A DNA stretch of 64,000 nucleotides from Gammaproteobacteria bacterium (GTDB lineage Bacteria > Pseudomonadota > Gammaproteobacteria > Xanthomonadales > SZUA-36): NCBI GenBank assembly GCA_024275935.1, contig JAJRYF010000082.1, positions 1 through 64,000 of the forward strand. The letters run 5' to 3'. Numbering within the stretch: the stretch's first letter is position 1; each line of letters begins with the position of its first letter. Below are positions 1 through 64,000 of this stretch, piece by piece. The notes under the pieces were generated by a model that saw only the letters and a list, made by a program, of their open reading frames with translations, did not search any database and was not told where the DNA came from. The position numbers were made by a program, and so were the translations under genes.

Positions 1-189
1 GCAATTGTAAGTGCAGATCAGCCGGTATTAAATGCCGTCGTTTCACTATCTGCCATTCTGGTAATCCTGATTACCTGGCTGGTCGAGTTTATCTACCCAA
101 AACTAGACCCCAGGATCACCTCAAACTCTCTGTACTCATGGCCGCAGACTACCACTGAACCTGCTAATTACAGGGTGGGGATAAAATGA
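1..189 (+). CDS. ABC peptide-type permease, C-terminal fragment (OppB/DppB/SapB family)
   Basis: This is the last 62 codons of a reading frame that enters from the left edge and stops at TGA 187-189. The visible part has one hydrophobic segment followed by a short tail with YPKLDPRI. That resembles the end of DppB/OppB permeases, where the final membrane helix is followed by a Y-x-x-x-DPR motif. The stop overlaps the ATG of the next permease gene (ATGA), as expected for the first of two permease subunits in an oligopeptide/dipeptide importer. Substrate cannot be told. The family assignment rests on this motif plus the neighbouring genes. Confidence 0.75.
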   Translation, partial: AIVSADQPVLNAVVSLSAILVILITWLVEFIYPKLDPRITSNSLYSWPQTTTEPANYRVGIK

Positions 190-1022
190 CCTTACCCAGA
201 GTAGTTAAACGCTCTAAGTTCTCTTTTTTGCAGCTCGGCTCGGCAACGCTATTAGCGTTTGCAATTGTGCTGCTAATCATGACCATATACCCACTACCAG
301 CCTGGCAGGCTGTAGGCCCCGAACGACATGCTGGGGCTAGTCTAAGTCACCCTTTAGGCACCAACGCACTAGGCCAGGACATTGCCGCACGGGCGTTACA
401 GGCAAGCTGGAACTCCCTACGCATAGGTATTACGGTAACCCTGATTAGCGGAACCTTAGGGGTGCTGTTTGGTTTACTGGCAGGTTGGTATTCCGGGCGT
501 TGGCCAAGTGCGGTTATTCTGTGGCTAACCGGGGTAATGGAAGCTATTCCGTTCTACCTGTTTGTAGCCGCTATGGCCTTTGCCTTCCGGCAGCTTGGCT
601 GGTCAATGGAACTGGCTATGATCGCCTCCTTCTGGACCACCATGGCACGCCTTATACGCGGCGAAGTTATCCGCTTAAAGCAGCGCGACTTTGTTCTCTC
701 AGCCCGGGCCATTGGCTTACCACCATGGCGCATCCTGCGCAGCCATATCCTGCCGAACTTGCTCCCGGTATTACTGGTACAGTTTAGTTTAATCTTCATT
801 TCTGCAATCAAGTCTGAGGTAATTCTCAGCTTCCTTGGGCTAGGCGATAGCGGTAGCATTAGCTGGGGTTTGATGATAGCTGAAAGCACCCAGGAGGTTA
901 TAAACGGCCATTACTGGAACTTTATCAGCGCCTCAATATTACTCTTTATGCTGGTCTTCTCTGTCAGCCTGATAACCGATAAGCTCCAGTCCCTTACAGA
1001 CCCCCGCCAAGGGACTACTTGA
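186..1022 (+). CDS. ABC peptide-type transporter permease (OppC/DppC/SapC family)
   Basis: A 278-residue inner-membrane permease of the binding-protein-dependent type. It has an N-terminal membrane segment (about residues 17-39), then a periplasmic loop containing HPLGTNALGQDI, a signature of the DppC/OppC family (usually HxLGTDxxGRD). The EAA-type cytoplasmic loop that docks on the ATPases is visible around residues 160-182 (SARAIGLPPWRIL). The start ATG overlaps the stop of the upstream permease, and the stop overlaps the next ATPase start, so the genes are translationally coupled. Length is normal for the family. The substrate (peptides, nickel or antimicrobial peptides as in Sap) is not determinable because the binding-protein gene lies outside the window. 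Confidence 0.9.
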   Translation: MTLPRVVKRSKFSFLQLGSATLLAFAIVLLIMTIYPLPAWQAVGPERHAGASLSHPLGTNALGQDIAARALQASWNSLRIGITVTLISGTLGVLFGLLAGWYSGRWPSAVILWLTGVMEAIPFYLFVAAMAFAFRQLGWSMELAMIASFWTTMARLIRGEVIRLKQRDFVLSARAIGLPPWRILRSHILPNLLPVLLVQFSLIFISAIKSEVILSFLGLGDSGSISWGLMIAESTQEVINGHYWNFISASILLFMLVFSVSLITDKLQSLTDPRQGTT

Positions 1023-1993
1023 TGCAGCCACTGGTTAAAATTTCCGACCTTTGTATCCGCTACCCGGGCATGGACTCTATCGCTGCACTCCGGCATATCG
1101 ACATGGAAATCCAGCCTGGCGGTAGCTGTGGCATAGTTGGTGAGTCCGGCTGTGGTAAAACCACGCTGGCACTCGCGTTGATGGGAATGTTGCCCCCGGG
1201 CTGTGACTGGCAAGGCAAGATTCGGATAAATGATTCAGCGGTTGATCTCTACAACCCAACTGGACGGCGTTCTCCGCGGGATCAGATAGCGATGGTTTTC
1301 CAGAATCCGCAAACGGCATTAAATCCGGTAATTACCGTTGGCCGTCAAATTATTCGAGTAATCAGGCGACAAGGCTTGCGGCGGAATCGCGATCAACAAA
1401 TCAAGCTCGCCGAAATACTCAAGCTGGTAGAGCTTAGAGCAACCGTGGCCAAGCTCTACCCACACCAGCTTTCTGGCGGAATGCAGCAACGGGTAATGCT
1501 GGCAATGGCGCTGGCCAAGCAGGCAAAGCTATTGATAGCTGATGAGCCCACCACTTCTTTGGATGCCCAAACCAGATTACAAATACTCGACCTGCTGGGG
1601 CGTTTGCAGCAACAGCAACAACTGGCAATACTGCTTATTAGTCACGACCTCACAGCAATTGCCAGAATTTGCCAACAAGTATTGGTTATTTATCAGGGCC
1701 GGGTAGTAGAGGATGCCCCACAAGAGATGATGTTTGCCCAACCGCGGCACCCATATAGCGCCGGCTTATTAGCAGCCATACCGAAAATCCATCGACAGCG
1801 TCCCGACCTGTTAGTTAGCCTGCCAGGCGAGCCAGATTTAAGCGCCGTTACCACAGCTTGTAATTTTGCAAGTCGTTGCGGGTATGCAGATAGCTTCTGT
1901 GAACAACAACGGCCACCCTTAAATCACGACCGTGACCCGCGCCAACGCTTCGCCTGTTTTAACCCCAGACCCTGCCCTGAGGACAGCATATGA
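1022..1993 (+). CDS. ABC peptide-type transporter ATPase (OppD/DppD/SapD family)
   Basis: A 323-residue cytoplasmic ATPase that powers the importer. Visible motifs are Walker A GESGCGKTT (about residues 40-48), Q-loop FQNPQTALNP, signature LSGGMQQR (about 150), Walker B LLIADEPTTSLD (about 170) and the switch histidine in ISHD. The C-terminal oligopeptide-transporter extension is present, with HPYSAGLLAAIP and a cysteine cluster that in relatives of this family often binds an iron-sulfur cluster. The ATG at 1022 is preferred over an adjacent TTG at 1019; it overlaps the preceding stop by one base. The stop overlaps the next gene by ATGA, which supports a dppBCDF-like operon. Confidence 0.92.
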   Translation: MQPLVKISDLCIRYPGMDSIAALRHIDMEIQPGGSCGIVGESGCGKTTLALALMGMLPPGCDWQGKIRINDSAVDLYNPTGRRSPRDQIAMVFQNPQTALNPVITVGRQIIRVIRRQGLRRNRDQQIKLAEILKLVELRATVAKLYPHQLSGGMQQRVMLAMALAKQAKLLIADEPTTSLDAQTRLQILDLLGRLQQQQQLAILLISHDLTAIARICQQVLVIYQGRVVEDAPQEMMFAQPRHPYSAGLLAAIPKIHRQRPDLLVSLPGEPDLSAVTTACNFASRCGYADSFCEQQRPPLNHDRDPRQRFACFNPRPCPEDSI

Positions 1994-2940
1994 GCATTAC
2001 CGGGGTAAGTGCCAGAGGCTTAACTAAGTACTGGCGAGGCCCGGGGCCAACGCAGACCCTGGCCCTTGATGATTTAAGCATTGATATTTCTAAGGGCAGT
2101 ACCTATGGCCTAGTGGGCGAATCAGGCAGCGGTAAATCGACTCTAGCACTAGCGTTATTACGCTTAATTCAACCTGATAAAGGTGAGGTTATAGTTGATG
2201 GGCACCAAATTTATGCGCTTGATGAGCGTGCCTTAAGAGCTCAGCGCAGAGATATGCAGCTGGTCTTCCAGAATCCACAGGCGGCAATGAACCCACGCCA
2301 TAGCATTGCCGAAATCATCTTAGAGCCACTGCATGTACATAACATCGGCACCCCAATACAGCGCCATCAGCAGTTGCAAAACTTAATGGAGATGGTGGGG
2401 CTAAGCAAAAATTTGGCACCCCGTTTCCCACACCAACTCTCTGGCGGTCAACAACAACGAGCAATGATCGCCCGCGCTCTTGCCTCCCGCCCAAGCTTCC
2501 TGATTACCGACGAGCCAGTATCTGCACTCGATGCCCCCATCCAGGCGCAGATACTCAACCTGCTCAGAGAGCTACAGCGCGAACTTGGGTTTACCATGCT
2601 GTTTATCTCCCATGACCTGGCGGTGGTCCAATTTATAGCAGATACAATCGGTGTAATGTATCAAGGCCGACTTATAGAGCAAGCCGAGAATAAGGTTTTA
2701 TTTAACAACCCATGCCATCCATATACTGAAAACCTGTTAGCCGCTGCGGGAGCTGGACAACGCCAAACATTCACCAGAAAAAGCCCTGCTACAGATAGCA
2801 GCCCAACCTTGAAAGCAGCTTGTGTTTACGCTCCTGCCTGCCCGGTAGCTACCCGGGATTGCCAACAAAAAGCTCCTGCAACCACATATATCAACAAATC
2901 CCCTGAACATTGGGTAAAATGTCTACACTATGAAAAATAA
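1990..2940 (+). CDS. ABC peptide-type transporter ATPase (OppF/DppF/SapF family)
   Basis: The second, 316-residue ATPase of the importer; the family pairs one D-type and one F-type subunit. Walker A GESGSGKST (about residue 43), Q-loop FQNPQAAMNPR, signature LSGGQQQR (about 151), Walker B FLITDEPVSALD (about 171) and ISHD are all intact. The C-terminal HPYTENLLAA motif and the Cys-containing tail (CVYAPACPVATRDC) are typical of the oligopeptide-transporter C-terminal domain. It starts at ATG 1990 inside the upstream stop. It runs 11 bases into the following lipoprotein gene, which is therefore probably read on the same transcript. Confidence 0.92.
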   Translation: MSITGVSARGLTKYWRGPGPTQTLALDDLSIDISKGSTYGLVGESGSGKSTLALALLRLIQPDKGEVIVDGHQIYALDERALRAQRRDMQLVFQNPQAAMNPRHSIAEIILEPLHVHNIGTPIQRHQQLQNLMEMVGLSKNLAPRFPHQLSGGQQQRAMIARALASRPSFLITDEPVSALDAPIQAQILNLLRELQRELGFTMLFISHDLAVVQFIADTIGVMYQGRLIEQAENKVLFNNPCHPYTENLLAAAGAGQRQTFTRKSPATDSSPTLKAACVYAPACPVATRDCQQKAPATTYINKSPEHWVKCLHYEK

Positions 2941-3460
2941 GTTATCTACAGCCAGCCTGTGCATCCTGTTAGCTTTCTTACTGAGCGCCTGTGGTGAAAG
3001 CAAAATCAGCAACCAGCCACCACAAGTATTTATTGCGGACCTACAAATCCAACAAGAACAATTACAAATCCAGTTGCAAATTCGCAATATAAATCTTGAG
3101 GCTATGCTCAACAGCCAGATTAGCTTTAAGTTTAAACTTGCCGGCATAGATGTTTTCAATGGCGACAAACTCTTAAACCTCAGCCTTGACAGCAAGGGGA
3201 CCGAACAAATAAGTTGGGTGGGAACACCCAATACTGGCGCTATGAAGCTTTTGCAAAGGTTAGGTGACGGCAGTTTGAAGAGCCTTGATTATCACCTAAC
3301 TGGCCAGTTCGTCAGTGGCACTAAGGGCAAAAAATCTGATATCAAGCAAGCTGGAAAAGTATTTGCAGTCCCTGGAAAACCCGGACACTTCAGGCTGGCG
3401 GGAATCTCTGGCAATACCAGACTAAATCATGACCGCGCGAGTGGGTCAGCAGGCCACTAA
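2930..3460 (+). CDS. putative lipoprotein of unknown function
   Basis: A 176-residue protein with a type II signal peptide: positively charged start, hydrophobic run, and lipobox LLSAC with the lipidated cysteine at residue 21. The mature part is rich in Gln/Leu/Ile with short alternating beta-like segments and no recognised catalytic motif. Its ATG lies 11 bases inside the end of the ABC ATPase gene, so it is likely co-translated with the importer. A periplasmic accessory role for the transporter is a guess from this position only. I do not recognise the family. Confidence 0.7.
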   Translation: MKNKLSTASLCILLAFLLSACGESKISNQPPQVFIADLQIQQEQLQIQLQIRNINLEAMLNSQISFKFKLAGIDVFNGDKLLNLSLDSKGTEQISWVGTPNTGAMKLLQRLGDGSLKSLDYHLTGQFVSGTKGKKSDIKQAGKVFAVPGKPGHFRLAGISGNTRLNHDRASGSAGH

Positions 3461-3495
3461 GTTGGTTTTTAATTTGAGCAAATGAGGAAATATTA

Positions 3496-4059
3496 ATGGA
3501 AATTACCATTGAACTAAGCGAAACAGATCTTGACCACTTCCGCGAGGTGATGAAAAAAATTCGGGATAAAACCACATCTTTAGCTGAAGATGAAGTTATT
3601 TCCCAAGCACGGCAACTGTTACAAGATGTGCGCGATACTAGCGCTCCTAACTTTATTCGCGAGCGAATCAATCGTTTGGAAACCCTAATTGCCATGTTGC
3701 AAGACAAGGGCTGGGGCATTAACGATGAAGATCGGCAACGGGTTCTACATGCTCTGTCTTATTTCGCCGACCCAGAAGATTTGATTCCAGACGACATTCC
3801 GGGCTTAGGCTTTCTTGATGATGCCATTATGATTGAATTAGTCACTCAAGAGTTACAACACGAGATTTCCGCCTACCGCGACTTCCTGGTTTATCGGGCT
3901 GCCGAGGGCAGTCGAATTGGCACCGAAGTGGCCGAAAATCTGGAGCGCGGAGACTGGCTGGAGAATCGCCGCAAACAACTCCACTCCCGTATGCGTCGTC
4001 GTCGCCGTAGAGGTACAACAGGCGGCAGCACTAGTGGCTCATCTTTCTCAGTTTTCTAG
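3496..4059 (+). CDS. DUF1232 (YkvA-like) domain protein
   Basis: A 187-residue protein. The segment at about residues 85-125 (ALSYFADPEDLIPDDIPGLG, then FLDDA) matches the DUF1232/YkvA pattern, in which a Y-x-x-x-P-x-D-x-I-P-D core precedes a helical hairpin. The N-terminal 70 residues look helical and acidic. The C-terminus ends in an arginine-rich stretch (RMRRRRRRG) and a Gly/Ser/Thr tail, a possible nucleic-acid or membrane-surface contact, though this is inference. DUF1232 has no firmly established function. The ATG at 3496 has a GAGG element about 10 bases upstream. Confidence 0.75.
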   Translation: MEITIELSETDLDHFREVMKKIRDKTTSLAEDEVISQARQLLQDVRDTSAPNFIRERINRLETLIAMLQDKGWGINDEDRQRVLHALSYFADPEDLIPDDIPGLGFLDDAIMIELVTQELQHEISAYRDFLVYRAAEGSRIGTEVAENLERGDWLENRRKQLHSRMRRRRRRGTTGGSTSGSSFSVF

Positions 4060-4072
4060 GAAAGCACACTAA

Positions 4073-4096
4073 TAAGACCCCTGCACAGGGGCCTTA
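4073..4096. terminator. candidate bidirectional terminator hairpin
   Basis: A 10-base stem with one mismatch (TAAGaCCCCT / AGGGGcCTTA) and a 4-base loop lies between the convergent ends of the DUF1232 gene and the acetyltransferase gene. The A/T-rich flank gives short U runs on either strand but no long T tract, so termination strength is uncertain. Confidence 0.55.
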
Positions 4097-4098
4097 TA

Positions 4099-4557
4099 TC
4101 AAGATGGCTTATACATTTCTATATGCGGAATCTGATCTTCCAGATATACATCTCCAGTCGCTACAAAGCCCAAGCTGGAATAAAACTCGGTTAAATGTTG
4201 TTGTGCTGAAAGCCGTATGCCAGCCCCGGGGAAGCGCATCTCTGTGCCGCTCATACCCTCCTCCATCAACCCTCTGCCCAAGCCACTACCACGGTGAGTT
4301 GCGCTAATAATCACCCGCCCAATGGAAGGCTCTACATACTTGACCCCAGGGGCCAGTAAGCGTAAATATGCAACCAGCGAATTTCCATCCCAGGCACACA
4401 GATGCCAGGCCTGCTGGTCTTTATTATCCAGATCTTGGTACGCACAATTTTGTTCAACCGCAAAGACATCCATCCGCAGAGCAATAATCTGGTAAAGTTG
4501 CCGCGTACTTAAGTCATCAAAGTGATACCACTTCCAGTTTATTTTATCTTTATTCAT
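4099..4557 (-). CDS. elaA: ElaA-type GNAT N-acetyltransferase
   Basis: A 152-residue GCN5-related acetyltransferase. The N-terminal LRMDVFAVEQNCAYQDLD block is the hallmark of the ElaA subgroup. The acetyl-CoA binding loop is visible as IISATHRGSGLGRGLMEEG, and the C-terminal FYSSLGF completes the fold. ElaA proteins are small cytoplasmic acetyltransferases whose physiological substrate is not settled. I start at the ATG at 4557, because the family begins just before the W-x-W-x-x-F-x-x-L segment; an upstream ATG at 4575 would add six residues. The gene is divergent from the next one with only about 16 bases between start codons, so any promoter must sit inside the neighbouring coding sequence. 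Confidence 0.85.
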   Translation of the reverse strand: MNKDKINWKWYHFDDLSTRQLYQIIALRMDVFAVEQNCAYQDLDNKDQQAWHLCAWDGNSLVAYLRLLAPGVKYVEPSIGRVIISATHRGSGLGRGLMEEGMSGTEMRFPGAGIRLSAQQHLTEFYSSLGFVATGDVYLEDQIPHIEMYKPS

Positions 4558-4573
4558 GCAAATATCATAACCC

Positions 4574-5698
4574 ATGCATAGTTCTGAAATCAGCCATCAT
4601 AATGAGCTACTTCATTTGCCCATATTTGTCGCTATAGAATACGCGGCCGATGAGCTTAGCCTAACGCCCGTGGTTTTTAACAAATCCAGCGGCCAACAGT
4701 TGCTGGCGCACCTGGCAGCCGACCTGGCCGCTATTGATCAGGGAATTGCTAAAACCGCAATTACCACCAGCGCAGCACTTTATGATCAAGCCCAGTTAAT
4801 CCGCCCCGGACTACCTCTGTTTCGAGTGCTTTCAGAGCTTTTAGAAGCCAGCTTCAGCGGCCAGCAGTTTCAGCCGCGGATGTTGGCCTTCGGTGCTCAT
4901 GATGGCACGCTGCCACAACTAGAATTACAACCTGATGCTAATTTACCCATTGGTCCCTTTCGCCTGATTCCACTTCAACTTAGCGGGCCTGCCGAACTTA
5001 TCAAGTCATTGGCTGAACAACTGGAGCATCATTTTCTGGAACAAGGCCAACTCTCGGCACACAGCGCCCAATGGCTGCAGGAAGAGCTGGAGCAAAAAAT
5101 CGCACATATACGCTTCATGACTCTCAATGATGTTCTGGCAATGCTGTACCTGCAATTGGAAACTATTGGCCTGGAAGCTGTTTGGGGCTGGCTGGAGAAG
5201 ATGCTGCAAACTCCGAATTTTAGTCAGAAACTGGAAGTCCAGAATGGCCCGGAACTTAGTTATACCAACGGCGTGGTCGAATTTCAATTTCGCAGCTTTG
5301 ACAGCTGGGCAAAAAACCAATCTAACAGCCCTGAGTTACAGCCACAGTATATCCAATGGCTTAACAGCTATCGCCAGCTCACTTTATTGTTGCAGGCTCA
5401 CGGGCTTAGAGTAGAGCTGTTACAAACTGACGATATAAACACCAACCTTTATTGCGAAGACGCAGGTCAACGGGAGGGACTAGATAGCATAACCATGCAT
5501 CTGGACCCACAACTGGGCTTATTAGCTATCAGCGTGCTAACCGCCGGCCAACACTACAACTATTACCCTTTAAGTCAAACCGGACTAAAGGACTTGCAAG
5601 CGTTGATCCAGGAGCGCTACCCGAAAACTTACCCAATACATAAGTATAATGGCCTCTGTATTGATGCCGATGGCCGCCGACTAAGTACTAATTTATGA
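4574..5698 (+). CDS. conserved-looking protein of unknown function, coupled to a SET-domain gene
   Basis: A 374-residue soluble protein with no signal peptide and no membrane segment. The middle (about residues 140-260) is leucine-rich and probably helical. The region around residues 240-260 (NGVVEFQFRSFDSW) and the C-terminal third are beta-rich with many aromatic residues. I see no catalytic signature and do not recognise the family. The gene starts 16 bases from the divergent elaA start, with no clear ribosome-binding site. It ends in a 4-base ATGA overlap with the SET-domain gene, suggesting the two are translated together and might work as a pair, for example with this protein as substrate or partner of the methyltransferase (inference only). 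Confidence 0.65.
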   Translation: MHSSEISHHNELLHLPIFVAIEYAADELSLTPVVFNKSSGQQLLAHLAADLAAIDQGIAKTAITTSAALYDQAQLIRPGLPLFRVLSELLEASFSGQQFQPRMLAFGAHDGTLPQLELQPDANLPIGPFRLIPLQLSGPAELIKSLAEQLEHHFLEQGQLSAHSAQWLQEELEQKIAHIRFMTLNDVLAMLYLQLETIGLEAVWGWLEKMLQTPNFSQKLEVQNGPELSYTNGVVEFQFRSFDSWAKNQSNSPELQPQYIQWLNSYRQLTLLLQAHGLRVELLQTDDINTNLYCEDAGQREGLDSITMHLDPQLGLLAISVLTAGQHYNYYPLSQTGLKDLQALIQERYPKTYPIHKYNGLCIDADGRRLSTNL

Positions 5699-6024
5699 AA
5701 ACCAACTACAATACCAATCCACTAGCAGTCGTTAATGAATCGCCTATCCATGGCCGGGGATTATTTGCGCGTACTGATATCCCCGCTGACACCCTGATTG
5801 GTGAATACGCAGGCAAGCCAACTCAGGCCAACGATATGCATGTATTGTGGGTCTGGAATGAGCAAGCCGACCGCTGGGAAGGCGTAAACGGTGACAATGA
5901 AATGCGCTTCCCGAACCATTCCTCAAAGCCAAATGCCGAATTCTACGAAACTGAGTTATATGCCTTGCGGGATATTCCCGAAGGTGAAGAAATCACCTTC
6001 GACTATCAATGGGATGAAGCTTGA
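5695..6024 (+). CDS. small SET-domain protein (putative lysine methyltransferase)
   Basis: A 109-residue, single-domain SET protein. The three core motifs are visible: the N-terminal ESPIHGRGLFA (residues about 15-26, the GxG turn that binds S-adenosylmethionine), the PNHSSKPNAE motif matching the usual N-H-x-x-x-P-N, and the C-terminal GEEITFDYQW, supplying the catalytic tyrosine. Eukaryotic SET enzymes methylate lysines; bacterial stand-alone versions are of mostly unknown target. The Cys normally seen in NHSCxPN is Ser here, and no post-SET cysteines are present. It is translationally coupled to the unknown upstream gene. Confidence 0.82.
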   Translation: MKTNYNTNPLAVVNESPIHGRGLFARTDIPADTLIGEYAGKPTQANDMHVLWVWNEQADRWEGVNGDNEMRFPNHSSKPNAEFYETELYALRDIPEGEEITFDYQWDEA

Positions 6025-6081
6025 ATCTTTACCCCGCCAACCCCATCTGTAGAACAACAGAAAATACACTCGGAGAACCCC

Positions 6082-7005
6082 ATGAGTCTTGACAACACAA
6101 CCCGCGAAACTATCGAAAACCACCTCCAACAAAACAAAGTTGTATTGTTTATGAAGGGTACTCCTGAGCAACCCATGTGTGGCTTTTCCGCCCAAACAAT
6201 AGGCCTGCTAAACCAGCTTTTACCGCAATACCACACAATTAATGTACTCGCTGATGAAGCTATCCGCGAAGGCATCAAAGTTTACGGCGATTGGCCCACA
6301 ATCCCGCAACTGTATATAAGTGGTGAGCTAATCGGCGGCTGTGACATTATTACCGGAATGTTCAACTCCGGCGAGTTGCACGAGATGTTGGGCCAAGCAA
6401 AACCTGACCGCACGCCACCAGAGATTCAAATCACCGACCTGGCAGTTAAAAATATCAGCGAGGCTATGAGTGGTCACTCTGATTTGGCATTACACTTTAG
6501 CATTGACAACGGCTGGCAAGCTCGCTTCCAATTAGGCCCTGCTGAAGGCCACGAGATCGAAGTTAAAGCCAACGGCATGGTAATTCTTATGGATATTGCC
6601 ACTGCCCAAAAAGCCAAAGGTGCGGTTATTGACTGGGTAGACACGCTGGAAGGTGAAGGCTTGAAAATCGACCTGCCAGGAGCCCCGAAGCCGGTTGACC
6701 AATTGACAGTTACTGACTTACAGCAAAAACTTACTAATAGCGAAATTCTGTTACTGGATATTCGTAATGAGAATGAGCGCGCATTGGCAACTATTGCAGG
6801 CTCTGAGCCACTGGATAAGGCCATGCTGGCAAAACTCGAATCCATGCCCAAAGACACCGCCATGGCGTTTATCTGCCATCATGGCAATAGCTCACAAGGC
6901 GCAGCTGAGCATTTTCGGCGTAAAGGTTTTACCAATATCTACAATGTAGCTGGTGGAGTTAATGCCTGGTCATTGGAGGTTGATGATTCTGTGCCCCAGT
7001 ATTAA
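6082..7005 (+). CDS. monothiol glutaredoxin (Grx4 type) fused to HesB-like and rhodanese domains
   Basis: A 307-residue, three-domain cytoplasmic protein. Residues 1-105 are a Grx4-type monothiol glutaredoxin with the CGFS active site (Cys33), the WPTIPQLYI cis-proline region and GGCDI glutathione-binding motif. Residues about 110-205 resemble an A-type Fe-S carrier (HesB/IscA fold) but contain none of its three conserved cysteines. Residues about 210-307 are a rhodanese-like domain with active-site loop CHHGNSSQ (Cys265) and a closing GGVNAWS motif. GrxD proteins carry or traffic [2Fe-2S] clusters, so a link to cluster trafficking or sulfur transfer is likely. A Shine-Dalgarno GGAG precedes ATG 6082. 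Confidence 0.88.
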   Translation: MSLDNTTRETIENHLQQNKVVLFMKGTPEQPMCGFSAQTIGLLNQLLPQYHTINVLADEAIREGIKVYGDWPTIPQLYISGELIGGCDIITGMFNSGELHEMLGQAKPDRTPPEIQITDLAVKNISEAMSGHSDLALHFSIDNGWQARFQLGPAEGHEIEVKANGMVILMDIATAQKAKGAVIDWVDTLEGEGLKIDLPGAPKPVDQLTVTDLQQKLTNSEILLLDIRNENERALATIAGSEPLDKAMLAKLESMPKDTAMAFICHHGNSSQGAAEHFRRKGFTNIYNVAGGVNAWSLEVDDSVPQY

Positions 7006-7010
7006 AGGCT

Positions 7011-7062
7011 ACCTGCTTTATAGCCCATGCTAGTTGGGGCATACCCCAACTCCCAGGCAGGT
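7011..7062. terminator. bidirectional terminator-like nested hairpin
   Basis: An inner perfect 8-bp stem AGTTGGGG/CCCCAACT with a 4-base loop (7032-7051) sits inside an outer stem ACCTGC/GCAGGT (7011-7016 with 7057-7062). The outer flanks (AAAGG and CCTTT) pair further. It lies between two convergent genes and probably ends both transcripts. Confidence 0.65.
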
Positions 7063-7078
7063 CCTTTATGTATGAGTG

Positions 7079-8047
7079 CTAACGCAGGCCCGGAGTAGAA
7101 TTAAGCAAAAAATCCGGGCAGAACTCATTGGCTATATTAAGGGCCTGCTCATTAACCTCCTTGTTACTAGTTAGCTCTAAACCTTGTTTCCCTCTCTGTG
7201 CCCACTGCCCAGTAAAAAAAATACTAAGCGTCTGATCCAAGACCGGGTCATTTAAGCCGCAAATTCCAGAAGCTACCAGATAAGCACCCCCAAGTGTCCG
7301 ACGATAAGGGGTGAAATACCCCTGGCCAGTGTAACTTCTACCCAATGCAAACAAAGCTAACTGTGGCTCCTCCACTTTATTTAAGAGTGTATATTCCATC
7401 GCTCGTTGTTCATATTCGAGCAGTGCAGTACCTACAAGAAAACTTTGTCTATCAGTCGGTGCCCAAAGCGCGTATAGCAACCTCGCCATGGGGTTGCCAG
7501 TATCTGCCGCATCAATTATCGAGCTTAGAACCCGCAGATTAGTTTCCTCATCTGTAATGCCTTCTGGCTGATTAACATTGAGCTGTTGATAAAACTGATC
7601 ACACATGTTCTTTTTATTTTCGGCTGCTCTTACAAAAAAACCCGCCTCCAACATATTAGCTACTTCTTCAGGCATACCTTGCGCCTTCATCTGTTTACTC
7701 TGTTCACGAGCAGCTTCAACTAAATAGTCTTTATTTCGACATTGAACCATTTTCTTCTGAAAGTCCATCACCGCTGCCAACTCCCCCGCCAACGCAGCCT
7801 GTAACAACGACTGGTTTTCATCAGCTAGTATTGCCGGTGCATTTTCCGGTTGCTGGTTTATAGTTTCAACTTCGCTTAGGACTTTCTCTTGCGATGAGTC
7901 TTTTAAGTGAAGACTTGAAGGTTGCCCAGTTGTGGGTTTTTTGACGGGACTTTCACTAGATTCATCCTCCCTTGAGAAGTGGATACCTATATAAACAAGC
8001 GTTGCTAATAGAACAAGAATCAAAAAGAACCGTGTTAATCTCTTCAT
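7079..8047 (-). CDS. membrane-anchored protein of unknown function
   Basis: A 322-residue protein with one N-terminal hydrophobic segment (about residues 5-24, preceded by Lys-Arg), a Ser/Pro/Thr-rich linker (about 28-65), then a largely helical periplasmic part. The later region (about 180-280) has alternating small and aromatic residues suggestive of Sel1/TPR-like helices (for example GNPMARLLYALW and ALFALGRSYTGQGYF), but the repeats are too irregular for a firm call. No catalytic motif was seen. It is monocistronic, facing the glutaredoxin gene. Confidence 0.65.
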   Translation of the reverse strand: MKRLTRFFLILVLLATLVYIGIHFSREDESSESPVKKPTTGQPSSLHLKDSSQEKVLSEVETINQQPENAPAILADENQSLLQAALAGELAAVMDFQKKMVQCRNKDYLVEAAREQSKQMKAQGMPEEVANMLEAGFFVRAAENKKNMCDQFYQQLNVNQPEGITDEETNLRVLSSIIDAADTGNPMARLLYALWAPTDRQSFLVGTALLEYEQRAMEYTLLNKVEEPQLALFALGRSYTGQGYFTPYRRTLGGAYLVASGICGLNDPVLDQTLSIFFTGQWAQRGKQGLELTSNKEVNEQALNIANEFCPDFLLNSTPGLR

Positions 8048-8254
8048 TCACTGTCACCATTTATTTAGTCAAAAATTGAATGCAAAACCCATAAGTCTAA
8101 ATTATTCTAGCTGACTGAACTGACATGTAAAACCGTGGGCGGGTAAGGCGATAGCAGCATGATAGCACTAAACTCATTCTTTTTAGTAACCCAGCCGCAT
8201 GACCCAATGCAGCAAAAAGCAGTCTAATTTCTCGGGGGTTTTGAGTCAACTTAA

Positions 8255-8989
8255 TCAAGGCTCATCGTTACTGAGCTTAACGCGGGTTACATTATAATGA
8301 TCGGTGTATTTACGCCAGTTCCAGTGGCCATCAATTAGGTGTACATTAGTGACACCAAATTTCTCCATATCCTCAATCGAATAATCAAAGCCGTGAACTA
8401 TAATTGGCTTGAAAGTGAAAAATGCCCGGATGTACTCCCATAAACTTGCGCTAGCACTCCCAAACCCATAAATTGCAATCCGATAATCAACCTTTATTTT
8501 TTCAAAGAAACTGACTTCCCTTTCTCTCCAGGCAATTTTGGATTCATTTCCTGCGCGTACAAGCGCATCCATATCCGGCTGCCAGGAGTTGCCATGCCAC
8601 AATAGAACTGAGTCTTTCTTTAAGCCTTTTCGTTTTGCAGCTGTGAAAATATAGTTTGCACAAGATGAGGCGCAAAGTTGATCGACAACGACATTAATTT
8701 CATTCTCATAAACCCAGTCCCCCAAATCCATACCAAGCAAAGCACTGCCACCGCCACTAAAAATAACCAGCGTATCCGGCTTGGTTATGGATTCTTCATA
8801 TAGGCTAAACAGTTGCTCATTGGCCGCTTTGTCTAGGCGCCCGTTGTAGTGGATTCCATTTTTTTTATCCAGAAACACAGTTGTTGGGGGCGGCTCCTGA
8901 GGTTTGGTTTTATTTCCCGCGCACGCAGCTAGTAACAATGCAGCTAATGCCAGGATATACATCCTGTAGAGTGAATTGGTAAATTTCAT
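8255..8989 (-). CDS. lipoprotein with ClpP/crotonase-like periplasmic domain (COG3904-like)
   Basis: A 244-residue protein starting at the ATG at 8989, chosen because it is followed at once by a type II signal peptide ending in lipobox LLAAC; an upstream in-frame start at 9028 would bury that signal. The mature part holds VIFSGGGSALLGMDLG and, about 30 residues later, VVDQLCASSCANYIF. The latter resembles the C-A-S-A-C segment of the COG3904 predicted periplasmic proteins, which share the ClpP/crotonase fold. Whether it is a protease is unknown. The later HGNSWQPD segment corresponds to a histidine-bearing strand in that group. Outer-membrane attachment is inferred from the lipobox. Confidence 0.7.
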   Translation of the reverse strand: MKFTNSLYRMYILALAALLLAACAGNKTKPQEPPPTTVFLDKKNGIHYNGRLDKAANEQLFSLYEESITKPDTLVIFSGGGSALLGMDLGDWVYENEINVVVDQLCASSCANYIFTAAKRKGLKKDSVLLWHGNSWQPDMDALVRAGNESKIAWREREVSFFEKIKVDYRIAIYGFGSASASLWEYIRAFFTFKPIIVHGFDYSIEDMEKFGVTNVHLIDGHWNWRKYTDHYNVTRVKLSNDEP

Positions 8990-9071
8990 ATCCGTATTTA
9001 TACCACGATAAGTATATCTACCACCCAATCTATAGAGTTGAATCTAGAATTGTCACCACTTAAACCTGACC

Positions 9072-9839
9072 CTACAAATCAAACTCAGCAATCACCGGAG
9101 TATGATCCGAAGGTCGCTCCTGGCGCCGCGGTTCTTTGTCAATATAGGCTGCGGTGCAACGGTCTGCCATAGCTTTGGACGCTAGTACAAAGTCGATTCT
9201 AAGACCCATATTCCGACGGAAAGCCGCCTGGCGGTAATCCCACCAACTCCAGAGTTTTTCTGGTTGCTCAAACATACGGAAAGTATCCGTCAGACCCAGG
9301 TCCATTATTTTTGCCAGGGCTTCGCGCTCTGTAACTGAGCATAAAATCTTGTCGCGCCAGGCATCAGGGTCATGGACATCGGCATCGGTGGGGGCAATAT
9401 TAAAGTCGCCCAAAACCACCACTTTCTCAAACTCCTGTAACTGGCTCTGAATAAACTTGGTTACTTGTTCCAACCAGTGGAGCTTATAGGCAAACTTTTC
9501 TGAACCTACCTCAGAGCCATTAACTACATACAGGTTAATTACCCTTACACCTGCTACTGTAACCGCCAAAATCCGGCGTTGTGGATCATCCAGACCAAGA
9601 ATATCCGTTGTTGGGTCGTTGGCTTTAAGCTTGCTTAGAACGGCGACCCCATTATAGGTTTTTTGACCCGCATAGACAGCTTGATAACCGACCTCGGCAA
9701 GCGCCTCAAGCGGAAATTTGTCATCAGTCATTTTGGTTTCCTGCAACGCCAATACATCTGGCTGGGCAACCTCAAGCCAGGCTTGTACATGCGGCAAGCG
9801 GACATTCAAAGAATTTACATTCCAGCTGGCTATTTTCAT
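9072..9839 (-). CDS. xthA: exodeoxyribonuclease III
   Basis: A 255-residue enzyme of the Xth family, which removes nucleotides 3'-5' from duplex DNA and cleaves abasic sites in base-excision repair. The metal and catalytic residues are present: SWNVNSLNVR (Asn near residue 7), LALQETK (Glu at about 34), VLGDFNIAP (Asp/Asn pair near 146-148) and the C-terminal RPSDHTPV with the active-site Asp-His. Length is normal (E. coli XthA has 268). The start ATG at 9839 overlaps the stop of the oligopeptidase gene by 4 bases, so expression depends on that transcript, even though the upstream gene is interrupted. Confidence 0.93.
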   Translation of the reverse strand: MKIASWNVNSLNVRLPHVQAWLEVAQPDVLALQETKMTDDKFPLEALAEVGYQAVYAGQKTYNGVAVLSKLKANDPTTDILGLDDPQRRILAVTVAGVRVINLYVVNGSEVGSEKFAYKLHWLEQVTKFIQSQLQEFEKVVVLGDFNIAPTDADVHDPDAWRDKILCSVTEREALAKIMDLGLTDTFRMFEQPEKLWSWWDYRQAAFRRNMGLRIDFVLASKAMADRCTAAYIDKEPRRQERPSDHTPVIAEFDL

Positions 9840-11899
9840 TTCTCTACTCCATAAGCTGCTAATAAAGGGCCTATCTGAGGCGGTCTACCGCGGAAAGCTG
9901 AGAATGATTCTGCTGCTGGCCGAGAAGCGCCAACCTCCAGTATCTCACGCCGAAAATCAGCACCAGTTTGTGGGTTAAATATACCCTCCTCACTGAACCG
10001 TGCAAAGGCATCTTCTGATAACAGCTCTGCCCACAAATAACTATAGTAGCCAGCCGCATAGCCACCTGCGAATAAATGCCCAAAACCACATAACATACGA
10101 TTATATTCCGGCATTGGGGTAACTCCGGCTTGCTGATGGACTTCGCGCATTAGCTTATGCGGATCCAGCGGGTTATCCGGGTCAAACTCCAGGTGCAAGC
10201 GCATATCAGTTAGCGCAAACTCCAACTGCCTAACCAGCTGCATGGCTTTTTGGAAGTGCCGAGCTTTATTGATCCGTTTAAATAACTCAGCGGGCAAGCT
10301 TTCACCACTTTGGTAATGTTTGGCAAAGCCATCCAGAGCTGTTTTTTCCCAACACCAGTTTTCCAAAATCTGACTGGGCAACTCCACCGCATCCCACTCT
10401 ACCCCATTAATACCGCCTAACTGCGGATAAGATATTTTAGTCAATAGGTGGTGCAAACAATGCCCACACTAATGAAATAAGGTTTCCACATCGCTGTGGC
10501 TTAACAGTGATGGCACATCACCTTGTGGAGGAGCGAAATTGCAGGTCAGGAATGCCACTGGTAATTGCATGGTTGCATCATGGCGTAAATAGCGTGATCT
10601 ACAAACATCCATCCAGGCACCACTGCGTTTGTTATCACGGGCATATAAATCCAGATAAACAGCCGCTATTTCCACCCCGCCGGCTGAAAACACACGATAA
10701 AAATCGACATCCGGATGCCAACGGTTAACCGAGTTGTCTTGCTCAAAGCGAATGCTGTAAAGTTTTTCGACAATTTCAAATAAGCCTGCAACTGTAGCTG
10801 GCGCGGGGAAGTATGGGCGAATTTGCTCCTCGCTAATGGCATAGCGTTGCTGGCGTAGTTTTTCTGACCAATAGGCGATATCCCAAGCCTGTAACTTATC
10901 TGGACCACCCGCCTGCTGGGTGAAGGCCTGCAGCTCTGCAAACTGTTCAACTGCTGCGGGCCTGGCCTTTTCAAGCAGTTGTTGCAAGAATTCCATTACC
11001 TGCTCGGCAGAGTCGGCCATTCTGGTTTCCAGAGCTAACTCGGCATAATTGCTAAAACCCAGCAACTCAGCCATCTGCTTACGAGCAGTCAATATCTCTA
11101 ACAACAACGGACTATTATCAAACTGCAAACAGGACTCATCTAATGCCTGCGAAGATGCTCTGGTAGCAAAAGCCCGATACATTTCTTCTCGCAATTTGGG
11201 CGCATCCGCATAGGTCATAACGGCCATATATGCTGGTTGGCTCAGGTTAAGCAAATAGCTATTTTCAGGCTTTCCTGCAGCCGTAGCCAAGCCCTGCAGC
11301 AGACTTAATTCATTTGCTGGTAGACCGGCCAATTCTTGGGCATCAACTATCAATTTGCTCCAGGCTTTAGTTGCATCAAGCAAGTTATTTGAGAACTTAG
11401 ATGAGAGCTGGCTTTGCTGTTCTACCAACTCACGGAAGCGGACACTGGAACTGCCTTCCAAAGCCACCCCGGAAAGCCTGAAGTCGCGTAACTCAAGGTC
11501 AATGATTCGCTGCTGGATTGGCTCCAATTGAGCAAACTGATCACTGTTGCGAAGCTTCTCCCAGCGCTGGTAAAGGGTTTGATTTTGCCCTCGTTCGGCA
11601 AAAAACTTGGCAATTTTTTCGCGCGCGCTATCATAAGCTAAGCGCAGTTCTTCGGCATCTGCTACAGAATGTAAATGCGATACTGGTGACCAGTATTCAT
11701 CCATGGCCAACGACCAGCCTAACTCGGCATCGACTAGGCTAGAGAAGCTAATTGCAGTATCAGCTAACTGCTCAAGCGAGCTTAACCCTAACTGATAAGC
11801 GCTAACCAGCTTGGTAATGTTTATTTCAATATCTGCAGTCTTGATAGAACTAAAGTCTGGCAAGCTGAGAGTGTTCTGCGGGGACTGGGGTTTACTCAT
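9836..11899 (-). pseudogene. prlC: oligopeptidase A (M3 family), frame intact but interrupted by an amber codon at the catalytic Glu
   Basis: Read as one frame this is 687 codons, matching the roughly 680 residues of E. coli PrlC/OpdA, the cytoplasmic zinc oligopeptidase that degrades signal peptides and small peptides. Codon 477 is TAG (bases 10469-10471 of the plus strand, reverse complement). The family motif HEFGHCLHH would be expected there; the sequence reads H-stop-C-G-H-C-L-H-H. Thus the stop replaces the catalytic Glu (GAG to TAG) and the next Phe is Cys (TTT to TGT). Both sides are otherwise undamaged: the third zinc ligand lies in DAVELPSQ downstream, and the frame closes in a 4-base overlap with xthA. 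Likely inactive: a 476-residue product lacks the active site. Recent pseudogene, assembly error or stop readthrough are the alternatives. Confidence 0.85.
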
Positions 11900-12063
11900 A
11901 AGATGACTGGTTTATTGGTAACGAACTGGTCAGCGATAGTAACATGCTGTTTTTCCACATGCTAGAAAAGCACTAAATAATGACCAGAAGCTACAGCTGA
12001 GAACTTGTCATTGACTGCAATTTACAGCAAACTGAACATTATTGATGCCCTCGGAACCAGCTT

Positions 12064-12435
12064 ATGAAACCCGGCAAAACCGGCATTGTCAGAATAATTG
12101 ATGCCACCGGCTACTCCTGGAAAGGGTTGCAAGCCGCGTACCGGCACGAGTCAGCTTTTCGTCAGGAACTGCTGCTTACAGCCATTGGCATTCCCCTGGC
12201 AATCTGGCTGGCGCAATCCACCATTCAACTATTACTCCTAATTTTGCCGCTACTGTTGTTATTACTTGTCGAGCTTGCTAACAGTGCGTTGGAAGCTGTA
12301 GTGGATAGAATCGGGGATGAAATACACGAACTATCCGGCCGCGCTAAAGACCTGGGTTCGGCTATGGTGCTGCTGGCAATAGTAATGCTGGCAGTAAGTT
12401 GGATACTTATTATTGGAGAAAATTATGTTTGGTAA
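12064..12435 (+). CDS. dgkA: diacylglycerol kinase
   Basis: A 123-residue integral membrane kinase of the small bacterial DgkA type, which phosphorylates diacylglycerol released during membrane-derived oligosaccharide or lipid turnover. The defining cytoplasmic loop is intact: ELANSALEAVVDRIGDE followed by KDLGSAMV, carrying the catalytic Glu and the lipid and nucleotide contacts. Three hydrophobic helices (about 35-52, 55-70 and 98-118) follow an amphipathic N-terminal helix. Length equals E. coli DgkA (122). Its last 11 bases overlap the following Kazal-domain lipoprotein gene. Confidence 0.93.
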   Translation: MKPGKTGIVRIIDATGYSWKGLQAAYRHESAFRQELLLTAIGIPLAIWLAQSTIQLLLLILPLLLLLLVELANSALEAVVDRIGDEIHELSGRAKDLGSAMVLLAIVMLAVSWILIIGENYVW

Positions 12436-12694
12436 ATACCTACTCTTGCTGCTAGTCATGCTACTGATAACAGCTTGTCAACAACCGCCAGTTACTGAAT
12501 CAGCGGAAGTGATAGCGCCAGTGACCAAGGAAGAGCCTTGCTTAGGGCCTGTAAACAAGGAAACCATGTGCACCATGCACTACCAACCGGTATGCGGCTG
12601 TGATGGCAAAACCTATTCCAATGAATGCGTCGCCAACAGTAATGGTGTGCTGCAAACCACCGAAGGAGCCTGTGCCGGAGAAGATCAGCTTTAA
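12425..12694 (+). CDS. Kazal-type serine protease inhibitor-domain lipoprotein
   Basis: An 89-residue protein with a type II signal peptide (lipobox LLITAC) and one Kazal domain: Cys-rich spacing with MHYQPVCGCDGKTYSNEC followed by GAC, the canonical C-x-C-D-x-x-T-Y-x-N-x-C pattern. Kazal domains inhibit serine proteases; in bacteria they are occasional, and an envelope-located role in resisting external proteases is an inference. The ATG at 12425 is chosen because a GGAG lies 6 bases upstream within dgkA and the signal peptide begins there. The end overlaps the convergent MFS gene by 4 bases. Confidence 0.85.
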   Translation: MFGKYLLLLLVMLLITACQQPPVTESAEVIAPVTKEEPCLGPVNKETMCTMHYQPVCGCDGKTYSNECVANSNGVLQTTEGACAGEDQL

Positions 12695-13980
12695 GATTGC
12701 CGGTGCTGCCTGGCAAGCACTACAAACGATATAGCTCCAGCGACCACCAGCGTAAATGGTAATAGCAAGGCTAAGCGTCCAAGATCCGGGTTGAGGGCAT
12801 TAAGCCCCTGATACAGTAATACGCCTAATGTTGGCATCACTACACCACGGATGCCGGTTAAGGTGACATGGATACCCATATACGCGTTACTGTCTTTATC
12901 GTTTGAGAAATCATTATGCCCCAGATTCCAGCCCAGTACTGCGCCACCATAGGCAATGCCCAGTAACACTGAACCGAGCCAGAAGCCCATGGTATCACCA
13001 CTAATTGCTGCATAGGCAAAACTGGCAAGTGCCACAACGAACGACCATGAATGTAGCGCCCGGTATTCCAGGATATGGCGCGAATCTAACAGCTTGGCCC
13101 AAAAAATCACACTGATTGCCACCATTACCAAGGGAATAGATGAGGTGATTAGTACCTGATCTAAGCGCGGCAGGGAGAAATGCTCATTAATCACCACAAT
13201 CAATGGCGCCATCAGCATCAGATTGCCGCTACCGAACAACATCATCGCCAGCATATAGTTACGGAACTTACGGTCGCGTTTAAGAATTCCAGCCATCGCC
13301 GTAAATCGCCCAACACCTTGAGATCGGCTTTGCTGTTCATCCCGAAGTAAGCGGCGGGAACCACGGACACGAGTCTTGCGGTAAACCCAGGCGGTAAGTA
13401 AGCCAATCAGTGCCGCTAGCGGGTATATCCAACGAAAAGCCAGCGCCTGATGATTCAGCCAGAACCCAATTAAAGCAGACACCAGGCCCATTACCAGTGC
13501 GGATGCGGTCATTAACCTGGAAGTAATTCGCGCCCGCACATCCCGCGAGAAATTCATCCGCCAAACAGAAGCCCGTAAGGTGACCACCCCGGACCAAAAC
13601 ACTCGTGCCAGAATCATTCCCGCAGTAAACATCCATAATCCAAACGAGCTTACAGGAGATGCCGCCATTAACAACAAGCCCAAGCCGCAACCACTAATAG
13701 ACAGGCTCATTAGCCTGACTTTATCGCGCCCATGCCCATAGGCCACAAACAGAAAGCTAAACACATTGGCAAAAGCCGGGGCGCCAACCACCAGCGCCAC
13801 CGCCAGATTTACCCACAATGCTGATGCTTGCCCATCAAATACACTTTTAACCACCACTCCGGCAAGGCCGCCCTCAAGCGCCGCCAGCATAATTGCAGCG
13901 GTAGACCAGGTAGCCAGCTCTCTGGGAATCATTGCCTTGGCTAATCTTGAAATTCCCGCTCTCGGGCTGTGCTTATTCAT
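12691..13980 (-). CDS. major facilitator superfamily transporter
   Basis: A 429-residue polytopic inner-membrane protein with about 12 predicted hydrophobic segments in two halves and a basic central loop (around residues 200-220, with KTRVRGSRR and RSQGVGR). A loop motif VAYGHGRDKVRLM between helices 2 and 3 corresponds to the MFS G-x-x-x-D-R-x-G-R/K-R motif. Substrate is not recognisable. The N-terminus precedes the first helix by about 25 basic residues. It is convergent with, and overlaps by 4 bases, the Kazal-lipoprotein gene, and is divergent from the thioesterase gene. Confidence 0.82.
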   Translation of the reverse strand: MNKHSPRAGISRLAKAMIPRELATWSTAAIMLAALEGGLAGVVVKSVFDGQASALWVNLAVALVVGAPAFANVFSFLFVAYGHGRDKVRLMSLSISGCGLGLLLMAASPVSSFGLWMFTAGMILARVFWSGVVTLRASVWRMNFSRDVRARITSRLMTASALVMGLVSALIGFWLNHQALAFRWIYPLAALIGLLTAWVYRKTRVRGSRRLLRDEQQSRSQGVGRFTAMAGILKRDRKFRNYMLAMMLFGSGNLMLMAPLIVVINEHFSLPRLDQVLITSSIPLVMVAISVIFWAKLLDSRHILEYRALHSWSFVVALASFAYAAISGDTMGFWLGSVLLGIAYGGAVLGWNLGHNDFSNDKDSNAYMGIHVTLTGIRGVVMPTLGVLLYQGLNALNPDLGRLALLLPFTLVVAGAISFVVLARQHRQS

Positions 13981-14052
13981 GCTTTCTTCTTATACCAAGC
14001 TGGGAGCTCACAGCATACACGCTATATCGATCAAAATTGTTACAATGTGTGT

Positions 14053-14526
14053 ATGAATAGCCCCAACAGCCCCCGCTCTAACCAACAATGGTTGCAGTCT
14101 CTGCGGGACATTATCGACACTCAAATCCCATTGAGCCGGGCAATGCAACTGGAAATTCTTGAGTTTAAGCACGGCTATTTACGCGCCCGCGCTCCATTAG
14201 CGCCGAACATAAACGACAAAGGTACTGCCTTTGGCGGTTCACAAGCTGCCCTCATGACTTTGCTAGGTTGGGGGCTGGTTTGGCTTGAAACCCGCAAAAA
14301 CGGGTATGATTGTGATATTGTGATCCATAAAGGTGAGTTGATTTGGCATCGGGCGCTAAAAGGAGAGCTTCTAATAAGCTGCTCTATTCCAGATAAAGAG
14401 GCCCTTGATATCTTTTTTAAGACCCTGAATCGGCGCGGGAAAGCAAGCTTAAGTTTGCGCCCTATCATTAGCGATGAAACTGGTGTGACTACAGAATTTA
14501 ATTGCCGTTATGTTGCCCTAAAATAA
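14053..14526 (+). CDS. YiiD C-terminal-type hotdog thioesterase
   Basis: A 157-residue hotdog-fold protein. The helix region LAPNINDKGTAFGGSQAAL matches the conserved N-x-N-x-x-x-T-x-F-G-G-S segment of the YiiD C-terminal (thioesterase-like) family. Such proteins are thought to act on acyl-thioesters; the substrate is unknown. The ATG at 14053 is used since upstream in-frame sequence has no family similarity and overlaps the MFS promoter region. It ends 9 bases before the next lipoprotein gene, so they are probably cotranscribed. Confidence 0.83.
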   Translation: MNSPNSPRSNQQWLQSLRDIIDTQIPLSRAMQLEILEFKHGYLRARAPLAPNINDKGTAFGGSQAALMTLLGWGLVWLETRKNGYDCDIVIHKGELIWHRALKGELLISCSIPDKEALDIFFKTLNRRGKASLSLRPIISDETGVTTEFNCRYVALK

Positions 14527-14535
14527 GGAAACTAG

Positions 14536-14949
14536 ATGCAAGCTTTAACTAAATTTACTCTGATTATACTGGTGCTGGCGCTAACCGCCTGCGCTACCCC
14601 GCAACGCGAAAAGTCATTTGAAGTCAGCCTCAAGCAGATGGAAAAGTTAATCCGCTGGAGTGAGTTTGAAGGCGCAATGAATATGATCGCCCCAGAGTAC
14701 ATAGCTGAAAATAACATCACTCAGCTAGATGTCGAACGATTAAAGCAATACCGGGTAACCGGCTATACGGTGACGCAACAAGAGATGGACGCTGATCAAG
14801 TTTTATTCCGACAGCAAGTGCTATTGCAAATGTACAACACCCATAATCCGGTTGAGCGCAGCCTGCGCTGGAACCAGGAATGGCGTTATGATGAAGAGTC
14901 AAATCGTTGGACCATGCATTCGGGACTACCAGATGTGGTTGGTCGTTAA
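14536..14949 (+). CDS. small lipoprotein of unknown function
   Basis: A 137-residue protein with a type II signal peptide (lipobox ALTAC, cysteine about residue 19). The mature part reads as a compact alpha/beta domain with conserved-looking aromatic and charged clusters (KLIRWSEFEGA, LRWNQEWRYDE, RWTMHSGLP). The pattern of a helix followed by four strands ending in a W-rich strand resembles SnoaL/NTF2-like folds, but this is only an impression. A GGAA ribosome-binding site is present upstream. It lies between the thioesterase and ParA-like genes on the same strand. Confidence 0.7.
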   Translation: MQALTKFTLIILVLALTACATPQREKSFEVSLKQMEKLIRWSEFEGAMNMIAPEYIAENNITQLDVERLKQYRVTGYTVTQQEMDADQVLFRQQVLLQMYNTHNPVERSLRWNQEWRYDEESNRWTMHSGLPDVVGR

Positions 14950-14975
14950 TATTCATTAAACTGGGGAGTCTACAC

Positions 14976-15617
14976 ATGCGCACTATCACCGTTATTAATC
15001 CCAAAGGGGGCTGTGGTAAAACCACTATTGCCACCTGTCTGGCATCCCACCTTTCCTGGGATGGCTATAAGGTCGCTCTGGCAGATCTGGATCCACAACA
15101 ATCTACTACCGACTGGGGAGCTTTACGCTCTGAGGAATACCCCGAAATCGAGTTAATCAACCATGGCTCAGGTCAGGTTCGTGCTAGTCGTGGCACTGAT
15201 ATATTGGTGTTGGATTCCCCCGCCGGGGTGCATGGTAAAGAGCTGGGACAACTAGTTCGTCGCTCGCAAACATTATTGGTGCCAATACTGCCCTCACCCA
15301 TAGATATGCGTGCCTCCTGGCGTTTTCTGGAACAACTTTTCTCTTTAGCCCCCGTCCAAAAGGGCAAAGTAAAGGTTGGCTTGATAGCTAATAGAGTTAA
15401 AGAAAACACGCTTATTTATCGGGAATTAACCGGTTTCCTGGGCAAATACCGCGCTCCCTATGTAGCTCACCTGCGGGCTAGCATGAACTATGTAAGAGCT
15501 GCCGAAAAAGGCCTGGGTGTCGCTGATTTACCTCGCTACCTGGCTGAAAGAGACTGGCAGCAATGGAAGCCGTTAATGCGCTGGGTGGAAAGCAAGCGCT
15601 CTCAACCGAAAAACTAA
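14976..15617 (+). CDS. ParA-family ATPase (orphan)
   Basis: A 213-residue MinD/ParA-type ATPase. The deviant Walker A motif NPKGGCGKTT is at residues 7-16 and the A' motif ADLDPQQSTTDW at about 39-50. The Walker B-equivalent LVLDSPAGVHG follows near 76. ParA ATPases position DNA or protein cargo on the nucleoid or pole. No ParB, parS-like repeat or chemotaxis cargo gene is adjacent, so the cargo is unknown. The ATG at 14976, with GGGGAG about 9 bases upstream, is preferred to the earlier in-frame start at 14907, which lies inside the lipoprotein gene. Confidence 0.88.
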   Translation: MRTITVINPKGGCGKTTIATCLASHLSWDGYKVALADLDPQQSTTDWGALRSEEYPEIELINHGSGQVRASRGTDILVLDSPAGVHGKELGQLVRRSQTLLVPILPSPIDMRASWRFLEQLFSLAPVQKGKVKVGLIANRVKENTLIYRELTGFLGKYRAPYVAHLRASMNYVRAAEKGLGVADLPRYLAERDWQQWKPLMRWVESKRSQPKN

Positions 15618-15673
15618 CAACCAACACCCTGTAAATGATGCACTAAACACAAATCGGGAAGGATACCGATACC

Positions 15674-17101
15674 ATGAGATTATTTATATTTCTGCTACTA
15701 TTCTCAAGTTGCGGCTACAGCGCCGAATACCACATTGGCCCTGGTCAGCCTCTAGCTAATATTGCCGATGCTCCCTGGGCCACGCTGGTTGCCGGTGACA
15801 CCGTATATATACATTGGCGGGCACAGCCATATAAAGAAAAATGGGTAATCAACAGACAAGGCACTCCAAGCCAACCGATTTCCATAATTGGGGTTAGCAA
15901 TGGCTCTGGTCAACAACCGGTAATTGACGGCAACAACGCGGTCACAGTCGCTGGCTTGAATTATTGGAACGAATCTCGTGGGGTAATTAAGGTTGGTGGT
16001 TCCAACACACCAGCAGATGGTTTACCCCAATACATTGTGATTGAAAATCTGGAAATCCGTTCCGGCAGGCCCCCATATCAATTCACTGATGACAATGGTA
16101 GCACCCAGAATTACTCCAATAATGCAGCCAGCATTTATGTGGAAAAAGCCGCCAATCTGATAATTCGTAATTGCACCCTGCGAGACTCTGGCAACGGTTT
16201 ATTTATCGCTGCCAACGGAGGACAAACTAAGGATATCTTAATCGAGTCCAACCATATCTTTGATAATGGCATAGTTGGTAGGTTTTATGAGCACAATACT
16301 TACACTGCAGCCATCAACATCACCTATCAATATAATCGGTTTGGGCCACTAAGAAGCGGTGCCTTGGGAAATAACCTGAAAGACCGCTCTGCTGGCCTGG
16401 TGGTTAGATATAACTGGATAGAAAGTGGCAACCGGCAACTGGATCTCGTTGATGCTGAGGATTCATCAGTGCTGGTAAACCACCCAAATTACTCCGAAAC
16501 CTTCGTTTATGGCAACATTCTAATTGAGCCGGATGGTGCTGGAAACTCACAAATAATTCATTATGGTGGTGACAGCGGCACCTTTGCTGATTACCGTAAA
16601 GGTGATTTGTATTTATTCAACAACACCATAATTTCCACCCGTTCTGGTACTACAACTTTAGTGCGTTTATCTACCAATGATGAAACCGCACATATGTTTA
16701 ACAACATCATTTTTAATACTGCTAGCGGTAGCTCAATGGCGATGATTAGTGGCAATGGGACCTTTAATCTTAATAACAACTGGTTAAAAACTGGCTGGCG
16801 GGAATGCCATTGCTCACCTAGTGGCACAATCAATAATAACGGTGGCAATATTGAGGGTCTAGATCCATTATTTAACGACTTCAATGCCCAGCAGTTTGAC
16901 CTATTAAGCACTTCGGTGGCCAGAAACTCTGCTGGGGCACTTATGTCAGCAGTACTGCCAGCGCACCAGTTAATACAACAATACAAGCTCCACCAAAACA
17001 CTGTAGCACGCCCCGTTGATGGCGCATTGGATATTGGGGCTTTTGAGTTCTTTGATAGCCTAAACCTGGATTTAATATTTCTTGATGGGTTTGAGTTGTG
17101 A
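15674..17101 (+). CDS. secreted right-handed beta-helix protein with C-terminal IFLDGFEL tail
   Basis: A 475-residue exported protein. An N-terminal hydrophobic signal ends near CGYSAEY. It could be a lipobox-free signal peptide with cleavage after Ser-Ala, or a weak lipoprotein signal. The body is rich in Asn/Gly/Ile with repeats such as IRNCTLRDSGNGLF and ILIESNHIFDNGI, typical of parallel beta-helix (pectin-lyase-like) folds found in polysaccharide lyases and adhesins. No lyase active site could be assigned. The last residues LDLIFLDGFEL resemble a short acidic C-terminal tail (D-x-I-F-x-D-G-F-E) that I recall on many secreted proteins of some Gammaproteobacteria. Its role is not established here. 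Confidence 0.78.
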   Translation: MRLFIFLLLFSSCGYSAEYHIGPGQPLANIADAPWATLVAGDTVYIHWRAQPYKEKWVINRQGTPSQPISIIGVSNGSGQQPVIDGNNAVTVAGLNYWNESRGVIKVGGSNTPADGLPQYIVIENLEIRSGRPPYQFTDDNGSTQNYSNNAASIYVEKAANLIIRNCTLRDSGNGLFIAANGGQTKDILIESNHIFDNGIVGRFYEHNTYTAAINITYQYNRFGPLRSGALGNNLKDRSAGLVVRYNWIESGNRQLDLVDAEDSSVLVNHPNYSETFVYGNILIEPDGAGNSQIIHYGGDSGTFADYRKGDLYLFNNTIISTRSGTTTLVRLSTNDETAHMFNNIIFNTASGSSMAMISGNGTFNLNNNWLKTGWRECHCSPSGTINNNGGNIEGLDPLFNDFNAQQFDLLSTSVARNSAGALMSAVLPAHQLIQQYKLHQNTVARPVDGALDIGAFEFFDSLNLDLIFLDGFEL

Positions 17102-17118
17102 TGCAGGTGCCCTTTTGC

Positions 17119-17248
17119 CGTCATCCGGGAACCACCAGCTCTTCGTCATCCCGGAAATGCGAGTAGCATTATCCGGGATCCAGTTCCTCCGCATGGATTC
17201 CGGGTTCGGCTATTCGCCGCCCCGGAACGACGAACTACCGCGTCATCC
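17119..17248. repeat. palindromic dispersed-repeat cluster
   Basis: The gap between the beta-helix and DUF302 genes holds a unit at 17144-17232 whose ends are near-inverted copies (CGTCATCCCGG and CCGGAACGACG, nine of eleven positions matching). Inside it are further TCCGGGAT / ATTCCGGG palindromes, and extra CGTCATCC copies lie at 17119 and 17241. This is the look of the CGTCATCCCGG-type small mobile or REP-like repeats scattered in many bacterial genomes. No gene is encoded here. Confidence 0.65.
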
Positions 17249-17342
17249 AAGAACCAACTGCAACATACGCAACTAATATATTGCCTGTTTTAGTGCTGAT
17301 TAGGTAGAATGCACGATATTCATTCAATAATTGGAACCCTAG

Positions 17343-17726
17343 ATGAAATATATCCGCAAAACTGATAAATCCATTAAACAGGCAAGCGCCGACCTTGAAA
17401 CTGCTGTGGTAGCGCATGGCTTCGGGGTTTTACATATTCACAACCTGCGCGAAACCATGCATAAGAAAGGTGTGGAGTTCAATGAAGACTGTCTTATTTT
17501 TGAAGTCTGTAACCCGCATAAGGCCAAGCAAGTGCTGGAAACCGACATGAGCATGAATATGGCCCTACCCTGTCGTATCTCGGTGTACTCCGAAGCTGGC
17601 GACAACTATATCGGGATGATATTACCTGCGGCACTGCTGGGTATGCTAAGCGATAGCGATGCCTTAAAAGAAGTTGCTACTGAGGTTGAAGAGCTAAGCA
17701 TACAGATGATTGAAGATGCAATCTAA
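17343..17726 (+). CDS. DUF302 domain protein
   Basis: A 127-residue cytoplasmic protein. The central region with HGFGVLHIHNLRETMHKKG and FEVCNPHKAKQVLE matches the DUF302 pattern (a small alpha/beta domain with an N-P-x-x-A motif and a G-F-x-V-x-x-x-x strand). Function of the family is unsettled; some members sit near metal or redox genes. The last part is acidic and helical. The gene is preceded by a TAGAATG-type AT-rich promoter region and followed by the first copy of a 35-bp hairpin repeat. Confidence 0.82.
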   Translation: MKYIRKTDKSIKQASADLETAVVAHGFGVLHIHNLRETMHKKGVEFNEDCLIFEVCNPHKAKQVLETDMSMNMALPCRISVYSEAGDNYIGMILPAALLGMLSDSDALKEVATEVEELSIQMIEDAI

Positions 17727-17750
17727 CTGACCACAGTTCGTAAGAATTAC

Positions 17751-17785
17751 CTCACGGGTAGGCTCTCTGCCCGCGAGCTCTGTAA
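17751..17785. repeat. 35-bp hairpin direct repeat, left copy
   Basis: It matches the copy at 22244-22278 at 32 of 35 positions, in the same orientation. The core is an inverted repeat CGGGTAG / CTGCCCG around a 5-base loop; here one pair is a G-U wobble, while the right copy has the corresponding A-U pair. It may act as the terminator of the DUF302 gene, but its duplication at both ends of the 17.8-22.2 kb module suggests a boundary element. Confidence 0.7.
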
Positions 17786-17828
17786 CAACCCTCTGAGTAA
17801 ATAAGTCCTGCCAATCAAATTTCATTGA

Positions 17829-17840
17829 TGACATATGTCA
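17829..17840. promoter_or_regulatory. perfect 12-bp palindrome upstream of the ABC/two-component module
   Basis: TGACATATGTCA is a perfect palindrome, located about 85 bases before the preferred start of the ABC ATPase gene and the first gene boundary inside the repeat-bracketed module. NarL/DesR-type regulators bind short inverted repeats, so it is a candidate autoregulatory operator for the response regulator encoded at the end of the module. No matching second site was seen. Confidence 0.35.
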
Positions 17841-17924
17841 CTACATTTTAATGAGGTCAGTCAATTACTAGCCCGTCTGCAACCGCGTAGAGTACAACCT
17901 CCTAGAAAAAGTGTGTGTACAATC

Positions 17925-18821
17925 ATGAATTCATTCAGTTTGCAAAGCGCTAGCCCAAATACATCTGTAATATGTGCGCAGGGCCTATCGAAAAAATTTG
18001 ATAATGACTACGCTCTACAACATATAGATTTAAGCATTAAACCTGGCGGTGTTACGGCCATCTTGGGCGCAAATGGCGCTGGCAAAACAACCTTTATTCT
18101 TTGCTGTCTTGGTCTCAGTAAACAAAGCTCGGGCATGCTAACCATATTTGGTGAGGCGCCAGGTAGTATTGTTTCAAAACGGCGGATTGGGGTAATGCTT
18201 CAAGATGCTGACTTACCAGATTTACTTACTCCACAAGAGCACATTACGCTTTTTGCTAGTTACTACCCAAACCCAGAAAACATAGACGAAATTTTGAATA
18301 CCTGTAAGCTCACAGAGTTTGCAGACAAGAAGTATAGAAAACTATCTGGCGGACAAAAGCGCCGTGTCCAATTTGCTTTGGCAATTATTGGAGACCCTGA
18401 TCTTGTGTTCCTCGATGAGCCTACAACAGGTCTCGATACGGAAACACGCCGTATGCTCTGGGATGTAGTTCGCAAACTCGCGAAAACAGGGCGCACCATC
18501 ATTTTAACCACACACTATCTGGAAGAAGCAGATGTACTCGCTGATAGAGTTGTCGTTGTGAAAGCAGGCAGAATTATTGCTGATGGGGTGACTGCTGAAA
18601 TCCGGGAGCTTGCCGGTGGTGGACTAATAAAATGCATATCAAATGTAAGTGAAGATTATGACCATCTTTTTAGCCAGCCTGGCGTATTTAGCTTGGGCCA
18701 GACAGCGCAATTAACCAAGGACAAAAATCATCATGTTAAACAGAGTTTTTTTTATAACCATAAGCTCCTTGGTAGCTCTATTAGGTCTGGTTATACTTCT
18801 TCTACCTACACCCACACATAA
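17925..18821 (+). CDS. ABC-2-type transporter ATPase with aberrant C-terminus
   Basis: A 298-residue ATPase of the CcmA/drug-exporter class. Walker A GANGAGKTT (about residue 49), Q-loop MLQDADLPDLLT, signature LSGGQKRR, Walker B LVFLDEPTTGLD and the switch histidine TTHYLEEAD are intact. After VFSLGQTAQ the sequence no longer looks like the family: the usual 50-70 residue C-terminal segment is absent, and a Lys/His/Ser/Tyr-rich tail is read instead through the start of the next gene (89-base overlap). No ABC-2 permease gene follows. Start choice is uncertain: ATG 17925 fits the conserved region, while ATG 17835 would add 30 residues. Probably a remnant of a deleted ATPase-permease pair. Confidence 0.8.
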   Translation: MNSFSLQSASPNTSVICAQGLSKKFDNDYALQHIDLSIKPGGVTAILGANGAGKTTFILCCLGLSKQSSGMLTIFGEAPGSIVSKRRIGVMLQDADLPDLLTPQEHITLFASYYPNPENIDEILNTCKLTEFADKKYRKLSGGQKRRVQFALAIIGDPDLVFLDEPTTGLDTETRRMLWDVVRKLAKTGRTIILTTHYLEEADVLADRVVVVKAGRIIADGVTAEIRELAGGGLIKCISNVSEDYDHLFSQPGVFSLGQTAQLTKDKNHHVKQSFFYNHKLLGSSIRSGYTSSTYTHT

Positions 18822-20553
18822 AAATGAGGTGTTTTCGAACAATTCATTTGCGGTGGAAAATATTAGCATTTTTGATGGCTATAAAGTACTGAAAAATCAC
18901 AGTCTGATTGTCGAAGATGGCATCATTACACAGGTGGGCGAACAGATTGTAATTCCAAAAGGTATTTCTACCTTTAACGGCATCGGCAAAACCCTGTTAC
19001 CGGGACTGATAGATTCCCACACCCATGTTTATGGCGAAGCTTTACGCGCTAGCTTGCGTTTTGGGGTTACCACAAGTTTGGATATGTTCACCAGCCCCGT
19101 AATGCTCAAGAACATGAAAGATAAACGCCAGAGCCTCACCAATACAAGTGCCAGTGATTTATGGAGCGCAGGCATATTGGCAACGGTACCAGGCGGTCAC
19201 GGTACACAATTTCCTGTTTCAGTAGAAACAATCACCACAGCTGATGAAGCTCATACCTGGGTCGCAAACCGTATTGCGGAGGGCTCTGATTACATCAAGC
19301 TGGTTTATATGCCGAACAATAATTACATTAAAAGCCTTGATCTTATAACGGCAAGCGCAATAATAAAGGCCGGTCATGACCAAGGTGTCATGGTGGTGGC
19401 TCATATTTCCACACTAAAGGCCGCACAGGAAATGCTTGATGCCGGTATTGATGGGCTCGTGCATATATTTGCCGATAAGCCCGTCACAGAAAGATTTATT
19501 ACTCAAGCCGTTAAAGACGGAATCTTTGTCATCCCGACACTCACCGTTATAGCGGCAGTCGATGGTCAGAAAACTGGTGCTGCCCTTACTGAAAACCCAC
19601 AAGTCACAGCCTATTTAACAACACTACAAAAACAGGGGCTGGCGACAAATTTTGGCACATCCTGGCCTGGCTTTGATTTTGATATTGGTATGCAAAACAC
19701 ACTAAAACTGTATGCGGCTGGGGTTCCTATTCTGGCAGGGTCAGATGCTCCCAACCCAGGGACGGCTCACGGCGCAAGCTTGCATCAAGAAATGGAGCTG
19801 CTTGTGCGTGCAGGTTTAACACCGTTGGCCGCCCTGAGCGCCGCTACGGCTGCTCCTGCCCAAGCTTTTGGCATAAAAGGTCGCGGCAGCATTAAAGTTG
19901 GTGCGCGTGCAGACTTTGTAATTGTAACGGGTAGACCTGATGTCGATATTTCCCGCAGCCTCTTTATTGATAAAATCATTAAAAATGGGTATGAGGCAAA
20001 GCGGGAGAAACCAGAAGGATCAGATAATACGGCCCATCAGCCATTAGAATCGTCTTTGCTTGGGACATTTGATACAGATATTCTGCCGTCAACAGATTTG
20101 GCCAAACAGGGCTTCATCTGGGAAGGTACGGATGACCGCTTGGCAAATGGAAACTCTGAAGCCATGCTTTATCATATAGAAAATGGTGCTGATGAAACAG
20201 GCGGCGCTCTGCGTGTTCAGGCAAAGATTAAGTCTGGATTTTCATTTCCTTGGGCAGGTGCATATTTTGCCCGCACAGACCAGGCCGCACGCAACATTGA
20301 GGCCTATAAAACTATCAGTTTTCAGATACGCGGAACACCAGGCAAATATACAGCCTTGATGTTTACGGCAGGCATGGCAGGAATACCGCCAGCACAAACT
20401 TTTAATGTGAGCCACGACTGGGAAACTATCAGCCTTGATATGGAGACCTTTTCTGGGCTCAAGTCAGAATCATTTGTAGGTTTTGCAATTACGGCCGGAC
20501 CAGCACTCGGATCGTTTGATTATGACATAGATAATGTTATCTTTAGAGAATGA
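18733..20553 (+). CDS. secreted amidohydrolase (imidazolonepropionase-like) fused to a CIA30-like domain
   Basis: A 606-residue protein with an N-terminal signal anchor (about residues 4-25). Residues about 35-425 form an amidohydrolase-superfamily domain: LLPGLIDSHTHVYGE carries the metal-binding H-x-H, MVVAHISTLKAAQEM and GIDGLVHIF supply later histidines, and LAGSDAPNPG the catalytic Asp. Residues about 450-606 resemble the CIA30 / galactose-binding-like beta-sandwich (YKTISFQIRGTPGKY, DIDNVIFRE). Amidohydrolases of this branch hydrolyse amide or peptide-like bonds. The substrate is unknown. It starts inside the ABC ATPase frame and overlaps the kinase gene by ATGA, so it belongs to the module. 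Confidence 0.85.
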   Translation: MLNRVFFITISSLVALLGLVILLLPTPTHKNEVFSNNSFAVENISIFDGYKVLKNHSLIVEDGIITQVGEQIVIPKGISTFNGIGKTLLPGLIDSHTHVYGEALRASLRFGVTTSLDMFTSPVMLKNMKDKRQSLTNTSASDLWSAGILATVPGGHGTQFPVSVETITTADEAHTWVANRIAEGSDYIKLVYMPNNNYIKSLDLITASAIIKAGHDQGVMVVAHISTLKAAQEMLDAGIDGLVHIFADKPVTERFITQAVKDGIFVIPTLTVIAAVDGQKTGAALTENPQVTAYLTTLQKQGLATNFGTSWPGFDFDIGMQNTLKLYAAGVPILAGSDAPNPGTAHGASLHQEMELLVRAGLTPLAALSAATAAPAQAFGIKGRGSIKVGARADFVIVTGRPDVDISRSLFIDKIIKNGYEAKREKPEGSDNTAHQPLESSLLGTFDTDILPSTDLAKQGFIWEGTDDRLANGNSEAMLYHIENGADETGGALRVQAKIKSGFSFPWAGAYFARTDQAARNIEAYKTISFQIRGTPGKYTALMFTAGMAGIPPAQTFNVSHDWETISLDMETFSGLKSESFVGFAITAGPALGSFDYDIDNVIFRE

Positions 20554-21641
20554 CACATGAAGCACATAAGCTAGAACCCATAAAACGAAAGCGCACCTTT
20601 GCTTCAAACCCTGCGTTTTATCTTATTTATCTGTTGTTTTATTTTGGACCGTGGTTGTTTAAAGGCCCACAAACCAAGGATATCATTGCAGTTATTCTTG
20701 CAATTGCCGTGTTTTTACCTATCTATTATGTGGCATTTAATAAGACAACACCAAAATATATCAGCGCCATAATTGCTATGCAAGCAATCGGTTTCATTGT
20801 TGCTCCCTTTAACGGCATGCACGGAGTTTTTCATATTTATGCTTCTGTACAAGCTGGCTACCAAAGGCCAGCAAAGCGTGCCGGCATTATACTCTTGCTG
20901 TTGACACTTAGTTACCTGGCCTTATCTTATTTTTATACAAGCAACTGGTTTGAGGTTGTAATGGTGTTGTTCGTTGGCGCAGTGACAGGAATAGGCTGCA
21001 TGGCGAATGCTGAAGAACTAGAGCACCGGGAATATTTAGAACGCACCAGTGTTCTGGACAAACAACGAGCAACCCTTGCAGAGCGTGAGCGAATTGCAGC
21101 CGACTTGCATGACTTGCTGGGGCATACACTGACCATGGTGGCCTTGAAAGCAGAAGTGGCGGACAAATTTTTGGATAAAGATATTGGGCGAGCACGCCGC
21201 GAAATTCGTGAGATTCGCAATGAAGCCAGAGCTGCACTGGGCGATGTACGGCAAGCCGTATCGGGAATGAACACGGCGACAATAAAGACTGAGGTAGAAC
21301 GAGCCAAGATAGCTCTGCAGGCCGCCGGTATAGAGCTTGATATTTTGGGTGACCTGCCTAATCTAGATGACCAACAAGATAAAACCCTGGGGTTAGCTAT
21401 CCGCGAGGCGGTAACTAATATTGTTCGTCATTCAAAAGCCAAGAATGCGGAGCTTTCTTTTGTGCAAAGCCAAGAAGGGATAGTTATTTCTATAAAAGAC
21501 AATGGTGTAGGCGGTTCTTGTTTACTCGGCGCAGGGCTTACAGGGCTAAAAAGGCGCATTGAAAACCTTGAGGGTCGCGTTGATATTGATATGCATAATG
21601 GTACGCATATAAAATTATTTATGCGCGGGAGGAACTCATGA
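20550..21641 (+). CDS. DesK-type sensor histidine kinase
   Basis: A 363-residue membrane kinase. The N-terminal 150 residues hold about five hydrophobic segments and no obvious periplasmic domain, as in DesK-like sensors that read membrane state or work with ABC exporters. A dimerisation helix with H-box ERIAADLHDLLGHTL follows; the phospho-accepting residue is about His187. The HATPase domain shows IREAVTNIVRHSKAKNAEL (N box) and DNGVGG (G1 box), with a further glycine-rich box near LGAGLTGLKRR. Start and stop each overlap the neighbours by 4 bases. It is expected to phosphorylate the response regulator encoded next. Confidence 0.92.
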   Translation: MTHEAHKLEPIKRKRTFASNPAFYLIYLLFYFGPWLFKGPQTKDIIAVILAIAVFLPIYYVAFNKTTPKYISAIIAMQAIGFIVAPFNGMHGVFHIYASVQAGYQRPAKRAGIILLLLTLSYLALSYFYTSNWFEVVMVLFVGAVTGIGCMANAEELEHREYLERTSVLDKQRATLAERERIAADLHDLLGHTLTMVALKAEVADKFLDKDIGRARREIREIRNEARAALGDVRQAVSGMNTATIKTEVERAKIALQAAGIELDILGDLPNLDDQQDKTLGLAIREAVTNIVRHSKAKNAELSFVQSQEGIVISIKDNGVGGSCLLGAGLTGLKRRIENLEGRVDIDMHNGTHIKLFMRGRNS

Positions 21642-22240
21642 TACGCATTATCATTGCCGAAGATCAATTGCTCCTGCGGGGTGCTTTGGCAGCCTTATTG
21701 TCTCTGGAAGATGATATTGAGGTGGTTGCTGAAGCCAACGACGGACTTGAGGCTTTGAAGCTTATAAAGTTGCACAAACCAAATGTACTTGTTACCGATA
21801 TTGAAATGCCTAAATATTCAGGTATTGAGGTGGCACAGAAATTAAAACGAGAGAATAGCAATATCCGCATTTTAATTGTAACAACCTTTGCCCGCCCAGG
21901 TTATTTGCAGCGCGCCAGAGATGCAGGCGTAACCGGGTATATTCTCAAAGATACCTCTAGCGATGAATTATCACAAGCAGTCCGCACCGTCGCAAGTGGT
22001 GGCACCGTGATTGCGCCTGAACTATCACAAGCATCGTGGGTGCTACCTGATTCGCTAAACGATAGAGAGCGCGAAATTTTGCGCTTGGCTGAGGCCGGAA
22101 AAACCAACAAACAAATAAGCAAGGCGCTTAACTTAACACTCGGCACTGTTCGCAATTACCTCACAGAAGCTATGCATAAACTTGGTGCATCAAATCGCAT
22201 TGAAGCCTTCCGCACCGCCCGAGAAAATGGCTGGTTGTAA
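21638..22240 (+). CDS. NarL/DesR-family response regulator
   Basis: A 200-residue regulator. The receiver domain has the acidic pair Glu8-Asp9, phospho-acceptor Asp54 (in VTDIEMPK), the conserved Thr in IVTTFA and Lys in GYILKD. A LuxR-type helix-turn-helix occupies about residues 135-195 (LNDREREILRLAEAGKTNK, then TVRNYLTEAMHKLGA). It partners the overlapping DesK-type kinase. Likely targets are the module promoter and perhaps membrane-lipid or exporter genes, by analogy with DesKR. Its stop is only 3 bases from the right-hand 35-bp repeat. Confidence 0.92.
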   Translation: MIRIIIAEDQLLLRGALAALLSLEDDIEVVAEANDGLEALKLIKLHKPNVLVTDIEMPKYSGIEVAQKLKRENSNIRILIVTTFARPGYLQRARDAGVTGYILKDTSSDELSQAVRTVASGGTVIAPELSQASWVLPDSLNDREREILRLAEAGKTNKQISKALNLTLGTVRNYLTEAMHKLGASNRIEAFRTARENGWL

Positions 22241-22243
22241 GCT

Positions 22244-22278
22244 CTCACGGGTAGACTCTCTACCCGCGAGCTCTGTTA
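22244..22278. repeat. 35-bp hairpin direct repeat, right copy
   Basis: Second copy of the element at 17751-17785, with 3 differences. The hairpin arms CGGGTAG/CTACCCG pair perfectly around ACTCT. Its last three bases are the stop codon of the convergent sppA gene. It may serve as a terminator between the response-regulator and sppA genes. Confidence 0.7.
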
Positions 22279-24138
22279 ATCCAGGTTACACGCCATGCAA
22301 TGAGCGTAGGTTGCAAAGCCTGGTTCTGAGTTAGCCAAAATCTCCAGCTGCGTCAAGAAGCTACGAATTAATGGCCGTTGCAAGAGTGTTGAGGTAGCAA
22401 ATAACTCTGCTGGCAACAGGGTCATTGCACTGCTGGTCATTTGTAGCATAAACTGCTCAAATCCTGTCAGCTCAGGCTCTTGGTATTTGATTACATACTC
22501 ATCGGTACCACCAGCTAGTTTAGTTGCAGCAATTACCGCATCTTGCAGGCCACCCATATGATCAATTAAACCACGGTCTTGAGCCTGCTCACCACTCCAA
22601 ACTCGCCCTTGGGCAACTTCATCAACTTCATCTCTGGTCATTTGGCGAGCAGCACCAACCCGTTGCAAAAACTCTTCATAGCCCCGTTCAGTGGAGCGCT
22701 GGAAAACCTGGGCGACTTTAGGGTCAAGCTCCCGATCTAGACGCAGACCAGCCATCTCTGTTGTACCAAAGCCATCAGTATATATACCCATGCGCGCCAA
22801 GGTTTCCGGGAAAGTTGGAAGCATACCGAAGATACCAATAGAGCCAGTAATAGTTGCTGGGTCGGCCCAAATCTGATCAGCAGATGTGGCTATCCAATAA
22901 CCGCCTGAGGCGGCTACATCGCCCATAGAAATTACCACCGGTTTGCCCCGGTCTCTAACCGCTTGCAGTTCCCGCCGGATTACTTCGGAAGCAAAAGCAC
23001 TACCACCCGGGGAATTAACCCGCAATACCAAGGCATCCAGGCTTTTATTATTAGCAACTTTCCGAATCTGCTTGGCCACTGTTTCAGCAGCAATAACACC
23101 TGCTGGCTGCTTACCGCTAACTATGGGCCCTTCGGCAACGATAATAGCTATAATTTTGGCATCTAGTGCTGTTGCGACTTTCCCTAGCACTGGGGCGGCC
23201 TTTAGATAATCTTTAAATCCAATGCTTTTATAGCTATCAGCAGTACTACCTTTGCTGCCACGGCCAAGCATCTCACTACGAAACTCTGGTCTGGTGATTA
23301 ACCGATCAACCAGTTTCATGTCTACCGCAGCCTGAGCCATGCTACCTTCTGCCCGCTCAAGAATTTCTGGATAGTTCCCAATCATCGCCTCAAGTTCGGT
23401 TTCTTCCAACCCGCGACTTTTTGCCAGCCCTTGTAAATATTGCCGCCACAAGGAATTAAGCCAATACATACCCGACTCTTTGGCAGCTGGCGACATATCA
23501 TTACGAATATAAGGTTCCATTGCAGATTTATAGGTACCTACCCGGAATAAATTAATCTTGATCGATAATTTCTCCAGCGCCTCTTTGAAAAAGTTACGAT
23601 AGCTGGCATAACCTTCAATCAACACCGCTCCAAATGGGCTTAACCAAACCTCATCAGCCATCGCCGCCAGATAATACTGATGCTGACTCATGTTTTCAGC
23701 ATAGGCTATAACTGGCTTGCCACTGGTTTTGAAATCCGCAATAGCAGCTTCCAGTTCGTGCAAAGTTGCCAGTCCCACACCGAGCATATGCTCAGGCATG
23801 ATAATTAACTGGTTAATGCGGGCATCATCTTTTGCCTTGCCAATTGCGGCAACAATATCCCGCAGCTGGGTCTCTGAATCTTCCCTACCCATGGCCTCAT
23901 CCAGAAACCGCTGTCCGGGCTGCCCGGAACGCGCTTCTACTACCATCCCTTTAGGATTAAGGATCAGGGCTGTATTAGTATCAATAACACGCTTTTTATC
24001 ACCGCTCGAAAGCGCGATCACTACAATAAAAAAGAAAAAGAAAAACACCACATTTAAGATTATCTTCCGAAATATATCAGCCCCGCGCCAGAAGCCTCTC
24101 CAGGCTCTGCCTAGCATTGATCCGTTGGGATTTGTCAT
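22276..24138 (-). CDS. sppA: signal peptide peptidase SppA, 67K type
   Basis: A 620-residue inner-membrane serine protease that degrades signal peptides left after secretion. One N-terminal membrane anchor (about residues 25-44, very Phe-rich) is followed by two tandem ClpP-like domains. The Ser-Lys dyad is visible: Lys204 in FRVGTYKSAMEPY of the N-terminal domain and Ser411 in GDVAASGGYWIA of the C-terminal domain, the same arrangement as E. coli SppA (Lys209/Ser409). ATITGSIGIFG completes the active-site region. Length is typical. Its C-terminal codons run into the 35-bp repeat, so the last residues may have been remodelled. Confidence 0.95.
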   Translation of the reverse strand: MTNPNGSMLGRAWRGFWRGADIFRKIILNVVFFFFFFIVVIALSSGDKKRVIDTNTALILNPKGMVVEARSGQPGQRFLDEAMGREDSETQLRDIVAAIGKAKDDARINQLIIMPEHMLGVGLATLHELEAAIADFKTSGKPVIAYAENMSQHQYYLAAMADEVWLSPFGAVLIEGYASYRNFFKEALEKLSIKINLFRVGTYKSAMEPYIRNDMSPAAKESGMYWLNSLWRQYLQGLAKSRGLEETELEAMIGNYPEILERAEGSMAQAAVDMKLVDRLITRPEFRSEMLGRGSKGSTADSYKSIGFKDYLKAAPVLGKVATALDAKIIAIIVAEGPIVSGKQPAGVIAAETVAKQIRKVANNKSLDALVLRVNSPGGSAFASEVIRRELQAVRDRGKPVVISMGDVAASGGYWIATSADQIWADPATITGSIGIFGMLPTFPETLARMGIYTDGFGTTEMAGLRLDRELDPKVAQVFQRSTERGYEEFLQRVGAARQMTRDEVDEVAQGRVWSGEQAQDRGLIDHMGGLQDAVIAATKLAGGTDEYVIKYQEPELTGFEQFMLQMTSSAMTLLPAELFATSTLLQRPLIRSFLTQLEILANSEPGFATYAHCMACNLD

Positions 24139-24313
24139 TGCCTACTCCAGTATTACAATTGATTTGTAGCTATTCTAACAAATTGAGGCTAGCAGAGAGT
24201 GGGCCATCGGTCATATCACCGCAGAAACGATAAATTCTCGTCAATTTCGCCATTCAGGTAATATAATTATATTCTAGCTCACATAAGCAATTGTTTTATA
24301 TCAAAAAATAATA

Positions 24314-24329
24314 TGGCATGAAATCTGCA
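24314..24329 (+). promoter_or_regulatory. sigma-54 (-24/-12) promoter of pspA
   Basis: TGGCATGAAATCTGCA has the invariant GG and GC dinucleotides separated by exactly 10 bases, as required for RpoN promoters, and it lies 45 bases before the pspA start. In E. coli the psp operon is RpoN- and PspF-dependent. A sequence resembling an IHF site (TATCAA followed by four A and TAA) begins at 24299. Confidence 0.82.
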
Positions 24330-24373
24330 TTATATAGTTTGAGATATCAATCACAAATTAACAGGAGACCAAT

Positions 24374-25066
24374 ATGGGTGCTTTCTCAAGATTACGCTAC
24401 ATAATTACCGCTAATGTAAATTCTTTGCTGGAAAAGGCAGAAGATCCCAACAAATTGCTAAAGGCATTGATTCGGGAAATGGAAGATGCCAGAACCGAAG
24501 CTCGACAATCTTTAAGTCAGATGCTAACCGAGGTAAAGGTTCTGGAATCTTCAGTGAGCCGACTAAAGAAAAATTCTGCTGCTCTGGAAGGCAAGGCTGA
24601 AAAGCTTTTATTGGCAGATAACGAAACTGCCGCCCGTAGAAGCCTACAAGAAAAGTCTATCTGCCAACGGCAACTAGTAGAACAACAACGCCAACTAAGC
24701 GTATTGCGCGATCGTATCAGCAGCATTGAAGCGGACATCCAAACTCTGCAAGAACGCTACCAGCAGTCATTAGAGCTACAAAAGAACTGGCGCAACAAGA
24801 ACCGCCCAAGCTCGGATGCTAACGGTTTGCCGCCCCAAAGTCGCGGCCAAATGCGCATGCAGCGCACCCTGAATCGGTTTGAGCAACTACAGCAGCAGGT
24901 AGAAAACCTGGAAGCCAGAGTAGCTGCCGAAGACGAAGCCCAACGCTACTTCTCTCCCGCGGTTAAGACCACAACTAGCAACGCTGATGAGCTGGCGATT
25001 GAGGCAGAACTGGATGCAATGAAGCAAAACCTGCACCCACAAACTGCCAAGACAGCAACTGCCTGA
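24374..25066 (+). CDS. pspA: phage shock protein A (PspA/IM30 family)
   Basis: A 230-residue, almost entirely helical coiled-coil protein. The N-terminal amphipathic helix (GAFSRLRYIITANVNSLLE) and the EDPNKLLKALIREMED segment (about residues 20-42) are characteristic of PspA/IM30. Peripheral PspA oligomers stabilise the inner membrane under stress and in enterics also restrain the activator PspF. Length equals family norm. Expression is probably controlled by the sigma-54 promoter at 24314-24329. The stop TGA shares its A with the ATG of pspC. Confidence 0.94.
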   Translation: MGAFSRLRYIITANVNSLLEKAEDPNKLLKALIREMEDARTEARQSLSQMLTEVKVLESSVSRLKKNSAALEGKAEKLLLADNETAARRSLQEKSICQRQLVEQQRQLSVLRDRISSIEADIQTLQERYQQSLELQKNWRNKNRPSSDANGLPPQSRGQMRMQRTLNRFEQLQQQVENLEARVAAEDEAQRYFSPAVKTTTSNADELAIEAELDAMKQNLHPQTAKTATA

Positions 25067-25347
25067 TGCTAACCAGAGGACTATACCGCCTCCCCGATGA
25101 CGGCCTGGTGGCCGGCGTATGCGCCGGCCTTGGGCACCGCTTTGAATACAGCAAGTGGGCTATTCGCGGGGTGTGGCTGCTTAGTTTGTTGCTATTTACC
25201 AAAATCTCGGTTTTGGCATATATTCTTGCTAGCCTGGTGTTGAAACAGCGACGAATCTCCGAGTTTTCCGGCAAAAACAATGAATCTGAGGTCTCTAGCA
25301 TCCAACGGGAGTTCGAGCAACTACGGGTACGAATAAACCGTAACTAG
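25066..25347 (+). CDS. pspC: PspC-domain membrane protein
   Basis: A 93-residue protein with the PspC signature: RGLYRLPDDGLVAGVCAGLG at residues about 4-23, followed by WAIRGVWLL and a hydrophobic segment (about 40-60). A short charged coiled-coil tail follows. In the psp system PspC is an inner-membrane sensor or effector that recruits PspA. Here it follows pspA directly, and no pspB lies between as in E. coli. A one-base overlap with pspA implies translational coupling. A hydrolase gene follows 19 bases downstream, possibly in the same transcript. Confidence 0.88.
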   Translation: MLTRGLYRLPDDGLVAGVCAGLGHRFEYSKWAIRGVWLLSLLLFTKISVLAYILASLVLKQRRISEFSGKNNESEVSSIQREFEQLRVRINRN

Positions 25348-25366
25348 CCGCACTGAGGGAATAAAG

Positions 25367-26254
25367 ATGAACAGAAAAATATTTATTTTTATACCGCTGG
25401 GCAGCTTATTTTTCTTCGGTATCTGGTACATCTGTATAGCCCTTGACCCTGAGCCGATGTCACCAGCAACTTTGTTAGACAAATACAAGTATGACTCCAG
25501 CACCGAGGTTCAAGTCCAACTAAAAAAGGACGGGCCACGCTCGTATTTATTCTCATACACCAGCTTTGATGGGGAGGTGGTCAACGGAACAATTAATTAC
25601 CCTTCCCTGCAGGCAAAAAGCTACCCGGTATTTATAGGCATACACGCCATGGGGCGAAGCTACCCCCGCTGGTGGGGAAGCGCACTTAAAAACAGACCAA
25701 CTGTCGATAAAGTTGCCGCTCTGGCAAGCCAACAAGGGTATGTGGTTATAGCCATTGATGCCCGCTACCACGGCTCCAGAAAAGTACGCACCAGGCCACT
25801 TCGCTCCATCATGAATGACTTACATTTATTCGGAGATAAAAGTTATTACGAAGATATGATCCGTTTTACCGTGCTTGACCACAGAGTATTGCTGGACTGG
25901 ATTGAGAATCAGGCAGACCTGGATAGCGATCAACTAACTGTAGCTGGGTATAGTATGGGTGGCCAAATCAGCTTATTACTTGGTGCGGTTGATAAACGCG
26001 TGGATACCATAGTCTCGATTGTGCCACCGTTCATCGATGACAAAACTGCTCTGGTGGCTCCCAAAAACATTACCTATCTCTTAACCAAACAATCAATACT
26101 TTTGATCACAGCTGATGATGATGAAAATGCCAGCATCGAAGAAAACCGACTACTATTTAGCTCAATTCCGGCGGTCACCAAACAGCATATCACCTTTTCT
26201 AACGGGCCTATTTTACCGAGCAATTATATCGAATCGTTAGCCGACTGGTTATGA
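25367..26254 (+). CDS. membrane-anchored alpha/beta hydrolase
   Basis: A 295-residue protein with one N-terminal membrane segment (about residues 4-26) and a periplasm-facing alpha/beta-hydrolase domain. The nucleophile elbow is AGYSMGGQ (G-x-S-x-G), the oxyanion region is near FIGIHAMGRS, and VVIAIDARYHGSR marks the strand leading to the acid. The catalytic acid is probably in LLITADDDE. The C-terminus is short, ending soon after a SNYIESLADWL motif, where a histidine would be expected slightly earlier (KQHITFSNG). The substrate is unknown. It lies 19 bases after pspC and its last 31 bases overlap the convergent MATE gene. Confidence 0.8.
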   Translation: MNRKIFIFIPLGSLFFFGIWYICIALDPEPMSPATLLDKYKYDSSTEVQVQLKKDGPRSYLFSYTSFDGEVVNGTINYPSLQAKSYPVFIGIHAMGRSYPRWWGSALKNRPTVDKVAALASQQGYVVIAIDARYHGSRKVRTRPLRSIMNDLHLFGDKSYYEDMIRFTVLDHRVLLDWIENQADLDSDQLTVAGYSMGGQISLLLGAVDKRVDTIVSIVPPFIDDKTALVAPKNITYLLTKQSILLITADDDENASIEENRLLFSSIPAVTKQHITFSNGPILPSNYIESLADWL

Positions 26255-27606
26255 TTGCTGATCAATAAAGTTGAGCTACGCCAATAGCGCACGCCCAGCA
26301 AAACGGCGGCAACACTCAAGCCTGCAATCATCCCTATCCACATTCCAGCTGGCCCCATACCTTTGGTGAAGGTCAGATAATAAGCCAGCGTCATGCCAAT
26401 TGCCCAATAGGCAATAATGGTGTAAATCATCGGAATTTTGGTATCTTTCAAGCCCCGTAGGCCGCCTGCGGCGCAAACCTGCAAACCATCTGAGATTTGG
26501 AATATTGCTGCAAAAATTAGCAAGTGTGCAGCCAATGCGCTAACCTCTAAATCAACATTGCCGTAAATGGATACTATCTGCACGGCAAAGAAAAACATGA
26601 ACAATGCCGAAATTACCTGAAAACACAAGCCCAAAACAATTCCATTTATGCCTACATAACGAGCTCCAACTGGATCGCCCCTGCCAATTGCATTACCGAC
26701 TCTGGTAGTAATTGCACCCGCCAGACCGAGCGGAATCATAAACAGCAGTGATGAGAAGTTAATAGCTATCCCGTGGGCGGCGGTGGGAACGGGCCCAAGT
26801 TTACCAATAAGCAGCGCCGCTGCGACAAACAAACTACCCTCTACTGAAATCATAATCGCAATTGGTATGCCTACCACCAATAATTGCCGAATTTCATCCC
26901 AATCTGGTTTCTGCAGCCCCGAATAAAGCTGGTAAGCCTTAAAGTGAGAGTGCTTTAGGGTATATACCCAGATCAATAACAACTGCAACCACAAGACAAT
27001 CGCGGTGGCATAACCACAGCCAATAGCGCCTAATTCCGGAAAGCCCAACTTCCCATACATAAGCACATAATTCAGTGGAATATTAGCCAATAGTCCAAGA
27101 AAACCGATATACATAGTGGGTTTGGTATGACCGGTGCCTTCAGAAAAAAACCGCAGCACCAGCAGTAAGCAAATTGCTGGTATACCCCAGGAAATAGCCT
27201 CCAGATAACCCAGGGCAATTGGCCGAATCTGAGAGTCAATATCCAGCCATACTACTATCGGCTCGGCAAATCGAAAAAACAACCAGAGCAAACCCATAAG
27301 CCCGACTGATATCCAAACTGCCTGGCGGGTAACAGCCCCAACTTCCTTGTTCTTGCCGGCGCCATCAAGTTGCGCCACTGCGGGGGTTAATGCCAACATT
27401 AACCCAATAGCGAACATCACCCCGGTCATCCAGATTGCCCCGCCAATCGGTAATGCTGCTAACGCCAGTGCACCCAGCCTGGCCGCCATAACCGTATCAA
27501 CAAAACTCATACCCACGCCGGCAATCTGGCCAATAATAATCGGCATGGCCAGATATAGAGTCCGGCGCATTTCAGGAATTGGCTGATGAGTGATAGTATG
27601 GGGCAT
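26224..27606 (-). CDS. MATE-family multidrug efflux protein (NorM-like)
   Basis: A 460-residue protein with 12 hydrophobic segments in two six-helix halves. The N-terminal GQIAGVGMSFVDTVMAARLG is the classic MatE helix 1-2 region, repeated in the second half as SVEGSLFVAAALLIGKLG. NorM-type pumps export cationic drugs in exchange for sodium or protons. The length and topology fit the family. The start ATG is at 27606, divergent from the epimerase gene. A second in-frame ATG lies 12 codons downstream (MRRTLYLAMP). Confidence 0.9.
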   Translation of the reverse strand: MPHTITHQPIPEMRRTLYLAMPIIIGQIAGVGMSFVDTVMAARLGALALAALPIGGAIWMTGVMFAIGLMLALTPAVAQLDGAGKNKEVGAVTRQAVWISVGLMGLLWLFFRFAEPIVVWLDIDSQIRPIALGYLEAISWGIPAICLLLVLRFFSEGTGHTKPTMYIGFLGLLANIPLNYVLMYGKLGFPELGAIGCGYATAIVLWLQLLLIWVYTLKHSHFKAYQLYSGLQKPDWDEIRQLLVVGIPIAIMISVEGSLFVAAALLIGKLGPVPTAAHGIAINFSSLLFMIPLGLAGAITTRVGNAIGRGDPVGARYVGINGIVLGLCFQVISALFMFFFAVQIVSIYGNVDLEVSALAAHLLIFAAIFQISDGLQVCAAGGLRGLKDTKIPMIYTIIAYWAIGMTLAYYLTFTKGMGPAGMWIGMIAGLSVAAVLLGVRYWRSSTLLISNHNQSANDSI

Positions 27607-27647
27607 ATGATTATTCTTTTAAGCCATTGTACCCGAATATATGGGAG

Positions 27648-28646
27648 ATGAATTTGAAACAAGCACTGGTAACTGGAGCAAGTGGCTTTGTCGGGATTAA
27701 TTTATGCCAGCAACTCATTGCTCAGGGTTGGCGGGTGCATATACTTTGCCGCCCTAGCTCTAGTCTCAACCCCCTGCAAAACCTGCCGATAACAAAATCA
27801 ATTGGTGATATAACTGATTATAACTCCGTTCTCGCAGCTATCCCGAACCAATGTGAGGCAATATTCCATGTGGCTGCAAGCACCAATCTCTGGTATCAAA
27901 ATAACGCTCAGCAATATGCTATTAATGTACAGGGCACTAGTAATGTTATTAAAGCCGCTTTACAAAAACAGGTGGGCCGCTTTATTCATACTTCCAGCTT
28001 CGCAGTTTGGGGCTTTCAAGCTGACCGCTTTAATGAGCAATCGCCATGGGTTAATAAAGGTAGCTGGATTAACTATATTAAAACCAAGCGCGAAGCAGAA
28101 AAACTGGTCAAAGCCGCCCACCAAGATAACGGACTGGATGCGATCATCCTCAATCCCGGGCATATATTGGGGCCACATGACCAGCATAACTGGTCGCGGA
28201 TGATTCGGCTGATAGATACCGATAAACTCCCCGGGGTACCGCCTGGTGCCGGTTCATTTGCCGATGTAAGGGAAGTTGTCAAAGCGCATATAGCCGCTGT
28301 TAACTTTGGTAGCAGTGGGGCCAACTATCTACTCGGAGGTGAGACTGCCAGCTATTTGGAAATTTCCCGCATAATCGCACACATACTTGGTCGCAAACTG
28401 CCAAAAACCGAAACCCCCGCGGTGGTGATTCGCACGCTAGGGCGAATAAACCAATGGCTCTCTAGAGTTACCAATAAAGAACCCGACATAACTCCTGAGT
28501 CGGCAGCAATGGTCACCAATCACTTGCTTTGTGACTCTTCCAAGGCTAGAAACGAGCTAAACTACCAAACTACCGCACCGGATGAGTTATTAGAAATAAC
28601 TATAGGCTGGATGCGGCATAACCAGATGTTAATAAACAATGACTGA
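27648..28646 (+). CDS. NAD-dependent epimerase/dehydratase (extended SDR)
   Basis: A 332-residue oxidoreductase of the extended short-chain dehydrogenase group. The Rossmann motif TGASGFVGINL is at the N-terminus, FHVAASTNLWYQN forms the D/AA-x-x region, and the active-site S...YxxxK appears as HTSSFAVWGF and NYIKTKREAEKL, with Tyr and Lys in register. Later, LNPGHILGPHDQHNW follows the dihydroflavonol-reductase/3-beta-HSD type pattern. Substrate unknown. ATG 27648 is preferred; a TTG at 27654 with GGGAGATG before it is a plausible alternative. It overlaps the next gene by 8 bases. Confidence 0.86.
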   Translation: MNLKQALVTGASGFVGINLCQQLIAQGWRVHILCRPSSSLNPLQNLPITKSIGDITDYNSVLAAIPNQCEAIFHVAASTNLWYQNNAQQYAINVQGTSNVIKAALQKQVGRFIHTSSFAVWGFQADRFNEQSPWVNKGSWINYIKTKREAEKLVKAAHQDNGLDAIILNPGHILGPHDQHNWSRMIRLIDTDKLPGVPPGAGSFADVREVVKAHIAAVNFGSSGANYLLGGETASYLEISRIIAHILGRKLPKTETPAVVIRTLGRINQWLSRVTNKEPDITPESAAMVTNHLLCDSSKARNELNYQTTAPDELLEITIGWMRHNQMLINND

Positions 28647-29706
28647 GCTTAACCCAAAAACCCGAAACAAACTCACCGTACCCGAGAATCGGCTGGCTGG
28701 TTCCGATAGTTGCCAAAACTGTGGTACAGAACTACAAGGCCCATACTGCCACTATTGCGGGCAACCGGATAAAAACTTTTTCCGCTTCTTTCCGGCCTTA
28801 CTCAGAGAAATGATGGGTGATTTATTAGACTATGATTCACGCCTTACCCGCACCATGAAACCACTTTTATTCCAGCCAGGGAAGATCGCCACAGACTATA
28901 TGCAAGGTCGGCGCTTCAGGTATACCTCTCCGGTCAGGCTCTACCTGTTTTCCAGCATTATATTTTTTGTTCTAGCAAGTTTTATAACTAACCTGAGCAT
29001 TAGCGAGGCGGTCAGCGAGTCTGCTATTGGTCATGCTAAAACCGTAACTACAGAGTCCATCCCTCCATCCAGCGAAACCAAAGTTCAAACCGATGCAGAG
29101 GATAAAGAACACAACTGGGCTGAGCCTATCTTTAAAATTGACTTAGAAAGCGATGCAAGCGGGGCATCGGAAGATATTGATTTACCGTTCCTGCCGCAGT
29201 CTCTAAACAGCTGGATTAATGCCGAGCTAGCAAAGTCTGAAATAAAATCCGCAGCCATTGAAGAGGACCCAAGCCTAATTACCAACAAAATATTCGACTT
29301 GCTACCAATGACCATCTTCGCCCTGTTACCTGTTTTTGCTCTGCTACTTAAAGCATTCTATGTGTTTACTAAGCGCTACTATACCGAGCACCTGATTTTC
29401 GCCCTGTACAACCATAGCTTCCTGTTTGTACTAGCAATCATAATATTACTCTTCACTACCGGTATGGGCGCTGCCGTTGCTAACGGTTGGATTTCCGAGG
29501 CTGGCTGGCTATTTACTATATCCGGGTGGTTAACAGTTCTGCTGTGGATTTGGATGGGTATTTACTTATGGCTTGCTTTGAAGCGTTATTACCAGCAGGG
29601 CTGGCTAATGACCAGCGTGAAATACTTGGGTATTGGCTTCCTTTATATAGTAGTTCTCAGCTTAGTAACTACACTTATAGCTGTAATTAGTTTTTTATTA
29701 CTTTAA
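28639..29706 (+). CDS. DUF3667 membrane protein with zinc ribbon
   Basis: A 355-residue protein. An N-terminal zinc ribbon with two CxxC pairs (CQNCGTELQGPYCHYCGQ, residues about 24-41) is followed by LLDYDSRLTRTMKPLLFQPG and YMQGRRFRYTSPVRLYLF, which are the DUF3667 signature, then a first membrane helix (about 110-128). An acidic linker (about 130-205) leads to three or four more helices at the C-terminus. Function is unknown; family members have been noted near lipid and polyketide genes. It is translationally coupled to the epimerase. Confidence 0.85.
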   Translation: MTELNPKTRNKLTVPENRLAGSDSCQNCGTELQGPYCHYCGQPDKNFFRFFPALLREMMGDLLDYDSRLTRTMKPLLFQPGKIATDYMQGRRFRYTSPVRLYLFSSIIFFVLASFITNLSISEAVSESAIGHAKTVTTESIPPSSETKVQTDAEDKEHNWAEPIFKIDLESDASGASEDIDLPFLPQSLNSWINAELAKSEIKSAAIEEDPSLITNKIFDLLPMTIFALLPVFALLLKAFYVFTKRYYTEHLIFALYNHSFLFVLAIIILLFTTGMGAAVANGWISEAGWLFTISGWLTVLLWIWMGIYLWLALKRYYQQGWLMTSVKYLGIGFLYIVVLSLVTTLIAVISFLLL

Positions 29707-29814
29707 GGGGGCTCTGGTTTGCTAAGGTTTAAGAACATCATTTTTTTAGGTTCGTGTCCAGTAAATACGGTAAAATTTACCTACTCAAACTTTAGTTGTT
29801 ACTAAGAGGCAAAT

Positions 29815-30345
29815 ATGAACATCACCAAAAAACTACTTATAATCTTCAGCGGCGCTTTTCTGCTACTACCGACTAGTGTTTTTGCTGGTGGTGATAGTGG
29901 TTTTTATATTGGCGCTGGTGTGGGAGATGCACCGGTTGAGGCGGTAAATTTTGATGAAAGTGATTTTGCCTATAAAATTTTCGGTGGCTACAATTTTGGT
30001 TTAGTACCGCTAGTCGATCTTGCGGTAGAAATATCCTATGTTGATTTCGGCAATCCGAGCAATCAGAACCTTAATGTCGGCGTAACCGGCCTCAATGCCT
30101 TTGGTCTGGCTGGCCTAAAGTTTGGGCCATTTGGGGTTTTCGCCAAAGTCGGGATGAGTAGCTGGAATTTAAAGCTTGCTGGTGATAGCATCAGGCTTTC
30201 TGATTCCGGCTTTGATCCTGCCTACGGTATAGGAGCAAAGCTCCAATTCAGTTCTTTTGCAGTGCGTGCAGAGTATGAATACTTCGATTTAGCTCGCTCC
30301 AGCGATGTATCCTTGCTTTCAGTTAGTGCAGTTTATACATTTTAG
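29815..30345 (+). CDS. small outer-membrane beta-barrel protein (OmpA/OmpW-like porin family)
   Basis: A 176-residue exported protein with a classical signal peptide cleaved after FAGG. The mature part has alternating beta strands of an eight-stranded barrel (GFYIGAGVGDAPV, VDLAVEISYVDFGN, AVRAEYEYFDLARS) and ends in SVSAVYTF, an aromatic C-terminal residue expected for BAM-dependent insertion. Likely an OmpA-like small barrel with no periplasmic domain. A short inverted repeat GTAAAT/ATTTAC lies about 35-55 bases upstream. No other function can be assigned. Confidence 0.83.
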   Translation: MNITKKLLIIFSGAFLLLPTSVFAGGDSGFYIGAGVGDAPVEAVNFDESDFAYKIFGGYNFGLVPLVDLAVEISYVDFGNPSNQNLNVGVTGLNAFGLAGLKFGPFGVFAKVGMSSWNLKLAGDSIRLSDSGFDPAYGIGAKLQFSSFAVRAEYEYFDLARSSDVSLLSVSAVYTF

Positions 30346-30369
30346 AAGCTCCCACTCTGTGCAAGCAAG

Positions 30370-31722
30370 CTACTGAATATACCCCAGTGATTTAAGCTGT
30401 TCCAACTGTTCATCTGTAAGATTGCTCTCCACACTTTCACCCGACACGGCAGCGCGTATAACCTTGCAAGGGTCGCCACCGGTTACCAGCTCCAGGGCCT
30501 CATACATATGCTCCAGTTTTTTCGGGTTATCCAGTGCCAGGCTCTGTTTTTCACCTGGGTCACTAACTAGATTAAACAGCCGCTCAGCAAACTCCGGGGA
30601 GCAGTCAAGATGGTATTTGTCATCACCTTGCACCAAACCAAACTCGCGCCTCAACTTATCGGTCATTGCCGTAGCAATAACAGTTCGGTGCAACGGCACG
30701 GGCTCCAGAAAATTTATTCCGTCTACAACTTTATCAGTAGTAATCCCTACTAACGCCGGAAGGCTGCGATAAAGATCAACATTTGAATACGGCAAATCAC
30801 TGCGAGCGCCAACTTTCAGGTCCGGATGATAAATAATCAGCGGGACCCGGATAATTTCCTCATACACACTATCGTGCTGCAAACCACCATGGTCCATAAA
30901 CTCCTCACCGTGGTCGGAAGTTAGCACAACGATAGTTTTATCTGCTATACCCAACTCCGATAATTTATCCAAAATTTGCTGGAATAAACTATCTGCATAA
31001 AATATTTCGCCATCATACAGATCGCGCACTCGCTTTAACTCGGCTTCCGAATTGACCTCAAATCGGCCTTTGGTGGTTTTTTGGAAGCGCCCCTCATAGC
31101 CCTCTTCATAAAACTGCTTAGACATCTCTCTCCAGGTATAAGGCGTATGTGGAGAAAGAAAATGAAACCAGCCAAAAAATGTCTGCTGGTGATTATTCTC
31201 CAGCCAGTCCAGGCTCAGAGCCAGTAATTCATCATCGTCACCTGATTCAAGCAATTGGTAATCATCAAAGCCAACTGCAAAGCCCCTTTCAACCATCAGC
31301 TGCTGATTATCAGTCAGCCCAACAGTTTTGTAGCCAGCTGAAGCAAAGACTTGCGCCAAAGTCTCTTGGTCTGTCAAATTCCAGCCACGGAAAACCCGGA
31401 ATGGATACATGCCTGTCCAGGCACCAGCAAATGAAGTAGGAGTCGCCTGAGCTGAACTCCAGGCCCTATCCAGCACCAGCGACTGCTGTGCCCAGGCATC
31501 TATATTCGGTGATACTGGACGATTAAAGCCATACACCCCGAGGGCATCGGCCCGCAGAGTATCGAAGCTGATTACCAGCACATTCATGTCAGCACGAGGC
31601 TCACCAAAGTACTCCGACAGGCTTGGCTGAAACTCAACTTGACCCGAACTAGGCCCTTTATCACAAGCAGCGAGCAGCGACAAAGTCCCTACAAGGACCG
31701 TGATTCTGAGAAATTTAACCAT
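30370..31722 (-). CDS. sulfatase-like lipoprotein of the alkaline-phosphatase superfamily, without formylglycine cysteine
   Basis: A 450-residue lipoprotein (lipobox LLAAC, Cys20). The catalytic domain has NVLVISFDTLRADALGVYG (metal-binding Asp54), VVLTSDHGEEFMDHGG (second metal site) and the SPNID segment. The position that would be the formylglycine Cys or Ser in C/S-x-P/A-x-R reads QATPTSFAG (Thr94-Pro-Thr-Ser), so the enzyme cannot carry a normal FGly. A Thr nucleophile, as in phosphoglycerol-transferase or phosphonate-type relatives, is more likely. A C-terminal 50 residues end in LKSLGYIQ, a motif common in this sulfatase subgroup. The substrate is unknown. Confidence 0.82.
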   Translation of the reverse strand: MVKFLRITVLVGTLSLLAACDKGPSSGQVEFQPSLSEYFGEPRADMNVLVISFDTLRADALGVYGFNRPVSPNIDAWAQQSLVLDRAWSSAQATPTSFAGAWTGMYPFRVFRGWNLTDQETLAQVFASAGYKTVGLTDNQQLMVERGFAVGFDDYQLLESGDDDELLALSLDWLENNHQQTFFGWFHFLSPHTPYTWREMSKQFYEEGYEGRFQKTTKGRFEVNSEAELKRVRDLYDGEIFYADSLFQQILDKLSELGIADKTIVVLTSDHGEEFMDHGGLQHDSVYEEIIRVPLIIYHPDLKVGARSDLPYSNVDLYRSLPALVGITTDKVVDGINFLEPVPLHRTVIATAMTDKLRREFGLVQGDDKYHLDCSPEFAERLFNLVSDPGEKQSLALDNPKKLEHMYEALELVTGGDPCKVIRAAVSGESVESNLTDEQLEQLKSLGYIQ

Positions 31723-31900
31723 CTTTAGTTTTCTTTAATTTTGGCATTCGGACAATTATACCCATAAGCGCCTGTCTCTTGGGGTTATTGTTTTCCCCAT
31801 CCATTGGGGAAGTAGAGCGAAGCGGGAGCCTGAGCCGAGAAACCAACATTATACACATCATATCGCGCCTCTATTTGTGGATTGGGGTATTCAATAATGA

Positions 31901-31941
31901 CTGATTTAAGTCAAGCAATTTCTCTTTTAGTAGCCTACAAT
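31901..31941 (+). promoter_or_regulatory. FNR/CRP-family-like promoter of the Cys-rich/porin/cytochrome unit
   Basis: CTGATTTAAGTCAA (31901-31914) matches the FNR/Anr consensus TTGAT-N4-ATCAA at 8 of 10 defined positions. A near-consensus -10 box TACAAT lies at 31936-31941. With a start site about 7 bases further on, the palindrome is centred near -41, the class II activator position. Downstream genes encode a porin and a cytochrome c, consistent with oxygen or NO-responsive control. Confidence 0.5.
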
Positions 31942-31982
31942 GATTGCATGGTTATTGATAATCTTACAGCTGGTGAAAAGGT

Positions 31983-32342
31983 TTGAATATTCGTATTATT
32001 CAAACCCTTGTATTGCTCGCCTTGATCAGCAACCCCCTGATGGCATTTTCAGAGCTTGGCTTTGGAGTGCAGTCACCAGTCGAACGGTCTACCCATTGCC
32101 AGCACGATGCGGACACTGAAGATGCCTGTGTGGCAGACTGCTGTGAGGATAGCTGTCTAACTGATAGCCAATGTTTCGATTGTAACAATCTGCACACTAC
32201 TAGCTTGGCATTGCTTGCTGCGCTAAATATCAACATTACCGCTTATTCTAGTGGCAATATAATTTTTACCCCCAACTTGATCCCGCAGCCACTCCTCCCA
32301 ACCAAGTTACGCCCGCCCATACGCACCTCACCAACTGCCTGA
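31983..32342 (+). CDS. small secreted cysteine-rich protein
   Basis: A 119-residue protein beginning at a TTG codon with a GGTGA element 8 bases before it. A signal peptide covers about residues 1-22 (cleavage near MAFSE). A central segment of about 35 residues holds eight cysteines plus histidines (HCQHDAD, CVADCCEDSC, CFDCNNLH), suggesting metal binding or disulfides. The C-terminus is Pro-rich. I do not recognise a named family; small Cys/His proteins of this look often precede copper or heme-export genes. It lies directly upstream of the porin and downstream of the FNR-like site. The start codon is uncertain. Confidence 0.55.
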   Translation: MNIRIIQTLVLLALISNPLMAFSELGFGVQSPVERSTHCQHDADTEDACVADCCEDSCLTDSQCFDCNNLHTTSLALLAALNINITAYSSGNIIFTPNLIPQPLLPTKLRPPIRTSPTA

Positions 32343-32435
32343 CCTTCGGGCAGCTATAGCCATTTAGCGCCACCATAAATTTAACCCTTAAACGGGAAAA
32401 AACCAATCTATTGATACCCAATGGAGGTATTGAAA

Positions 32436-33776
32436 ATGAAAATCATAAAGCGTGCATCAGTGCGGGTGCTGGTATTGACAACGACTATGGTCTTGTCGCT
32501 ACCGGTACTGGCTGATGAGAAGTACGACAAACTGGAACAACAGTTGCAAATATTGCAAGAACAGCTATTGGGAGTACAGCAAGAGCTCAAAGAGTACAAA
32601 CAAGAGGTGTCAACAAAAGAAGCCCAGGTGGAAAGAGAAGTCACCACCCTCAAAGAGGATGTCGCCAAGGCAGATGAGTGGAAACACCCAGATACGCTGA
32701 TCCATATGTCGGGTTACGCCGATGTTGGGTATACCTCCAGCAGTGGTCCCGATGGCAGTTTTGGAGTTGGCAGATTTGCTCCTATTTTCCATTTTCAATA
32801 CCGTGACAAGGTAATGCTGGAATCAGAGCTGGAGTTTCTAGTAGATGCAGATGGCAATACTGAAGTCATCCTGGAATATCTGACTATTGACTATTTCCTA
32901 AATGATTATGTCGCTCTGGTTGCAGGTAAGTTCCTCAGCCCAATTGGCCAATTCCGACAAAACTTGCACCCTTCCTGGATTAACAAGCTGGCTACCGCCC
33001 CTCCAGGCTTCGGTCATGATGGCGCAGCCCCAACATCTGAAGTGGGTGTTCAAGCCCGCGGCGGGTTCAAACTTGGCGGCACTTACGCCAATTACGCAGC
33101 CTATATCAGTAATGGTCCAGAGTTAAACTCCACCTTTGAAGATGGTGAGTTTGAATTAGAAGGCATTGTTGCTGAAGGCCTGGGTACGGATGCTGACGGC
33201 GAAAAAGTAATTGGTGGTCGCTTCGGCTTTTTGCCACTACCAAAACTGGAAATTGGAATCTCTGCTGCCGGCGGCAAAGCCTCGGTAACTGCAGTTGAAG
33301 CCGGTCACGGTGAAGCCGCGGCCCGCAAGTTTGCCAGCGAACTGCTGAGCCCTGGAAGCGGCGATGGCGGTGGTGATGATGGCTTTGACCTCCATGCTGA
33401 ACAAGCGCGTAGCTATTCTGTATTTGGTGCGGATTTTGTCTGGACTCTTAGCGGCTTGCAACTACGCGGCGAATATATTCAGTCAAAAATCGGCGCAGCC
33501 AATGTCGGTATAACTGCCTCTGAGGGTGCAACTTGGCAGTCTTGGTACACACAGGCATCCTATTTAATCCCGCAGACAAAATTTGAACCCGTAATTCGGT
33601 ATACCGACTTCGACTCCCCGCACTCAAGCCAAGACCAACGACAATGGGGCGTTGGCATAAATTACTTAATCAGTAGTAATGTGATTGCCAAATTTACCTA
33701 TGAGTTTAATAACGGCCAGCAAGACAGCGCCGCTGATATTAACCGCTGGCTTTTACAGCTAGCTTACGGTTTCTGA
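32436..33776 (+). CDS. outer-membrane porin with N-terminal coiled coil
   Basis: A 446-residue porin. The signal peptide ends at VLADE. An N-terminal coiled coil (about residues 22-70, Gln/Leu/Glu heptads) is followed by a beta-rich domain ending in WLLQLAYGF with a terminal Phe. Many strands show the alternating pattern of trimeric porins, and LVAGKFLSPIGQFRQNLHPSW resembles the OprO/OprP-like phosphate/pyrophosphate-porin superfamily. An Asp/Gly-rich loop (SGDGGGDDG) lies near residue 305. ATG 32436 with GGAGG 8 bases upstream is preferred to ATG 32421. It is followed by a diheme cytochrome c gene 14 bases on. Confidence 0.85.
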   Translation: MKIIKRASVRVLVLTTTMVLSLPVLADEKYDKLEQQLQILQEQLLGVQQELKEYKQEVSTKEAQVEREVTTLKEDVAKADEWKHPDTLIHMSGYADVGYTSSSGPDGSFGVGRFAPIFHFQYRDKVMLESELEFLVDADGNTEVILEYLTIDYFLNDYVALVAGKFLSPIGQFRQNLHPSWINKLATAPPGFGHDGAAPTSEVGVQARGGFKLGGTYANYAAYISNGPELNSTFEDGEFELEGIVAEGLGTDADGEKVIGGRFGFLPLPKLEIGISAAGGKASVTAVEAGHGEAAARKFASELLSPGSGDGGGDDGFDLHAEQARSYSVFGADFVWTLSGLQLRGEYIQSKIGAANVGITASEGATWQSWYTQASYLIPQTKFEPVIRYTDFDSPHSSQDQRQWGVGINYLISSNVIAKFTYEFNNGQQDSAADINRWLLQLAYGF

Positions 33777-33790
33777 TTGAGGAGAAAATA

Positions 33791-34402
33791 ATGAAATTAT
33801 TATATACAAGCAAAACCAGGCTCTTTTTGATGAGCCTGCTCTTTAGCCTCGCGGCGCCCGGGTTGGCTACCGCCACTCCCTTCCCTGAGCCTGGCGACCC
33901 AATTGCCGGAGCCAAAGTGTGGGCCGATACCTGCTCGCGTTGTCACAATGCGCGCAATCCATCAGATTTACGCGATGACCAGTGGATCAGCACCGCTTTT
34001 CATATGCGTATGCGGGCTGGCTTAACCGGCCAGCAAACCCGTGATGTACTAACCTTTATGCAAGACTCTAATGTGCCAATCAATATTAAACCAATGGTGT
34101 TTGAAGGCAACTCTGTTGCGCCTGTAGTCGCTCAGAGCAGCCTCAGCGGGGTAGATGTTTATAACCAAACCTGCATCGCCTGTCATGGCGCAAACGGCAA
34201 GGGTACCGTACCTGGCGCACCGGACTTAACCGATGCCAAGGGGGTCCTGTCACAAACCGATGAGGTGCTGTTGGAGCATATAAAGTTTGGCTTTAAAAGC
34301 CCTGGATCAGCAATGGCGATGCCCCCTAAAGGCGGTAACAAGAACCTTACCGACGCCGATATAAATGCTGTAATACAGTATATGCAAGAGCAGTTCAATT
34401 AG
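33791..34402 (+). CDS. periplasmic diheme cytochrome c
   Basis: A 203-residue secreted protein with two heme-binding motifs: CSRCH (Cys48/Cys51/His52) in an atypical, short N-terminal domain and CIACH (Cys128/Cys131/His132) in a C-terminal class I cytochrome domain. The latter has a likely axial methionine in SAMAMPPKGG and a closing helix NAVIQYMQEQF. Signal peptide about residues 1-28. Electron-transfer role in the periplasm is certain by family; partner is unknown. It shares a transcript with the porin, and the gene pair is followed by a strong terminator. Confidence 0.92.
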   Translation: MKLLYTSKTRLFLMSLLFSLAAPGLATATPFPEPGDPIAGAKVWADTCSRCHNARNPSDLRDDQWISTAFHMRMRAGLTGQQTRDVLTFMQDSNVPINIKPMVFEGNSVAPVVAQSSLSGVDVYNQTCIACHGANGKGTVPGAPDLTDAKGVLSQTDEVLLEHIKFGFKSPGSAMAMPPKGGNKNLTDADINAVIQYMQEQFN

Positions 34403-34410
34403 CTACATTC

Positions 34411-34440
34411 CCAGCCACCATAATCTGGTGGCTGGCTTTT
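34411..34440 (+). terminator. rho-independent terminator
   Basis: A perfect 10-bp stem CCAGCCACCA / TGGTGGCTGG with a 5-base loop, followed by CTTTT, sits 9 bases after the cytochrome c stop codon. It closes the unit that starts at the FNR-like promoter. Confidence 0.88.
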
Positions 34441-34458
34441 CTACAGTCTAGGCTTTGA

Positions 34459-34896
34459 CTAATTAAGCCAATGTCTTAACTTCGCCCTAATTGCATACCG
34501 CCAAAGAAATATTGCAATCAATATAACTGCAACTGGCATACCTGCCATTGACCAGCCTTTTAGCTGAAAGACTCCGCTAATAAAGAACATATGCGTCATT
34601 TGCACCAACACCGCAAGCATAGAAATAAGCAGCAAATTTATCGCCAGCTTTTTCCTAAATAATAGCGCCAGACACCCAAGCAAGCCAAAAATAACCGCTG
34701 CTCCGAAAGCTATGTTCACCCATTGTGGGGTCGCATTAATCAGTTGTTGGTCTAGTTCCGGTAGCGTTGCAAGTGTTTCTGCAGTCATCGATATATGCCC
34801 GACGAAAGCCATTACCCCAATAGCGTTCCAGACCAGAGCTAGGCCGGCGATTATCCAGAATAAAATCGGCACTGGAACCAAAGAATGGTTTTTCAT
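34459..34896 (-). CDS. four-helix membrane protein of unknown function
   Basis: A 145-residue inner-membrane protein with four hydrophobic segments (about residues 9-31, 55-80, 85-105 and 115-132). A polar first loop holds SMTAETLATLPELDQ, and the C-terminus is basic. I do not recognise a characterised family. Downstream (leftwards) is the convergent terminator of the cytochrome c unit; upstream lies the multiheme cytochrome gene on the same strand, 112 bases away. Confidence 0.7.
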   Translation of the reverse strand: MKNHSLVPVPILFWIIAGLALVWNAIGVMAFVGHISMTAETLATLPELDQQLINATPQWVNIAFGAAVIFGLLGCLALLFRKKLAINLLLISMLAVLVQMTHMFFISGVFQLKGWSMAGMPVAVILIAIFLWRYAIRAKLRHWLN

Positions 34897-35008
34897 TATT
34901 TTTCTCCACCAATTGATAACCCCTTCTAACCATCTGAGCTTAATAGAAAAGGCGGTGGCTTTGCAAGTCAGGATGCTATTTAAGGAGACTATAACCTAAA
35001 ATTCCGGG

Positions 35009-37291
35009 CTACTGGCTTGTTTCTAGAGCTTGCTTAAATTTTATTGCACTCTGATCTGCCGGGTTTATTTCCAGGAGCTTGTTAGTCCAGGCAATAGCCT
35101 CTGTAGTATTGCCCAGATCGCGGTTGATGCTGGCTAGCATGAAAATAATTTCCTGATTACGCGGGTGTAGCAAGTACGCGGCAGTTAATGCATCCAGAGC
35201 AATTTGCGTTTTTCCAGTCGAATTTAAAGCGACACCATAAACATAAGCGTAGCGCGGCGATTGTGGGTCTAACTCAGCAGCTTTTCGCAATGAGATTATA
35301 GCTGGGGTCAACCGTTGAGCTCTGACCTGCAGCAGTCCGAGTGAGTGGTGTAGAACAGCGTTGTCTGGAAGCGTCTTGATACCCTGCTGCAAAATATCAT
35401 TAGCTGCTTTGGTATTGTCTTGAGCGCTATAAACACCCGCCAAATTTACATAGGCAGGCGCGAATGCAGGCGCCAGCTTGATTGCCTGGAGCAAGGAATT
35501 CTCAGCCGCCAGCGGATCACCACTTTGCATGTATAAGTTGCCCAGATTCAGGTGCGATTCTGGACGGTCGGCGTTTTCTAACTGGGTTGAAATGTACTCT
35601 TTGATTGCAGCCTGCAAAGTTCTTAACTCAGCGCCTGAGATTTGAGCACGCAGTGCCGGAGCCGATATTCTTGCAGCCTCGGCACGCACGGCCAGCACCG
35701 GGTCCTTTAACAATGGCGCGGCAAATTGATAACGGTTTTCTTCCGGCAATGAAGTGAGAATACCAAGAGCCGCCAAGCGCACCAATGTGCTTTTATCAGC
35801 AAGTGCGCCCTGCAAGACCTGGCCAGAAAGCGGGCTAAGAAACGGAGCTAGCTCAGAAACAGCGGTGGCCCTGGCTATAGCTGGTGCTTTTTGATCGCGA
35901 ATAACTCTAATCAATGCTATCTCTGCCTGCGGTTGCCCAGCCCTTGCCAATCTGAATGCGGTATCCCAATTTTGTGAAGGTGCTTTAGCATCCGGCCACA
36001 GTTGGTTAAATTGTGCTACGGCCCAGTCCGTACTTTTACCTTGATGACATTGGCTACAGGCATTGGGCGCATCCCCCACTAAAGATAGCTGGGGTCGAGG
36101 GATACGAATGCTATGATCGCGGCGCGGGTCGACCACCATATAAGTGGTTTCTGGCATGTGGCAATCTAAGCAGTTGGCGCCACTCGAGTCGGGGCGATGT
36201 TTGTGGTGTTCAGTGCTGGCATACTTGCTTGGCAAATGGCATTGACTACAAACCAGTTGCTGGGGGGCGTGCAGTTTTAAACTATGGGGCTGGTGGCAAT
36301 CGCTACAGGTAACCCCGGCAGCTTGCATTTTACTTTGAGCAAACGATCCCCATACAAAAACTTCGTCTTGAATCTGGCCATCTGAGTGATATAGGCCCTG
36401 GCTTAACAGGGCCGGGCGGTAATGATTCAGAAAAGAGCCGTCTGCTTCTATGCCCGGCTTGAGCAAACCTCGACGGGAATGGCAAGCGGCGCAAACTTCT
36501 ATTTCTTTATTTCCCTGAGCGGATGGGTGTCGTTTAGCTGTGCCGCTGGCTACATCCATAACCCAGCTTGAGGTCTTTCTATCATCTAGCAAGTAGTTCA
36601 GACCCATACTGATATCGCTTTGCTTTAACTCCGCGCTGCTATTGGCCCACTGCAGGTGTTTCTTACCTGGCCCATGACAGGCCTCACAACCAACATTGAT
36701 TTCTGCCCAGGTGGTATTAAAGCTATTAGTTTTAGCGTCGTAGCCTTTGTTTAGATCAGTAGAGTGACAATCGGCGCACATATAATTCCAGTTTTGCTGC
36801 AGCCCAGTCCAGTGCAGTTCATCACCTGCATTGATAGACTCATTCGGATAAAGATGGAACCAGCGTTGCCCGCCTTCAGTCTTTAGCCGCGTATCCCAGG
36901 CAATGCCCAAAGTCTGAATTCTGCCATCGGCAAATTCAATCAAATATTGCTGTAGTGGGGTAACTCCAAAGGTGTACTTGATTTCAAAATCCTGCAAACT
37001 GCCATCGGCAGAGTCGGTATTGACCCAAAACTTGTTGTTGTTGGTGAAAAACCTCGAAGTCACGCCATTAGCAGTAAAGCTGGTGTTATTAAAACCCCCG
37101 AGCACGGTGTCCTTATTGGCATGTTGCATCGCCAGGTCATGGTGCGAGCCTTGCCAATCATTAAATTCTTTTGCATGGCAACTACCACAGGTTTTACTAC
37201 CAATAAATTCTGAGCGACTGGTTTTGGCAGCAAGGCTGGTGGCCAGTAGCATTAACAAAGCAAGTAGCAGCAGTCTGGAAAATATTGGCAT
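35009..37291 (-). CDS. multiheme cytochrome c (eight CxxCH) with C-terminal HEAT/TPR repeats
   Basis: A 760-residue exported protein. After a signal peptide (about residues 1-22, cleavage near SLAAK) come eight CxxCH motifs: CGSCH, CADCH, CEACH, CAACH, CSDCH, CSQCH, CLDCH and CSQCH. This cytochrome c554-like region spans roughly residues 30-430. Helical repeats follow (about 440-560, HEAT-like, with PVLAVRAEAARIS) and then three or four TPRs (about 580-750, for example NLAGVYSAQDNTKAAND). Such proteins act in periplasmic redox chains; the exact reaction is unknown. The ATG at 37291 is chosen because it opens a signal peptide; an in-frame TTG at 37309 exists. It directly follows batD. Confidence 0.88.
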   Translation of the reverse strand: MPIFSRLLLLALLMLLATSLAAKTSRSEFIGSKTCGSCHAKEFNDWQGSHHDLAMQHANKDTVLGGFNNTSFTANGVTSRFFTNNNKFWVNTDSADGSLQDFEIKYTFGVTPLQQYLIEFADGRIQTLGIAWDTRLKTEGGQRWFHLYPNESINAGDELHWTGLQQNWNYMCADCHSTDLNKGYDAKTNSFNTTWAEINVGCEACHGPGKKHLQWANSSAELKQSDISMGLNYLLDDRKTSSWVMDVASGTAKRHPSAQGNKEIEVCAACHSRRGLLKPGIEADGSFLNHYRPALLSQGLYHSDGQIQDEVFVWGSFAQSKMQAAGVTCSDCHQPHSLKLHAPQQLVCSQCHLPSKYASTEHHKHRPDSSGANCLDCHMPETTYMVVDPRRDHSIRIPRPQLSLVGDAPNACSQCHQGKSTDWAVAQFNQLWPDAKAPSQNWDTAFRLARAGQPQAEIALIRVIRDQKAPAIARATAVSELAPFLSPLSGQVLQGALADKSTLVRLAALGILTSLPEENRYQFAAPLLKDPVLAVRAEAARISAPALRAQISGAELRTLQAAIKEYISTQLENADRPESHLNLGNLYMQSGDPLAAENSLLQAIKLAPAFAPAYVNLAGVYSAQDNTKAANDILQQGIKTLPDNAVLHHSLGLLQVRAQRLTPAIISLRKAAELDPQSPRYAYVYGVALNSTGKTQIALDALTAAYLLHPRNQEIIFMLASINRDLGNTTEAIAWTNKLLEINPADQSAIKFKQALETSQ

Positions 37292-37305
37292 TAAGGAATC
37301 TCTGC

Positions 37306-38589
37306 TCAAGGATTTAGAGTGGGTAGATCAGGGCTTGATTGTACAGCTTTTCGTTGCTTTAACCTACGCCGGAAGCCAGGCAGTAACTTGAGCAAATCCC
37401 CACCTTGCCAGTTGTTATCTGCCTGAACGATTGCCTCTTGCTGTATCGATAACTCCTTTAAGAGCTCAGCTTCACTGACTAAATCAGCCTGACTGAAAGC
37501 ATCAGCGTAGTATCCTAGCCATGCCTGTAATGCCAGATAAGCTTCTGCCGCTTGATTCGATCTACAGCTAGCTATCAGCTTTTTATAAGCACTGGCTTCA
37601 GAAGTTTTGTCTGCTTGTAGCTTATCCAGGAAGTATTTATGGGGCTTAAACCACCACCATATAAACCCCAAAGCAATAAGTAATACCATCAGTCTAGACT
37701 TGAAAGAGCTGGATCCCACTGTATCGCTATTGAGCTTGTCAGGTCCTCCACTCGCAGCTGAGATATTAAGCTCAATACCAGCAATCACCTGCTGTTTAAG
37801 TTCACCGCTAGCGGGGTCAAACCACTGAAAGCTGATGTCTGGGATGTTGTATTTACCGGGAGATTCGGCCACCCAAATAATACGGTCATGGCGCTCACCT
37901 ATCAGCTCGCCACGGTTTGACTTGTCTATCACCTCGGGCGGCTGGGGATAAGCTGCCAGGCCCGCCTGCTCGTATACTGGCAAAGGTGGAAGTAGCATGG
38001 CCGCAATATTTGCTGCCCGCCGAGTAACGCTAAGTGTAAATGCCGCACCGGCCTGGGCCTCGGTGGTCTCCGGTTGCCATTGGTAGTCAAGCTTGAAGTC
38101 GGCGGTGCTAACCACCATTTCGCCCTTGTTCACGCCTGGAGGTAACTTGATCATTAACTCCATTGGTTCAGTGCTTAACTCAAAGACTTCATTCGGGTAA
38201 CCAAAACCTTTGGTGCTTTTAAAGCGCACAGTGATTTTTGGCATATTCAGTTGGCCAGATATTTGGGGATATATTGCAATTGGATAGCGAATAATTTGCC
38301 AGCTCTGGCCATTAATAGTTTCACTGAACTTGATTGTAGAACTATCGGTACGCAGCAGAAATGCACCGCTGACTTCTGGCAAGCTAAAGAGAGTATCGGA
38401 AAAACTCTGACCATTAGTTTTAAGATCAATGTTCAGGGTAATTTGCTGCCCCATCCATAATTCCTGTTCGGCCTGAATGCTGGTCGCTATTCTGGTTTCA
38501 AGCGGGCTTTCCTGAGCTATAAGAGAATTTGGTAGCAGATAAATAAATGCCGCCAAGAGCAGATTGATTCGGATGAATAAATTACTCAT
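37306..38589 (-). CDS. batD: BatD-family aerotolerance protein
   Basis: A 427-residue protein with a signal peptide (about residues 1-25, ending at IAQES), several beta-sandwich-like domains (LWMGQQITLNIDLKTNG, PITVRFKS-type strands) and a C-terminal membrane helix (about 295-312), followed by a basic cytoplasmic tail. This is the BatD arrangement seen after BatA/BatB/BatC in Bacteroides-type aerotolerance operons. The upstream in-frame extension to 38871 lies within batC in another frame and is disregarded; ATG 38589 overlaps the batC stop by 8 bases. Function in envelope or oxidative-stress maintenance is by analogy only. Confidence 0.85.
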   Translation of the reverse strand: MSNLFIRINLLLAAFIYLLPNSLIAQESPLETRIATSIQAEQELWMGQQITLNIDLKTNGQSFSDTLFSLPEVSGAFLLRTDSSTIKFSETINGQSWQIIRYPIAIYPQISGQLNMPKITVRFKSTKGFGYPNEVFELSTEPMELMIKLPPGVNKGEMVVSTADFKLDYQWQPETTEAQAGAAFTLSVTRRAANIAAMLLPPLPVYEQAGLAAYPQPPEVIDKSNRGELIGERHDRIIWVAESPGKYNIPDISFQWFDPASGELKQQVIAGIELNISAASGGPDKLNSDTVGSSSFKSRLMVLLIALGFIWWWFKPHKYFLDKLQADKTSEASAYKKLIASCRSNQAAEAYLALQAWLGYYADAFSQADLVSEAELLKELSIQQEAIVQADNNWQGGDLLKLLPGFRRRLKQRKAVQSSPDLPTLNP

Positions 38590-39256
38590 CGGCATCAGCT
38601 TTTGTTTCACTGGTTTTATTTTGCAGATACAGTTGATAATTAAACCGGGCTGCCAGAAAATCTGCTGGCCGGGTTTCAACTTTGCGCAGCCAGATCGCCC
38701 GCATTTCCGCTTCGCTGCTTTCAGCCCCAGCCGTCTCGACAGTTTCTTCACCAGTCGCTTTGTTTTTACCAGACTCAAGATCAAAAACATACTCATCAGC
38801 CCCGAGCTGGCCATCGGTGCCACCAAAATCGTCATCTGGCGGGGCCATTCTGGCTTGACGCAGTTTGGCAATTTCTAGGTTCTCTCTAGCTTCAGCCCAG
38901 TCTGGGCGCTGGCTTAATGCATTTTGGTAAGCATCTATTGCGGCTGCATAATCTCCCAGCATTATAAGTGCATTGCCGCGATTATAATGCGCGGTGGCAG
39001 AGGTTGCGCGCCCTAAAACTGCCGCCGCGTGCTCAAATTCTCCAGCCCGAAACAAGGCCGCACCTATATCTTCGGCCTGAGTAAATTTACTGGCAGCTGA
39101 TACGAAGTTCTTTTCAGCCATAAGGCGTTGCCCCTGCTGATCAGGCGTAAGCCAAAGGTCAGCCCACTCCAGCGCCAGCGCTGTGGAAAACGGCAGAAAC
39201 ATCAAGCAGCAAGCACTACTAAGCATCAAGAGTGGGTTATTGCGTAAGTTCCTCAT
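38582..39256 (-). CDS. batC: BatC-like TPR protein
   Basis: A 224-residue protein with a hydrophobic N-terminal segment (about 8-30), then a TPR-rich periplasmic region with ALFRAGEFEHAAAVLGRA and YNRGNALIMLGDYAAAIDAY, and an acidic tail. In the Bat system the TPR component follows the two VWA proteins and is thought to assemble their complex. The ATG at 39256 overlaps the batB stop by 4 bases, which is why it is chosen over the earlier in-frame ATG at 39343. Its stop overlaps batD by 8 bases. Confidence 0.85.
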   Translation of the reverse strand: MRNLRNNPLLMLSSACCLMFLPFSTALALEWADLWLTPDQQGQRLMAEKNFVSAASKFTQAEDIGAALFRAGEFEHAAAVLGRATSATAHYNRGNALIMLGDYAAAIDAYQNALSQRPDWAEARENLEIAKLRQARMAPPDDDFGGTDGQLGADEYVFDLESGKNKATGEETVETAGAESSEAEMRAIWLRKVETRPADFLAARFNYQLYLQNKTSETKADADE

Positions 39257-40221
39257 CCAACCACCACTGCGCCGCCCCGTCGGAAAAAAGTTAGCATAAT
39301 TAAGGCCAACAAGGGTAGTAGGTAGTAACCCGCATCCTGCCATTGCTCACCTTCACCCTGCGGAGCAGCGTTGATACTGCGCTCAATCCGGCTAGCAAGC
39401 TGCTGGATGTCGCCTTTATCCGCAGATACCGTAGTCAGGCTTCCATCAAGTGCATTGGCAGCTTGTTGCATCAGCTTTAAATTCAGTGGTGCCGCTGGCG
39501 GGCTGTTAAGTGGTGGGATAACGCTGGCATCAGCAGCAACTGCCAGAATATGCACAGCAATACCATTAGCTTGTTGAGCTTTTTTCAATGCGGCATGCTG
39601 CGAAGGATCTATAGCATCGGTGATCAGCACTATCGACCCAGGAATACCCGCTTTTTTCAGGCGCTGGCCAGCCAAACTGATAGCTGCCGCCGGATCATCC
39701 CCAGTTTGGGGCATAATGCCAGGATCTAGAGCCGCCGCAAAACTATTAATAATTGCCTGATCGGTGGTTAATGGCATAACCAGATGTGAGCTGCCTGCGT
39801 AGGCCACCAAACCGGTGCGCAAATCGTTTTTCAGCTCCAACAAATCATGAATTTTTATAACACTGCGTTGCAAGCGGCTGGGCTGAATATCTTCGGCCAA
39901 CATATCTGCCGTGACTTTCAGCACAATGAACAAGCCTGCCTGATCTTCGATAAATGGTGAGGGGCTGGCTTTCCAACTTGGCCCAGCAAGTGCAAATATG
40001 CCTACCAGCCAGGCTATACCAAGCATATACACTGGCCGCCAGCGACCAGATTTTTTTTCATCTTCAAGCAACAAGTGTTTCAGCAATTGCGGTGAGATCA
40101 CTTTTCGCCAAGCTCGCAAGGAATCACTACGATGGTAAACCGACCACATTATCAGACCTGCTGGCAACCATAGCCATAACCACAAAGGATGGATAAAATG
40201 GAACTGGCTAATAAGTTCCAT
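39253..40221 (-). CDS. batB: BatB-like VWA protein with degenerate MIDAS
   Basis: A 322-residue inner-membrane protein with N-terminal membrane helices (about residues 10-28 and 65-80), a von Willebrand A domain (about 95-290) and a C-terminal helix (about 300-317). In VWA domains the metal site needs D-x-S-x-S; here the aligned stretch reads VLKVTADML, with Lys102, Thr104 and Asp106 in those places, so the metal site seems lost. The later VLITDAID acidic motif remains. The batA-batB-batC gene order and close overlaps identify it. It may have become a structural partner of the intact BatA. Confidence 0.85.
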   Translation of the reverse strand: MELISQFHFIHPLWLWLWLPAGLIMWSVYHRSDSLRAWRKVISPQLLKHLLLEDEKKSGRWRPVYMLGIAWLVGIFALAGPSWKASPSPFIEDQAGLFIVLKVTADMLAEDIQPSRLQRSVIKIHDLLELKNDLRTGLVAYAGSSHLVMPLTTDQAIINSFAAALDPGIMPQTGDDPAAAISLAGQRLKKAGIPGSIVLITDAIDPSQHAALKKAQQANGIAVHILAVAADASVIPPLNSPPAAPLNLKLMQQAANALDGSLTTVSADKGDIQQLASRIERSINAAPQGEGEQWQDAGYYLLPLLALIMLTFFRRGGAVVVG

Positions 40222-41246
40222 TATTCAGCCACCTCCGCTGGAAATACCGGAGCATCTTTTGCCAGTTCCCGCTCTTGCATACGCAGGCGTAACTCCAACA
40301 AAAGGACATATATCAGAGTCAATAGAAGCGACAATGCCAAAGGCCAGTGATATAGATCACTTAACGGACGGTAACTAAGAGTTTCAACTTCTCGCGGGTT
40401 AATATCATCCAAGTGTTGATAAATAGACTCTAGCTCTTCGGTATCGTTAGCGTGGAAGTATCCACCACCGGTAATACTGGCAATCAATTGCAAACTTTTT
40501 TCATCCAGGGCTTGTTCGCCCGCTATGGTTGGATCACCGATGGCAATGGTATGCACAACAACATTATTATCTCGGGCTATGTCAGCAGCACGCTCCGGGG
40601 GTATCAGGCTGCCGGTATCATTGCCATCGGTAAGCACAATTAATACCCGGTCATCTACCTCGCTCCGCTCAAACTGGTTTATCGCCAAACCCATGGCATC
40701 ACCTAACATGGTGCGCGGTCCCAGCATCCGAATTTGAGCTTCGTCCAATAATTCCCTAACCACCGCTAAATCAGCAGTAAATGGCACCTGCACAAAGGCA
40801 GCCGAACCAAACAGTATTAGCCCAACCCGATCACCGTCGCGTTTGGCAAGGAAGCTATCGAGCACTTGTTTAACCGCACTCAGGCGGTCTACGATATTGC
40901 CCTTGGCATCGGTAAAGTCCTGGGTTTCCATCGACCCGGAAAGGTCCACCGCCACCAATAAATCGCGCATGGGCAATTCCTTCACTATCGGTTCGTGCAA
41001 CCACTGGGGACGCGCCAGCGCTAGAATGGTTAGGAGCCAGGCGAGAGCCAATATCAACCACTGCCATCGTGACCTACTGGCGACAGCAGCCCCGCCATCC
41101 GGGCGCAACTTGGTTAATTGCGCCAGCCGTTGCATAAACGGTACCCGAACCGCAGTTTTGCGTTCATGATGAGTTGGCAGCAAACGCCGAATCAACCAGG
41201 GCAATGGTAATAGTAGTAATAACCAACTAGAGGCAAAAAATAGCAT
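40221..41246 (-). CDS. batA: BatA-like VWA protein
   Basis: A 341-residue protein with N-terminal helices (about residues 3-22 and 62-79), a von Willebrand A domain with intact MIDAS DLSGSM (Asp101, Ser103, Ser105), further metal-binding Thr in PRTMLGDA and VLTDGND, and a C-terminal membrane helix (about 303-320). In the Bat system this is the membrane-anchored VWA protein that interacts with the MoxR ATPase. ATG 41246 is preferred over the in-frame upstream ATG at 41303, which would overlap the DUF4381 gene in full. It shares one base with the batB start. Confidence 0.9.
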   Translation of the reverse strand: MLFFASSWLLLLLPLPWLIRRLLPTHHERKTAVRVPFMQRLAQLTKLRPDGGAAVASRSRWQWLILALAWLLTILALARPQWLHEPIVKELPMRDLLVAVDLSGSMETQDFTDAKGNIVDRLSAVKQVLDSFLAKRDGDRVGLILFGSAAFVQVPFTADLAVVRELLDEAQIRMLGPRTMLGDAMGLAINQFERSEVDDRVLIVLTDGNDTGSLIPPERAADIARDNNVVVHTIAIGDPTIAGEQALDEKSLQLIASITGGGYFHANDTEELESIYQHLDDINPREVETLSYRPLSDLYHWPLALSLLLTLIYVLLLELRLRMQERELAKDAPVFPAEVAE

Positions 41247-41248
41247 CC

Positions 41249-41785
41249 TCAACCAGCCCCCTCGGTAGTAATCTTTGCCGCTGGATCGTGGCTGCGTATC
41301 CATTGGCCAATTGCACTGGTAAGCTCAGCAATGCGTGACGGCATTATTTCATCCAGCTTGCCAGTGCGATAGCGAATGGCATCTAAGTCGGTTATCAGTT
41401 GGGCAGTAAACAGTGCTTGTGGGGTGCTTGCATTAATAAATTCATACCACTTCGGCCCGCTCAACATCGCCACCTGAGTGCGTGGGTAGGCTGCCAAGGC
41501 AGTGCGCTTGAGAAGCACCGGCAACTGCCTCAGACTGCTATCGCGTAGCCCAGCTTGTTCGATTTTGGCAACCAATTCGTGCAGCTCAGACAAAGCTGCC
41601 CGGCGATAAACATTTGCCTGCCATTGTTGCCAATAACGCCAGCTCAGCCAGAGCAAACCAAGCAGTATCGCAGCCAGCAAAATGTACCAGCCAGGGGCAA
41701 GAGGCCACCAGCCGATAGCCTCAGGCATAACTATATCATTAAGATTTTGTAGACTAGCGGGGTCTTTTGCTGAGATCTTAGCCAT
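41249..41785 (-). CDS. DUF4381 membrane protein
   Basis: A 178-residue protein with one membrane helix (about 32-50) preceded by LNDIVMPEAIGWWPLAPGWY and followed by a basic helical domain (RRAALSELHELV, LLKRTALAAYPRTQVAMLSG, KWYEFIN). This matches DUF4381, the small membrane subunit found between DUF58 and VWA genes in MoxR/Bat operons. It abuts the DUF58 gene (stop and start adjacent). Presumably part of the MoxR-VWA complex at the inner membrane. Confidence 0.88.
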   Translation of the reverse strand: MAKISAKDPASLQNLNDIVMPEAIGWWPLAPGWYILLAAILLGLLWLSWRYWQQWQANVYRRAALSELHELVAKIEQAGLRDSSLRQLPVLLKRTALAAYPRTQVAMLSGPKWYEFINASTPQALFTAQLITDLDAIRYRTGKLDEIMPSRIAELTSAIGQWIRSHDPAAKITTEGAG

Positions 41786-42742
41786 TTAATATCTACGACT
41801 GGGCCGGTGATGGCCTAAGGCTGAACGCAGTTGCTCAGATACCGGCGCAAGCGTATCAATAGTTAACAATGGAATGGAAAATCGTCTGGATGCTGTAGCT
41901 AACCATTCCAGCCTCTGGGCAAAGTTGGTGTTAAAATCCCGGCGCAATTTACTGTTTGAGGTGTCGGCTTCAAGCTGCCCTTCTGTATCGGCAAAGCGTA
42001 ACCGGCCGACGGCCGGTAAATCTTTCTCTAATGGGTCATATATGAACGCGGTAATTACATCGTTATGCTCTGCCAAACGAGTGATATAACGGCGCGACTC
42101 GCTATCTAAACCATCACCATCGGTGATTAAACAAATCAGGCAGTCATGCTGGGCTAACTGGGTAAGCTGTTTTAATGCCTGATTTATTTTTCCTGGGTTT
42201 GCTGTGATTTCATTACTGGCACTCAGGGCCTGGTTTTTCTCGCTCACCTGCTTCAGAATTTGTATCACTCTATCCCGGCAGCGGTGGGGTGGAATAACCT
42301 TGATATCGGTATCGCTGATTACCAGAGCACCGACACGATCGCCCACACTGAGCACCCGCCAGGCAGAAATAGCTGCAAGTTCAGCCGCCACCACTGACTT
42401 CATTCGCTGCCCGCTACCAAAAAACATCGCCACCCGTTGATCAATCAACAACCACACAGTGCGATCTTTTTCTTCGGTATAAACGCGCACATAAGGCTTG
42501 CCAGTGCGGGCCGTGACTTTCCAGTCGATATTGCGGGTATCATCCCCAGGCAGGTAGTCCCGTAGCTCTTCAAAATTCAGGCCGCGGCCGCGTAACTTGG
42601 AGGCATGCCTGCCACTTAAGACGCTATGGATAGGTTGCTGTGGCAGAAAGCTAAAACCTGAGGCTTTGTACTGTAAACGAACCAGGGCATCGAGGCGCAC
42701 ATACACCCCGTCATGCTGGTTAAAGTTGGCCGTTTCGCGCAT
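41786..42742 (-). CDS. DUF58 protein of the MoxR operon
   Basis: A 318-residue protein. The DUF58 signature is complete: GRHASKLRGRGLNFEELRDY followed by LPGDDTRNIDWKVTARTGKP and VRVYTEEKDRTVWLLID. The remainder is a VWA-like fold (CLICLITDGDGLDSESR). DUF58 proteins always sit next to MoxR ATPases and are thought to be their client or partner. No membrane segment was seen. It follows the HAD gene by 13 bases and leads directly into the DUF4381 gene. Confidence 0.92.
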   Translation of the reverse strand: MRETANFNQHDGVYVRLDALVRLQYKASGFSFLPQQPIHSVLSGRHASKLRGRGLNFEELRDYLPGDDTRNIDWKVTARTGKPYVRVYTEEKDRTVWLLIDQRVAMFFGSGQRMKSVVAAELAAISAWRVLSVGDRVGALVISDTDIKVIPPHRCRDRVIQILKQVSEKNQALSASNEITANPGKINQALKQLTQLAQHDCLICLITDGDGLDSESRRYITRLAEHNDVITAFIYDPLEKDLPAVGRLRFADTEGQLEADTSNSKLRRDFNTNFAQRLEWLATASRRFSIPLLTIDTLAPVSEQLRSALGHHRPSRRY

Positions 42743-42755
42743 ACAGTATCAGGCT

Positions 42756-43769
42756 TTATTTTTCCATCTGGTAGGGGTAAATAACCGACCAGTCGCGGGC
42801 CATATCAACAATAACCCAGCCATGTTCGGTAGCCTCATCAAGGCCTCGGCTTAAGCCGCCAATAGACGAGTCACGGTCATAGGCCCATTCCCGCTCGGCA
42901 TCGGTGTGGTGCACGAATAATCCCAGCCTTGGACCATCACCAGCAGTGGTCCACTCAAGCATTTCAAAATCTCCATCTGAATTACCAAAAGCCAATATCG
43001 GGCGCTGCCCAATAAAGCGATTTATAGCCAGAGGCTTGGTATCTTTGTCATCAATAAAGTGAATTTCAGGCAAGCGTAAAATCACCGGCTTACCATCTCG
43101 TATCTCATAGCGGGTTTCCATACTGCTACCCACAACCTGATCTGGGGGTATACCATAAACCGCTTCAGTCCAAGGACGCATAAACTCAACTCCGCCACCA
43201 GATACTATAAATACTTTGAACTCGTTGGCGCGTAAATAATCGAGTAATTCAAGCATGGGTTGATACACCATACTGTTATACGCCATGCCTGTTGTTGGGT
43301 GGCGGGCGGTAGCCATCCAGTCTTCAACAATGGTAGCAAACTCGGTAACTGTAACCCCCCCGTGCGCCGCCATAGCCAGCTTAATCAGGCCATGTTCGCC
43401 ACTGGCGTGGAGAGCGTCCATATCGTTTTCCAGTACTGCACGATATGGTTGGGTGGTCGCCCATTCAGGGTTTGCAGGCGCCAACGCTTTGATGCGGTCG
43501 AGAATAAAAAATAGCTGAAAGTAAGCTGGTTGTTCAGCCCACAAAGTACCATCATTATCGAAGGTAGCTATACGCTTACTAACCGGGACGAAATCAGAAC
43601 TATCTGGATCACTGATGCGACTCACAAATGCCATAATCTGATTTTTAGATGTACCTGCATTCCACGAAGGCAAAGGGTCCGCTACTATCTGGGGTTTCAC
43701 CTGGCTGGCACAGGCGCCTAATAATAGCACCAGCATTATTGTAATTAGTTTCAATGTAAAAGTTTTCAT
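42756..43769 (-). CDS. HAD-superfamily phosphatase lipoprotein within the MoxR operon
   Basis: A 337-residue protein with lipobox LLGAC (Cys20) and a HAD core. Motif I is TFDNDGTLW (nucleophile Asp71, Asp73), motif II falls in VFIVSGGGVEF (Ser), and motif IV in AFGNSDGDFEML (acidic pair). The large cap between motifs I and II contains NGA-like helices. This is the phosphoserine-phosphatase-like group, often annotated as haloacid-dehalogenase-like hydrolase. It is exported, so the substrate would be periplasmic. Lying between MoxR (13 bases) and DUF58 (13 bases) it is certainly cotranscribed with the Bat genes, which is not the classic order. Confidence 0.85.
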   Translation of the reverse strand: MKTFTLKLITIMLVLLLGACASQVKPQIVADPLPSWNAGTSKNQIMAFVSRISDPDSSDFVPVSKRIATFDNDGTLWAEQPAYFQLFFILDRIKALAPANPEWATTQPYRAVLENDMDALHASGEHGLIKLAMAAHGGVTVTEFATIVEDWMATARHPTTGMAYNSMVYQPMLELLDYLRANEFKVFIVSGGGVEFMRPWTEAVYGIPPDQVVGSSMETRYEIRDGKPVILRLPEIHFIDDKDTKPLAINRFIGQRPILAFGNSDGDFEMLEWTTAGDGPRLGLFVHHTDAEREWAYDRDSSIGGLSRGLDEATEHGWVIVDMARDWSVIYPYQMEK

Positions 43770-43782
43770 ATCAATCCCCAGT

Positions 43783-44751
43783 TTAGGCCACAGCCACTAA
43801 TTTCAGAATTTCATCAATAACATCGTTACTCGAAACCCCATCAGCATTAGCATCATAGCTAAGTGCAATTCGATGCCGCAGCACACCATGTACCACTGCA
43901 CGGACATCATCGGGTAATACATGCTCACGCTGATTTAACCAGGCATGCACTCGCGCACATTTATCCAGGCCAATAGCACCTCGTGGGCTGGCTCCTAGTT
44001 GTATCCAACTAGCCAGTTGCGAGCTGTATTTTTCTGGATTACGGGTGGCAAACACCAAATCAACAATATAATTCTCTATAATCTCTGAGACCTGAATTTG
44101 ATTGATTTCCTCTCGGGCGGCAAACACCACCTGTTGAGAAATTGCCTCAACTTCGCTACTTGTGCCAGCTTTGCCTTCTTCGCCTCTTACCAAGCGGATA
44201 ACATCGCGCTCTGCCTCTTTAGTGCCATATTCAATATACACATGCAGTAAAAACCGATCCATTTGTGCTTCGGGCAAAGGGTAGGTGCCTTCCTGTTCAA
44301 TCGGGTTTTGAGTCGCCATTACTATAAACAGTTCCGGCATTTTATGAGTAGTACCAGCAACCGTTACCTGCCGTTCTTCCATAGCCTCCAGCAAGGCGGC
44401 CTGGACCTTGGCCGGAGCACGGTTGATTTCATCGGCCAAGACTATATTGGCGAAAATAGGACCCGCTTCAAAACGAAAGGTAGGCTGGCCAGCTTCTGTA
44501 TATAGCACTTCACTACCAGTGATATCTGCTGGCAACAGGTCGGGGGTGAACTGGATACGGCTAAATTCTGCATCCATATTATTTGCCAAGGCCTTAACCG
44601 CGCGGGTTTTTGCTAGGCCCGGCAAACCTTCCATAAGGATATTGCCGTTGGCCAGTAAACCGATTAGAAGCTGTTGAATAACATCTTCCTGACCAATAAT
44701 AGTTTCGCTCATCCGTGACTGAAGTTTGCGAATAGATTCCAGTGTGTTCAT
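43783..44751 (-). CDS. MoxR-family AAA+ ATPase
   Basis: A 322-residue AAA+ ATPase. Walker A is EGLPGLAKT (about residues 41-49), Walker B ADEINRAPAK (about 100), sensor 1 MATQNPIEQEGTYPLPEAQM and the arginine-bearing helix DRFLLHVY follow. The C-terminal lid contains SPRGAIGL. MoxR ATPases act as chaperones for VWA-domain proteins, matching the batA/batB genes downstream. ATG 44751 has GGAG 5-8 bases upstream; an earlier in-frame ATG at 44796 would extend into the promoter region. It is the first gene of the operon running left to about 35.0 kb. Confidence 0.93.
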   Translation of the reverse strand: MNTLESIRKLQSRMSETIIGQEDVIQQLLIGLLANGNILMEGLPGLAKTRAVKALANNMDAEFSRIQFTPDLLPADITGSEVLYTEAGQPTFRFEAGPIFANIVLADEINRAPAKVQAALLEAMEERQVTVAGTTHKMPELFIVMATQNPIEQEGTYPLPEAQMDRFLLHVYIEYGTKEAERDVIRLVRGEEGKAGTSSEVEAISQQVVFAAREEINQIQVSEIIENYIVDLVFATRNPEKYSSQLASWIQLGASPRGAIGLDKCARVHAWLNQREHVLPDDVRAVVHGVLRHRIALSYDANADGVSSNDVIDEILKLVAVA

Positions 44752-44847
44752 AGTTACTCCAAGTGCATAGCAAACGCCAGCTTTGGTGGGTTGCACCAGG
44801 AGCTTACCTCTTTTATGCGCTCAAGCTTTCGATAAACGAAGGCTTTT

Positions 44848-44884
44848 AAAAAAATGCCAGATACCCAAAAATTGAGTATCTGGC
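44848..44884 (-). terminator. rho-independent terminator of the arylsulfatase gene
   Basis: On the minus strand a perfect 10-bp stem TGCCAGATAC / GTATCTGGCA with a 10-base loop is followed by seven T and A-rich bases. It lies 25 bases after the arylsulfatase stop and separates it from the MoxR operon. Confidence 0.9.
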
Positions 44885-44908
44885 AGCTTATCTATAACAG
44901 TAAGCTAG

Positions 44909-46444
44909 CTAGTTTACTGCGGGCTTCTGTAACGATTCAAGCACCCGATCCAGATTGAAAGAACCAGGCTTCTGACGCGGTGGATACTTTTTAAATGTTT
45001 CAATAAACTTTGCAACATAGGCAGCAGCGGGGCTTACCATATATATTCTTTCCATTCGCCAGAGGTCATAGCCAAAAGATTCGTGTTCGGCCCGCTCAAA
45101 CGGGTCGCGACGCAGGTTGAAAAGTTTGGGTAAGCGTAAAGTAACCAGTGGTTCTTGCCAAACATCAAAACCCTCGGCGCGTTGCTCGGTAAACAGCATT
45201 TTCCAGTCGTTAAAACGGAGCGCTGAAAGCCCACCATCATCGGTAAAGTAAAACATCTCTTCCCGAGGGCCTTTAGCTTCTTTACCCGTTAGATAAGGCA
45301 GAAAGTTATAGCCATCAAGGTGTACATTAAATTTCTTGCCATTGGCACTATGGCCTTTGAGTAGTTTGGCTTTAACATTGCTATCACCAGCTACAGCCAG
45401 AAGAGTCGGCAACCAATCTTCTTGAGAAATAATCTCATTAGATACTTGCCCAGGTTTGATTTTACCCGGCCAGCGCACCATCATGGGCACTCTAAAACCA
45501 CCCTCATAGGTAGTGTTTTTCTCACCCCGGAAAGGCAGCATACCGCCATCAGGCCAGCTCATAAGCTCGGCACCATTATCGGTTGAATACATGACAATAG
45601 TATTATCGGCAATTCCCAGCTGATCCAACTTATCAAGCATTTCACCAATCATACCATCGTGTTCAACCATACCATCACCATAGATTCCCTGGCCACTAAT
45701 GTTTACTGATGCTGGCTTGAGGTGAGTAAAGATATGCATACGGGTTGTGTTATACCAGAGAAAGAATGGCTTATTGGCCTTATGCGCCCGCTCCATGAAA
45801 TCCAGTGCTCGGGAAGTAACTTCCTCATCCACAGTTTCCATGCGTTTTTTAGTTAACGGCCCGGTATCTTCAATTTTGCCATCAGCCGTGCTACTTATAA
45901 CCCCACGAGGGCCGTATTTCTTCTTGAACTCCGCACTCTTTGGATAATCTGGAGATTCAGGCTCTTCTTCGGCATTTAGATGATACAAGTTGCCATAAAA
46001 TTCATCGAAACCATGATTGGTTGGTAGCATGGAGTCCAGATCGCCAAGGTGATTCTTGCCAAACTGCCCGGTCATGTACCCCATCGGTTTTAGTAGTTCA
46101 GCGATGGTTGGATCTTCTGGTTGTAAGCCTTCAGGTGCGCCCGGCAAACCAACTTTTAGCAAACCGGTACGAAAGGGGCTCTGTCCAGTTATGAAGGCAG
46201 CCCGACCGGCAGTACAGCTATTTTGACCATAGGCATCGGTAAACAGTACGCCCTCATTGGCAATCCGGTCTATATTAGGGGTTTTATAACCCATCATGCC
46301 ACGGTTATATGCACTGATATTGAACCAGCCTATATCATCTCCCCACATTACCAAAATATTAGGTTTATCGGTCTTGGCATAAACATTGGCAATGCTGAAG
46401 CTAAAAGCCGTCAGCACACTTAATAAATAAACTCTTTTTCTCAT
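44909..46444 (-). CDS. secreted arylsulfatase (formylglycine type)
   Basis: A 511-residue sulfatase exported by an N-terminal signal peptide (cleavage after NVYAK). The active-site motif CTAGR (Cys77-Arg81, in QNSCTAGRAAFITGQSPFR) fits C-x-A/P-x-R, so Cys77 should be converted to formylglycine by an FGE or anSME enzyme, which is not in this window. Metal ligands are Asp36/Asp37 in MWGDDIGW and the later YSTDNGAE. It cleaves sulfate esters, probably of algal polysaccharides or other aryl/alkyl sulfates; substrate unresolved. It diverges from a LysR gene, a likely regulator. Confidence 0.92.
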   Translation of the reverse strand: MRKRVYLLSVLTAFSFSIANVYAKTDKPNILVMWGDDIGWFNISAYNRGMMGYKTPNIDRIANEGVLFTDAYGQNSCTAGRAAFITGQSPFRTGLLKVGLPGAPEGLQPEDPTIAELLKPMGYMTGQFGKNHLGDLDSMLPTNHGFDEFYGNLYHLNAEEEPESPDYPKSAEFKKKYGPRGVISSTADGKIEDTGPLTKKRMETVDEEVTSRALDFMERAHKANKPFFLWYNTTRMHIFTHLKPASVNISGQGIYGDGMVEHDGMIGEMLDKLDQLGIADNTIVMYSTDNGAELMSWPDGGMLPFRGEKNTTYEGGFRVPMMVRWPGKIKPGQVSNEIISQEDWLPTLLAVAGDSNVKAKLLKGHSANGKKFNVHLDGYNFLPYLTGKEAKGPREEMFYFTDDGGLSALRFNDWKMLFTEQRAEGFDVWQEPLVTLRLPKLFNLRRDPFERAEHESFGYDLWRMERIYMVSPAAAYVAKFIETFKKYPPRQKPGSFNLDRVLESLQKPAVN

Positions 46445-46522
46445 GTGAATCTCCTTTGGGTATCTTTAGATATGATTATTGTATTATCGGAATAGTATAA
46501 ACCAAACCAAATTATATATATA

Positions 46523-46550
46523 ATGCATTATTATCATCATATAAATGCAT
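46523..46550. promoter_or_regulatory. paired ATGCAT boxes in the arylsulfatase/LysR divergent promoter
   Basis: Two identical palindromic ATGCAT hexamers at 46523-46528 and 46545-46550 are 22 bases apart, two helical turns, on the same face. They sit just upstream of the LysR start codon (46558) in an AT-rich stretch. LysR-type activators bind such T-x11-A-related palindromes in divergent promoters. A candidate site for control of both genes. Confidence 0.4.
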
Positions 46551-46557
46551 CTTAGTT

Positions 46558-47523
46558 ATGTTAAATACCCGCCAACTGCGTTATGTACAGGGCCTTGCCG
46601 AACACCGTAACTTTGCCAGAGCGGCGAAAACCATGGGTATAAGCCAACCAGCTTTATCCAGAAGCATCCAGAAACTGGAAGAAAACTTGGGTGTGAAGCT
46701 ATTTGAAAGAAATAAAAAGGGCGCTTTTCTGACCGAAGCCGGGCAAATAGTCCTCAAGCATGCACGCCTGATCACTGGCTCTACTACAGCCATGAAGAAC
46801 GAGCTCGACCGCTACCATGGATTAATGTTTGGTTCGCTTAATATTGGCACAGGTTCATATGCTGGCACCGCACTTTTGCCCCGAGCAATTGCCCAGTTCA
46901 ACCAACTCTACCCGGACATATATATTAGCGCTACCATCATCGACTGGATTGATTTAACTGATAAAATAATGCTCAATGATCTTGACTTTGTGGTAATGGA
47001 ATCCTCTGAGGTAGAAAGATCTTCAAATATAGAGTTTATTGAACTTAACCGTCAGCAAGTCTACTTTTATGCTCGTGTGGAGCACCCCTTATTCAAACAA
47101 AAAAACCTGAGCATACTAGATTTGGTTGATTACCCATTCATGATGCCAGTTATGCCACAGCGGGTTAAAGGCTTGTTTACGAAATTGTTTAATAAAGACC
47201 CAGACGGGCGCTCCCCCGACTTAAGTCTTAAGCGAATATTTGTTGGAGACCAAACGGTGATAAAACAAACCATTGCGCGCAGCAATGCAATAGGCGTAGG
47301 AACCGTAGGGATGCTGGAAGCTGAAATGGATCAGTCCATACTAAAAATCTTACCGTTTTTTATCCCCAAAATGACTATGCATGCCGATATTATCCGAAGA
47401 AAAGGCTTATCGGCCTCACCTGCTGCCACTGCTTTTATCGATATTTTGCATGAAATTGATGCCGATCAGTTACGCTCAACGAATGAGTTCCTGCGCACCG
47501 TTGATTTCCAAGTATTGAAATAG
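46558..47523 (+). CDS. LysR-family transcriptional regulator
   Basis: A 321-residue regulator. Residues 1-60 contain the LysR winged helix: LNTRQLRYVQGLAEHRNFAR, ISQPALSRSIQKLEENLGV, LFERNKKGAFLTEAG. The substrate-binding periplasmic-binding-protein-like domain follows from about residue 90. LysR regulators act as tetramers with a small-molecule coinducer, here plausibly a sulfated or desulfated product since the gene diverges from an arylsulfatase. The distance between the two start codons is about 113 bases. Confidence 0.92.
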   Translation: MLNTRQLRYVQGLAEHRNFARAAKTMGISQPALSRSIQKLEENLGVKLFERNKKGAFLTEAGQIVLKHARLITGSTTAMKNELDRYHGLMFGSLNIGTGSYAGTALLPRAIAQFNQLYPDIYISATIIDWIDLTDKIMLNDLDFVVMESSEVERSSNIEFIELNRQQVYFYARVEHPLFKQKNLSILDLVDYPFMMPVMPQRVKGLFTKLFNKDPDGRSPDLSLKRIFVGDQTVIKQTIARSNAIGVGTVGMLEAEMDQSILKILPFFIPKMTMHADIIRRKGLSASPAATAFIDILHEIDADQLRSTNEFLRTVDFQVLK

Positions 47524-47640
47524 CAAATTTAGTTTTAATCAAGATAGAATGCTACATGCAGTTAGATACCTTGTATAATACTTCTTAGACCCTATCAAAC
47601 AAATTTAATGTCAAATTTAATGCAGCCAAAGAGAACACTC

Positions 47641-48321
47641 ATGTATAAAGCCACCATTATTTTTTTAACCGTATTGCTCGCATCCGCTTGTAGTGAGAAC
47701 AAAACTACATCTGTAGAGCCAGCCGTAGTTGAACCTAGCGTTGTAGCAACAAGTGTTGAGACCGTTGCTGCTGAGCCAGTTGCCATTGTTGAAACAATAG
47801 TGGCAGAAACAACCCCTGAGTCTGATAAACCAGCTATCTCAGCCACCCAGGTAGTTCTGTTAACAGCCATTGTAGAGGCTATTAATCATGAAACCCGTGA
47901 AGTAAGCCTGCGTGGCCCTGAGGGCAATACTGTAGATATAGTTGCCAGCGAAGATGTCCGCAATCTTGATCAGGTTAGCGTTGGCGACAGCTTGAATGTT
48001 GAATATGTACAGAGCGTATCTATTGAAGTAGTTGCCGCAGTCGATGCCGAAGCCGGTCTTGCTGTTATCGCCACTGAAGCCCTTAGCGATGAAGGCGAGA
48101 TGCCTGGTGTTGCGGCTCTAGAAGCGATTGTAATTAATGCTGTGGTTGAAGAAATCAACCTTGAAGAGAACACCTTCAAGCTTAGAGGCACAGATGGCGT
48201 AGTTACTGAATTTACTGCCCGCGATCCTGAGAATCTTAAAAAGGCTGCGGTTGGTGATCTGGTGGTTATAACTATGACTAAAGCTATAGCAATAACGGTA
48301 GAGCATAAAACTGAAGAATAG
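47641..48321 (+). CDS. lipoprotein with two tandem copies of a small beta domain
   Basis: A 226-residue lipoprotein (lipobox LASAC, signal of about 18 residues from ATG 47641) with a Val/Glu/Thr-rich linker, then a duplicated domain of about 60 residues. Copy 1 has AIVEAINHETREVSLRGPEG, then VSVGDSLNVEYV. Copy 2 has AVVEEINLEENTFKLRGTDG, then AAVGDLVVITMT. Both repeat the order A-V-V-E-x-I-N, L-R-G-x-x-G, and V-G-D-x-x-x-x, reminiscent of small OB-like beta barrels. Function is unknown. A tandem near-repeat of CAAATTTAATG lies at 47600-47622, upstream of the ribosome-binding site. Confidence 0.72.
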   Translation: MYKATIIFLTVLLASACSENKTTSVEPAVVEPSVVATSVETVAAEPVAIVETIVAETTPESDKPAISATQVVLLTAIVEAINHETREVSLRGPEGNTVDIVASEDVRNLDQVSVGDSLNVEYVQSVSIEVVAAVDAEAGLAVIATEALSDEGEMPGVAALEAIVINAVVEEINLEENTFKLRGTDGVVTEFTARDPENLKKAAVGDLVVITMTKAIAITVEHKTEE

Positions 48322-48398
48322 TTTGGCTTAAACCCTACTCCTTACATTGACGATATAAGCGGATGTTATCCGCAACTGCCAAAACACTGGAATTAACT

Positions 48399-49223
48399 AT
48401 GAATATAAAAGCAAGCTTAATACTCCTTCTGATTACAGTCAGCGGCAATCTATATGCTGGGGATTATGAATATCACCCACAGCTTTCTGACAACTTTACT
48501 GTCTCCATGGGCGCCTTCCAGTCAGACCAGAGCTTCAGAATTGGTGCCGACGTTAACGCTGGGGCGAATATAGACTTTGGGCAGCGACTGGGAGTGGATG
48601 AAAGCGCCACACTATTCAACACCCAGATGCTTTGGAAATTTGGTACACAACGCAAATGGTATTTAGGCGGCCAATACTTCAGCTCCAACTCTAGGGGCGA
48701 GAGAACCCTTACTGAAGATGTACAGTGGCAAGACATTACCTTTCGTGAAGGTAGCAGCGTGAAGAGTGGCATCAGAATGGCGATTAGTCGAGTATTTCTG
48801 GGCAGGTCGTTCTATAAGGATGAGCGTTCAGATTTCGGCGCCGGGCTTGGTCTGCATATTTTCTCCATTACCGCTTCTATTAAAGGAAGTATCATTCTTG
48901 ATGACGGCACTGAAAAATTTGAGGATAGACGAGTATCGGCCACCGCCCCACTCCCTAACCTAGGCATTTGGTATAAATTCTCACCCGCAAAGAACTGGCT
49001 TATACATACTCGCGCAGATTGGATCAGTGCGAACATCGATGAGTATGATGGAACCTTCTGGAATGCCATCATCGGCATAAATTATCAAGCCTTCAGAAAT
49101 GTAGGCTTTGATCTAAGCTACCAATATTTTACCCTTGATTTGGGTGTCGATAAACCCAACTGGAGGGGCGCTGCTGACCTCAGTTATACAGGCCCGATGC
49201 TATCTGTTACTGGTAATTGGTAG
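48399..49223 (+). CDS. putative outer-membrane beta-barrel protein
   Basis: A 274-residue exported protein starting at ATG 48399, selected since it opens a signal peptide (about residues 1-19, cleavage near LYAGD). The mature part is a string of amphipathic beta strands (FTVSMGAFQSDQSFRIGADV, KWYLGGQYFSSNS, DLSYQYFTLDLGVD) with GPMLSVTGNW at the end, a Trp-terminated strand. No family was recognised. It lies between the duplicated-domain lipoprotein and the DUF481 gene on the same strand, so the three may be one envelope-related group. Confidence 0.7.
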   Translation: MNIKASLILLLITVSGNLYAGDYEYHPQLSDNFTVSMGAFQSDQSFRIGADVNAGANIDFGQRLGVDESATLFNTQMLWKFGTQRKWYLGGQYFSSNSRGERTLTEDVQWQDITFREGSSVKSGIRMAISRVFLGRSFYKDERSDFGAGLGLHIFSITASIKGSIILDDGTEKFEDRRVSATAPLPNLGIWYKFSPAKNWLIHTRADWISANIDEYDGTFWNAIIGINYQAFRNVGFDLSYQYFTLDLGVDKPNWRGAADLSYTGPMLSVTGNW

Positions 49224-49293
49224 TAGGGAGCTAGCGGCACCCGCGAGGTGTATGCAGTATTAATCCAGAGCTAGGTGACCTGTGAGATTTTTT

Positions 49294-50322
49294 ATGTTTA
49301 TCAAGCGCTTGCACATCATTATATGCCTGCTAGCCGTACTCATGAGCGCAGAAGTGATGGCGGCAAAAACAGATATAATCTATCTGAAAAATGGTGACCG
49401 CATCACCGGTGAAATCAAGTCCCTGACCCGGGGCAAGCTGGAACTCAGCACCGACCATATGGATACGGTGTCTATTGAGTGGGACGACATTCAGGAAATT
49501 GTCAGCAAGACCGGCCAAGTAGTCGAAAAACTGGATGGCGATCGACTCTATGGCCCCCTGATAAAGCCTGAAAATGCCGATATTTTAGTGGTAGATACTA
49601 GCGCAGGAAAAGTCAGCGTCCACACCGACGATATCAGCTTCATGTACCCTGTTGGCACTAGTTTTTGGGATCGCCTGGATCTCACCGCCAGCCTTGGCTT
49701 TAACTGGGACAAAGGTAGTAATGTTGGTAAATACAGCCTAGGTCTGAACTCTACTCTATGGCACACCGAAACCATCACTCGGGCCTCTTTTAGCACCGAG
49801 GTTACCACCCAGGATTCTGCTACAACCACAACTCGCTCACTGTTTGATGCCAACCATATCAAGTTTACCAAGCGCAACAACTTCATCATTTACTACGGCA
49901 ATATTGAGCAGAATGATGAATTGGGTGTAGACTTCCGCGCCCTAGTCGGCGCTGGCTATGGCTGGGTTCCAATACGGACCCAAAACAACTGGTTCTCAAT
50001 CTCGGCAGGTCTTGGCGTCAATAGGGAGATACCCAGTAATGGCGAAGCTGAGACCAATCTTGAGGCTTCAGGGGCGTTAGTCTACGATTATTATACTTAC
50101 TCATCCCCAGAGCGCTCCTTCCGGACCGGGCTAACACTGTACCCCAGCATTACCGATTTTGGTCGCTGGCGAGCTACCTTCTCGAACGATTTCCGAGTTG
50201 AACTCTATAAAGATCTATTCTGGAAATTAAGCCTTTATGCCACCTATGACAGCGCCCCGATCTCGATCGATGGCGCAAGCAGCGACTACGGAATCACCTC
50301 AGCTATTGCTTATAAGTTTTAG
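49294..50322 (+). CDS. DUF481 outer-membrane protein (YdiY-like)
   Basis: A 342-residue exported protein. Signal peptide about residues 1-24 (cleavage after VMAAK). The mature N-terminus has IIYLKNGDRITGEIKSL and LSTDHMDTVSIEWDDIQEI, a small SH3-like domain typical of DUF481 proteins, then an outer-membrane barrel (LFWKLSLYATYDSAP) ending in TSAIAYKF with terminal Phe. YdiY in E. coli is a salt-stress-related barrel of this family. ATG 49294 is preferred over a GTG at 49282. Its last 20 bases overlap the convergent aminopeptidase gene. Confidence 0.85.
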   Translation: MFIKRLHIIICLLAVLMSAEVMAAKTDIIYLKNGDRITGEIKSLTRGKLELSTDHMDTVSIEWDDIQEIVSKTGQVVEKLDGDRLYGPLIKPENADILVVDTSAGKVSVHTDDISFMYPVGTSFWDRLDLTASLGFNWDKGSNVGKYSLGLNSTLWHTETITRASFSTEVTTQDSATTTTRSLFDANHIKFTKRNNFIIYYGNIEQNDELGVDFRALVGAGYGWVPIRTQNNWFSISAGLGVNREIPSNGEAETNLEASGALVYDYYTYSSPERSFRTGLTLYPSITDFGRWRATFSNDFRVELYKDLFWKLSLYATYDSAPISIDGASSDYGITSAIAYKF

Positions 50323-51712
50323 TTGAGTAGCGCTGACAAAGACTGGCAAAGGTGGCCCGCAACCCAAGCGCCTCACCGCCTTGCGGTCTACCTGGGCGGT
50401 CTTTATCATTCCAGGCATAGGTATCAATATGCACCCAGTCTGTATTCTCCGTCACAAACTGCTCAAGAAACAGCGCAGCAGTAATCGCCCCAGCTCCAGT
50501 CAGGCCGCTACTAATATTATTGAGATCAGCAATTTTACTATTTATGGCAGCAGCATAGGGTTGATATAAAGGCATAGGCCAGAGTGGGTCCTGAACCATA
50601 TCTCCGGCTGCATGAATAGCAGCTGATACTGCCGGGTTGTTGGAAAATAACGGCGGCAAATCCGGCCCCAGGGCTACTCTGGCAGCGCCGGTCAGGGTGG
50701 CAAAGTCTATAATTAAATCTGGTTCCATTTCACAGGCTTTTGCCAAGGCATCGGCTAACACCACCCTGCCTTCGGCATCAGTGTTGCCTATTTCGACCCT
50801 TAGACCCTTACGGGTTTTTATTACATCACCGGGCCGGTAGGCGTTAGCTGAAATAGAATTTTCCACTGCTGGTATCAGCAGCTCCAACCGTACCGGTAGC
50901 CCAGCCCCCATAACCAGTTCCGCTAATGCCAATGCGTGGGCCGCGCCACCCATATCCTTCTTCATCCACAACATTCCAGCGGCAGGTTTAATATCTAAGC
51001 CGCCCGTATCAAAACAAACACCCTTGCCCACCAACACTAGCTTTGGGTGATCGCTATCGCCCCAGGATATATGGATCAACCGTGGGGCCCTATCCGCAGC
51101 TGCCGCCCTACCTACTGCATGAATTGCCGGGTAGTTCTTATCCAGCAGGTGATCACCAACAATTACCCTAAAATCTGCCCCCATGGACTCCGCTAACTGC
51201 TCTGCCTCGGCCGACAAATGCGCGGGCCCCATGTCCTCCGTTGGGGTATTAACTAAATCCCGCACCCGGTCGCTAGCGGTTAGCAAGCGGGCCACCTCAG
51301 CCTGTAAGCTCGCTGGCAATGATAACCGTGGTCGATCTGCAGGCGCCTGTTTATAGTGGCTAAACTTATAGCCAGCCAAACCCCAACCAAGATACACATC
51401 CACATCAGCCGCTTCGCGTAACTGATAGTTTGCCGCTGGCAAGACCGCTGGCAAGTCTTGGAGTAAGCGAATACCCCCTTGCTCATGCTGGCCCAGTAGC
51501 ACCGAGGAAATCACCCCATTAGCAGCCGGAATAAGCAAATAACTGCCGGGCTTTGCTGTGAACTGCTGCTGCGCTACCCAGTTCTGAGTAAGCTGAGTTT
51601 GCTCTGCTAACCAATTGGCAAGGTTATCGGTTGATAACACAATAATTGGGATGATATTATTTTGGGCGACACTATCAAGATTAAAAAAAATGTCTGAATA
51701 TTTCTCTGACAT
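50303..51712 (-). CDS. leucyl aminopeptidase (M17 family)
   Basis: A 469-residue cytoplasmic aminopeptidase. Both M17 metal-site segments are present: VGKGVCFDTGGLDIKPAAGM and the signature NTDAEGRVVLADAL. The catalytic Lys falls in the first (GLDIKPA) and the arginine in the second (DAEGR). The last part TGAITAALFLEQF and WVHIDTYAWN is the usual C-terminal region. M17 enzymes remove N-terminal residues from peptides; some relatives act with regulatory DNA binding. The ATG at 51712 is used because residues upstream (to 51754) look unrelated. It is a single-copy M17 enzyme, shorter than E. coli PepA (503). Confidence 0.9.
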   Translation of the reverse strand: MSEKYSDIFFNLDSVAQNNIIPIIVLSTDNLANWLAEQTQLTQNWVAQQQFTAKPGSYLLIPAANGVISSVLLGQHEQGGIRLLQDLPAVLPAANYQLREAADVDVYLGWGLAGYKFSHYKQAPADRPRLSLPASLQAEVARLLTASDRVRDLVNTPTEDMGPAHLSAEAEQLAESMGADFRVIVGDHLLDKNYPAIHAVGRAAAADRAPRLIHISWGDSDHPKLVLVGKGVCFDTGGLDIKPAAGMLWMKKDMGGAAHALALAELVMGAGLPVRLELLIPAVENSISANAYRPGDVIKTRKGLRVEIGNTDAEGRVVLADALAKACEMEPDLIIDFATLTGAARVALGPDLPPLFSNNPAVSAAIHAAGDMVQDPLWPMPLYQPYAAAINSKIADLNNISSGLTGAGAITAALFLEQFVTENTDWVHIDTYAWNDKDRPGRPQGGEALGLRATFASLCQRYSTKTYKQ

Positions 51713-51792
51713 TGACCTTCCTGTAACTGCATAGAAAGACTGATTACACCACACTATTCCCTCGCAGGGTAGCCAATTATGCTACTATTTAG

Positions 51793-51980
51793 TTGTCCTC
51801 TGAGGTGTTAGCCAGTGACATCGACATATACCTTGTCCCTATTTATCGACCTCGGGGTCGCAGACCCGTAACTGGTGTGCATGTTCGCGCAAGCGAAAAG
51901 CCTAATGTTTGGAGAGCCACCCCACCTGGACCTTTTGGTTCAAGGTCACCGATGTAACAGCGGCATTCTTGGAGGACACT
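51793..51980 (+). ncRNA. ssrS: 6S RNA
   Basis: About 188 bases with complementary ends (GTCCTC at 51795-51800 with GAGGAC at 51972-51977) that close a long rod. Conserved blocks known from enterobacterial 6S RNA are recognisable: CTCTGAGGTGTT near the 5' end, and GGTTCAAGG with GTAACAGCGGCATTCTTGGAGG near the 3' end. 6S RNA mimics an open promoter and sequesters sigma-70 RNA polymerase in stationary phase. The cyclo-ligase gene starts about 16 bases downstream, the same ssrS-fau linkage seen in E. coli. The exact ends are estimated from the pairing, and a -10-like TACTAT lies at 51783-51788. Confidence 0.9.
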
Positions 51981-51995
51981 TTCAGGAATCTGTGT

Positions 51996-52580
51996 GTGAA
52001 CTCTCCTACTATCAACCGCTCCAAATTGCGTCAAGAAATCCGCTTACTGCGTAAGGGCTTATCCGTTACGCGCAAAACTGCAGCTGATTTGCTTATACAC
52101 GAGCAGGTCAAAAGCTACCTACAGCAATCCAAACTCTCGCATCTCGGCCTCTATCACCCAATTGATGGTGAACCTGATCTGCTCCCATTAGTGGCCTACT
52201 TGCGGCAGCAGCAATGCCAACTGGCGCTACCGCGAATTTCCCCAGATACCGAAGGCCGTATGCATTTTCATAATTGGCCAGCCGGAAGTAAGCTGCAAAC
52301 CAATCGTTTTGGCATTAAAGAGCCAGAAGCTAGCGCAGGAATATGTAATAAAATTGAAGTAGTTCTTGCACCTCTGGTAGCCTTTAGCAACAATGGTACC
52401 CGCCTGGGCATGGGCGCTGGATACTATGATCGCTGGTTAGTAGCCCAAACACCAAAACCTCTACTGGTAGGAATTGCTTATGAATTACAAAGAGTTGATC
52501 TACTGCCCGCACAGCCATGGGACATACCCTTGGATATGGTAATCACAGAAACAGGCACTTTTTCTTTCCCTGGAAACTAA
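51996..52580 (+). CDS. fau: 5-formyltetrahydrofolate cyclo-ligase
   Basis: A 194-residue enzyme converting 5-formyl-THF and ATP to 5,10-methenyl-THF. The N-terminal SKLRQEIRLLRKGLSVTRK helix, the ATP-binding GTRLGMGAGYYDRWL motif and the YELQRVDLLPAQPWDIPLD segment are all family hallmarks. Start choice: GTG at 51996, with AGGA 8 bases upstream, because the earlier in-frame codons fall inside the 6S RNA. Location after ssrS is conserved in Gammaproteobacteria, and the two are usually cotranscribed. It is followed by rpiA 15 bases downstream. Confidence 0.93.
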   Translation: MNSPTINRSKLRQEIRLLRKGLSVTRKTAADLLIHEQVKSYLQQSKLSHLGLYHPIDGEPDLLPLVAYLRQQQCQLALPRISPDTEGRMHFHNWPAGSKLQTNRFGIKEPEASAGICNKIEVVLAPLVAFSNNGTRLGMGAGYYDRWLVAQTPKPLLVGIAYELQRVDLLPAQPWDIPLDMVITETGTFSFPGN

Positions 52581-52595
52581 TTTGGAGTAACCGTA

Positions 52596-53249
52596 ATGAC
52601 CCAGAACGAACTTAAACAACAGGTAGCAGAAGCAGCTATTGCCTTTATAGATGAAGATAGTATTCTGGGTATAGGTACTGGCAGTACGGTTAACTGCCTG
52701 ATTGAAGCTTTGGCCGCTAGCGGTAAGCGGATTAAAGCTGCTGTTTCTTCATCAGAGGAAAGCACCCGCCGCTTGCAACAAATAGACATCGAGGTATTAG
52801 ATCTCAATACTGCAGGCAGCCTGGACTTATACATAGATGGCGCAGATGAATTCGATGCTAATCGTTACTTGATAAAAGGTGGCGGCGGAGCCTTGACCAG
52901 AGAAAAAATCATCGCTGCGGCGGCCCGGCGATTTATTTGTATTGTTGACCAAAGCAAGCAGGTAAAAGTGCTGGGGAAGTTCCCTCTACCAGTAGAAGTT
53001 ATTCCTATGGCCCGAAGCATGGTTGCCCGTAAACTGGTTGCTCTGGGCGGCCAGCCAGAGTGGCGCGAAGGTTTTATCACCGATAATGGCAACTGGATAT
53101 TGGATGTCCACAATTTAGACTTGGTTGATGCCGCCGGAATGGAACGCACTCTTAACAACATTCCCGGTGTGGTTACTTGTGGAATTTTCGCCCTGCGTAA
53201 ACCAGAAACAATATTGATGTCGACTGCAAGCGGGACCGAGAGGTTTTAA
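52596..53249 (+). CDS. rpiA: ribose-5-phosphate isomerase A
   Basis: A 217-residue enzyme interconverting ribose-5-phosphate and ribulose-5-phosphate. Visible motifs are [13 protein letters not shown] (phosphate binding), [16 protein letters not shown] (catalytic Asp pair) and [12 protein letters not shown] (catalytic Glu and Lys). Length is the same as E. coli RpiA (219). GGAG at 52584-52587 sets the start. It is 15 bases downstream of fau and has its own hairpin after the stop, before the convergent heme A synthase gene. Confidence 0.96.
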
Positions 53250-53269
53250 GGAGTTTCGGATTCACGATA

Positions 53270-53299
53270 GATCAGAGCTTCCTTAAGGAGCCTCTGATC
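53270..53299. terminator. hairpin between rpiA and the heme A synthase gene
   Basis: GATCAGAGcTTCC / GGAgcCTCTGATC form a stem of 13 positions (one mismatch and one wobble) with a TTAA loop, 20 bases after rpiA. No long T-run follows on either strand, so it is only a probable bidirectional terminator. Confidence 0.5.
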
Positions 53300-53339
53300 C
53301 ACAACAAATACCGGAAGCCTAAAATTTAGCGCTATTCAA

Positions 53340-54380
53340 CTACCAAGTTACATTGCCACGATAAGCATGGTTCAGATAAATAGCAAGGGTGAATAGAACC
53401 ATAGCCACGCCTTGATGCAACACCCCCAGAGTGACCGGCACAATCATCAGCAAGGTAGTAATTCCAAGGCCTACCTGGATTAACCCTGTCACCAGCAATA
53501 AGTGGAACGCCGGACGCGCCCGCGGTGGCATGCCCCGGTTACGGGCATAAAACCAGAACACAACAATCATCAGTAGCGTGGAAATTGCCAATACCCTATG
53601 ACTAAACTGTACGGTCATTAAGTTTTCGGTGAAATTTCTCCAGCCTGGTTCCAGTGCCAACATGCCTTTGGGCACCCATTGTCCATTCATCTTGGGGAAG
53701 GTGTTGAAGACAAAGCCAGCTTTTAAGCCAGCGACGAATGCTCCGGACAATACGGTAGTAGTAATCAAGCCCGTCAGCCACAAACTTTTTGAATATAACA
53801 AATCACGCCGGCCATCAGTTGGCTGAAATATTAGCCCCATAGCTACCCAGAACATATAGGCATAAATAACAAAGGCCAACATCAGGTGGGCGGCTAGTCG
53901 GTACTGACTAACATTTGGGTCACTAACCAGGCCACTCTTGACCATATACCAACCCATCAAGCCCTGTAGCCCCCCCAGCAGAAACATCAAGCCGTACTTC
54001 GGAAACTCCTGCTTCTTAATTCTGCCAGTCGCAGCAAAAAACATAAAGGGCAGAAGGAACACCACCCCTAACCCACGCCCTAACAAGCGATGGAAATACT
54101 CTAACCAAAAGATTTGTTTGAAACCATTTACATCAAAGTGGCTGTTTACTTTCAAGTATTCCGGCGAGAGCTGATAAAGCTTGAACTTTTCCTGCCAATC
54201 CGCTTCACTCAGGGGTGGCACTACCCCCATAATTGGCTTCCAATCAACGATCGACAAACCAGAGCCGGTTAAGCGAGTAGCTCCGCCTAGCACAATCATT
54301 GCAAATACCAAGGCGCAACAGACCAGCAACCAGACAGCAATTTGTTTTCGGTAGCGTAGCTCTAGACTCTCTGTGGTCAC
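53340..54380 (-). CDS. heme A synthase (COX15/CtaA family)
   Basis: A 346-residue inner-membrane protein with eight hydrophobic segments. The N-terminal GGATRLTGSGLSIVDWKPIMG and the EYFHRLLGRGLG region are signatures of COX15-type heme A synthase, which oxidises the C8 methyl of heme O. Paired histidines (HRLLGR, LAAHLM, FSHRVLA and LHQG) supply the heme ligands. Heme A feeds an aa3-type cytochrome oxidase, so the host should have one; no cox genes are in this window. Longer proteobacterial form of type 2. Confidence 0.94.
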   Translation of the reverse strand: MTTESLELRYRKQIAVWLLVCCALVFAMIVLGGATRLTGSGLSIVDWKPIMGVVPPLSEADWQEKFKLYQLSPEYLKVNSHFDVNGFKQIFWLEYFHRLLGRGLGVVFLLPFMFFAATGRIKKQEFPKYGLMFLLGGLQGLMGWYMVKSGLVSDPNVSQYRLAAHLMLAFVIYAYMFWVAMGLIFQPTDGRRDLLYSKSLWLTGLITTTVLSGAFVAGLKAGFVFNTFPKMNGQWVPKGMLALEPGWRNFTENLMTVQFSHRVLAISTLLMIVVFWFYARNRGMPPRARPAFHLLLVTGLIQVGLGITTLLMIVPVTLGVLHQGVAMVLFTLAIYLNHAYRGNVTW

Positions 54381-54513
54381 TATAATTAACCTGCCTTATC
54401 CGATAGCTGCATTATTATTTCGTTAACCTGATTAATATAGGCTTTAACCAATTTCTTAGCCTCAATGAGTTATAATCCCGTGTCAATTATTACAGATATC
54501 AAGCCAAAACCCA

Positions 54514-55014
54514 ATGAAAATAATGCCCAAGAAACTGTACATACTTTTCCTGTTACCTCTATTAGCTGTATATGGTCATGCCGAGGCTGATGATACCAAC
54601 AAAAGCAAATTCACTTATGTTATAAGTGCGGGCAGCTATATTCACTTCAGCCCTAATCCCGAACATACCGACAAGCCAATCATCACAGCTTTTGAAATGC
54701 ACAAAGATAATGGCTGGTTTTATGGGATCTCATTATTTAATAATTCTTTTGACCAGTTTTCCCAGTATGTTTATGTCGGCAAAACTTTCAAGTCAGATAG
54801 AGCATCCCTACAAAACTGGCACCTGAAACTCAGCGGTGGCCTGATCTACGGTTACAAAGATGAATATCAGGATAAAATCCCCATGAACGGTCTGGGCATT
54901 GCCCCTGGTCTTCTTCCGTCTATTGGTTACAAAAGAGCCGATAGCCGCTGGGGTATAGATATGTCACTGCTTGGCTCATCAGGAATGGCGCTTACCGTTA
55001 GCTTTGATCTTTAG
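54514..55014 (+). CDS. putative small outer-membrane barrel protein
   Basis: A 166-residue exported protein with a signal peptide (about residues 1-24, cleavage near HAEAD). The mature part has amphipathic strands (KFTYVISAGSYIHF, WFYGISLFNNSFDQFSQYVYV, WHLKLSGGLIYGYKDEY) and a Gly-rich region ending in ALTVSFDL. The general pattern, including LPSIGYKRADSRWGIDMSLL, is like other small periplasmic or outer-membrane barrels of gammaproteobacteria. I cannot name the family. It is followed 6 bases later by the SirB2 gene. Confidence 0.65.
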   Translation: MKIMPKKLYILFLLPLLAVYGHAEADDTNKSKFTYVISAGSYIHFSPNPEHTDKPIITAFEMHKDNGWFYGISLFNNSFDQFSQYVYVGKTFKSDRASLQNWHLKLSGGLIYGYKDEYQDKIPMNGLGIAPGLLPSIGYKRADSRWGIDMSLLGSSGMALTVSFDL

Positions 55015-55020
55015 ACCAGC

Positions 55021-55410
55021 ATGGAAACATACTACCCACTTATCAAGTCTACCCATCAACTGCTGGCTGTACTTAGTATCAGCGGCCTGGTTCTCAGATT
55101 CACCTGGAAACAATGGTGGCCACAACTGTTAACTAAAAGATTCACCAAAATTCTTCCGCATGTCAACGACACCTTGTTGTTAGTTCTGGGAATTTTGCTG
55201 GCGGTAGCAACGGCCCAAGTTCCCAATTCCCATGCTTGGCTGGGAGCAAAACTAGGTGGGGTGCTGGTTTATATTATATTCGGAATGCTGGCATTAAAGC
55301 GACTCTCTAGCAAAACTGGTCAGTGGGCCGCATTTATGGCCGCTCTGGTAGTTTTTGCCTGGATAGCGTCCGTGGCCATCAGCCGTCAACCAATGGGATT
55401 TTTAGGGTAA
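55021..55410 (+). CDS. SirB2-family membrane protein
   Basis: A 129-residue protein with four membrane segments. The start YPLIKSTHQLLAVLSISGLV and the later LPHVNDTLLLVLGILLA fit SirB (invasion gene expression up-regulator, SirB2-like), including the conserved H-V-N-D-T motif. Members are common next to envelope or prfA/hemK genes. Function remains poorly defined. It follows the small barrel gene by 6 bases and converges on gcvH with only 24 bases between the stops. Confidence 0.88.
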   Translation: METYYPLIKSTHQLLAVLSISGLVLRFTWKQWWPQLLTKRFTKILPHVNDTLLLVLGILLAVATAQVPNSHAWLGAKLGGVLVYIIFGMLALKRLSSKTGQWAAFMAALVVFAWIASVAISRQPMGFLG

Positions 55411-55434
55411 GCGGCCACCAGGGCCTTTGCACCC

Positions 55435-55827
55435 TTAGTCAGAGCTATTAACTGCAATATAATTTTCCGGGGACATCAAACCGTCCACTTCACTAGCGTC
55501 TTCAGGCTTTAGTCGAAACAACCAGCCTTCGCCATAGGCATCATCGTTAATGGTTTCAGGTGCGGTAGCAAGTTGCTCATTGACCTCCACAACCTCGCCA
55601 CCTATCGGGCAGTAAATATCAGATGCGGCCTTAACCGACTCAACCACTGCGCAAGGGTCACCTGCAACAAAGCCGTCACCAAGCTCCGGTAACTCAACAT
55701 AAACCACATCACCAAGCTGTCCCTGCGCGTGATCGGTAATGCCGATAGTGGCGATGCCATCATCCAGCTTTACCCATTCGTGGGATTCGGTGTAATACAT
55801 ATTCTCTGGCATATCTTCCATTTTCAT
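55435..55827 (-). CDS. gcvH: glycine cleavage system H protein
   Basis: A 130-residue lipoyl carrier of the glycine cleavage system. The lipoyl-lysine is Lys66 in [12 protein letters not shown], flanked by typical beta-strand segments ([20 protein letters not shown]). The C-terminal [10 protein letters not shown] is standard. Three ATGs lie near the start; the first ATG at 55827 is taken, although the third ([14 protein letters not shown]) would match the family length just as well. It follows gcvT by 16 bases, and gcvP does not follow. Confidence 0.95.
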
Positions 55828-55843
55828 CTCCCGTACTATTATT

Positions 55844-56941
55844 CTAGCTCAAAATACCATCACCAACTTTACCATTTCTAACAAATGGTAGCTTCACGAT
55901 TCGTACTGGCAACTGGCGACCTCGAATATCGACTAAACAATTGCCCTCGATTGTAATATCTATTCTCGCCATCGCAATAGCTTTTTGCAAGCTGGGGGAA
56001 AAGCTACCTGAGGTGGTTACACCAACTTGTTTGCCGTCTGCGTCCAGTAATTTCTGCTGCGGTCGCAACACGCCCTTCGCTTCCAGCACCAAGCCTACCA
56101 ATTTCTTTTGCAAACCGGCCTGACGCTGGACCAATAATGCGCTCCTGCCAATAAAATCCCGATCATCTTTAATCGCCACCGTCCAGCCTAAACCAGACTC
56201 TAAGGGGCTAGTTGTCTCATCCATATCCTGGCCATACAGGTTCATCCCCGCCTCTAAGCGTAGAGTATCGCGCGCTCCCAAACCACAGGGCTGTACGCCT
56301 TGGTCGTATAGCTGCTCCCAAAATGAGGGCGCAGCATCCGGAGGTAACATGATTTCGAACCCGTCCTCACCGGTATACCCGGTTCTGGCAATAAACATAT
56401 TGGCAATTTGCGCTGCCTGAAAAATTTTCAATGCCAACACCTGCTCAGATTTTTCGGCAGATAGAACAGCCGCTACTTTTTGCCGTGCCTGCGGCCCTTG
56501 AACGGCTAACATAACCAGATCACGGCGCTCATTAACGCACACATCATAGCCGCTTGTTTGCTGCTCTAACCAGGCCATGTCCTTATCGTGGGTTGCTGCA
56601 TTTACAACCACGCGGAAATGCTCCTCATTCAAATAATAGGTAATCAAATCATCAATAATGCCGCCCTCGGCATTGAGCATGCAGCTATACATGGCCTTAC
56701 CAGCTTGCTGCAGCTTAGCGACATCATTGGCCAATAGCTTTGCCAGATATTTTCTGGCATCAGGCCCTTGAATCTCAACTACGGTCATATGGGATACATC
56801 AAACATCCCCGCGTCTGTGCGCACCGCATTATGCTCATCAATTTGTGAGCCATAGTTGATTGGTAACTGCCAGCCACCAAAATCCACCATGCGTGCACCA
56901 GCATCAATATGTGCCTGATATAAGGGAGTTTGCATTGTCAT
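55844..56941 (-). CDS. gcvT: glycine cleavage system aminomethyltransferase (T protein)
   Basis: A 365-residue enzyme that transfers the methylene group from the H-protein lipoyl arm to tetrahydrofolate. Family segments seen: [51 protein letters not shown] and [17 protein letters not shown], the last carrying the folate-site residues. The length is that of E. coli GcvT (364). The start may be ATG 56941 or 56935. The 5' flank to the divergent adenosyltransferase gene is too short for a glycine riboswitch. Confidence 0.95.
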
Positions 56942-57011
56942 AATATATGCTCGTGTGTCTAGTAGTGGTATTGTATCTCCTTGTGAAACTATTTGTGAGG
57001 ATGACTATAAA

Positions 57012-57569
57012 ATGGGTAACCGGCTTTCTAAAATATACACCCGAACCGGGGATGATGGCAGCACCGGGCTTAGCGATGGCAGCCGGGTTAGCAAAGCTAA
57101 TCTCAGAGTTGAGGCTTTAGGCACTGTAGATGAGCTCAACAGCCTGCTTGGGGTGCTTGTAAGCACCGTCGCTGACGAAGAAATCTGTGCCTGTCTGCTA
57201 GCCATACAACACCACTTATTTGACCTTGGCGGCGAGCTATCTATGCCTGGGGTTACACAGATGGAAAGCTCTAGAATTGACTACCTTGAGCAAATACTTG
57301 ATAGCTACAACAATAAACTGCCTGCCTTAAAAGAATTTATTCTTCCCGGCGGCTCTCAAGCTGCGGCTCATTGTCATTTAGCGCGTACCGTTTGTCGTCG
57401 TGCCGAGCGGCGACTGGTAGAGCTAGCGGTTACTGAGCCGGTAAATCCGGTAAACAGAGCTTATCTAAACCGCCTCTCGGACCTTTTATTTGTTTTAGCC
57501 AGAGTAATCGCCAGAGCAGATGGCGGGCAGGAAATACTTTGGAACCACCAGCGCGGGGAGCCAAGTTAA
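57012..57569 (+). CDS. cob(I)yrinic acid a,c-diamide adenosyltransferase (PduO type)
   Basis: A 185-residue adenosyltransferase that makes adenosylcobalamin. Family marks are SKIYTRTGDDGSTGLSDGSR at the N-terminus (ATP-binding loop), FILPGGSQAAAHCHLARTVC with the cobalamin-side residues, and RRAERRLVEL plus NRLSDLLFVLAR at the C-terminus. The helical bundle arrangement and length match PduO N-terminal domains. ATG 57012 with GAGG in TGTGAGGATG upstream is preferred to an earlier in-frame start at 56955. Confidence 0.93.
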   Translation: MGNRLSKIYTRTGDDGSTGLSDGSRVSKANLRVEALGTVDELNSLLGVLVSTVADEEICACLLAIQHHLFDLGGELSMPGVTQMESSRIDYLEQILDSYNNKLPALKEFILPGGSQAAAHCHLARTVCRRAERRLVELAVTEPVNPVNRAYLNRLSDLLFVLARVIARADGGQEILWNHQRGEPS

Positions 57570-57656
57570 GGGTATCTGGAAGTGATGCAGTGGGTGGGTA
57601 CAAATCCGAAATCCCCGATGCAACAGCGAAGCTTGACGCACCCTAGGTACCCTTAA
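57566..57656. repeat. palindromic intergenic repeat after the adenosyltransferase gene
   Basis: Nine-base inverted ends TTAAGGGTA and TACCCTTAA bracket a GC-rich sequence with inner palindromes, including GATGCAACAGCGAAGCTTGACGC-type bases before CACCCTA. This resembles the GGTGCGTCAAGCTT class of dispersed REP-like elements. It starts at the adenosyltransferase stop codon and could also act as its terminator. Confidence 0.5.
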
Positions 57657-57711
57657 ATTGTAAGCGCAAACTCAACTGTAGTTGCGCCCAGCACCAGCAC
57701 CTTTCGTGCCT

Positions 57712-59784
57712 CTAAGATTGCTCGCCCTGATAGTACTTCCAGTCGCCAGCCGGGAATACCATAGGCGCATCTGCACGCTTAAAGGCCTCAATCACAGCCG
57801 CATCCCAGGGCAATTTCAAGTCCGCAAACAGGCGCTTTAGTTCGGATTCCGGGGCAGCGCTTAATTGATCCCAATCAAACTCACTAAAGTTAGCGGGAAT
57901 TTGCTCTTTGGCCTGTATCAGCAACTGCGATTGCTGCTGGTATTCTTGCAACATAGTGCTTATATCAGGGTAACCATACAAGCTCCAGCTCAGCTCCATG
58001 TCGGCCTCGTCCCGGTCTAAAATAACAATGCGGGCCTGCGGGAATAATCTATACACCATCGGCAGAGCTTCCACCGGTAACCACTGGGCATCTACTACGC
58101 CCTGAACTTCATCCCAATCAGGCAATGCCTGCTTTAGCCGCCGCCAATACCGCTTGCGTAATAACCTAATATCAGTTTCTGACATGGCCTCAAGAGCATC
58201 ATTTTTTGTCACTCCAAGCAGAAGTTCACGCCTGTTCTGTGGTGATTCATTTGCAATTGAGATTGCTGGGTGAGCTTGCATTGCTGCCAGCAGCTTTTGC
58301 CTACCAGTCCCTGGCCACGCCAGCAGAAATATCGGCTCAGAACGCCCATCAGCAATCGGGATTGCAGGGAATTGAGCCAGCACCTCGGTGCTCGGAAATT
58401 CTACCCCTGAATATTCCAGCTCCTGACTCAGGTTAACAATTTTGGCGGCTTCCCGCGTCGTTTGTCTGGCTACGGCCAGAGCCTGGGAGTATTGCCCCAG
58501 GCGGTGATGTACGCGAACCCTGAACTTATTAGCCTTAGTCGTTTGGGCAGCACTCATTTTCCCTTGCTGTTCAAGCTCATATAATTGCTCAAGAGCAAGC
58601 TCCAACTGCTCTGTTTCACCGTGGGTAGACCCAAGCTGTACCGCCATCAAGCGTGCCCTAGAAGGCACATTCTTTAGCATTAGAAGCTCTGCCAATTGTT
58701 TCAGTGCCTTTCCTGGCTGATCCAAATGAGTCAATATTTCCACATGGAGTAACTGCGCTTCCGGGTCAACACTCACGCCATCCAATGCTGGCTGTAGTGT
58801 TCTCAGAGCTACCTCGGCCTCATCCTCCAATAACTGCCCCTGGGCCACTATTACATACCCTTGCAGCCGATCCGGATGATCAGCTGGCAGACCTAGTAAA
58901 GGCTGCAAATTAGCGGCAATTTTACGATACTTAGCCTGCTTAATAAATAATCTGGATAACTCCAGGCGCTCAGCATGACGCTGCGGATCTAGTTTTAATA
59001 AACGCATATACAAGCTCTCGGCCTGCTGCAGTTGTCCTAACTGACTTAAAGATCCTGCCAACCCTGCCAAGCTATCCAGGCTTTCTGGGGATAACTCCAG
59101 AGCCATCGCATACGCCTCAGCCGCATTTTCCCATTGTTCCTGCGCTTGCTCTGCACTGCCAAGCAATTGAAGTACATTCGCCTGACTTGGGTCCAATTCC
59201 AAAGCATTGCGGCAACACTGGGCTGCAAAAGCTGCTTGTCCATTGAGCATAAATGCTTGTCCCAGACCTTCCATAGCAACGCCATTGTTAGGGTCTATCT
59301 CAATCACTCGTTGGTAGTAATTTATCGCTTTATCGGCCTTCCCTTGCTCGAGTAAAGCAGCGGCTAGAATCAGCATCGTTGGTTGATGCTCATCACTGGC
59401 ACGCAAGGCAGTTCTGGCAGACTGCTCGGCCTGCTGCCAATTTCCCTGACGCAGGTGGGTATAAGCAACCGCCGCATGCCCCTGTGGGTAATTAGGGTCT
59501 ATACGAATTTCTTTCTCGAAATACTCTAAAGCCTGGTCAGTATTGCCCTGGTGCAAGTACGCATTACCTAGACCATGTAAAACAAATCTCTCCTCAGGCG
59601 AAATAACATAGGCCTTTTGAAGATAGCTGAGCTCTTCTTCTCTTCTGTTTTGTCGCTTAACTGCTACCGATAACAGGTATAGTATTTTGGGGTTATCAGG
59701 CTCATTTGCCAATAATTCAAGGTACAGTTCCTCGGCTTTGGCGAACTCTCCGATGCGCATATATTCTTGGGCTTGTTCAATCAT
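57712..59784 (-). CDS. TPR protein with C-terminal sulfotransferase-like domain
   Basis: A 690-residue protein. About 12 TPR-like helical pairs cover residues 1-460 (for example YFEKEIRIDPNYPQGHAAVA, GLGQAFMLNGQAAFAAQC). The last 220 residues resemble the sulfotransferase-family P-loop fold: FLLAWPGTGRQKLLAAMQ (5' PSB-like loop), PQARIVILDRDEADMEL (3' PB-like segment) and LFADLKLPW. The same TPR plus sulfotransferase layout occurs in many marine proteobacteria, and the target is unknown. The ATG at 59784 is chosen with GGAAAG upstream; its 5' end overlaps the hydrolase stop by 8 bases. No transmembrane segment was seen. Confidence 0.82.
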   Translation of the reverse strand: MIEQAQEYMRIGEFAKAEELYLELLANEPDNPKILYLLSVAVKRQNRREEELSYLQKAYVISPEERFVLHGLGNAYLHQGNTDQALEYFEKEIRIDPNYPQGHAAVAYTHLRQGNWQQAEQSARTALRASDEHQPTMLILAAALLEQGKADKAINYYQRVIEIDPNNGVAMEGLGQAFMLNGQAAFAAQCCRNALELDPSQANVLQLLGSAEQAQEQWENAAEAYAMALELSPESLDSLAGLAGSLSQLGQLQQAESLYMRLLKLDPQRHAERLELSRLFIKQAKYRKIAANLQPLLGLPADHPDRLQGYVIVAQGQLLEDEAEVALRTLQPALDGVSVDPEAQLLHVEILTHLDQPGKALKQLAELLMLKNVPSRARLMAVQLGSTHGETEQLELALEQLYELEQQGKMSAAQTTKANKFRVRVHHRLGQYSQALAVARQTTREAAKIVNLSQELEYSGVEFPSTEVLAQFPAIPIADGRSEPIFLLAWPGTGRQKLLAAMQAHPAISIANESPQNRRELLLGVTKNDALEAMSETDIRLLRKRYWRRLKQALPDWDEVQGVVDAQWLPVEALPMVYRLFPQARIVILDRDEADMELSWSLYGYPDISTMLQEYQQQSQLLIQAKEQIPANFSEFDWDQLSAAPESELKRLFADLKLPWDAAVIEAFKRADAPMVFPAGDWKYYQGEQS

Positions 59785-60787
59785 CTTGCTTTCCATTTTC
59801 CTGCAATACGGATTCAAACCTCTGCAGGATAAAATCCTCAATCCAACTATGCATCTGCCAATTTAGTAAAAATGCACAATGCCCACCACGCTCAGTGTAT
59901 ACCCGGTGCAAATATTTTACCTTGGGTAGCTTCTCAATTTCATTGACCGGGATCACCGGGTCATCTCTTGATGCGACAATGGTAGCAGGCGTTTTTAATG
60001 CCAGCATTGCCTCACCCTCGAGTGAATATCCAGCCAGGTATTCTTCCAGGTTGTCCCAGGGGGTATGGCTCACCACCAAATCCTCGGTACGAGCCCTGAT
60101 GCTGCGCATATTATACCAGTCACTGAAGTCGTAAAGCTGTGGATATAGTGCCTGTTTTTTGCGTAAAGATTTTTCCCATTTACGATTGAAGTAATGCTCG
60201 TAAATAGGCAAACCGCTCTCCAGCGCATCTAACACATCATGGGGACGAATTACCGGACTGACTGCAATAGTATGTGCCAGCGGCATCTGCTTCTCGGGAG
60301 CCTTAAGCGCCACTCTCAGAGCAAAGTTTCCACCCAGAGAGAATCCTGCCAGGAAAACCGGGCTAACAGGAATACTGGAGCAGGCGGCGCCCATCGCTTC
60401 GACCACTTCATCAATCAAGCGCGAGTGAAATAGACCTTCATTAAGATGGTGACTATCCCCGTGGTCACGCAAATTCAGGCGCAATACTGCATACCCGGCA
60501 TTAAACAAAGTCGCCCCTGTGGCTAATAAATAGTTAGATTCAGAGTTACCCTCCCAGCCATGCAGAAGCACCACTAAACCTTTTGCCGGAAACTCCTCCT
60601 GGGGGGAATAATAAGCCAATAAACGGATCCCATTCCCACCATCTAATATCCACTTCTGACTGGCATCAAGCAAGCTTTGCGCCCGCCCATAAATCTTTTT
60701 GCGGCGATAATTGCTGCTGCTTAATAAAGTCTGGACATGCCGATTAGCCAACAGACCCCGGGGCTGAAACTCAGGCTTAACTAACAC
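59777..60787 (-). CDS. YheT-type alpha/beta hydrolase
   Basis: A 336-residue hydrolase. N-terminal FQPRGLLANRHVQTLLSS matches the YheT/ABHD1-3 group (usual L-x-N-x-H-x-Q-T). The nucleophile elbow is FLAGFSLGGN (Ser in G-F-S-L-G), HGWEGNSESNYL is the oxyanion loop, and the acid/His pair is in VASRDDPVIP and RGGHCAFL. These enzymes are predicted carboxylesterases or lipid hydrolases. It overlaps the acyltransferase gene by 11 bases and the TPR-sulfotransferase gene by 8, so the three form an operon reading leftwards. Confidence 0.9.
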   Translation of the reverse strand: MLVKPEFQPRGLLANRHVQTLLSSSNYRRKKIYGRAQSLLDASQKWILDGGNGIRLLAYYSPQEEFPAKGLVVLLHGWEGNSESNYLLATGATLFNAGYAVLRLNLRDHGDSHHLNEGLFHSRLIDEVVEAMGAACSSIPVSPVFLAGFSLGGNFALRVALKAPEKQMPLAHTIAVSPVIRPHDVLDALESGLPIYEHYFNRKWEKSLRKKQALYPQLYDFSDWYNMRSIRARTEDLVVSHTPWDNLEEYLAGYSLEGEAMLALKTPATIVASRDDPVIPVNEIEKLPKVKYLHRVYTERGGHCAFLLNWQMHSWIEDFILQRFESVLQENGKQDD

Positions 60788-61610
60788 TCTGGCTCCTGGG
60801 CGCTAAATAATCAGCCACTACCGCCGCCTCTGCCTCTGCCGCCAGCTCTTTACGGCTCTTGCCTGCCGCCGGTATCCGCTGCTGGAAGTGTAACTGGGCG
60901 GTACTGCCTGACTCACCCAATAAGCGCAGCAGGTTCCAGAAAAACTTCTCATTCCTATCACACAAGCAAATTCTTGGGTTCAAGCTACCGTTTTTCAGAT
61001 AGCGAATGCACACCGGCAGCACTTCTACTTCAGTTTCAATCGCAGCCCTAAATATACGCGCGTGGAAGCGGTGCACATGGTCACCACAATAGATTCTACC
61101 CTCTGGAAAAACCGCAACCCTGCCACCAGCATGCAACTTTGTGCTAATTGCATCCACAACCCCCTGCAGTGAGTGCCCGGAGCCACGCTGGTGAAAAACC
61201 GTATCGCCCATTTTTGCAACTAACCCAATCAACGGCCAGTTGGCGATCTCGGCTTTGGAAACAAAGCTGAACTTAGCTACCGAACCTAATAGTAAAATAT
61301 CCAGAAAAGAAATATGATTAGCCACCACAAATAAAGGGCCCGGGCCAGGCTGGCCTAAAGTTTGTCTGCGAATCCCAAAGATCTCACACAAGGTTCCCGC
61401 CCACCAGCACTGCATATGGGCATCCAGAGACCGCCCACGGAATTCTATTGCGCGCCCAAAGCGATTAAAGCTAAGATAAATCAACGGCAGACCAAAAAAC
61501 ACATGCACCAGCAGTAATGGCAGACGCAAAAGAATACGCAAAGGGTGCAGCCAACCCCAGCCGGAACCGATATTTACTTGCTTGTCTAGAGACTGGATTT
61601 GCATATTCAT
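60777..61610 (-). CDS. 1-acyl-sn-glycerol-3-phosphate acyltransferase-like protein (PlsC family)
   Basis: A 277-residue membrane-associated acyltransferase. Block I is NHISFLD (H-x-x-x-x-D), block II lies in VFHQRGSGHS, block III is FPEGRI, and block IV VEVLPVCIRY follows. One or two membrane helices precede block I. PlsC enzymes acylate lysophosphatidate; several paralogues of this look act on other lysolipids. The start may be ATG 61610 or 61604. First gene of the plsC-yheT-TPR operon. Confidence 0.88.
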   Translation of the reverse strand: MNMQIQSLDKQVNIGSGWGWLHPLRILLRLPLLLVHVFFGLPLIYLSFNRFGRAIEFRGRSLDAHMQCWWAGTLCEIFGIRRQTLGQPGPGPLFVVANHISFLDILLLGSVAKFSFVSKAEIANWPLIGLVAKMGDTVFHQRGSGHSLQGVVDAISTKLHAGGRVAVFPEGRIYCGDHVHRFHARIFRAAIETEVEVLPVCIRYLKNGSLNPRICLCDRNEKFFWNLLRLLGESGSTAQLHFQQRIPAAGKSRKELAAEAEAAVVADYLAPRSQSVS

Positions 61611-61716
61611 GTAATTTGTTACTAACAAGTTGGCGAGAATAACACCCTAACCCCTAGATAGAAACACAGCATAAACCCGCAGACTCCCAGACAGTAGCGC
61701 GCGCTTTCTATAAGCC

Positions 61717-61739
61717 ATTGATTTTTCAATCAATATAAT
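61717..61739 (+). promoter_or_regulatory. candidate promoter with inverted repeat before the ferredoxin-reductase gene
   Basis: A perfect 6-base-arm inverted repeat ATTGAT-TTTTCA-ATCAAT (61717-61734) ends at the first base of a consensus -10 box TATAAT (61734-61739), leaving about 105 bases of leader before ATG 61852. The arms read like FNR/CRP half-sites but with a 6-base, not 4-base, spacer. Its place over the -10/-35 spacer would suit a repressor. The remaining sequence from 61611 to 61851 shows no other feature. Confidence 0.4.
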
Positions 61740-61851
61740 GAAATATTTGATACACACAATTCTATTTAAGAATCAAACTAATTCACAGCAATGTTTTAGC
61801 GCCAGAGAGGTTAAAATATCAGCTTCCAACTGAAGTTATCTGCACCACCTC

Positions 61852-62907
61852 ATGTCAAAGCAAGAGCCACACAAAATACAATTACACCCCAGCGGCAGCA
61901 CTTTCAACTCCAGAGCGGACGAAACCGTTCTTAGGGCAGCGCAAAGGCAAGGGTTAATGTTGCCATATAGTTGCAAAAACGGCACCTGTGGTAGCTGCAA
62001 AGGACGCCTGCTATCAGGTCAGGTTAATTATCCATTTCATCCTCCACAAGCGCTATCAAAAGCTGACCTCACATCCGGAGGCGCGTTGCTGTGCCAAGCT
62101 GTTGCACTTACAGACTTAGAAGTATCAGTACGCGAAATCGCCGCTGTTAAAGATATCAAGATATGTATGCTTCCGGCTAAGATTACCAGTAAAGATTTTC
62201 TTTCAACCCAAGTAGTTCGACTGAAATTAAAACTGCCAAAATCCCAACACCTACAGTTTCTGGCTGGGCAGTACTTAGAGGTTGTTTTACCGGGCGGAAA
62301 GCGCCGGGCTTTCTCCATAGCCAGCCCGCCGCATGATAACGAAGAATTGGAGTTGCATATCCGCCATGTCGATGGGGGCGATTTTACCTCAAGGGTGTTT
62401 GATGAGCTAAAGGTAGGCGATTTATTACGCATTGAAGGTCCGCTGGGCACATTCTTTATTCGGCATGACTCTAGCAGGCCGATGTTAATGCTCGGTGGTG
62501 GCACTGGCTTTGCTCCCTTAAAAGCCATGATCGAGTACTTATTGCAAAAGCAAAGCAAGCGCTCGCTGCACCTTTACTGGGGAGCAAAAACTCTGGAAGA
62601 GCTATACTGCCTGCAAGTACCACAGTCGTGGGCTGCCGAAAATCCCCATATCCAATTTACCGCAGTGCTTTCAGATCCAGAGCACAAAGATAAGTGGCAA
62701 GGTCGCACTGGCTTTGTGCACCAGGCACTAGAGCAAGACTATCCAGACCTGTCCGGGCATGATGTTTATATGAGCGGACCACCAATGATGATTGAGAGTG
62801 CCAAACGAGCCTTTATTGCCCGTGGCTTACCGGAAGATCGGTTATTTTATGATTCTTTTGAGTTCGGTGCTGATGTACCAATAGAGGTATTGGCAGAACC
62901 ACATTAA
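61852..62907 (+). CDS. NAD(P)H-flavin reductase with N-terminal 2Fe-2S ferredoxin domain
   Basis: A 351-residue soluble reductase in three parts: a plant-type 2Fe-2S domain (about residues 1-95, cysteines in CKNGTCGSCKGRLL and a fourth in LLCQAV), an FAD domain (RAFSIASPP, about 145-165), and an NAD domain (GGGTGFAPLKA about 210, YMSGPPMMIESAKRA about 300, ending in YDSFEF). This is the CDP-6-deoxy-glucoseen-reductase/AscD-like type, also seen as phenol hydroxylase or CO-related reductases. The electron acceptor is unknown; no oxygenase partner is nearby. It converges on the M48 peptidase gene with 8 bases between stops. Confidence 0.9.
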   Translation: MSKQEPHKIQLHPSGSTFNSRADETVLRAAQRQGLMLPYSCKNGTCGSCKGRLLSGQVNYPFHPPQALSKADLTSGGALLCQAVALTDLEVSVREIAAVKDIKICMLPAKITSKDFLSTQVVRLKLKLPKSQHLQFLAGQYLEVVLPGGKRRAFSIASPPHDNEELELHIRHVDGGDFTSRVFDELKVGDLLRIEGPLGTFFIRHDSSRPMLMLGGGTGFAPLKAMIEYLLQKQSKRSLHLYWGAKTLEELYCLQVPQSWAAENPHIQFTAVLSDPEHKDKWQGRTGFVHQALEQDYPDLSGHDVYMSGPPMMIESAKRAFIARGLPEDRLFYDSFEFGADVPIEVLAEPH

Positions 62908-62915
62908 GCTCTAAC

Positions 62916-64000
62916 TTACAAATCAAGCATCGGCAAGGGGATATGCAGGCTGGCGCAGATTGCGCGTAGTAGCTCAGCTTCTATCAGGTTGATCTGATTA
63001 TCTGCAATCATTGTTTCTACGATTGCGCGTAATAATTTTTCTTTCTGTTTAGGGGCAAGCTGGTCGAGCTTGGTCAGGGTGGCGTCCAGCACCTGCCGCC
63101 AGTTACCTGGATTGTATTCCCCCGGATTTAGCCCTACCTCTTGCATACCTGCCTGCCATGCGGTTATGGCTTTGCCCTGGTCCTCATGACCTAAATCTGC
63201 GACCACCATCAAGAAACTACTAACTTCATTTTTTAGTGACCTGGCTGACTTGCGACCACCGTGACTGGAATTTGCGGGTGAGATTGCATCAGCTACCATC
63301 ACTTCCAGCATTTTTGCCAGCGCATATTCATGCACATCCACTTGACCATCAGCACTGATTAGCGCACGAATGGTATCCAGCAACCGCATCAGGTCTTCTC
63401 GGGGGCGGCGCTTCAATGCCGGGAAAGTCATTTCTGCCAGTGGCAGACGCTGCTCTGGAGAAATTTCCGGCAAGGCGTTTTGCAAGGTGCGTAACTGCTT
63501 TTCACTTTCGCTACCAAGTCTGGTGGCTACCAATAACATTTGGCGCTCACGCACTTCCGGGTCCTTATTCAACAATAATAAACACAGGGTTTCCGGTGCC
63601 CACTCTGCTGAGCGAGCTGCTGACTGCACCTCCTGGGGCATTGATGCAGCAACCAAAGCGGCGAACAACAACTGATTACTATCCGGGTTGCCGATATTAT
63701 CAATAAGATTATTCACATCAAACATTCCGGCACCCCCAGATGAGGATTTTTTCTCAGCCTGAGCGCGGCGACGCTCTTCATCTTCAGCCACATTTTTGCG
63801 CTTGCGTTTAATTTTTTTGACTAAATCTTCCAACTCGCGAGGATCAAAACTTGGCTCTATCTTCTGAATCCGACTAATTAATGGTGGATGCGTAGCCAGC
63901 AAGCTGGACTTGCGGCCTTCGCCAAATAGCATATGGCTAACCTCTTCACTTTCAACTTCCAGCAAAGAGCCATTAGCCTCGATAGCTATTCGTTTCAAGG
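62916..64000 (-). CDS. M48-family metallopeptidase, C-terminal part (cut by window edge)
   Basis: The frame enters from the right edge and its C-terminal 361 codons are visible. The first part holds SHMLFGEGRKSSLLATHPPL and SRIQKIEPSF, which is the region after the zinc site in HtpX/M48-like proteases (T-H-P-x-x-x-x-R-I). The HExxH motif must lie beyond the edge. Next follow a basic linker (KKIKRKRKNV) and a helical domain (about the last 170 residues, LISADGQVDVHEYALAKMLE, MIADNQINLIEAELLRA) like TerB/DUF533 calcium-free EF-like bundles. Membrane segments, if any, lie upstream. Partial. Confidence 0.85.
   Translation of the reverse strand, partial: LKRIAIEANGSLLEVESEEVSHMLFGEGRKSSLLATHPPLISRIQKIEPSFDPRELEDLVKKIKRKRKNVAEDEERRRAQAEKKSSSGGAGMFDVNNLIDNIGNPDSNQLLFAALVAASMPQEVQSAARSAEWAPETLCLLLLNKDPEVRERQMLLVATRLGSESEKQLRTLQNALPEISPEQRLPLAEMTFPALKRRPREDLMRLLDTIRALISADGQVDVHEYALAKMLEVMVADAISPANSSHGGRKSARSLKNEVSSFLMVVADLGHEDQGKAITAWQAGMQEVGLNPGEYNPGNWRQVLDATLTKLDQLAPKQKEKLLRAIVETMIADNQINLIEAELLRAICASLHIPLPMLDL

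Follow-up and report, generated by a model that had tools for sequence, protein, structure and literature searches.

A 64 kb stretch of a gammaproteobacterial genome (the window) contains an operon for an ABC exporter, an amidohydrolase and a DesKR-type two-component system, which probably reached this genome from a different bacterial class and in which a deletion has destroyed part of the exporter. The operon is bracketed by two copies of a 33-bp palindromic repeat, the only two in the genome. The combined account given here is that the copies are gene-end hairpins beside a foreign, decayed operon and that the left copy most likely stems from a duplicated 3' end of the module that was later cut down; it is held with somewhat less than even confidence. 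The features are collected in Table 1.

Table 1. Features of the bracketed operon and its flanks (window coordinates)
Feature	Position	Strand	Remark
DUF302 gene, left of the module	17343..17726	+	sited elsewhere in three congeners
Regulator-like stretch, possibly left over from duplication of the regulator end	17732..17755	+	resembles 22144-22164
Left copy of the 33-bp palindromic repeat	17751..17783	+	24 bp after the DUF302 stop
Predicted DesR-type operator palindrome TGACATATGTCA	17829..17840	.	conserved in L064; no second TGACANNTGTCA in the window
ABC ATPase gene, truncated	17925..18821	+	homology to relatives stops at 18651
Permease gene remnant, last 19 codons (IMTIFLASLAYLAWARQRN) and stop	18655..18714	+	
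Amidohydrolase gene, with N-terminal hydrophobic segment	18733..20553	+	
Histidine kinase gene, HisKA_3 (DesK-like) type	20550..21641	+	
Response regulator gene, LuxR/NarL-type (DesR-like)	21638..22240	+	
Right copy of the 33-bp palindromic repeat	22244..22276	+	3 bp past the regulator stop; ends at the sppA stop codon
sppA	22276..24138	-	convergent with the module; stop codon position ancestral

The two copies lie in the same orientation and agree at 31 of 33 aligned positions. The first-pass annotation had described them as a 35-bp direct repeat (17751-17785 and 22244-22278, 32 of 35 identical), which is confirmed with 33 bp as the alignable part. This pair is the sole direct repeat of at least 20 bp (13-base exact seed) in the whole window, and the pattern had no occurrence in shuffled windows. 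On the + strand the repeat folds into 3 bp, a 1x1 mismatch and then 7 bp (8 bp if the loop has 3 bases). Both internal differences between the copies turn an A-U into a G-U pair on the + strand with pairing preserved, which bears out the earlier description of a 7-base stem that keeps pairing across a differing position. The right copy folds better than its shuffles (z of -3.7 on the + strand and -5.1 on the - strand), the left copy only moderately better (z of -1.8 and -1.4). The main stem of the right copy, which lies between a convergent gene pair, is fully paired on both strands. The left copy, which serves one gene, is fully paired only as + strand RNA, its G-U pairs holding on that strand alone.

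Whether searched with the pattern (up to three mismatches) or with a covariance model, the 2.42 Mb genome has these two copies and no others; a third match of the model was the right copy read on the opposite strand. With three mismatches allowed, the pattern was absent from 38 other genomes of the family and from 398 other genomes of the order. Among 369 genomes drawn across the class no other one had it, and it was likewise absent from the genome of the closest relative of the module (Robiginitomaculum, L064). The covariance model found nothing in three congeners, one further genome of the family and the L064 genome. The many copies scattered genome-wide that would have marked an ordinary terminator-type repeat were not seen, and a REP-like interspersed repeat, which would need many copies, is ruled out by the count of two. 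No match to the repeat was found in plasmids or, by exact-pattern scan, in viral contigs, and a phage comparison gave only a 17-base chance match in one phage. The viral contigs also held no relative of the amidohydrolase, and a phage or plasmid origin was rejected.

The foreign origin of the operon is concluded from homology and tree placement. Its closest relative lies in a metagenome assembly of Robiginitomaculum, an alphaproteobacterium (L064, JAESQN010000012.1), with protein identities of 62% for the amidohydrolase, 69% for the kinase and 81% for the regulator. Other relatives of the amidohydrolase are 32-47% identical, and in the window's own genus and family there are no close relatives, the best matches being distant (E of 1e-23 or weaker). 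In the tree, the window and L064 are joined with 100% SH-aLRT support, apart from members of the window's own order. The L064 operon is preceded by genes that we take to be tmk-holB-tatD, presumably an alphaproteobacterial setting, while the window's genome has genes read by us as dapF-DUF484-xerC-hslV, an arrangement that we assume to be usual in Gammaproteobacteria. The simplest reading of these comparisons is that the operon was transferred between the classes, in a direction that the data do not set. A comparison of composition, proposed earlier, separated the module from its surroundings only slightly: the GC content per module gene is 43.9-46.1% against 47.5% for the window, which alone is weak evidence.

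The pairing of a HisKA_3 kinase with a LuxR-type regulator makes the two-component system one of the DesKR type. The DesR-type box is ATGACA-N2-TGTCAT (PMC11034029), and positions 17828-17841 (ATGACATATGTCAC) match an operator of this type except at the last base. The DNA similarity between the window and L064 begins at about 17828, with TGACATATGTCA. Among 33 related amidohydrolase-kinase-regulator operons from several families (L064-L143), 23 carry TGACANNTGTCA before the first gene, within 350 bp upstream, and these make up most of its 33 occurrences in 1.07 Mb. The conserved palindrome is thus predicted to be the operator of the module's regulator. Since the ATPase start at 17835 falls inside this operator, a start at 17925 is proposed instead. 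The repeat itself was rejected as the operator, the conserved operator being a separate palindrome at 17829; the hairpins, positioned just outside the conserved unit, are likely not the site of the regulator.

DesKR-type systems with an adjacent ABC exporter, such as pneumococcal TCS11 (PMC11034029), are similar in their HisKA_3 kinase and LuxR-type regulator, in the ATGACA-N2-TGTCAT-type operator upstream and in the ABC transporter gene within the operon. They differ from the window operon in that the latter adds a membrane-anchored amidohydrolase and that its exporter is broken. The Robiginitomaculum operon shares gene order and operator with the window in addition to the protein identity of 62-81%, but its permease gene is intact and it has no hairpins. 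In Oxalobacteraceae the operon often consists of just amidohydrolase, kinase and regulator with the same box, so that the core occurs naturally without an exporter. The operon family (DesR box, optional exporter, amidohydrolase, kinase and regulator) is spread over several phyla. A literature search for the wider family found no description of it, which is weak evidence for its being undescribed. The present member seemingly crossed from one proteobacterial class to another with its operator and lost its exporter afterwards.

The loss can be read from the comparison with L064. In L064 and the other full-length relatives, a permease gene lies between the ATPase and amidohydrolase genes. About 0.9 kb of this arrangement is missing in the window: the ATPase gene lacks its end, and of the permease gene only 19 codons are left. 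The exporter is therefore probably dead. The permease remnant is fused out of frame to the truncated ATPase gene (junction 18651/18655), and the apparent overlap of the ABC and amidohydrolase genes is a product of this deletion. No permease copy was found elsewhere in the genome in a search run without a positive control. The reading frames of the amidohydrolase, kinase and regulator are still open, and these three look like the only intact genes. The module had been called self-contained in the first-pass annotation; it is indeed a foreign unit with repeats at its ends, but with its permease deleted and its ATPase truncated it is not an intact one.

From where the repeat copies lie, we infer a gene-end structure for the 33-bp palindrome: each copy comes after a + strand stop codon, palindromes are found at other gene ends, and the strand-wise pairing fits the neighboring genes. 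At the right copy the regulator and sppA transcripts, which converge there, would share their 3' end, and the left copy would form the 3' end of the DUF302 transcript. The window and the congeners have different palindromes at their other gene ends, some without a U-run. Against a gene-end role counts that neither copy has a U-run and that a simple scan predicts no termination. An intrinsic (Rho-independent) terminator was rejected, the stem being followed by CGAGCTCTGT instead of a T-run and the repeat being absent from the sites of the scan. A known RNA family was rejected as well, the Rfam matches being at chance level only. The right copy does not supply the stop codon of sppA, as had been claimed: sppA ends with TAA at the same position in three congeners, and the unbroken identity between the copies stops at the first base of this codon.

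The existence of two copies may be explained by a duplication within the operon. The left flank CACAGTTCGTAAGAATTAC runs into the first five bases of the left copy, CTCAC, much as the regulator gene reads at 22144-22164. Positions 17732-17755 share 20 aligned identities with that stretch, with one 3-base insertion, a likeness noticed post hoc. The two substitutions fall on third codon positions and are synonymous, and the indel has a length of 3 bases. The score of the flank was reached by 4 of 3000 anchored shuffles, while 40 other CTCAC sites of the window all scored lower, and an unanchored test against the whole module gave p 0.0065. Without the CTCAC bases the likeness is not significant. 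Overall, the p value is about 0.001-0.007, post hoc, for 19 bases plus a 5-base anchor. As the flank is short and was noticed post hoc, the explanation is held at modest strength: the left copy may have survived from a duplication of the end of the regulator gene. The operon, then a DesKR-regulated exporter/amidohydrolase operon, would have arrived by horizontal transfer to lie where it now is, between DUF302 and sppA, and the ATPase end and permease would have been lost later. The left copy would stem from a duplicated 3' end of the module (regulator tail and hairpin) that afterwards lost about 84 bp lying between two CTCAC words. The left copy would then not be the footprint of a dedicated integrase. 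Against this explanation counts that direct repeats bracketing a foreign segment are also expected from site-specific insertion.

Such an insertion, that is, a mobile cassette, is a possible reading. In the form considered here, which is rather doubtful, the hairpins would be attL and attR of a non-autonomous element, and a recombinase acting in trans would have integrated a circle bearing the module and one hairpin at a hairpin located between DUF302 and sppA. As in genomic islands with attL and attR, direct repeats of typical core length lie at both edges of the foreign DNA. The inverted arms of about 11 bp around a centre of 5-7 bp resemble the core site of a tyrosine recombinase, and five tyrosine recombinases are encoded in the genome, among them an integron integrase and two that we take to be XerC/XerD-like. 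However, only the ABC ATPase, amidohydrolase, HisKA_3 kinase and LuxR-type regulator genes lie between the repeats, with no integrase or transposase, and the interval, filled by the conserved unit, leaves no room for a lost integrase. The genome has no additional copies. Genomic islands also differ from the window module in their integrase and recurrence in related modules, and no empty site was found. The bracketing repeat is absent from the L064 operon and from 38 other related operons, and the hairpins are therefore features of this genome's own junctions, not of a travelling cassette. The earlier proposal of a cassette that entered at a hairpin site thus stands as to the foreign unit with repeats at its ends, but travel with the hairpin is unsupported. 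DUF302 and sppA lie on different contigs in all three congeners, so that the pre-insertion neighborhood cannot be read there, and none of the genomes examined had the two genes separated by a single repeat copy. The hairpins would matter only if such a single-copy empty site showed that they had directed the insertion.

An integron cassette was also weighed. The hairpin follows a gene in the same orientation at each junction, as attC sites do, and the integron integrase is encoded elsewhere in the genome. In attC sites, RYYYAAC and GTTRRRY boxes flank the hairpin; no such box pair was found around either copy with two mismatches allowed, and attC was rejected. Further differences are the two near-identical copies and the multi-gene operon with its own operator. 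It is a long shot that the palindrome represents a recombination site of a new type, used by a tyrosine recombinase of the host (possibly the integron integrase) to insert multi-gene cassettes lacking an integrase and attC boxes. A more ordinary origin, in which the copies are 3' stabilisers or weak bidirectional terminators made alike by local copying or gene conversion unrelated to the arrival of the module, is unlikely. It would agree with the position of both copies just past stop codons in the same orientation and with gene-end palindromes being usual here, but the other palindromes all differ, and only these two match and bracket a foreign unit. An assembly artefact, in which the joining of metagenome pieces made the bracketing or the internal deletion, is very improbable. 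The assembly is fragmented (155 contigs, 92% completeness), but the repeat is short relative to usual assembly words, and gene order and operator position agree with L064. Moreover, the copies differ at two positions, so they are not one sequence used twice.

The surroundings of the module vary among relatives. The region downstream of sppA (14950-22276 of the window; L053-L055) differs between the window and each of the three congeners. In two genomes from another genus of the family (L061, L062), sppA and the counterpart of the window gene at 14536-14949 are directly convergent. The region 14950-22276 looks like an insertion hotspot. At 17115-17260, between a beta-helix gene and the DUF302 gene, lies a cluster of palindromic words of the TCATCCCGGAA / TCCGGGATCCAG type, possibly REP-like.

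The integron integrase of the genome is full-length (TIGR02249, 460 bits) and is encoded near 33 kb of G000:C153 (L163 1450-2424). As its gene lies close to the end of the contig, that contig would not contain a cassette array upstream of the gene. Two more integron-integrase-like proteins are encoded at L164 1429-2385 and L165 1183-2139 (G000:C155 and C27). Their match ends before the C-terminal region with the catalytic tyrosine, and they carry TLRNSF/SLRNSF instead of HTLRHCF. Both look catalytically inactive, judged from these residues.
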